Assembly (NCBI GenBank): GCA_023150835.1
Contig: JAKLKB010000124.1
Location: 1-27,325, forward strand
Length of the DNA stretch: 27,325 bases
Direction: 5' to 3'
Source: Myxococcota bacterium
GTDB lineage: Bacteria; Myxococcota_C; UBA6777
The notes beneath the pieces are model-generated. The model did not search any database, was not told the DNA's origin, and was given only the letters and a program-made list of their open reading frames with translations. Positions 1-27,325 of the stretch are shown in pieces. Within the stretch, counting starts at the first letter, position 1, and each line of letters starts with the position of its first letter. A program made the position numbers and the translations under genes.

Positions 1-317
1 AGCGTCTGCGCGTCGTGCATACAGCGTGTGTCATGAAAAAACAAAATCCCCGCTGCTTCCGACTTTCGCTCCCTCCCCTGTTCACGGGGGAGGGCTGGGG
101 TGGGGGGGCCAACAAGCGCTTAACCTAACGCCTATGGGGCGCTGCCCCAATCCCCGCAAGGGAACTTCGTCCCCTTGACCCCTGCGATGGCGAAGTGGTC
201 CGACACGTTCAAACCAACCGCTGTGTCGCTTGAAGTGCCACGAACACGGGGTTTTTATCAAGACAGGATTTTTTGCCAACGGCAGAAGTCCCAACATCCG
301 ATCCGTTCCTCATCCTC
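1..317. other. Intergenic stretch at left edge
   Basis: No credible gene was found. The stretch carries a purine-rich segment (about 70-106) whose first part, around the words ctccctcccctgttcacgg, recurs near 26936-26955 at the other end of the window. It also holds one copy of a GC-rich palindromic repeat (135-184). ORFs here are antisense or low-complexity shadows. Confidence 0.6.
135..184 (-). repeat. Dispersed GC-rich palindromic repeat, family I, copy 1
   Basis: On the minus strand it reads GGGGTCAAGGGG, then a short palindrome, then CCCTTGCGGGGATTGGGG and a second palindrome GGGGC..GCCCC. The same order of blocks occurs at 9084-9136 and 25328-25379 on the plus strand. It is noncoding, lies just downstream of the TPR gene, and could fold into two hairpins. 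Similar GC-rich intergenic repeats are common in environmental genomes. Confidence 0.6.
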
Positions 318-2996
318 TCACAAACCATAGCGTCCAAGAAGGATCTGTTGTTCTCTGAAACGTTGGGAAAAGACAGATTTTTTCTTGTCTTGTTCCACAA
401 CGCTCTCTTCCACAACGCTCTCTTCGACGATGCCCTCTTCCAAAGCACGCAACAAAGACAGCCATCCGATCTCAGCCTGCGATGTTTCGGCCCAATCCAT
501 CAGCAACACATCCACCGCCTCCAGCGAACAAGACGAAGGGATCGCCATATACGCATAAATTCCCAAGAGTTCTTGCACATCCTCTTCGGCGGCTTCGTCA
601 TCTTCGCTGTCGTCGTCTGTTTCGTCCGTTGCTTCGTCCTCTTGGCTGTCGCCGTCTGTTTCGTCCGTTGCTTCGTCCTCTTGGCTGCCGCCGTCTGTTT
701 GGTCCTTTGCTTCGTCCTCTTGGCTGTCGCCGTCTATTTCGTCCGTTGCTTCGTCCTCTTGGCTGTCGCCGTCTGTTTCGTCCTTTGCTTCGTCCTCGGC
801 TTCGTCTGGTTGGTTTTGCAGGTGAAGAGTGAATTGTGCATCGCTGCGCTGTTGGAAAGCGACGCCCAAGGTACCGAGGCGTTCGCGCAGTTCTGCGATA
901 GCCACCTCGCCGGGATGAACGCCTTCGATCTCAAAGACCCGATAGTCGGCTTGTTTGGCAACAGCATCCACCCGAAACAACGGAATAACACCGCCTGTTG
1001 GATTTTCTTCTTCCTCGCGCAAAGCGCCAAGGTTCAACGGAGGCATCACAAAGGTCACGATATCCTCGAAGTGTTGGGGATCTCCCAACATCGCCATCTC
1101 CACGATGGACGCCGTGACGGGGCCGATCCGCATCGCTACATACGTATGGCCTTCTTCGGGAAACAACACGCGACACAACCCCGCTTCTCCCCAGAACAAC
1201 CCGATTTCCGCAGGCACGTCAAATCCCAAGCGCTCGGCAGCTTCGCGCACCACTTCCCAACGCTCAAGCCGTGTCCCCACCAACACCCGCTCCCAATCGG
1301 CTTCTTCGGAACCTTCGGTAGATTCGGAGGATTCGGTATCGTCTGCCGTCGCGAATTTTTCGGATGCCTCGACCGCTTCGGATGTCTCGGGATTGGAGCT
1401 TGCGGCTCGTGCTTGCCGCGCCTGCCATGCTTCCAAGACAGCCAAGGCTTCTTCTAATTGGCCATCCTCGCGCAACAGCCCGACCAGCCACAGCGCAGAA
1501 TCCGCACGCCAATGTTTTTCGAGTGATTCTCGTAAGGCTCGGATGGCAACTTGCTTCTCGCCCTTTCTTTCGGCGAATCGCGCACGATACCATGCCAAAC
1601 CTGAAACGACCTCGTTTTCGCTTGATTCGGAATAACGTTGACACAAGGCAATAAACGCTGATTCATCGGGCTTTTCAAACATCCGATGTGCCAGCGCCAA
1701 GACACCGCGTGGATCTTGTGGATGCTTTCGTTCGTAGGCTTCCAAAGCCTCCTGCGCTCGGGCAAACAGATGAAAGCGTTCCCAGATCGTACACATCGCA
1801 TCCAAAAGAGACCAATCTTCGGGAAAAGACGAATAGACCCGCGCCAAACGCTCGGAGGCGATCTTCTCTCCGCGTGTCGCATCCGCCAAAAGAGCCGCTC
1901 TTTCGGCCTCTCCACACGGCTGCTCTTCAGCCTGCCGCTGCTGGACTTCGGCCAGAAAAGCACTCACCTCGTGATCCGCCCCCAACAACGCGGCCAGCTC
2001 AGGCAACATCGCTTCGGCATCTTCGCCCACTTGTCTTGCGATCAGCAGATGTCCAACGCGCAACAACAAGCGGCCCGCCCACAAAGCCAGCCGCAGCGCC
2101 TCCCGCATCACCCCTTGCAAAGCAAGCTGCTTGTACGCACGGATCAAATAAGAGGCCGCAGGTTCGGCGCTCTCCCAAGCATCCGCCTCCACCAGCCGAT
2201 ACAACACCTCACACCAAGCCGTATAATCCGCGCATGTCCCCTCCACTTCTTCCCACGCGGGAAAGACCTCAAGGGCTTGCTCAAATCTCCCCATATACGC
2301 CAGTATTCGGGCTTGATCGATATTCTTTGACAACACATACCCATCGCCTGCCGCTTCGTGCTCCGCCTCTGTGTTGAAGGCCAGAGCTTCTTCCAGACGC
2401 CCTAATGCCAACAACGCCCGCACGATCGTCCCACGCAAACTGTCCCGCGTCTGGTTCTTTCCTGTCTGCTGGATCGCCAAAACCTGCTCGTCCATAAATC
2501 GCAACGCTTCTTCAAATCGACCCATATCGTTCAAAGCATCGGCATATTCGCTACTAATACAACGCCAACACGGCCAAGCAGGAGTGATCTGCGACAAGGT
2601 TTCTTCACAAACCTTTAACCGCTCCTGCGCATACCCCGGTCCATCCGCCTTTCCATACGCCACACAAAGATCTTGCGCGACACATACCGTCTGTGGGCAC
2701 TCTTTCGTATCTTCTCGATGCGACCGCTCTAACAAGTCGATCGCATCGGGAAGTGATTCACGCACCATCGAACGCCGCAAGATCCGACTTTGCAACAACC
2801 AATGGCGGAAAAACACTTCTAACCAAGGTTGACGCGCTTGCGCCGCCAAGGCCATCGCTTCGGGATACAAGGCTTCGACTTGTTCGTGTTGATTGTCCAC
2901 CACAAATCCCGCGAAACGATACAGCATCCACGCCAAACGCGGGCGCTCTTTCAGCGCACTTCGCACGGCATCTGTGACCCAACTCCAAATATCCAT
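318..2996 (-). CDS. TPR-type repeat protein with acidic tandem-repeat tail
   Basis: This encodes 892 aa starting with MDIWSW. The start is chosen because AAGGAGCG lies just upstream; the open frame continues another 188 codons 5' without ribosome-site support. Most of the protein (about residues 20-560) is helical and Ala/Leu/Glu-rich, with repeated pairs typical of tetratricopeptide repeats, such as A-x-x-x-x-x-x-G-R-x-E-E-A-L. These act as protein-protein scaffolds. A non-repeat domain of about 150 residues follows (GRxxxR..VLFPEEGHTYVAM onward) that I do not recognise. Near the C-terminus lie five 13-residue acidic repeats (SQEDEATDETDGD type). No signal peptide or membrane segment is visible, so it is probably cytoplasmic. 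It is divergent from the Ser/Thr kinase at 3559, which makes a scaffold or substrate role in the same signalling system possible, but that is inference. Confidence 0.8.
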   Translation of the reverse strand: MDIWSWVTDAVRSALKERPRLAWMLYRFAGFVVDNQHEQVEALYPEAMALAAQARQPWLEVFFRHWLLQSRILRRSMVRESLPDAIDLLERSHREDTKECPQTVCVAQDLCVAYGKADGPGYAQERLKVCEETLSQITPAWPCWRCISSEYADALNDMGRFEEALRFMDEQVLAIQQTGKNQTRDSLRGTIVRALLALGRLEEALAFNTEAEHEAAGDGYVLSKNIDQARILAYMGRFEQALEVFPAWEEVEGTCADYTAWCEVLYRLVEADAWESAEPAASYLIRAYKQLALQGVMREALRLALWAGRLLLRVGHLLIARQVGEDAEAMLPELAALLGADHEVSAFLAEVQQRQAEEQPCGEAERAALLADATRGEKIASERLARVYSSFPEDWSLLDAMCTIWERFHLFARAQEALEAYERKHPQDPRGVLALAHRMFEKPDESAFIALCQRYSESSENEVVSGLAWYRARFAERKGEKQVAIRALRESLEKHWRADSALWLVGLLREDGQLEEALAVLEAWQARQARAASSNPETSEAVEASEKFATADDTESSESTEGSEEADWERVLVGTRLERWEVVREAAERLGFDVPAEIGLFWGEAGLCRVLFPEEGHTYVAMRIGPVTASIVEMAMLGDPQHFEDIVTFVMPPLNLGALREEEENPTGGVIPLFRVDAVAKQADYRVFEIEGVHPGEVAIAELRERLGTLGVAFQQRSDAQFTLHLQNQPDEAEDEAKDETDGDSQEDEATDEIDGDSQEDEAKDQTDGGSQEDEATDETDGDSQEDEATDETDDDSEDDEAAEEDVQELLGIYAYMAIPSSCSLEAVDVLLMDWAETSQAEIGWLSLLRALEEGIVEESVVEESVVEQDKKKSVFSQRFREQQILLGRYGL
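607..801 (-). repeat. 39-bp coding minisatellite (acidic repeats)
   Basis: Five consecutive 39-bp units, starting at about 607, 646, 685, 724 and 763, encode the 13-residue acidic unit SQEDEATDETDGD with a few substitutions. The units keep the reading frame of the TPR protein. Copy number is likely to vary between strains. Confidence 0.85.
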
Positions 2997-3558
2997 CCAC
3001 TCGCTCCTTTCTTGATGATCTCGTCCGCTTGCTACAGTCTTCCGTTTGCTGCGAGGCACTCTACCACGTTGTTCTCGTCCGTTTGTTGCGGTCTCCAGCT
3101 TTCTGCGAGGCACTCTACCACGCTTTGTTGCCTTGTGCTTCGGATTTTCTTTCACAAACCACCGACTACACTTACAACGGGCAGAACGTGTGGATGCTCG
3201 AAGTTCTATGCCCTTGTGCAAGCAAGACACCAACGGCCCTTGCGACGGGCAGCGCATGGAAAGGTTCGCAGCGCCATGCCCTTGCGCAAGACGCCGACGA
3301 CACGGAACCTTCCTCTCGGGTCGCTCCGCCGCCGATGGCCTTCCGTGGTTGACAAATCCATCAAAATCGGTGGAATAAGGCGACGTGCGATCTCCGAGGC
3401 GCTTGTTTTGCCCTTTTCCCACAACAAGCCAGCCCCCAAATACAGGAGACTCCGCGCTGTTTGACAACACGAAAGGCTCCGCAGCACCTGAGAAACACCC
3501 GCTGGAGACTCTCCACCCCGCGATGGGCTTCGGCACAACAAGGCACAATAAAAAGATC
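2997..3558. other. Divergent intergenic region with short duplications
   Basis: This gap of about 560 bp lies between the divergent starts of the TPR protein and the kinase and must contain both promoters. It holds a 54-bp imperfect tandem duplication (3018-3122; both copies end in gcgaggcactctaccacg) and a second duplicated phrase around atgcccttg(t/c)gcaag at about 3208 and 3277. No convincing gene or RNA was seen. Confidence 0.55.
3018..3122. repeat. 54-bp imperfect tandem duplication
   Basis: Two adjacent copies with period 54, judged from gcgaggcactctaccacg at 3051 and 3105. The left parts (tctcgtccgcttgctacag and tctcgtccgtttgttgcgg) are diverged. It lies in the 5' region of the TPR gene. 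Confidence 0.7.
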
Positions 3559-6270
3559 ATGACGTATTACGAAGACGATGCCAGCAGCGAGGCTCGGGCG
3601 ATCCACCCCGGCGATCTTCTCGGTTCCTACAGAGTGATCGCACGAAAAGGAGGAGGCGCACACGGGACCGTCTACCAAGTCGAACACGTGATCCTTGGCA
3701 AACGCTTCGCCCTCAAACAACTCCAAGCCTCCGTCGCACAAAGCGAAAACATCGAGCAACGCTTCCTGCGCGAAGCCCGCTTGCTCGCCATGCTCGAACA
3801 TCCCAACATCGTCCAGATCGTCGACTGCCAACGCGACCCACAATACGGCCTTTTCCTCGTCCTCGAATGGCTCCACGGCTGCACCCTCGAAGACGCCCTC
3901 AAACGCGGTCGCCTGACAGGCCGCGAAGTCCGCGTCATCTTTCGACAACTTTGTTGGGCGCTCGAACTGGCCCAGTCCTACGGCATCGTCCACCGCGATA
4001 TCAAACCCGCCAACATCTTTCTGCAAAAACACTTCAATGCCTTTCGCATCAAGCTGATGGACTTTGGCGTCTCCACAGCATCGGGCGGTGGAACAGGCGA
4101 ACTCACCATGGCCGGGCAGATGCTTGGTAGCGCACCTTATATGCCGCCCGAACAAGTACGCGGTGATATCGCTTCCATCGACGGACGCTCTGATATCTAT
4201 AGCTGCGGCATCTTGCTTGCCGAAACCCTCACGGGAAAGCCCCCATTCACCGGCCCGATGCCCAGTCTACTCTTTAAACACCTTCAAGATCCCCCCCCTC
4301 CACTCCGCCAACTTGCCCCAGACATCCGATGGAATGACAACCTCGAAGCCATCTACCAAAAAGCACTCGCCAAAACCAACGACCAGCGCTTCTCCACTCC
4401 CCTCGAATTTTGGTTCGCACTCCGCGAAGCCCTCGTCGGTTCCGCCCTCGGACAAGGAACCATCGAAGATGGCGTGGTCATGCGCACCCTCAACGATATC
4501 TTCCAAAAAACCGACGACGCCCAAGCCAAACGACAACTCCACGCCAGCTATTTCTGGGGCGACAACGAGATCAGCGACGAACCCTCCGAACACGTCTCTC
4601 CTTCCTCCGCTGATCTGATCTCCGTCGCCGCCGCCTTCCAGCCCAAAGAAGATCGCACTGGCGGCGACTTGGCCGCTCTCTCCAGCCAAGACGATCTGCC
4701 CACACACGGAACCCCGCTTGCTCTCAAGCAACACACCACATCCACCACCGCCCACGACCAAGATCACCTCACACCACCTCCTCCTCCACCCCTACCGCCT
4801 CACTTGCTCTCTCAACACATCTCTTCGGGATCTTCCTCCTTTGTGCCGCTCCCCGATCCCTCCGATTCTTTTCCTCAACCCTCCGCCCAACACACCTCTT
4901 CCTCCTTCGCCCCTCTCCAAGATCCCCAACACACCTCTTCTTCCTTCGCCCCTCTCCAAGATCCCCAACACACCTCTTCTTCCTTCGCCCCTCTCCAAGA
5001 TCCCCAACGCAACGCCCCCTTCCCACAACAACCCGTTGCGCAGCGCAATCCCGCCGCCTTCGCAAGAGCCTCCCAACCTTCTCCCTCCTCCCTTTCTTCT
5101 GCTCCACAAACGCCCCAACAAGGCAACGCTCCCTTTTACAATGCCCATCCGCCCACCACTCCCGCCCCTACGCCCCATGCAGCGGCCTTTCATCCCTCCG
5201 CCGCTTCCTTTCAAGAAACCGTCCCCCATTACGTCGGCGCAACCCCTCCCCACGAACAACGAACCCAAGCCTCCGCACCTCTTCACAACCCGCCCGCTCC
5301 CCCCAACCCACAAGCCGCCAAGCGATCTTCTTATAGCAGCGCACAAGATCGCCCTGCTCCTGCTCCTGCTCCCTCCCCCACCCGATCCGCTCCATCCTCT
5401 CAAAACGACGGATACAACGTGCCACAAGCGCGCACCGGCACACACAACATCCCTCCGTCTCCTCAAGCCCAAACAGACACGCTCCACAGACCCCACACGG
5501 GAGAGTTCCGCCCTCCTCATCACTCCCCCCAACACGCTCAGCGCACGACCACGCCCCCCCAGATCCAAACCTACCCGCCCCAAGCTCCCACAGCTTACAC
5601 TTATCCTCCCCAATCTCTTACAGCCTCCTCCACATCACATCAGACAGGCTCTCATCCCCCTCTTCCCACTTACGCACCAGCACATCACACAGGCTCTTAT
5701 CCTCCTGCTTCGGCCTCTCCACAAGCACACCACACAGGCTCTTATCCTCCTGCTTCGGCCTCTCCACAAGCACATCACACAGGCTCTTATCCTCCTGCTT
5801 CGGCCTCTCACACAGGCTCTTATCCTCCTGCTTCGGCCTCTCCACAAGCACATCACACAGGCTCTTATCCTCCTGCTTCGGCCTCGATCAGGCCCGCTGC
5901 TGCGCAGCCTCCACCCAACCCCTTTGCCTTTCCCTCCGCGCCCCAAAGCAACCCGTATGCAGAGTCCGATGCGCTGCTCGCGGATCTCGTCGATGAATCC
6001 GACTATTACGACGATAACGAAGACGAAGGCGATGCCACCATGCTCGCCCCACAAGGCGCAGAGATGCTTCCGCCTCCTCCGCCACGTCCTACACCACCCT
6101 CCGCCTATTCGCCAAAACCCGCTGCACCGCCGTTTTCGTCGCCTTCTGCCCAACCACGCCCCCGCGAAACAACGAGCAGTCCAGCCATCAAGCCGCCACC
6201 GCCACCGCCGCCTCCACCGCCTTCTTCGGCCATTTCTCGTGTTGGCGCACAAGACAAGAAAAAACCTTAA
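3559..6270 (+). CDS. Hanks-type Ser/Thr protein kinase with long Pro/Ser repeat tail
   Basis: This encodes 903 aa from MTYYEDD, a start that places the kinase fold right at the N-terminus; an ATG 37 nt upstream (3522) is the main alternative. Kinase landmarks are the glycine loop GGGAHG (31-36), ATP lysine K53 in FALKQL, helix-C Glu72, catalytic loop H145-R-D147..N152, DFG at 168-170, and the activation segment ending APYMPPE. All catalytic residues are present, so it should be active. From about residue 300 on, the protein is low-complexity Pro/Ser/His/Gln. It includes three 13-residue repeats (QHTSSSFAPLQDP), about five repeats of AHHTGSYPPASASPQ and a terminal polyproline run. No transmembrane helix is visible, unlike PASTA-type kinases. 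It is followed at 14 bp by the lipoprotein gene, so the two probably share a transcript. Confidence 0.9.
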   Translation: MTYYEDDASSEARAIHPGDLLGSYRVIARKGGGAHGTVYQVEHVILGKRFALKQLQASVAQSENIEQRFLREARLLAMLEHPNIVQIVDCQRDPQYGLFLVLEWLHGCTLEDALKRGRLTGREVRVIFRQLCWALELAQSYGIVHRDIKPANIFLQKHFNAFRIKLMDFGVSTASGGGTGELTMAGQMLGSAPYMPPEQVRGDIASIDGRSDIYSCGILLAETLTGKPPFTGPMPSLLFKHLQDPPPPLRQLAPDIRWNDNLEAIYQKALAKTNDQRFSTPLEFWFALREALVGSALGQGTIEDGVVMRTLNDIFQKTDDAQAKRQLHASYFWGDNEISDEPSEHVSPSSADLISVAAAFQPKEDRTGGDLAALSSQDDLPTHGTPLALKQHTTSTTAHDQDHLTPPPPPPLPPHLLSQHISSGSSSFVPLPDPSDSFPQPSAQHTSSSFAPLQDPQHTSSSFAPLQDPQHTSSSFAPLQDPQRNAPFPQQPVAQRNPAAFARASQPSPSSLSSAPQTPQQGNAPFYNAHPPTTPAPTPHAAAFHPSAASFQETVPHYVGATPPHEQRTQASAPLHNPPAPPNPQAAKRSSYSSAQDRPAPAPAPSPTRSAPSSQNDGYNVPQARTGTHNIPPSPQAQTDTLHRPHTGEFRPPHHSPQHAQRTTTPPQIQTYPPQAPTAYTYPPQSLTASSTSHQTGSHPPLPTYAPAHHTGSYPPASASPQAHHTGSYPPASASPQAHHTGSYPPASASHTGSYPPASASPQAHHTGSYPPASASIRPAAAQPPPNPFAFPSAPQSNPYAESDALLADLVDESDYYDDNEDEGDATMLAPQGAEMLPPPPPRPTPPSAYSPKPAAPPFSSPSAQPRPRETTSSPAIKPPPPPPPPPPSSAISRVGAQDKKKP
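4888..5004 (+). repeat. 39-bp coding repeat x3 (QHTSSSFAPLQDP)
   Basis: Three near-identical 39-bp units in the kinase tail, in frame, begin at 4888, 4927 and 4966. They differ only at silent positions (tcctcc versus tcttcc), which indicates recent expansion. Confidence 0.9.
5681..5886 (+). repeat. 45-bp coding repeat x5 (HHTGSYPPASASPQA)
   Basis: Five units begin at 5681, 5726, 5771, 5809 and 5849. The third and fifth end early and the fourth lacks its first codons, so one unit is a deletion derivative. Nucleotide identity between units is almost complete. A related HQTGSHPP lies just upstream. Confidence 0.9.
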
Positions 6271-6284
6271 AATAAGGACCGATC

Positions 6285-7322
6285 ATGTTGCGTTGGCTCG
6301 CGCTCTGCTCTCTTGCCTTCTTGTTGTCTTCTTCTTGGATGGCTTGCCACAACTCTCCTTCTCTCCCGACGGGAGAACTGATCATCCTCCCCGATAGCCC
6401 GCCATCTCCAGAAAGAAACACCGAAACCACCACTCCCCCAGACACCACAGCGCCCGAGAGCACAGACGCTTCCGACCCGCACGAACAACTCCCCCCCGAT
6501 CCACCCTCTCCCGAAAAACTTGCCCCTGAATCTGTCGTCGAGATCATCCCCGAACCACAACCCGAACCACAACCCGAACCCCTTGCGGAGCCTTTGCCTG
6601 AGATCACCCCCGAACCTACCCCCGAACCTACCCCCACCAGTTTCACTTTCCTTTATATCGGTGACTCCCAATCTTCGGGAACAAAGTTCGCGCAGACCAT
6701 GATCGACGCGCTGCGCAATCCCGCCAAGTATTGCCCCCAACCCCGCTCCCAAAACAACACCGTCTTTTCTTATACCCTCGTTTCCTCTGCTGCTCGCCAT
6801 TGGTCCGAGATTTCGGGTTCTTCCAAAGATTGGCTCTGTGCTGCCGCGCTGATCTACACCAACGGAACAGCCCCCAAAAATACCGATGGTCCGACGATCT
6901 GCGCGGGCATCACCAACCAAAGCAAATCGGCCTTTCAACGCCGCATCGAAGTCCACAAACCCAACGCTTTTTTGATCCAACTCGGAGCCAATAGCATCGG
7001 CTTCTCCGAAAGCTACGTCAAAAGCCGCATCCAACGTATGCTCGATCAAATGCCCCAATCCAGCCTGTGCTTTTGGGTCACACCCACCTACTCTCCCACC
7101 TCACAGCTCCAAAACCGCCGCGACATGGAGCGCTGGACTCGCGAAGTCTTTCAACAAAACTCCCGCGTCCTTTGCCACATCCTTCCCTCCATCGACGAGA
7201 TCTCCAAACAAACCACCTGCAATCCCTTTCACACCAGCGACGGCATCCACATGACCACCTGCGGCTCCCAACTCTGGGCCCAAGTCATCCTCTCCAAACT
7301 CTGCCCTCTTCAAAAACTCTGA
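6285..7322 (+). CDS. SGNH/GDSL-hydrolase-like lipoprotein
   Basis: This encodes 345 aa. It starts with a short hydrophobic signal ending in W-M-A-C21, a plausible though not ideal lipobox, so it is likely lipid-anchored. Residues 25-120 are a disordered Pro/Glu/Thr linker with repeated PEPQPEP and PEPTPEP, typical of surface lipoproteins. The C-terminal 220 residues carry SGNH-hydrolase blocks: G126-D-S128-Q-S (nucleophile Ser128), L-G-A-N236 (oxyanion Asn), and D319-G-I-H322 (catalytic Asp/His). Substrate unknown; the family includes esterases and polysaccharide deacetylases. TAAGGA 8-9 nt upstream is the ribosome site. It lies 14 bp behind the kinase gene and is convergent with the restriction remnant. 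Confidence 0.8.
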   Translation: MLRWLALCSLAFLLSSSWMACHNSPSLPTGELIILPDSPPSPERNTETTTPPDTTAPESTDASDPHEQLPPDPPSPEKLAPESVVEIIPEPQPEPQPEPLAEPLPEITPEPTPEPTPTSFTFLYIGDSQSSGTKFAQTMIDALRNPAKYCPQPRSQNNTVFSYTLVSSAARHWSEISGSSKDWLCAAALIYTNGTAPKNTDGPTICAGITNQSKSAFQRRIEVHKPNAFLIQLGANSIGFSESYVKSRIQRMLDQMPQSSLCFWVTPTYSPTSQLQNRRDMERWTREVFQQNSRVLCHILPSIDEISKQTTCNPFHTSDGIHMTTCGSQLWAQVILSKLCPLQKL

Positions 7323-7345
7323 TGTTTTATGGAATGTGTCTTCCA

Positions 7346-8021
7346 TCAAGAGTCCTCCCCAAGAGCACCATCCCATCCGAACAAACGCGCACACGCAAGG
7401 ATATGCTTCTTGGTCGTGTCTTTCGCTCTGGTTGTTTGAGTTGACTGAATCAACCCATCTAAAAATCGCTCCAAATAACCCTTCGGAGCAAGGGAAACCA
7501 ACGTATCCACCAGTGCGTGCAAACGAAGAGGCATCAAATCAAACCCACGCGCAGACCAATCTTCGACGACCGCCCGTTTTTCTTTTTCCTCGCCTTGAAA
7601 CGAAGCTCTTGGGCCTTCGACAAAAAGAAGAGCATCGAACGGTAACAGCGCGACCTTTTTGGCCGCGTGTTCCATGTCTGCTTTTGTGTAAACTTTGTCT
7701 TTTACTTCTATCGTATAAAGCAGAGATGTTCCATCATACACATCGATGTCACTGGTTTCTTTTGAAGAAGCACCACTTTGGTTTGTAGGATGTACTTGGA
7801 CAGAAAAACCTTCACCGTACAGCGGGGCGAGCATCGACATCAACGATCCCACAACCAAAACGCACGTCTCGCCCTGATGGGATTCTTATATGTTCCCCCA
7901 GAATTATTTCTGAGACCTCGTCTATAAAACGTGAAGAATATGCGTAAAAATCATCGCTTGCTTTTTCAAAAGCCTGTTCCAATATACCGCGAGCAAAACA
8001 GAAATCGACTTTTTGACTCAC
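7346..8021 (-). pseudogene. Type II restriction endonuclease remnant (frameshifted)
   Basis: Two overlapping minus-strand frames together make one nuclease-like protein of about 224 aa. The first starts at GTG 8021, behind GAGGGAAG, and stops at 7812. The second frame opens after a stop at 7886-7888 and runs to 7346. The frameshift must therefore lie between 7815 and 7885. The downstream part has D-I-D-V followed about 11 residues later by E-V-K, which fits a PD-(D/E)XK nuclease core. Only 3 bp separate its GTG from the methyltransferase stop, so the pair was translationally coupled. I could not assign a recognition specificity. A sequencing indel could mimic the frameshift, but the partner gene is broken independently. 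Confidence 0.65.
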
Positions 8022-8024
8022 GCT

Positions 8025-8754
8025 TTATGCTTCCCTCAAATGGATCCAGTCCAACAAAGGCATCTGGCTGCGAGAAAGAAGTTCTTCCGACGCGCTCTTT
8101 GTGAAGAGAGTGGGTGGTTGCGAGACTTGAAGCAAAGATCGCTTTAAGGCAAGTCCCACAGCTTTTGCAAGAAGCGGAGGAACCGCATTTCCGATCTGCC
8201 GATAGATAGAACTTTTCGCGCCCAAAAAACGGAAGGTATCGGGAAAAGACTGTATCCGTGCAGATTCTCGTGCGGTGAGCCGCCGAACACCTTCGACTTC
8301 ACCGACACGCGGCTGGCCTCCATCCATCAACGTAGTCCAAAGATTGAAACATACGAACGACGGAAGAAGTGTAGGTTTTGTGCTTTGTGGTTAACAAGCC
8401 CGGCACATTTTCCATCAAAAAGGACTTCGGGCGAGTCTCCCGCACAACCCGCACGAACGCAGGAACCATATCCCGAGGGTCGTTTTCGGCAAGCTGCTCA
8501 CCTGCGACGGAGAAAGGTTGACAGGGTGGCCCTCCCGCGACCAAATCGATCCCTTTGTAACCAGAAAAGCAGACCTCTCGAACATCTTTTTCAAGAAACA
8601 TCGTACTCGGAAAATTATGACGATACGTTGCGGACGCCGCTGCGTTTTGCTCGACCGCAAGCTCGACGTTCCAACCCGCCCAGTGCAATCCCAAAGATAA
8701 ACCACCCGCCCCACAGAAAAGATCGACGGCTTTGTATTCAGGTGACTGGCCCAT
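8025..8754 (-). pseudogene. DNA (cytosine-5) methyltransferase with internal deletion
   Basis: The start is ATG 8754 (MGQSPEY). Motif I (DLFCGAGGLSLGL), motif IV with the catalytic Cys (GGPPCQPFS) and motif VI (ENVPGLL) read in one frame down to FQSLDYV near 8325. The next recognisable motifs, IX (RRLTARESARIQSFPD) and X (IYRQIGNAVPP), are in another frame immediately after. In this family motif VIII (QxRxR) and the target-recognition domain normally lie between them, a span of over 100 residues, and these are absent. The gene is therefore a deletion plus frameshift remnant of about 243 codons. It should be catalytically dead and unable to protect DNA. It lies directly upstream of the equally broken nuclease. 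Confidence 0.85.
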
Positions 8755-9172
8755 CCGACTCCCACATTCGTTGCTGTTCCCAACCAAACCAGCGAAAAAA
8801 CGCAATCCTCGTGCATAACCGCCCCCTCCACCGAAGTCAAGCAGCCCCAAAGGTCCCCAAGAACACACAGACCCCACCTCGCAAAAGAACTCTCCATACA
8901 AAGCACAAGACAAACTCGCCCGTTGACAAGAGAGCGCCTTCGCGTTTAGCCAAGAGCCTCGCGAACTTGTCGATCCTTCGTTGAAAGCAGGACGGGTGTG
9001 GTATGTTGCCAAAAACCCCCGTGTTCGGGCCAATCCAAGCGGTGCCTCTGTTGGTTTGAAAAATATCCGTTCAGCCCGTCGATACGGGGTCAAGAGGGCT
9101 TCGCCCTCTCGCGGTGTGTGGGTTGGAGTCCCATACAAACCATCCAGCCAATCAGTCCTATAGGAGAAAAAC
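8755..9172. other. Intergenic region upstream of methyltransferase remnant and small membrane gene
   Basis: A stretch of about 420 bp between divergent genes. ORFs here are antisense extensions without family features. It holds one family I palindromic repeat (9084-9136), and the small membrane gene starts immediately after. No RNA gene was recognised. Confidence 0.5.
9084..9136 (+). repeat. Dispersed palindromic repeat, family I, copy 2
   Basis: The order is ACGGGGTCAAG, then a perfect 7-bp hairpin with loop TTC (9093-9109, agagggc/gccctct), then GCGGTGTGTGGGTTGGAGTCCCATAC. It has the same block order as 25328-25379. Confidence 0.65.
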
Positions 9173-9553
9173 ATGAGCGCTTTAAACAAGCGTAGCGGGC
9201 AATGGCTTATTGCGACAGGCATCTTGCACAACGCGGTGGGCGTGTGGATGGGTTTTGATGTCCTCAAAAAGATCGCATGGAGCGGCTTTTTCAATGCAGT
9301 AGATCCACACTTTGATCGGATGGCGATCTTTTGGTTTTTGTTTTCAGGCTTTGCGATCATGATGTGGGGGCAACTTTTGTTGTCGATGGCAACGATCCCA
9401 CGTGGGTTTGCGTGGTCTCTTCTGGCCTTGTCCCTTGTCGGGATCGTGATGATGCCTGCTTCGGGTTTTTGGTTGGTACTGCCCCAAGCCCTTTGGATGC
9501 TGCGTCAAACCGCCGAACCACCGCAACCACCGCGTCGAGAAGATGCAGCCTGA
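9173..9553 (+). CDS. Small four-helix membrane protein (DUF6463-like)
   Basis: This encodes 126 aa, starting behind AGGAG with a 5-6 nt spacer. It has four predicted hydrophobic helices (about residues 10-27, 46-66, 76-96 and 97-110) and a short polar tail rich in Pro/Arg. The opening pattern G-x-x-L-I-A-T-G-I-L-H-N-A-V-G resembles the DUF6463 group of small inner-membrane proteins of unknown function; the family name is from memory. There is no operon partner of known function. A gap of 135 bp without recognisable features separates it from glycogen phosphorylase. Confidence 0.75.
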   Translation: MSALNKRSGQWLIATGILHNAVGVWMGFDVLKKIAWSGFFNAVDPHFDRMAIFWFLFSGFAIMMWGQLLLSMATIPRGFAWSLLALSLVGIVMMPASGFWLVLPQALWMLRQTAEPPQPPRREDAA

Positions 9554-9688
9554 CAGGATCGAAGCGATATGTAGACAAACAGCGAGCCTCTTTGCAGGAG
9601 CAGGGTTTCGCGTTAAAGAAGCGGGTGCGAGAAGACCGCTCCAGAGGGGGGCGGTCCAAAGAGACTCTACGAGCAGAGCGGGAGATCG

Positions 9689-12229
9689 ATGAGCAACCAC
9701 AAAAAGCACAAAGAGCACGAAGCCAAAGAGATCGAGATCCGCGTTGAAGACGATCGGACGGGGATGTCCCCCGAGACGCTTCGACGGGCCGTACTGGATC
9801 ACCTTCATTTCACGCAGTCCAAGATCCTCAACGAAGCGACCCCCCTTGACCTGTACTTTGCGCTTGCCCACACCGTTCGCGACCGCCTGATGCACCGCTG
9901 GATGCACACCAACAAGACCTACCACCAAAAAGTCCCCAAGCGTCTGTATTACCTTTCTGCGGAGTATCTGGTCGGACGTGCCTTGCTTTCCAACATCCTC
10001 AACCTTGGGCTGTATGATATCGCCGAACAGGGCTTACGCGCCTATGGTGTGTCGCTTTCGGATGCGCTCGAACAAGAACCCGATCCCGGCCTTGGCAACG
10101 GCGGTTTGGGACGACTGGCAGCTTGCTTTCTCGATTCGTTGGCGACCCTTGGTTTGCCTGCTGTGGGCTACGGCATCCGTTATGAATTTGGCATCTTTCG
10201 CCAGACCTTCCGCGATGGGCAGCAAGTGGAACTTCCCGATGAATGGCTGTTGTATGGCAACCCATGGGAGATCCCACGCCCTGAATACACTGTGAGCGTC
10301 CAATTTTACGGGAGTGTCCAAGAAACATGGGACAAATCAGGCCACTACGCTCCGCAATGGGTGGGTGGGCAACAGGTCTTGGGCGTGCCATACGACACCC
10401 CGATCGCAGGGTACGGAAACAACACCGTCAACACGCTGCGCTTGTGGTCGGCTCGCGCCAGCAGCCAATTCGATCTGGAATTCTTTAACGCTGGTGATTA
10501 TCGACGTGCAGTCGAGCAAAAGGCGATCAGCGAAAGTATCTCGAAAGTTCTTTACCCAAAAGATGACACACCAGACGGACGAGAGCTTCGACTCAAACAG
10601 CAATATTTCTTTGCTTGTTGTTCGATCCAAGATATCATCCGACGCTACAAACACCACAACGATACCTTTGACCACTTCCCCGACAAAGTCGCGATCCAAC
10701 TCAACGATACACACCCCTCGATCGCCATCGCCGAGCTTCAACGGGTGTTGGTGGATATCGAGCAGATCCCGTGGGATCGCGCTTGGGATATCACGCAACG
10801 CACCTTTGCGTATACCAACCATACGCTTTTGCCCGAAGCACTCGAACAATGGCCGCTTCCGATGTTTCAAAAGCTCTTACCACGCCACACCCAGATCATC
10901 TTCGAGATCAACCGGCGTTTCTTGCGCCAAGTCCAGATCGCAGCCCCCCACGACGAAGCCCGACAAAAGCGCATGAGCATCATCGGCGATGGACCCGAAC
11001 AGAGCGTAAGGATGGCGCATCTTTCTGTGGTCGGTTCGCACAGCGTCAACGGTGTGGCCCAACTACACACCGATCTGCTCAAACAATCGGTGTTGCGGGA
11101 CTTTGCGGACTTTTGGCCCACTCGCTTTAACAACAAAACCAATGGTGTGACGCCACGCCGTTGGTTGTTGCAATGCAACCCCCTACTTTCCAAGGCCATC
11201 AGCGACCGCATCGGAACGGCTTGGATTGCACACCTCGAAGATCTCAAAAAGCTCGATTCATGGGCCGACGATCCCGCCTTCCAAGAACAACTCCATCTGA
11301 TCAAGCAACAAAACAAACAATCGCTCGCTCAATTTGTCCGCCAAAACTGGCAGATCCAACTCAACCCCCATTCGCTGTTTGATGTCCAAATCAAGCGGAT
11401 GCACGAATACAAGCGCCAACTGCTCAATTGCCTCCATGTGATCGCGCTCTATCAACATCTCAAATTCAATCCAGAGGCTGATCTCGTCCCACGCACCGTC
11501 ATCTTTGCCGGAAAAGCCGCCCCGGGCTACACCCTCGCCAAGCTTCATATCAAGTTCATCAACGATGTCGCCAACACCATCAACCAAGATCCCAAAACCA
11601 ACGAGCGACTCAAGATGATCTTTGTTCCCAACTACAGCGTCTCTCTGGCCGAACGCTTGATCCCTGCTGCCGATCTGTCCGAACAGATCTCCACTGCCGG
11701 AAAAGAAGCCTCGGGAACAGGCAACATGAAGTTCCAAATGAACGGTGCCTTGACCATCGGCACGCTCGATGGGGCCAATATCGAGATCCGCGAAGAAGTC
11801 GGAGCCGACAACTTCTTCTTGTTTGGCCTCAACGCCCAAGAAGTCCAACAGATCCGCCACGCAGGATATCGCCCCAGCGACCACGTCGAACAAAGTGAAG
11901 CCTTGCGCCATGCCATCCACCTCGTCCGTTCGGGATTCTTTAGCCCCGACGAACCCGACCGCTACCACGCCCTGATGCACAACCTCACACACGTCGATCA
12001 CTACCTGATCTGCGCTGACTTTGAAAGCTATCGCAACTGTCACCAACAAGCCGAAGCCGTCTACAAAGACCGCAGCCAATGGATGAAGCGCGTGATCCAC
12101 AACATCGCCAACGCAGGCAAGTTCTCAAGCGACCGAACCATCGCCGAATACGCCCGCGAGATCTGGCAACTTGAATCGATCCAGATCATCCTCCCCGAAG
12201 GCCACGACGATGCACTCCTCTCCTACTGA
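9689..12229 (+). CDS. glgP: Glycogen/starch/maltodextrin phosphorylase
   Basis: This encodes 846 aa, a normal full length. The enzyme releases glucose-1-phosphate from alpha-1,4-glucans using pyridoxal phosphate. Family signatures are GLGNGGLGRLAACFLDS in the N-terminal half, the glycogen-binding and active-site stretch around MHEYKRQLLN, and the cofactor segment EASGTGNMKF with the PLP lysine at K681, close to the K680 of rabbit muscle enzyme. The start at 9689 follows GGGAG. The first 25 residues are a charged extension (HKKHKEHEAKE). Its stop overlaps the next gene by 20 nt, indicating coupling to the inositol-phosphatase-family gene. Role: cytoplasmic glycogen breakdown. Confidence 0.97.
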   Translation: MSNHKKHKEHEAKEIEIRVEDDRTGMSPETLRRAVLDHLHFTQSKILNEATPLDLYFALAHTVRDRLMHRWMHTNKTYHQKVPKRLYYLSAEYLVGRALLSNILNLGLYDIAEQGLRAYGVSLSDALEQEPDPGLGNGGLGRLAACFLDSLATLGLPAVGYGIRYEFGIFRQTFRDGQQVELPDEWLLYGNPWEIPRPEYTVSVQFYGSVQETWDKSGHYAPQWVGGQQVLGVPYDTPIAGYGNNTVNTLRLWSARASSQFDLEFFNAGDYRRAVEQKAISESISKVLYPKDDTPDGRELRLKQQYFFACCSIQDIIRRYKHHNDTFDHFPDKVAIQLNDTHPSIAIAELQRVLVDIEQIPWDRAWDITQRTFAYTNHTLLPEALEQWPLPMFQKLLPRHTQIIFEINRRFLRQVQIAAPHDEARQKRMSIIGDGPEQSVRMAHLSVVGSHSVNGVAQLHTDLLKQSVLRDFADFWPTRFNNKTNGVTPRRWLLQCNPLLSKAISDRIGTAWIAHLEDLKKLDSWADDPAFQEQLHLIKQQNKQSLAQFVRQNWQIQLNPHSLFDVQIKRMHEYKRQLLNCLHVIALYQHLKFNPEADLVPRTVIFAGKAAPGYTLAKLHIKFINDVANTINQDPKTNERLKMIFVPNYSVSLAERLIPAADLSEQISTAGKEASGTGNMKFQMNGALTIGTLDGANIEIREEVGADNFFLFGLNAQEVQQIRHAGYRPSDHVEQSEALRHAIHLVRSGFFSPDEPDRYHALMHNLTHVDHYLICADFESYRNCHQQAEAVYKDRSQWMKRVIHNIANAGKFSSDRTIAEYAREIWQLESIQIILPEGHDDALLSY

Positions 12230-13103
12230 CCTCTCTATCGCTTGTGCAGCCGCCCAAAAAGCTGCACCGATCTTGCGATCCTACTTTGGCAATCTACGAG
12301 AGATCCACGAAAAATCCGATGCCAAGGGCGATAGCAAGGGCCTCGTCACAGAAGCCGATACTGCTTCCGAACAAGCCATCCTCCACCACCTCCGCGCTCA
12401 TTCCACCCACCCGATCCTCAGCGAAGAAAGCGGCTTCTCCCATCACCTCCCTGCCCTCTCACGCTCTCTCTCCACAAACGCCCCACCCACCGGCCATTCC
12501 ACCGAGACCCCATCGAAGCGCTTGCCCGATGGGCTTGATACAACAACGCCATATTGGATCGTCGATCCGCTCGATGGGACGACGAACTTTGCGCGTGGAC
12601 TGCCTTGGTTTGCGATCTCGATCGCCCTGCTTCGGGGTTCCGAAGTGTTGCTTGGGGTTGTGCTCGATCCGCTTCGAGACGAGATCTTTTGTGCGCTGCG
12701 GGGTGGCGGAGCCTTTTGCAACGAAAAGCCGCTCCAACGCTCGGATATCCGCACCAAACAACCTGCTGTATTTCTCAATCACGGCTACGCCCCCGAAGAT
12801 CGGGCGCGGTTTGCAGAAGCTGCACGCCGCCTCGTCCCCGAAGCTTCGTTGCGGATGCTCGGGCCAAGTGCGCTGGAGATCTGTTATGCCGCACGCGGAG
12901 AAGTCGATGCCTTCGTGTGTTCGGGAGACGAGATCTGGGACTTTGCCGCAGGGATGCTGATCGCCACAGAAGCCGGCTGTCTCGCCTCCGATTGGGCGGG
13001 GCGGCCTTGGGCCTCGATACATCCGTCCTTTGTGTTGATCGCCGCCCCTTGGCTCCACCCCACCCTCATCCCACAACTCGCCGATCTCCAACCCGCCCCC
13101 TGA
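12210..13103 (+). CDS. Inositol monophosphatase family phosphatase
   Basis: This encodes 297 aa from MHSSPTD. The start is inside the last codons of glgP (20-nt overlap) and is preferred because the family fold begins right after it. Metal-binding motifs are E72-E73-S-G, D119-P-L-D122-G-T-T, and W-D244-F-A-A-G; together they form the two/three-metal Mg2+ site of the IMPase/FBPase superfamily. Possible substrates are inositol-1-phosphate, histidinol phosphate, or PAP (CysQ type), and the sequence alone does not decide among them. Coupling to glycogen phosphorylase hints at sugar-phosphate metabolism. The segment around residues 84-112 is an unusually long Ser/Pro/His-rich loop between EESG and DPLDGT. 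Confidence 0.92.
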   Translation: MHSSPTDLSIACAAAQKAAPILRSYFGNLREIHEKSDAKGDSKGLVTEADTASEQAILHHLRAHSTHPILSEESGFSHHLPALSRSLSTNAPPTGHSTETPSKRLPDGLDTTTPYWIVDPLDGTTNFARGLPWFAISIALLRGSEVLLGVVLDPLRDEIFCALRGGGAFCNEKPLQRSDIRTKQPAVFLNHGYAPEDRARFAEAARRLVPEASLRMLGPSALEICYAARGEVDAFVCSGDEIWDFAAGMLIATEAGCLASDWAGRPWASIHPSFVLIAAPWLHPTLIPQLADLQPAP

Positions 13104-13123
13104 CCGTTGTGGTCGCTGCTCCT

Positions 13124-15412
13124 CTATCGCATCAAGACCTCGAACAGGCTCGAATACGAATCGGTCCACAGACTGGCTTTTTTCTTCGAGGAGATCGGCT
13201 CTCCTGCCTTTTTGAAGGCGTCTTGTTGGAAGACGGCAGGATCGTTGGCAAGCAACACCCATGTCGTGCCAAAACAGATCTCGTAGTCATCATCGTCCGT
13301 TTCGATCTGGTAATGGGCTTTGCCCAAAGCTTCGGCGATCCGCTTGATCACAGGGGCCAAGTCCAAGAAACGGTTGGAGATGTGCAACGCCAAGATGCCG
13401 TCTTTTTGAAGATGCGAAAAATACAGGGCCACAGCTTCTTTCGTCAACAGATGCACAGGGATCGCATCGCTCGAAAAACAGTCGACCGCCAACACGTCAT
13501 ACTGTTGTTTCGGCTCACGCTCCATCGAAAGTCGCGCATCTCCCGGGATCGTCTGCACCTGCGCACCCGCCTTTCGCGTACTTGACAGATAGTAAAACTT
13601 TTGCTCAGCCAAGGCGATCACATCGGGATTGATCTCATAAAAGCGGTAGGTATCGCCCGCCCGCGCATAACCCGCCAACGTCCCCACCCCTAGACCCAAG
13701 ACACCCACTTTGACCGCTGTTTTCTTCTTCATCTGGTACTCGATCGCCCTTCCTGCCCCAGTATCGGGACAATAGAAGGTCACCAGCTCACGATGCCGCT
13801 TTGGATCCAGCCATTGCTCGCCGTGCCGAATGACACCGTGATACAGCACACGATAATTTTGCTCGGGATCTTTTTTGGAAGTGTGATCCGCAACGCGCAC
13901 CACCCCATAGAAATTTCGCTGCACCAACAGCTTTCCTTCCCACGACTTGCGCACGTTGATCACCCCCCATGCGCAAAGCGCGATCACACCAAGCTGCATC
14001 ACCACGATCACAGGATGACGCCAAGCCTTGAAAAACACGGAAGCAGGATCACGCAACAACGAAAGCACCGCCACCACCGCACAAGCCACCAACAAGATCG
14101 GAAACTCATGATAATCCGAGAACAACAGCGGCGAGATCACCGCAACAAATAATCCGCCCACCGCCCCACCCACCGACAACATCAAATAAAAGGTCGTCAG
14201 ATAACGCGGATGTGGCTTGCTTCGCACCATCTCTCCATGACACACCATGCAAAGCACAAAATACGATGTGGAGTACGCCACAACTGCCCACACCAAGGGA
14301 AACGCCAGCGTGCCTCTGTGCAGCATCCATGCAGTCCCCCCAAGAACCACCACCAGCAACGGAAAAAACACCTCCCGCCGATACCAACCATCCGCATCAA
14401 AACACAAAATAAACGTCAACAAATACAGCGCCAACGGCAAGATCCACAAAAATGGAACTGTCGCCACGTCATGCGTGAGGTGGCTTGTCACCGCCAACAA
14501 CAACGCCGACGGAAGCGCCGCATACACCAACCAAAGTACTCGCGTCCCCCACGTCGGAACCACCAACGGAAGATCGCTCTTCCCCGATGGCTCGGCGGTT
14601 TTGAGGGCCTCTGCTTTCCCGTTCGACTCGGCGGTTTTGGGGGCCTCTGCTTTCCCGTTCGACTCGGCGGTTTTGGGGGCCTCTGCTTTCCCGTTCGACT
14701 CGGCGGTTTTGGGGGTGTCGGCGGTTTCGGAGGATTGGGCTTTTTCGGAGGGAATTCCGTTGTTTGGAGGGTCGGCTTGCTTGGTTTGTATCTCGGTGTG
14801 CGCCCCTGCGTGAGCGACCTGATGGGCGCGCAGCGACAAGACCGCCGTCACAACACACAAAACCACAAATGCACCATACAAGGCAGACCACGAGATCCCT
14901 TGCATCCACGCGCTCATTCGGGGTTCCACCAACAGCGGATACCCCAACAGCGCCACCAACGAACCAAAGTTCGACAACGCAAACAACCGATACGGCAGCG
15001 CATCATGCTTTGAGCGTACATACCACGACTGCACCAACGGACTGGTGGTGGAAAGCAAAAAGTAAGGCAAGCCCACACACACCGCCAACAAGACCAAGAT
15101 CTGTATCGTCGGAACCCCCAAAGCATCAGGCTTCCAGCGATCACTTGGCAAGATCGGCAGCAACAACAGACTCAACAGCAACAAGCCGATGTGGATCTGT
15201 GTGTGCCGCTGCGCCGAGAGTTTACGCACCCCCCAATCCACATACAGATACCCGAGCAACAACGCGCCTTGAAAAAACAGCATACACGTTGTCCACACCG
15301 CAGAAGTCCCACCAAACCAAGGCAAGATCATCCTTGCGATAATCGGCTGCACCATAAACAACAAAAAGGCGCTCAACAAGATCGTGCCACCATACAAAAA
15401 CATCGACCGCAT
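13124..15412 (-). CDS. Membrane-bound spermidine-synthase-like protein
   Basis: This encodes 762 aa from MRSMFLYGG; a second Met nine bases on is nearly as good, since AGGAG sits 2 or 11 nt upstream. The first part has about seven transmembrane helices, beginning with the family pattern A-F-L-L-F-x-V-Q-P-I-I-A-R-x-x-L-P-W-F-G-G. A repeat-rich hydrophilic loop follows, then about seven more helices. The last 230 residues are a soluble Rossmann domain with V-G-V-L-G-L-G-V-G-T, an acidic ribose-binding residue in Y-E-I-N-P, and VDCFSSDAIPVHLLT, as in spermidine synthases and related aminopropyl/methyltransferases. No S-adenosylmethionine decarboxylase is nearby, so polyamine synthesis is not established. 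It is convergent with the phosphatase gene (20-bp gap). Confidence 0.88.
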   Translation of the reverse strand: MRSMFLYGGTILLSAFLLFMVQPIIARMILPWFGGTSAVWTTCMLFFQGALLLGYLYVDWGVRKLSAQRHTQIHIGLLLLSLLLLPILPSDRWKPDALGVPTIQILVLLAVCVGLPYFLLSTTSPLVQSWYVRSKHDALPYRLFALSNFGSLVALLGYPLLVEPRMSAWMQGISWSALYGAFVVLCVVTAVLSLRAHQVAHAGAHTEIQTKQADPPNNGIPSEKAQSSETADTPKTAESNGKAEAPKTAESNGKAEAPKTAESNGKAEALKTAEPSGKSDLPLVVPTWGTRVLWLVYAALPSALLLAVTSHLTHDVATVPFLWILPLALYLLTFILCFDADGWYRREVFFPLLVVVLGGTAWMLHRGTLAFPLVWAVVAYSTSYFVLCMVCHGEMVRSKPHPRYLTTFYLMLSVGGAVGGLFVAVISPLLFSDYHEFPILLVACAVVAVLSLLRDPASVFFKAWRHPVIVVMQLGVIALCAWGVINVRKSWEGKLLVQRNFYGVVRVADHTSKKDPEQNYRVLYHGVIRHGEQWLDPKRHRELVTFYCPDTGAGRAIEYQMKKKTAVKVGVLGLGVGTLAGYARAGDTYRFYEINPDVIALAEQKFYYLSSTRKAGAQVQTIPGDARLSMEREPKQQYDVLAVDCFSSDAIPVHLLTKEAVALYFSHLQKDGILALHISNRFLDLAPVIKRIAEALGKAHYQIETDDDDYEICFGTTWVLLANDPAVFQQDAFKKAGEPISSKKKASLWTDSYSSLFEVLMR
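14594..14720 (-). repeat. 36-bp coding repeat in membrane protein loop
   Basis: Three complete 36-bp units (14594, 14630, 14666) plus a partial fourth encode K-T-A-E-S-N-G-K-A-E-A-P in frame. They lie in a hydrophilic loop between two membrane blocks. The units are nearly identical at nucleotide level. Confidence 0.88.
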
Positions 15413-15510
15413 CACTCCTGCCCGCACAGCAAACACAACGCACAACGACGCCGTTTGGCCATCCAAGCCTACGCAAAAAATAAAAATGGTCTGGAAATCG
15501 CTTGAGATAA

Positions 15511-15540
15511 GGAGCATCGCGGACTCGAACCGCAACCCCA
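15511..15540 (-). tRNA. Orphan tRNA 3' half (T-arm and 3' acceptor strand)
   Basis: Read on the minus strand, T-stem TGCGG, loop TTCGAGT, T-stem CCGCG and acceptor strand ATGCTCC form a complete tRNA 3' end without encoded CCA. No matching 5' half follows it, unlike the two units upstream. The only complementary 5' strand nearby is GGAGCGT at 15618-15624, 5' of it. That segment is followed by a 6-bp hairpin (ccgtcc/ggacgg) rather than a normal D-arm, and no standard anticodon arm follows. It may be a degenerate third tRNA, a trans-acting half, or part of a larger structured RNA. Confidence 0.4.
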
Positions 15541-15597
15541 GCCGCGCCAAAACGCTTTCGCTCATGTACACGATCACACGTCTTGACGCAACCCAAG

Positions 15598-15721
15598 CCG
15601 TCCTGCCCTACGGACGGACGCTCCATGGAGTGGCCCAACACACCTACCCGTGGCGGCTGGGCCATCGTTCGCCACCGAAGCAACGAACTATGCCACCTCG
15701 TTCTATGTCCCGCCACATTCG
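15598..15721 (-). ncRNA. Structured RNA segment between tRNA halves
   Basis: This segment shows several strong inverted repeats. GTGGCGG (15710-15716) pairs with CCGCCAC (15650-15656). Inside lies a 9-bp hairpin with a TTCG-type loop (15667-15688). GGCCCA and TGGGCC (about 15632-15663) enclose the CCGCCAC strand, so the two helices would form a pseudoknot. A 6-bp hairpin follows at 15598-15617. It continues the trailer of the second permuted tRNA unit. No group I core, tmRNA tag or RNase P signature was found. Confidence 0.35.
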
Positions 15722-15821
15722 GAGCCGATCAGGTTAAAACAGGCTGCTCTACCGTTGAGCTACCTCCCCATAAAAAGGAGAGGACAGGATTTGAACCTGT
15801 AACCGCCTATTGGGTCGACTC
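15722..15821 (-). tRNA. Circularly permuted tRNA, unit 2 (3' half before 5' half)
   Basis: In transcript order (minus strand): anticodon-stem strand TAGGC (15809-15805), variable loop GGTT, T-arm ACAGG-TTCAAAT-CCTGT, acceptor strand CCTCTCC (15783-15777), a 7-nt linker, then acceptor strand GGGGAGG (15769-15763), TA, D-arm GCTC-AACGGTA-GAGC, A, and anticodon-stem strand GCCTG (15744-15740). The acceptor stem pairs 7/7 (one G.T) and the anticodon stem 5/5 (one G.T). The flanks pair over 7 bp (TCGGCTC 15728-15722 with GAGTCGA 15821-15815), leaving an internal loop TTTTAACCTGA / CCCAA from which the anticodon loop would be assembled. Depending on the join, TT(T)+(C)CCAA would give a Gly-type anticodon (TCC or CCC); this is a guess. 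The discriminator is T and no CCA is encoded. Confidence 0.6.
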
Positions 15822-15851
15822 TCGTTGATGCAGGACGGGTGGTCCTTCAGA

Positions 15852-16000
15852 TTGGGAGCAAGACTTTGAGTTTGACACCCCACGCCTGCCTCTATCCAGT
15901 TGGGCTACCCCGCCGTCGATGGCGGGGGTAGGATTCGAACCTACAACAACGACGCTTTTGGGTGCTTTCACTTCTATTTGAGTTTGAGTTTCGCTCCCAA
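15852..16000 (-). tRNA. Circularly permuted tRNA, unit 1 (3' half before 5' half)
   Basis: In transcript order (minus strand): T-arm GTAGG-TTCGAAT-CCTAC (15944-15928), acceptor strand CCCCGCC (15927-15921), a 6-nt linker ATCGAC, then acceptor strand GGCGGGG (15914-15908), TA, and a D-arm GCC..AACTGGATAGA..GGC. The acceptor stem is 7/7 Watson-Crick. Outer sequences pair: GGCGT with GCGTC, GGGTG (15880-15876) with CACCC (15964-15960), and leader TTGGGAGCGAAACT (16000-15987) with trailer AGTCTTGCTCCCAA (15865-15852), 13 of 14 positions. The anticodon is uncertain. A loop G-T-C-A-A-A-C at 15876-15870 would give Leu CAA with a long variable arm, but then several extra bases lie after the D-arm. 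There is no normal 5' half upstream; the neighbouring gene ends at 16048. Confidence 0.58.
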
Positions 16001-16008
16001 CGAAGAAT

Positions 16009-16038
16009 TCTATACCGCAAAGCAGCGCAAAAAAACAA
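16009..16038 (-). promoter_or_regulatory. Candidate sigma70-like promoter for the permuted tRNA unit
   Basis: On the minus strand TTGTTT (16038-16033), an 18-nt spacer and TATAGA (16014-16009) precede unit 1. The expected start is near 16001-16003, almost exactly where the leader helix of unit 1 begins (16000). The -35 match is only partial. Confidence 0.4.
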
Positions 16039-16047
16039 ACAACGGAC

Positions 16048-16779
16048 TCATCGGTGAATGTAGCCAAAGATCGCGGTACCGATTTTTTTGTCGTCGACGT
16101 CGGTTTGGTTGGCGCGTTCGCGGGCTTGCTTTGTGGCATCGATCAGCTTGTCGATACGGGCCAAGAGCTTGCGCTTGCTTGGTTCGGGCATCGCCGTCGA
16201 GGTTTTGCGTGTACGCCAGACCCCTGCGTTCAGATCTTTGGTGATGAGCTGCGTTTGGGCCGGATGTTCCTTGGTGGCGTCGTACAAAACGATCGGGATC
16301 TGCTCTTTCTTGGTGCGCACCGTTTCGATCTCTGGCGAGACATAATGACCACTTGCTTCGTCTTTGGTCCAAGGCGTATCGAGCGGAAGCGTTGGGAGCG
16401 CACCATAAAAAGCCCGCACGTGATGGAGTTCTTTTTCGATCGAAAGCAGCGTCGTCACAGGCACGCGCTCGACCAAGACCTCGCCATCCACCACCAGATC
16501 GGCAAAAGCTTTGGTGTTGGTGACATCTTTGGTGGCGATCAGATCCAACAGACGCACCGAAAGATCATCAAACGCCTTCGTATCATCCAGCAGTTCGCGC
16601 TGGATCTTTTTGTGTTCGGGCGGCAGCCTCTCGCCGTCATCCTCGAAAGCTTGGTATTCTCGGTTCAAACCGAAGTACAGGTCTGACTTTTGGATCCACT
16701 TGTACACCTCGGTCTGTTCTTGCTTTGAGCGTTTCTTAAAGTCCGCTTCGATCGCGACGATCTCGTGCTGTTTTGTCAT
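16048..16779 (-). CDS. DUF7873-like protein of unknown function
   Basis: This encodes 243 aa from MTKQHEIVAIE, with GGAGC about 10 nt upstream. It is soluble, with no signal peptide. Landmarks match, from memory, an uncharacterised family well known in actinobacteria (DUF7873): N-terminal I-V-A-x-E, then E-D-D-G-E-R-L-P-P-E, then T-K-D-x-x-N-T-K-A-x-A-D-x-V-V-D-G-E, P-V-T-x-L-L-x-x-E-K-x-L, K-E-H-P-A-Q, and the C-terminal R-A-N-Q-T-D-V-x-D-x-K-I-G-x-A-I-F-G-Y-I. Length is normal for the family and the C-terminus is intact. Function unknown. It is the last gene before the tRNA-half region, whose candidate promoter lies just behind its stop codon. The unusual phylum distribution suggests possible transfer. 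Confidence 0.8.
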   Translation of the reverse strand: MTKQHEIVAIEADFKKRSKQEQTEVYKWIQKSDLYFGLNREYQAFEDDGERLPPEHKKIQRELLDDTKAFDDLSVRLLDLIATKDVTNTKAFADLVVDGEVLVERVPVTTLLSIEKELHHVRAFYGALPTLPLDTPWTKDEASGHYVSPEIETVRTKKEQIPIVLYDATKEHPAQTQLITKDLNAGVWRTRKTSTAMPEPSKRKLLARIDKLIDATKQARERANQTDVDDKKIGTAIFGYIHR

Positions 16780-17339
16780 GATCTTTTTGCTCCGCGTTTT
16801 TGTTTCGCGTTGAGCCTGTCGTATGACGCCTCGGATGTCAACCCCTCCGCACGCCGCATCCAATTTCCAAGATCGACACATCCCGCCCCATTTCCGAGAT
16901 CCATACCTTCCGCTCCTTTGACCCGATCTTTCACATCGCCTACATTCTAGAGCGAAGCCGTTGGAAGGTGTTTGTGGGGTATCACACCACTCCCCACTTC
17001 CAAGGGCGCGGCTCCCTTGACCCCGTGAGGGGCGAAGAGATCACTGCTTTGCTAGACCAACGACACTCTCGCTTGGACGAGTGCGAACACGGGAGTTTTT
17101 TGGCGACCGCGCCACTCCTGTACAAGTCATACGAGATCCGCCCGTTGTGTGATGGTAAGGATGTAGGGGCAGACCCCTGTGTCTGCCCGATCATAGGGCG
17201 TCTACGTACTGTCCTTTGTTGTGTACGTCGCTTGGATATCGTATCACTGCCCTCCGAGAAGAAACGAGCGGCGCGGTAGGTAAAAACCAGTGTTCTCCGC
17301 ATCCAACGCTTCCCAAACCACCCACCGACCGAGAGATCC
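16780..17339. other. Divergent intergenic region with repeat elements
   Basis: Between the DUF7873-like gene and the small gene at 17340. It carries a phrase gcgcggctcccttgaccccgtg (about 17006-17027) that recurs at about 21536, and one complete family II element (17163-17205). No gene was recognised. Promoters for both flanking genes must lie here but are not distinct. Confidence 0.5.
17163..17205 (+). repeat. Dispersed palindromic repeat, family II, copy 1
   Basis: A 43-bp element GTAGGGGCAGACCCCTGTG..GGGCGTCTAC with terminal GTAG/CTAC. The inner part GGGCAGAC/GTCTGCCC-type arms form a hairpin. It is related to 21408-21450, 21483-21524, 24972-24996 and the 122-bp units at the right edge. 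Confidence 0.75.
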
Positions 17340-17609
17340 ATGACCGCACAACGTTTCCAAAAAGCCCTCGCACAAGCCAACCCACAGCAAAAAAAACGCT
17401 TGTTGGCGTTCCAAGAACAGCTCCACAAGATGATCGAAAAATTCGTGCAACTCGGTGTCGATCCATCCCTATTCGATGGACACGATCACCGCCAAGCGCG
17501 CAATGACCTCGAAGAGATCGCCCAAGACGCTGTCGCCGCCTTTTGGAAACGCAAAGATCTACTGGCCACCCTCCACGAGATCCTCGGAAAAGAGGCTTCT
17601 TCGGGATGA
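17340..17609 (+). CDS. Small uncharacterised protein ahead of adenylate cyclase
   Basis: This encodes 89 aa, highly charged and helical, with no signal peptide or membrane segment (M-T-A-Q-R-F onward). It has a weak GAGAG ribosome site. I do not recognise a family. It lies 32 bp upstream of the cyclase start and is in the same orientation, so it is probably co-transcribed. Codon use is like its neighbours, which supports a real gene. Confidence 0.6.
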   Translation: MTAQRFQKALAQANPQQKKRLLAFQEQLHKMIEKFVQLGVDPSLFDGHDHRQARNDLEEIAQDAVAAFWKRKDLLATLHEILGKEASSG

Positions 17610-17641
17610 CGCGGCCAACGAAACATCGCGGAGGATCGACC

Positions 17642-19801
17642 ATGCGCCCACAATGTGACTTCTCTTCTCCAAAGACCACCGCTTTTTCGGCTCTTTGGCT
17701 GCTGCCGTTGTTTTTTCTGTGCTTTCAACCTGTATTGTTCGCCAAGCCGCTCCAAGTGACGCACCTTTTTGAACCGCACTCCCTTGCTGGCCCTTGGCGC
17801 TTTCGGGCGGGCGACGATACCCGTCGGAGCCACCCTTCTTACAGCGATCGACATTGGCCCACCGTTCGCGTCCCGTTTGAAAAGCGGCACAAAGGCAGTC
17901 AAGCCCATCCGATCGTGTGGTATCGACAAACCGTCCTCCTGCCCAAAGGTTTTTTACCCCAAGATCGTTGGCCTCTTGGCATCGCGCTCGATCGCATCCG
18001 CAGTGCATACGAGCTGTATGTCAACGGCCATCTGGTCGGGCAGATCGGCAAGATGCCACCCCAACCACACGGCGCAACACCTCGTCCTGCGGTGTTTCGT
18101 ATCCCCCACCATGCTTTTGACAAAGAACGCCTTGTCCTTGCGCTGCGGGTCTGGCAGCCGCCTTGGTTGATCCGCCACTACGGAGGAAAGATCCGCCTCG
18201 GTGGAGACGCTTACAGCATCGGTCCTTATCGCCTTCTCAAAGAGCGGACCCTCGCACAACAACACTACCAACGCGAACAAAGCATCCTTTCGCTTTTTGT
18301 AGCGGCTTTGTTGGTGCTTGTGGCGATCTACCACTTCCATCTGTATCGCGGACGCGCCGAGTTATCGGCCTATTTTTGGTATGGTCTGCTTTTGCTCTGC
18401 CTCTCCGCGTGGGTCGCAGGCAAGCCGCTCATGCAGCTACTTTTGCTCTACAACGACGAGTGGGGCTGGATCCTTGCGCGCTCAACCGCCTTTCTGGCGT
18501 TCTTTCCCGCCATCGAATTCGCCTACCGTGCGCTCGATCAAAAACGCCCTCCTCGATCGTGGCAGATCTGCCAATGGATCTCTATCGTGGGTGGTCTCGC
18601 GTGCCTGCTGTTTGGGCCTCATCTCGCGCTGATCCTGCCCAATTTCCTGCTTTCTCTGTTCTTTGCGGGGATACTGCTTGGCTTGTTGGTCTACACCATC
18701 CAACGCGCTTGGCAAGGACACCCCGACGCACGCACCATCCAAGGCGGGATGCTTGCCGCTTTTGTCTTGCTGCTTTGGCAATACGCCATCAGCGCAAAGC
18801 TCCTCCCCTATGTCTCTCTTCCTCTCGCAACGATGGCCTTTTGTATCCTCGTCTTGTCCCTTGCTTTCGCCCTCTCGAATCAATACCGCCGCACTCTCGC
18901 TGACCTCAAAACCCGCAACCGCCAACTCAACGAGATGAACAACGCCATCCAACGCTTTGTCCCCGTCGAATTCCTTGCCCACCTCGGACGCGAAGATCTC
19001 CGACAAGTCCAACGCGGCGATCAAAATCAGCGCGAAATGACCACTTTCTTTTCGGATGTTCGGTCTTTTACATCGCTCGTCGAACGCATGACGCCCGCAC
19101 AAACCATGCAATTCGTCAACCGCTACCTCAACGCCATGGAACCCCCCATCTCCAAACACAACGGATTTATCGACAAGTACATCGGCGATGCTGTCATGGC
19201 CCTTTTCGATCAGCCCGATGATGCCCTTCAAGCCGCCATCGACTGCCTCAAAGCTCTCGAAGTCTACAACACCGAACGCGCCGCCGAAAACGAAGCCCCT
19301 GTTCACATCGGCATCGGCCTTCACACCGGCCTCTTGATGCTTGGAACCGTCGGCAGCGAAAAGCGCCTCAGCTGCACCGTCCTCGGCGATAGCGTCAACC
19401 TCGCCTCCCGTATCGAAGGACTCACCAAAGAATACGGTGCCTCTCTCTTGATCACAGGACACACCCGAGATCGTCTCCGCGATCCCCAACGCTACCAAAT
19501 GCAGCACATCGATCGCGTCGCTGCCAAGGGCAAAACCGAAGCCGTTGATATCTACGAAGTCTGGGACGGACTCAGCGACGAAGCCCAAGCCCAAAAACGC
19601 GCCACCCACCGCCCCTTCCAACAAGGCTACCAAGCCTTCATCCAAGGCGACTTTTCTTCGGCTTTGCAGATATTTCAAGATATCCGACAACAACACCCGC
19701 AAGACCGACTCGCTCAGCTTTACCTCTCGCGCAGCCAAACCTTTCTCAAAGACGGCCCACCCGAACATTGGGACGGTGTGGTTCACATGCACCACAAATG
19801 A
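17642..19801 (+). CDS. 7TM-type receptor adenylate/guanylate cyclase (class III)
   Basis: This encodes 719 aa from MRPQCDF; GGAGG upstream fixes this start. A signal-like helix (about 15-37) is followed by a periplasmic jelly-roll sensor (about 45-190; L-A-G-P-W-R-F..W-Y-R), seven or so transmembrane helices (about 215-410, 7TMR-DISM-like layout), a short coiled linker, a class III cyclase domain (about 465-640) and a helical TPR-like tail. Catalytic residues are present: metal Asp472 (F-S-D-V-R-S-F) and Asp516 (Y-I-G-D-A-V-M), Lys in I-D-K-Y, and N586-L-A-S-R590. The T-V-L-G-D context fits ATP as substrate. It should make cAMP in the cytoplasm in response to an extracytoplasmic ligand, which is unknown. 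Confidence 0.9.
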   Translation: MRPQCDFSSPKTTAFSALWLLPLFFLCFQPVLFAKPLQVTHLFEPHSLAGPWRFRAGDDTRRSHPSYSDRHWPTVRVPFEKRHKGSQAHPIVWYRQTVLLPKGFLPQDRWPLGIALDRIRSAYELYVNGHLVGQIGKMPPQPHGATPRPAVFRIPHHAFDKERLVLALRVWQPPWLIRHYGGKIRLGGDAYSIGPYRLLKERTLAQQHYQREQSILSLFVAALLVLVAIYHFHLYRGRAELSAYFWYGLLLLCLSAWVAGKPLMQLLLLYNDEWGWILARSTAFLAFFPAIEFAYRALDQKRPPRSWQICQWISIVGGLACLLFGPHLALILPNFLLSLFFAGILLGLLVYTIQRAWQGHPDARTIQGGMLAAFVLLLWQYAISAKLLPYVSLPLATMAFCILVLSLAFALSNQYRRTLADLKTRNRQLNEMNNAIQRFVPVEFLAHLGREDLRQVQRGDQNQREMTTFFSDVRSFTSLVERMTPAQTMQFVNRYLNAMEPPISKHNGFIDKYIGDAVMALFDQPDDALQAAIDCLKALEVYNTERAAENEAPVHIGIGLHTGLLMLGTVGSEKRLSCTVLGDSVNLASRIEGLTKEYGASLLITGHTRDRLRDPQRYQMQHIDRVAAKGKTEAVDIYEVWDGLSDEAQAQKRATHRPFQQGYQAFIQGDFSSALQIFQDIRQQHPQDRLAQLYLSRSQTFLKDGPPEHWDGVVHMHHK

Positions 19802-19897
19802 GCACACCGACCGTACGCGGGCCAAAGCAAAAAAGAAATGGACGTCTTGTGGTTGCTCTGGCGCGGCTTGTTTGATGCGGCTGCGCTTATTCCACAG

Positions 19898-19977
19898 CCC
19901 CCCGACTGTAGAGCTTCTTTGTCAAAGCACCTATTCGACAGAAACCCCCGACTGTAGGTCCTCTTCGTCAAAACGCC
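19898..19977. repeat. Imperfect direct repeat spanning the epimerase stop
   Basis: Two copies of about 32 bp, cccccgactgtag..(c/t)ttcgtcaaa-like, at 19898-19929 and 19945-19977. The second copy encodes the last residues of the epimerase (F-D-E-E-D-L-Q-S-G). The first lies just behind its stop codon and would encode F-D-K-E-A-L-Q-S-G in another frame. It is a partial duplication of the gene's 3' end. Confidence 0.7.
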
Positions 19978-21343
19978 CCAACGTAAAACACAGCGCATCC
20001 CCGATCTGCGGCATCTCGAACACAAAGCCGCTCTCAAGCAAGCGTTGGGGGACCGCCCGCACACTATCAAGCAACAGCGTTTTTCCCATCTCGCCCAACA
20101 GCGCCTTGACCGCAAAAGCAGGCAACGGGACCAGCGTCGGTCGATGCAATGCCTTTCCCAAAGCCTTGGTGAATTCGGCATTTGTGACGGGTTCTGGGGA
20201 GACACAATTGAACACTCCCGAAAGATCATCGCGCATCATCAGATGCAAGATCGCCCCAAGCAGATCATCGATCCCGATCCAACTCATGTATTGACGCCCC
20301 GATCCCACGACTCCACCGCCGCCCATCTTGAACGGCAACACCATCTGCGCCAACGCCCCTCCTGCCGAAGTCATCACCGCGCCGATCCGCATCCATACCA
20401 CACGGATCCCCGCCTCTTTTGCCGCTTGCGTTCCTCCCTCCCACGCCTTGCACACCTCCGTCAAAAATCCCTCGCCAAGCGCGCTCTCTTCCGTCAAGAT
20501 CGCCTCCCCTCGTTCTCCATAGACGTTGATCCCTGACGCCGACAACAACGCCTTCGGAGGGCTCTGACATCGCGCCATCGCACCCGCCAAAAGCGCTGTG
20601 CTTTTTTCCCGACTCTCCATGATCTGCTTGCGCTTGTTCTGCGTCCAACGCCCCGCGATACTCTCTCCCGCAAGATGCACCACGACATCGCAACCTTCCA
20701 AACCCGAAGCATCGATCTCCCCCGACTCAGGCGACCAATAGATCCCCTCCCCCGCTTCGGCTTTTCGCTTGCTGCGCACCAACGGCATCACCTCATGCCC
20801 ACCCGTTCGCAAAAAAGCCGTCAAGGCCGTCCCCAACAACCCCGACGCACCCGATATCACCACACGCAAACGCGGATGCGATACAAAAGCTTGATGACGC
20901 GCTAGATCCCGCGCTGTCCTCAGATGCCGATACGCAAACATCCGCCGCAACATCTTTGCAACCGCACCACCCGCAACCGCCTGACCGATCGACCCCATCG
21001 GTAGGGCGTATTCGATATGATCTTCCAACGCACTCTCCCCCGCTCCTGTGTCCAAAAAGCGATGCGTGTGTTTCCACGCTGCAAACGGCCCTTTCCCTTG
21101 GACATCCGTAAAAAAAGCACCGTTCCCATAGTCTTTGTGTAAGGCTTCCCATGTCTGCGAAAACGGACCCATCCGCAGCTTCATTACCATCCGCGAACCG
21201 TATTCGATCCCGCCCTGTTTCTCGACGATCTCCACACGATCCCACGGCGGCGATAACCGCTCAAAAGCCCCCAACCGACTATGCCACGCAAACACCTCTT
21301 GCGCGTTGTACCCAAGCACCGTTCTCTTGATAAAAGTCGCCAT
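19931..21343 (-). CDS. SRPBCC domain fused to TIGR01777-type NAD-dependent epimerase
   Basis: This encodes 470 aa from MATFIKRT, with AAGGGG at good distance. Residues 1-150 are an SRPBCC/START-like ligand-binding domain (cyclase/dehydrase type, with W-E-A-L-H and a C-terminal amphipathic helix). From residue 160 on is a short-chain dehydrogenase-like domain of the YfcH/TIGR01777 group: nucleotide motif G165-A-S-G168-L-L-G171, V-H-L-A-G-E-S-I, R-W-T-x-x-x-K-x-x-I, S-x-S-G-x-x-x-Y-G, and the C-terminal DUF1731-like tail with L-L-E-S-G-F-x-F. This two-domain fusion occurs in several phyla. The substrate is unknown. It is transcribed alone; its upstream region carries two family II repeats. Confidence 0.9.
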   Translation of the reverse strand: MATFIKRTVLGYNAQEVFAWHSRLGAFERLSPPWDRVEIVEKQGGIEYGSRMVMKLRMGPFSQTWEALHKDYGNGAFFTDVQGKGPFAAWKHTHRFLDTGAGESALEDHIEYALPMGSIGQAVAGGAVAKMLRRMFAYRHLRTARDLARHQAFVSHPRLRVVISGASGLLGTALTAFLRTGGHEVMPLVRSKRKAEAGEGIYWSPESGEIDASGLEGCDVVVHLAGESIAGRWTQNKRKQIMESREKSTALLAGAMARCQSPPKALLSASGINVYGERGEAILTEESALGEGFLTEVCKAWEGGTQAAKEAGIRVVWMRIGAVMTSAGGALAQMVLPFKMGGGGVVGSGRQYMSWIGIDDLLGAILHLMMRDDLSGVFNCVSPEPVTNAEFTKALGKALHRPTLVPLPAFAVKALLGEMGKTLLLDSVRAVPQRLLESGFVFEMPQIGDALCFTLGRFDEEDLQSGVSVE

Positions 21344-21407
21344 CTTTCGCCCCTTCTCTTCTTTGATAGGACTTCTACGAAGTCCGCCCGTTGTGTGTTC
21401 CCAAAAC

Positions 21408-21450
21408 GTAGGGGCATCCCCCTGTGGCTGCCTGACCATCGGGCGTCTAC
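21408..21450 (+). repeat. Dispersed palindromic repeat, family II, copy 2
   Basis: GTAGGGGCATCCCCCTGTGG..GGGCGTCTAC, 43 bp. Together with copy 3 it forms a 75-bp tandem duplication that includes the flanks ccaaaac and agcggttcgca. Confidence 0.75.
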
Positions 21451-21482
21451 AGCGGTTCGCACCTAGCCTTCGTTTCCAAAAC

Positions 21483-21524
21483 GTAGGGGCATCCCCCTGT
21501 GGCTGCCGACCATCGGGCGTCTAC
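21483..21524 (+). repeat. Dispersed palindromic repeat, family II, copy 3
   Basis: Near-identical to copy 2 apart from one deleted base (gctgccgacc versus gctgcctgacc). Confidence 0.75.
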
Positions 21525-21673
21525 AGCGGTTCGCAGCGCGGCTCCCTTGCCCCCGTGTTCGCGGTTTGGATGTACTTCGCGATCAAAAAGATTCCATTCC
21601 CCCACAAAGCCCGCCCCGATGGTCTCTCCAACAACGCCCGCTTTGATGGCCTGACGCGCTTGACGACCCTTTT

Positions 21674-24600
21674 TTAGCGACCCGCAAACAGCGTGGGATT
21701 GGTTGCGTAGATCATGGCGACCTCGCGCTGGATCAAGTTGGTGTTGACAAGTTCGACAAGGGCTGCATCCATCGTGATCATGCCCATCGAGCGGGAGGCT
21801 TCCATGATCGACTTGAGTTGGTGGAGTTTGTCTTCGCGGATCAGGTTGCGTGCAGCGGGGGTGGCCACCAAGACCTCGAAGGCTGCGATGCGTCCGTTTT
21901 GTTCGCGGTTGGGCAACAATCGCTGCGAGATCACGGCGGTTAAGGCCGAGGAAAGCTGCGCTCGGATCTGTTCTTGTTGGTGTGCAGGGAACACGTCGAT
22001 GATCCGATCGATGGTCTGGATCGCATCGTTGGCGTGCAGGGTCGCAAGCACAAGGTGGCCGGTTTCTGCGGCAGTCAGCGCCGCGCTGATCGTGTCGAGG
22101 TCACGCATCTCCCCCACAAGGATCACGTCGGGATCTTGGCGCAAGATGTATTTGAGCGCGCTTGCAAAGCTCTTGGTGTCTGCAAAGATCTCGCGCTGAT
22201 CGACGGTTGCGGCTTTGCTCTCATGGGTGAACTCGATCGGATCTTCGATGGTCAGGATGCGGCATTGGCGATAGCGGTTGATGTGGTCGATCATACACGC
22301 CAAGGTCGTGGACTTCCCTGAGCCTGTCGGCCCGACCACTAACACCAAACCTTGCGGATACTGCGCTAGTTTCATCACGGTGTTTGGGATGCGGAGTTCT
22401 TTTGGGTCGGGGATGCGTGTCGGGATCGCACGCAAAGACATCGCCATCTTGCCTTTTTGAAAATACGCATTCACCCGAAAACGTCGGCTGTGATCCAAGG
22501 CCAACGCAAAGTCGATCTCTCGCTCAAGCTCGTAGATCGTGCGTTGACGCACGCTCAAGACCGAGTGCAACAAGATCCGCATATCGCCCTCTGTCAGGGG
22601 CGAGATCGGCAATGGCTCCAACACCCCGTTGATCCGCAAGATCGGTGGACGCCCCGATGTCAAGTGCAGATCCGAAGCTCCACGATCCATCACCACCCGC
22701 AACAGCGACTTGATATCCAATCCCCCCCCCGATGCTGCCGAAAACGCTTCGCGAAACGTCGCCACGCCCGTCTCCATCCCTTGCGCAGAAAGCGCAAACT
22801 CTTCGGGGTTCGTCGCGTAGGCTTTTCCGACCTCAAAGGTGATCTCGCCCTTGCGATACAACTCCAACAAAGAGCGATTGAAACTCAACAGGCCGGGATC
22901 ATTGGTGCTACGAAGCTGATCCGCCAACTCTTCGATCCGTTGCTCTCGCAACAACTGCGCAACAGCCGGCGTATTCGACAAGATCTCCACCGCCAAAGCC
23001 CGCGACATCCCATCATGCGTCGGGATCAACCGCTGCGAGATGATACCTCGCAACGACAACGACAGATCCATCGCGACTTGATGGCGCAGATGTTCGGGAT
23101 AATAACTCATGATCCGTTGCAGCGTCTGTACGGCGTCGATGGTGTGCAGCGTCGAAAACACCAGATGCCCCGTCAAGGCCGCTGACAAGGCTACAGACAT
23201 CGTCTCCATATCCCGCATCTCACCGATCATGATCACATCGGGACTTTCTCGAACAACGTGCCGCAGCGCCTGATGAAACGATTGTGTATCCGCCCCGACT
23301 TCCCGCTGTGTCATCCGCGACAAGATATCGTGATGCACAAACTCGATCGGCTCTTCGATTGTCACGATGTGCGCGTGTCGTGTTTCGTTGATCTGATGCA
23401 ACAACGCCGCCAGCGTCGTCGACTTCCCCGAACCTGTCGCCCCCGTCACCAACACCAAACCACGCTGCTGAGCACTAAACTCCCGCAACACCAACGGCAA
23501 CCCCAGATCGCGAAAAGACAACGCACCGCTCGGAATCGCCCGCACCACCGCCCCCAACAGTCCTCTCTGCCGATGCAGATTCAAGCGAAAACGATGCCCC
23601 CCCTCCAAAGCATACCCCACATCCAGATCTCCTTCCTCCTCAAAACGCCGTCTCATCGGCTCTTTCAGCAGCTTCGCAAAGAACCGCTCAAAGTCCGCGT
23701 GACTGACCTTCGGCAACCCCAACGACACCACACGCCCATTCACCCGTACCGCTGGCGGTTTGTCTTCGCTCAAGAACAAGTCCGACGCATGCCACGCCTC
23801 CATCCGCTCCATCAACGCCACCAAACCATCCCCATGCACCACACTCCTCCGCAGTTCATCGCTGATCTCTGGAGTGATCCGCGCCAAGATCTCTTCTTCC
23901 GAAACGATCGACACCACCGTCTGCCCGTCCTCTGGAGCTTCTTCGACCTTTGCCAAACCATCACCCGCCTCCGATGCCTTGACCGATCCGTGTCCTGCGT
24001 CAGAGGCTCTTCCGGCCCCATGCTCCGCCTCCAATCCCGAAACGCGCTCGATGGCGTGCGCATCCGTCGAAGCCGCCTCTTTTGCGTCGAGATTCAACAG
24101 CAGCGGATGAGCGTCTTTGGAAGGAGATCGCGACAAGTCGGGGCGTTTGGGAGCAGGTGGCTTGAACACCTCCAACGGATCAGACAGTTCCAACGTGTCG
24201 CTGCCTTCGGGCAAACGCTTCTGGGCTTGTTTGAGTAGCTCGTGCAAACGCACCGTCGCAGCACTCGGTGGCGCGATCTCCAACATCCCCACACACCACA
24301 ACGCCACCAGCCATTGCAACATGGTCTCGTCCAACTCTTCACTCGGAAAGGCTGCCCACGTCGCAAACCCCTGTAGCTGCTGCTCTGCCTTCCCACCCAA
24401 TGATCGGATCGCAGGGCCACTCTCCGGATGCAAACACACCTGCACCTCGCCTTTCCCCCAAGCCGCCTCCGCCAGTCGATGCACCAAGCCTTTGTCCGTC
24501 ATCGCCGCAAAGCCATAACGCATCAAAAAGATCGCTGGCATCTTCCCGGGCGACATCATCTTGAGCGAAGGCCGCTCTTCAGGCACAAACACAAAACAGC

Positions 24601-24871
24601 CTTGCGACCACCCAAACAAGCCCTTCATCTGCCGCGCAATCGCCGCCATCACGCTGCGCTCATCCTCCGCAGCTTCGATCAACGCCCCTTCCCATCGCAA
24701 CGCCACCACACAACCTTCTTCCCACCCGATCTCGCATCTCTTTTCGTCCTCCATCAACTCCAAACGACCCGTCGCACCGCACTTTTCCAACACCGCCAAC
24801 AACAACGGAACACTCAACTGCCCCAACACTCCCGCGATCTTGTTGCCCAACTTGTCTGCCGAAAATAGCAT
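21674..24871 (-). CDS. DUF4388-type domain plus two tandem PilT/PilU ATPase domains
   Basis: This encodes 1065 aa from MLFSADK, with GAGGTG upstream. Residues 15-120 resemble the DUF4388/PATAN domain (L-S-V-P-L-L-L-A-V-L-E-K..G-R-L-E-L). A low-complexity linker covers about 230-330. Two complete PilT-type retraction ATPase modules follow. Module 1 (about 345-690) has Walker A G-A-T-G-S-G-K483-S-T, Asp box I-E-E-P-I-E-F and His box T-L-H-T. Module 2 (about 715-1060) has Walker A G-P-T-G-S-G-K853-S-T, I-E-D-P-I-E-F, T-L-H-A-N-D and A-A-R-N-L-I-R-E, matching PilT's AIRNLIRE motif. Module 1 lacks that motif and looks PilU-like. Usual PilT and PilU are separate proteins of about 340-380 aa, so this is a natural double-motor fusion, likely acting at the cytoplasmic base of type IV pili. 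Confidence 0.92.
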   Translation of the reverse strand: MLFSADKLGNKIAGVLGQLSVPLLLAVLEKCGATGRLELMEDEKRCEIGWEEGCVVALRWEGALIEAAEDERSVMAAIARQMKGLFGWSQGCFVFVPEERPSLKMMSPGKMPAIFLMRYGFAAMTDKGLVHRLAEAAWGKGEVQVCLHPESGPAIRSLGGKAEQQLQGFATWAAFPSEELDETMLQWLVALWCVGMLEIAPPSAATVRLHELLKQAQKRLPEGSDTLELSDPLEVFKPPAPKRPDLSRSPSKDAHPLLLNLDAKEAASTDAHAIERVSGLEAEHGAGRASDAGHGSVKASEAGDGLAKVEEAPEDGQTVVSIVSEEEILARITPEISDELRRSVVHGDGLVALMERMEAWHASDLFLSEDKPPAVRVNGRVVSLGLPKVSHADFERFFAKLLKEPMRRRFEEEGDLDVGYALEGGHRFRLNLHRQRGLLGAVVRAIPSGALSFRDLGLPLVLREFSAQQRGLVLVTGATGSGKSTTLAALLHQINETRHAHIVTIEEPIEFVHHDILSRMTQREVGADTQSFHQALRHVVRESPDVIMIGEMRDMETMSVALSAALTGHLVFSTLHTIDAVQTLQRIMSYYPEHLRHQVAMDLSLSLRGIISQRLIPTHDGMSRALAVEILSNTPAVAQLLREQRIEELADQLRSTNDPGLLSFNRSLLELYRKGEITFEVGKAYATNPEEFALSAQGMETGVATFREAFSAASGGGLDIKSLLRVVMDRGASDLHLTSGRPPILRINGVLEPLPISPLTEGDMRILLHSVLSVRQRTIYELEREIDFALALDHSRRFRVNAYFQKGKMAMSLRAIPTRIPDPKELRIPNTVMKLAQYPQGLVLVVGPTGSGKSTTLACMIDHINRYRQCRILTIEDPIEFTHESKAATVDQREIFADTKSFASALKYILRQDPDVILVGEMRDLDTISAALTAAETGHLVLATLHANDAIQTIDRIIDVFPAHQQEQIRAQLSSALTAVISQRLLPNREQNGRIAAFEVLVATPAARNLIREDKLHQLKSIMEASRSMGMITMDAALVELVNTNLIQREVAMIYATNPTLFAGR

Positions 24872-24983
24872 CCGTCACCTCGCTCGTTGCTCTGCTGTTG
24901 CATCCTCATACGATATCCGAGAGATGTGTGATCGAAACATCGACACGACTTGCTATGGCAGTCCTGTTCTTGGGCAGCCACAG

Positions 24984-25073
24984 GGGCTGCCCCTACAGAC
25001 GTCGATCACACGTGTGCGATCCAACAAGGGCGTCGTCCAACGTCGGGCTGCCCCTACAGACGTCGATCACACG
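24984..25073. repeat. 29-bp perfect direct repeat containing a family II arm
   Basis: The word gggctgcccctacagacg followed by tcgatcacacg is present identically at 24984-25012 and 25045-25073. The first copy continues the hairpin arm gggcagcc..ggctgccc from 24972; the second has lost its partner arm. Confidence 0.85.
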
Positions 25074-25327
25074 ATAGGCGGATTCCGTATCATCCATCCG
25101 ATACGACGCGGCATCCCCATCATGCCGAAGCTGCGTTGTATCCGCGATCCCCCAACGCTACGCGAGGCCCCCCACCCTGTCAACCCAAGCCCACAAACCG
25201 CCACACATCAGACCCTTCGCGTACACCAAACGCCTTTCTGAAACAGAGAAACCTTCCCCAAAGGCGTGTTCGCACCCCTCCAAGCGGCATAGTCGCCGTG
25301 TCAAAAACGACTGCTCACCCCGCCAAC

Positions 25328-25379
25328 ACGGGGTCAAGGGGGCTGCGACCCCTTGCGGGGAGTGGGGTGGAACCCCACA
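25328..25379 (+). repeat. Dispersed palindromic repeat, family I, copy 3
   Basis: ACGGGGTCAAGGGGGC, short loop, CCCCTTGCGGGGAGTGGGGT, then GGAACCCCAC. The blocks match 9084-9136 and, inverted, 135-184. Confidence 0.7.
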
Positions 25380-25412
25380 GCATCAAGCCCACACTTCGGA
25401 CCCTTCGCCGAC

Positions 25413-26873
25413 TCAAGGCGCATAGCGTGCGATGTATTCCTTGACGTCTACTTTGCGCGCTGTGTTGTCCGAACTCATGTAGCGGATCTTTCCGAATATC
25501 GGGCGTTCTGGACCCCACGCTCGATCATAACGACCCAACACCCAAAAGATCCCGCTGTAAGAATTCGGATCGCGACCATCCAACGCATACTTGTTGTTTA
25601 ATTCGATCATCACCGCCAACGCATCTTCGGGGCTTCTTGTCCATTCAAGGATCTTTTTCCCCCACAACATCCGCAGATAATTGTGGATCTTCCCCTCCCG
25701 CATCAACTGGTGTTGCGCAGCATTCCACAGCGGATCGTGCGTCTTCACCTGCTCAAACTCCGCCAAACTGTACAGATAAGGGCGCGGATCTTGGCGATGT
25801 TCATCCAGCGTCTGCTTCGCCCAGTCCGGCAAAGAAGCGTATTGATCGTACTGATCGTTGAGATACGCCATATTGAACCCCACTTCGCGCCACGTCACCA
25901 ACTCATCCAAAAACGCTTCCGCTTCTTTGGACATCCCCCACCAACCTTCGCGCTGCCCTGTCGCCTTCCCCAAACGCGCCATCTCCCATCCTTCGCGCTC
26001 CACCAACGCCGCAAACACTTCATGCGTCGAAAGATGCCCAAAATGCAGGTAGGGTGACAGGCCGCTTGTCACATCCAACGCAGGCTCATTGCGCTCCTCT
26101 GCGTATCGCCCCAGTCCATGCGCCAAAAACGAACGCATCCGCTTCTGCGCAGCCTCTTCACCACCACGCACCCCCACCACAGGACGCACCGCACGAGACA
26201 CCGCGATCCCCGAAAAAGACGCCCCCTGCGCAAGTTCCTCTGCCGTGATCGCCGGCCAACGCCTCACGATCTCCACAGGCAGCCTCCCCAACCTCGGCAA
26301 CGTCACACCCGACAAAGGCGATGCCTCCGGCATCTCCAACAAAAAAGGCGGCAACGTCTTGTGCAAAAACCGGCGAAACGCATACGCCGTCGAAAACACC
26401 GTCTCCGCCGCTCGCAACGGCAACAGACCATTGCTGTCCACCGCTTCCAAAGCCACCTGCACACGCCCTCCTGCCCCCCCCAACATCCGAGGCAAAAAGA
26501 ACCCGGGAAACAGATCCGTCACCACACCGCACGCTCGCTGCGCCATCGCTTCCAAAAGCCCCTTACCCTCGTCTTTTTGACGCTCCACATACGGATAATA
26601 CAACGCCGATGTCTGCGCAAACGCCACCCCCTGATCCGCCATCCCATCCATCACAAACCGATGGATCCGCTCGCTCGACCACCGATGATCGCAACGTATC
26701 GCTTCCAACACCACCAACGGTTTCGCCATCTCACGCGCTCTCTCAACCGCATACTGTAGCGCATAGTTCCATCGGCTCCGCCGCGAAGACACCATCCAAT
26801 ACAACACATAATCACCCTCTGACCGCCACTCCCCTCCATTCAACCCATGTATCCGTATCTTTGGTACGCTCAC
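25413..26873 (-). CDS. phr: Class II CPD photolyase
   Basis: This encodes 486 aa, starting at GTG behind AGGAGA. It uses FAD and light to split cyclobutane pyrimidine dimers. The class II signature is clear: near residues 383-411 W-N-A-A-Q-H-Q-L followed by G-K-I-H-N-Y-L-R-M-L-W-G-K-K-I-L-E-W, and downstream L-N-N-K-Y-A-L-D-G-R-D-P-N-S-Y-S-G-I-F-W. The N-terminal V-L-Y-W-M-x-x-x-x-R-x-x-x-N-Y-A-L matches the class II alpha/beta domain. Full normal length with no sign of decay. It stands alone between two repeat regions. Class II enzymes occur in several deltaproteobacterial lineages, animals, plants and some archaea. Confidence 0.96.
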   Translation of the reverse strand: MSVPKIRIHGLNGGEWRSEGDYVLYWMVSSRRSRWNYALQYAVERAREMAKPLVVLEAIRCDHRWSSERIHRFVMDGMADQGVAFAQTSALYYPYVERQKDEGKGLLEAMAQRACGVVTDLFPGFFLPRMLGGAGGRVQVALEAVDSNGLLPLRAAETVFSTAYAFRRFLHKTLPPFLLEMPEASPLSGVTLPRLGRLPVEIVRRWPAITAEELAQGASFSGIAVSRAVRPVVGVRGGEEAAQKRMRSFLAHGLGRYAEERNEPALDVTSGLSPYLHFGHLSTHEVFAALVEREGWEMARLGKATGQREGWWGMSKEAEAFLDELVTWREVGFNMAYLNDQYDQYASLPDWAKQTLDEHRQDPRPYLYSLAEFEQVKTHDPLWNAAQHQLMREGKIHNYLRMLWGKKILEWTRSPEDALAVMIELNNKYALDGRDPNSYSGIFWVLGRYDRAWGPERPIFGKIRYMSSDNTARKVDVKEYIARYAP

Positions 26874-27021
26874 CCTCGACTCTCCTTTCTCTCGATTCTG
26901 CTTTCTCTCGAAAACCTCGCTGCCTCCGACTTTCTCTCCCTCCCCTGTTCACGGTCTTTGGCTCTTCTACGATATCCGCAAGATGTGTGATCGAAGGATC
27001 GTGCGTAGATGCCCTACGGTT
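26874..27021. other. Photolyase upstream region with shared repeat phrases
   Basis: It contains the ctccctcccctgttcacgg phrase (about 26936-26955) also seen near position 70, and cgatatccgcaagatgtgtgatcgaa (about 26971-26996), close to 24910-24935. It probably includes the photolyase promoter. No gene was seen. Confidence 0.5.
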
Positions 27022-27325
27022 GGGCAGCCACACCTGTCACTTGGACCCACTCATGCCGTTCGTTTGCGATCATCCTTCCTACAATATCCGTCAAAAGCGT
27101 ATCCATAAGCGTCGATGCGGTTTGTTGTAAACGCCCTGTGATTGGGCAGCCACACCTGTCACTTGGACCAACTCACGCCATTCGTTTGCGATCATCCTTC
27201 CTACAATATCCGTCAAAAGCGTATCCATAAGCGTCGATGCGGTTTGTTGTAAACGCCCTGTAATTGGGCAGCCACACCTGTCACTTGGACCAACTCATGC
27301 CATTCGTTTGCGATCATCCTTCCTA
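27022..27325. repeat. 122-bp tandem repeat running off the window
   Basis: Units begin at gggcagccacacctgtcac at 27022, 27144 and 27266, giving an exact period of 122 bp. Two complete units and the first 60 bp of a third are visible; units 2 and 3 are almost identical, unit 1 slightly less. The segment gtaaacgccctgtgattgggcagccacac at each junction resembles a family II element. No ORF keeps frame through the units (122 is not a multiple of 3), so it is noncoding. Confidence 0.92.

What the first reader, a model, noticed from the sequence alone, without database searches (positions are those of the whole stretch)
15852..16000. Circularly permuted tRNA gene (unit 1) in a bacterium
On the minus strand a T-arm plus acceptor 3' strand CCCCGCC is followed after 6 nt by a perfect complementary acceptor 5' strand GGCGGGG with TA and a D-arm. 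There is no 5' half upstream of the T-arm: only about 100 bp separate it from the neighbouring gene's stop. The outer flanks also pair (13 of 14 positions in the 16000-15987 / 15865-15852 helix, plus GGGTG/CACCC and GGCGT/GCGTC), bringing transcript ends together at the anticodon arm, as in permuted tRNA precursors. Permuted tRNA genes are established in some red/green algae and archaea; I know of none in bacteria, so a joining mechanism would be new.
Basis: partly seen in the sequence, partly recalled or inferred. Interest (0 to 1): 0.95.

Follow-up and report, generated by a model that had tools for sequence, protein, structure and literature searches.

The report
Protein gene with twin tRNA-mimic RNAs
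Beside a gene for an uncharacterised protein (DUF7873) lie two small RNA genes that imitate the top half of a tRNA with its halves swapped; the same trio recurs in many unrelated bacteria and phages, so this looks like an overlooked, widespread RNA-protein system rather than a tRNA gene that must be re-joined to work.

Summary
At 15852-16001 (-) a T-arm and acceptor 3' strand, a 6-nt linker, a perfectly complementary acceptor 5' strand and a D-arm sit on a paired stem; a second such unit follows at 15719-15826 (-).

The interpretation (a permuted tRNA gene that is spliced) is not supported: no anticodon loop or conserved U33, no bulge-helix-bulge excess, no tRNA-splicing endonuclease, and a conventional tRNA set covering all 20 amino acids.

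Both units belong to a family found immediately downstream of DUF7873 (PF25283) genes. In 160 DUF7873 loci from several bacterial phyla and viral contigs, 240 permuted units lie 0-900 bp downstream on the same strand, against about 1.4 expected. Covariance models built without the window score its units at 71 bits; covariation is strong. The nearest Rfam family is YrlA, the Ro60/Rsr-bound bacterial Y RNA, but no unit scanned reaches its cut-off, and TROVE/Rsr was not found in this genome or its family.

Best reading: a Ro60-independent, Y-RNA-like pair of tRNA mimics partnered by DUF7873. Structure, linkage and spread are shown; protein binding and function are inferred. Linkers often encode N73-CCA, so tRNA-type processing remains open.

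The parts
16048..16779 (-). DUF7873 (PF25283) protein gene, 243 aa, start MTKQHEIV
   Evidence: Pfam 273.7 bits, E 2e-81; orthologues in G001 and G003; AlphaFold2 pLDDT 93.8, pTM 0.71
15852..16001 (-). RNA unit 1: permuted tRNA-like RNA on a paired stem (T-arm, acceptor 3', linker, acceptor 5', D-arm)
   Evidence: covariance model R2, built without the window, 71.5 bits, E 7.6e-24 at 15861-15971; fold z -3.8; YrlA 30.7 bits
15928..15944 (-). unit 1 T-arm
   Evidence: sequence, motif scan
15921..15927 (-). unit 1 acceptor 3' strand CCCCGCC
   Evidence: 7 of 7 pairs with 15908-15914
15915..15920 (-). unit 1 linker ATCGAC (ATCTAC in G001)
15888..15914 (-). unit 1 acceptor 5' strand GGCGGGG, TA and D-arm
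15719..15826 (-). RNA unit 2: second permuted tRNA-like RNA (acceptor CCTCTCC 15783-15777 / GGGGAGG 15769-15763, 7-nt linker, T-arm 15800-15784, D-arm 15760-15746)
   Evidence: covariance model R1, built without the window, 71.1 bits, E 3.6e-24; YrlA 35.9 bits, E 4.7e-6, below its gathering score of 69; fold z -2.7
15511..15624 (-). element 3: normal-order tRNA-like fold (GGAGCGT...ATGCTCC acceptor, D-arm, T-arm) with a long stem in place of the anticodon arm; membership in the cassette uncertain
   Evidence: fold z -5.4; nearly unchanged in G001; no Rfam match; no T-arm at a fixed offset after unit 2 in other DUF7873 loci

Best explanation
This is a cassette of one protein gene (DUF7873) followed on the same strand by two structured non-coding RNAs of one family. 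Each RNA shows the T-arm, acceptor stem and D-arm of a tRNA in circularly permuted order, stacked on a 5-bp anticodon-stem-like helix and a long basal stem with conserved internal loops (unit 1: GGAGCGcAAGCUGA / CUCAGACUCUCGCUCC; unit 2: AUCGACC / UUAAACG). Most likely they work like bacterial Y RNAs: the basal stem is the protein-binding handle, here for DUF7873 instead of Ro60/Rsr, and the tRNA-like head recruits or competes for proteins that recognise tRNA. Shown: the RNA structures, two RNA types in fixed order, linkage to DUF7873, spread across bacterial phyla and phages. Inferred: co-transcription, DUF7873 binding, tRNA-type processing and modification, and the cellular role (RNA quality control, or a tRNA decoy in stress or phage infection).
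For: Models built only from other loci recognise each window unit by its own type: R2 71.5 bits for unit 1 (46.7 for unit 2), R1 71.1 bits for unit 2 (44.2 for unit 1); tandem conventional tRNAs reach at most 40. 144 of 160 DUF7873 loci have at least one unit and 94 have two or more, with spacing of 139-191 nt in the 92 two-unit loci. Covariation score 0.766 against 0.233 shuffled and at most 0.144 slid; the outer helix, not used to find the units, changes on both sides at all 5 pairs. Long stems with varied pairs in Actinomycetota. Same trio in the window's genus (G001) and family (G003). TROVE not found in these genomes. No other protein recurs widely next to DUF7873. Bacterial Y RNAs have the same modular plan (PMC8394870).
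Against: No expression, binding or phenotype data. DUF7873 has a near-neutral to acidic pI (6.4; family median 6.3) and matches no known RNA-binding fold. 16 of 160 loci show no unit by the scanner (some contigs end there). 27 of 40 DUF7873 genomes also carry TROVE elsewhere, so Rsr binding in trans is not excluded there. The genome is 93% complete, so a missed TROVE gene is possible.
Confidence: 0.72

Rival explanations
1. Two-piece, tRNA-processed tRNA-like RNA: RNase P and 3'-end enzymes cut out the linker, leaving a nicked but base-paired RNA with a mature CCA end that can be aminoacylated, as with two-piece tmRNA, but without a tag frame or anticodon.
For: The linker starts as N73 with CCA at positions 2-4 in 21 of 92 unit-1 and 38 of 92 unit-2 sequences (about 1.4 expected if random); discriminator A in 76 of 92 unit 1, U or G in 85 of 92 unit 2; U just before the acceptor 5' strand in 70 of 92 unit 2. 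The permuted two-piece tmRNA precursor is thought to be processed by RNase P and tRNase Z (PMC3985003). Compatible with the best explanation.
Against: The window's own linkers (ATCGAC, TTTTTAT) carry no CCA, and many linkers are longer and lack it. No tag frame was established. Some CCA may be inherited from ancestral tRNAs.
Confidence: 0.3
2. Genuine circularly permuted tRNA genes, joined at the anticodon and used in decoding.
For: Permuted order, 5-bp anticodon-stem-like helix (64 of 92 unit 2 against 11 expected, 35 of 92 unit 1 against 10), paired leader and trailer, RtcB ligase present in the genome.
Against: No bulge-helix-bulge excess, no conserved U33, anticodon loop replaced by an open internal loop and conserved stem, no PF01974 match, full conventional tRNA set.
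Confidence: 0.05
3. Ordinary YrlA Y RNAs bound by a Rsr/Ro60 protein that was missed or is encoded elsewhere.
For: YrlA is the best Rfam match; a comparable tandem pair lies upstream of TROVE in G043; 27 of 40 DUF7873 genomes have TROVE somewhere.
Against: No TROVE match in G000-G004; none of 33 DUF7873 loci reaches the YrlA gathering score; the RNAs track DUF7873, and the TROVE genes lie elsewhere in those genomes.
Confidence: 0.1
4. The RNAs regulate DUF7873 itself, for example an RNA that neutralises a toxic protein, like a type III toxin-antitoxin pair.
For: Compact, mobile protein-plus-RNA cassette shared by phages and bacteria with no other conserved neighbour.
Against: RNAs lie downstream of the gene and are two distinct tRNA mimics rather than repeats of one short RNA; nothing shows DUF7873 to be toxic.
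Confidence: 0.1
5. Chance or debris: halves of adjacent degenerate tRNA genes whose acceptor strands happen to pair.
For: The YrlA model also fires on junctions of tandem conventional tRNAs.
Against: Recurrence 240 against about 1.35 expected; strong covariation; no complete tRNA nearby in the window.
Confidence: 0.01

Closest known systems
YrlA, bacterial Y RNA (Rfam RF02553), partner of Rsr/Ro60 in RYPER
   Same: Permuted tRNA-like module (T-arm, acceptor, short linker, D-arm) on a long stem closed by the RNA's ends, with internal loops; often in tandem
   Different: Scores below the Rfam cut-off (35.9, 30.7; cut-off 69); linked to DUF7873 instead of TROVE; two distinct types in fixed order; linker often encodes N73-CCA
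Circularly permuted tRNA genes of algae and Thermofilum pendens
   Same: Order 3' half, intervening sequence, 5' half, with paired termini
   Different: No bulge-helix-bulge motif, no anticodon loop, no splicing endonuclease, many loci with a fixed protein neighbour
Two-piece (permuted) tmRNA
   Same: Permuted acceptor domain with a linker that may be removed by tRNA-processing enzymes
   Different: No tag frame established, no SmpB link, much shorter, keeps a full D-arm; tmRNA occurs separately in some of the same loci
3kdq, Corynebacterium diphtheriae protein of unknown function
   Same: Best structural match to the DUF7873 model (Z 9.6, 147 residues aligned)
   Different: rmsd 7.4, 17% identity, itself uncharacterised; kinship unproven

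Membership tests
Circularly permuted tRNA genes | 3' half precedes 5' half with an intervening sequence at the acceptor end | tested here: met
Circularly permuted tRNA genes | bulge-helix-bulge motif at the joined termini | tested here: not met
   none in the window; 7 of 92 and 10 of 91 units, no more than with flanks dealt anew
Circularly permuted tRNA genes | complete cloverleaf with a 7-nt anticodon loop and U33 after joining | tested here: not met
   anticodon-stem-like helix present but U33 not conserved and the loop opens into a long stem
Circularly permuted tRNA genes | tRNA-splicing endonuclease in the genome | tested here: not met
   PF01974 not found; genome 93% complete
Circularly permuted tRNA genes | circular intermediate and mature charged tRNA | not testable with these tools
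   needs RNA
YrlA (RF02553) | match above the curated gathering score of 69 bits | tested here: not met
   35.9 and 30.7 bits in the window; none of 33 DUF7873 loci at gathering score
YrlA (RF02553) | permuted tRNA-like domain on a stem closed by the RNA ends | tested here: met
YrlA (RF02553) | encoded near a TROVE (Rsr/Ro60) gene | tested here: not met
   no TROVE match in G000-G004
YrlA (RF02553) | Rsr binding to the stem and PNPase binding to the tRNA-like domain | not testable with these tools
   needs biochemistry
Two-piece tmRNA | tag reading frame and match to a tmRNA model | tested here: not met
   no tmRNA match in the window units
DUF7873-linked twin tRNA-mimic RNAs (defined here) | DUF7873 gene followed by unit-1-type and unit-2-type RNAs on the same strand | tested here: met
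   PF25283 273.7 bits; R2 71.5 and R1 71.1 bits in the expected order

The most novel reading that the evidence does not exclude
DUF7873 and its twin RNAs form a dedicated RNP in which permuted transcripts are trimmed by RNase P into nicked, CCA-ended tRNA-like RNAs of two different types that are aminoacylated or bound by the translation machinery yet cannot decode: a widespread non-coding 'adaptor' system shared by phages and bacteria and independent of Ro60, tmRNA and SmpB.
Probability: 0.15. Interest if true: 0.95.

Novelty: new variant of a known kind. Interest (0 to 1): 0.8.

Why it matters
Bacterial Y RNAs with a tRNA-like head are known as partners of Ro60/Rsr. Here a second, apparently independent lineage of such RNAs, usually a pair of two types, travels with an uncharacterised protein family through Actinomycetota, Myxococcota, Acidobacteriota, Planctomycetota, Cyanobacteria and phages. 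It assigns a likely RNA partner to DUF7873, explains repeated unannotated gaps of several hundred bases in phage genomes (often beside tRNA arrays), and gives a testable case of tRNA mimicry where phages and hosts share the same tool. It also warns that permuted-tRNA calls in bacteria are likely to be tRNA mimics.

Tried and rejected
Permuted tRNA with bulge-helix-bulge splicing: tested, no excess. Missing isoacceptor: the conventional set covers all 20 amino acids. Plain YrlA/Rsr membership: no TROVE match, scores below cut-off. Chance junctions of tandem tRNAs: the YrlA model does fire on these, so I built separate models with tandem-tRNA controls. A short Lys-Leu repeat frame seen by eye in the unit-1 5' flank: rejected as coding, because the 'Arg' positions I read use only AGR even in GC-rich genomes and one locus shifts by 1 nt; better read as an RNA motif (by eye, not a formal test). 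Element 3 as a general cassette part: no T-arm at a fixed offset in other loci. Fold searches gave no functional lead: no PDB match at E below 0.001; 3kdq Z 9.6 but unknown function; one marginal unnamed viral hit. Profile search of PDB sequences and PHROG/NCBIfam scans: nothing convincing. Recurrent protein neighbours: none widespread. Papers: no hit for DUF7873 in the held library; Chen et al. 2014 on bacterial Y RNAs is not held. Promoter scan uninformative.

Full report
CHECK OF THE OBSERVATION. ARAGORN and Rfam at curated thresholds report nothing in the window. A second unit of the same design lies about 140 nt downstream at 15719-15826.

WHAT IT RESEMBLES. With relaxed thresholds the only relevant Rfam family is YrlA, the bacterial Y RNA: unit 2 full length 35.9 bits (E 4.7e-6), unit 1 30.7 bits (E 1.5e-4), both below the gathering score of 69. 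YrlA has a tRNA-like domain with D, T and acceptor arms on a stem bound by Rsr/Ro60, and its tRNA-like domain binds PNPase (PMC8394870). The YrlA model also fires on junctions between tandem conventional tRNAs, so YrlA scores alone prove little.

THE PROTEIN LINK. The gene just upstream (16048-16779, minus) is DUF7873, PF25283 (273.7 bits). Among 60 searched genomes it occurs only in the window's genome, its genus mate G001 and its family mate G003, and in all three it adjoins two permuted units; in G003 they lie upstream of the gene rather than downstream. None of the five family genomes has a TROVE match. DUF7873 relatives are widespread: 73 phage records (Gordonia, Arthrobacter, Rhodococcus, Rhizobium, Vibrio, Klebsiella, cyanophages), four Streptomyces/Nonomuraea records, at least 560 loci in GTDB species contigs and 340 in viral contigs, and 6 of 198 genomes drawn from the phylum of Nonomuraea endophytica, that genome included. 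In the annotated phages the gene is typically followed by a stretch of several hundred bases without annotated protein genes, often among tRNA genes.

A motif scanner (T-arm, acceptor 3', linker 2-30, acceptor 5', D-arm) on the 160 best loci, 1.30 Mb on both strands, found 240 hits within 900 bp downstream on the same strand and 23 anywhere else (expected 1.35). 144 of 160 loci have at least one unit, 94 two or more; some of the rest are contigs that end there.

TWO RNA TYPES IN FIXED ORDER. In 92 two-unit loci, unit 1 has discriminator A (76 of 92) and D-arms such as GCC-CAACTGGNAGA-GGC or GCG-GAATTGGCAGA-CGC; unit 2 has U or G (85 of 92) and GCTC-AATGGNA-GAGC; the spacing is 139-191 nt. Acceptor stems differ in sequence from locus to locus yet pair. 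The scanner required 6 of 7 acceptor pairs, so independent evidence was sought: on alignment A5 the outer helix (columns 9-13 with 116-121), never used for selection, changes on both sides at all five pairs, and the whole structure has covariation 0.766 against 0.233 shuffled and at most 0.144 slid. In Actinomycetota, unit 2 folds as a long rod with several covarying helices and conserved internal loops, and unit 1 carries a conserved GGAGCGcAAGCUGA ... CUCAGACUCUCGCUCC flank. The window's unit 1 has UCAAACUCAAAGUCUUGCUCCC at the matching place and its unit 2 has UCGACC ... UUUUAAC.

MEMBERSHIP OF THE WINDOW. Covariance models built only from other genomes and phages assign each window unit to its own type: R2 71.5 bits to unit 1 (46.7 to unit 2), R1 71.1 bits to unit 2 (44.2 to unit 1). 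Tandem-tRNA controls reach about 40 bits at most; TROVE-adjacent YrlA candidates 28-48.

PERMUTED tRNA OR tRNA MIMIC? Permuted tRNAs of algae and one archaeon depend on bulge-helix-bulge motifs and the tRNA-splicing endonuclease (PMC3978253). Here strict motifs are no commoner than chance and absent in the window, PF01974 is not found though RtcB is present, U33 is not conserved, and the conventional tRNA set covers all 20 amino acids. A 5-bp anticodon-stem-like helix does exist (64 of 92 unit 2 against 11 expected) but continues through an open internal loop into the stem. So the RNAs copy the upper part of a tRNA and have no decoding end.

ONE OPEN FEATURE. The linker begins with discriminator plus CCA in 21 of 92 unit-1 and 38 of 92 unit-2 sequences, and unit 2 usually has U just before the acceptor 5' strand (70 of 92). 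My inference is that, in at least some members, tRNA-processing enzymes act on the linker, as proposed for two-piece tmRNA (PMC3985003). The window's own linkers lack CCA.

THE PROTEIN. AlphaFold2 gives a confident model (pLDDT 93.8, pTM 0.71): long helices and a long beta-hairpin whose turn holds the conserved T..HPAQ motif (residues 169-175). No fold match tells its function; the best, 3kdq, is uncharacterised. The pI is near 6.4, so RNA binding is an inference from linkage, not from the protein itself. No other protein family recurs widely nearby. Of 40 genomes with the cassette, 27 also have TROVE above cut-off somewhere and the rest do not.

VERDICT. 'A bacterial permuted tRNA gene' is not the right filing, and neither is plain YrlA: defining features of each were tested and not met. 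It works, most probably, like a Y RNA pair with a different protein partner. The structural and comparative part is firm; binding and function are hypotheses.

Noticed in passing
L273 (G000 C201:23864-23974 and 24042-24149), L275 (G000 C193:28636-28752): Normal-order tRNA-like genes whose anticodon loop is replaced by a conserved insert of about 45-50 nt (core TTGTACAANNCACCACAGCAA); 3 copies in the genome, 3 in G001, 4 matches in G003. Not recognised by ARAGORN.
   Followed up: partly
15511-15624 (-): Third, normal-order tRNA-like fold with a very long stem in place of the anticodon arm (z -5.4), nearly unchanged in G001, not seen in G003.
   Followed up: partly
15625-15720 (-): Stable hairpins between unit 2 and element 3, almost identical in G001; unexplained.
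   Followed up: no
L287 (G000 C34:13900-15700): Array of tRNAs including Leu (gag, tag) without long variable arms and an odd Gly-gcc; looks unlike the rest of the genome's set.
   Followed up: no
L061 (G043 C47) and L063 (G008 C15): Sub-threshold YrlA-like RNAs next to TROVE genes (35.5 and 29.2 bits; 39.5 bits), suggesting that the Rfam YrlA threshold misses divergent members.
   Followed up: partly
7346-9360 (-): SacI-type restriction endonuclease fragment next to a C5 cytosine methylase whose frame ends early, possibly a decayed restriction-modification pair.
   Followed up: no
L271 (G060 C148, beside TROVE): Three long tRNA-like hits of 117-127 nt upstream of a TROVE gene.
   Followed up: no
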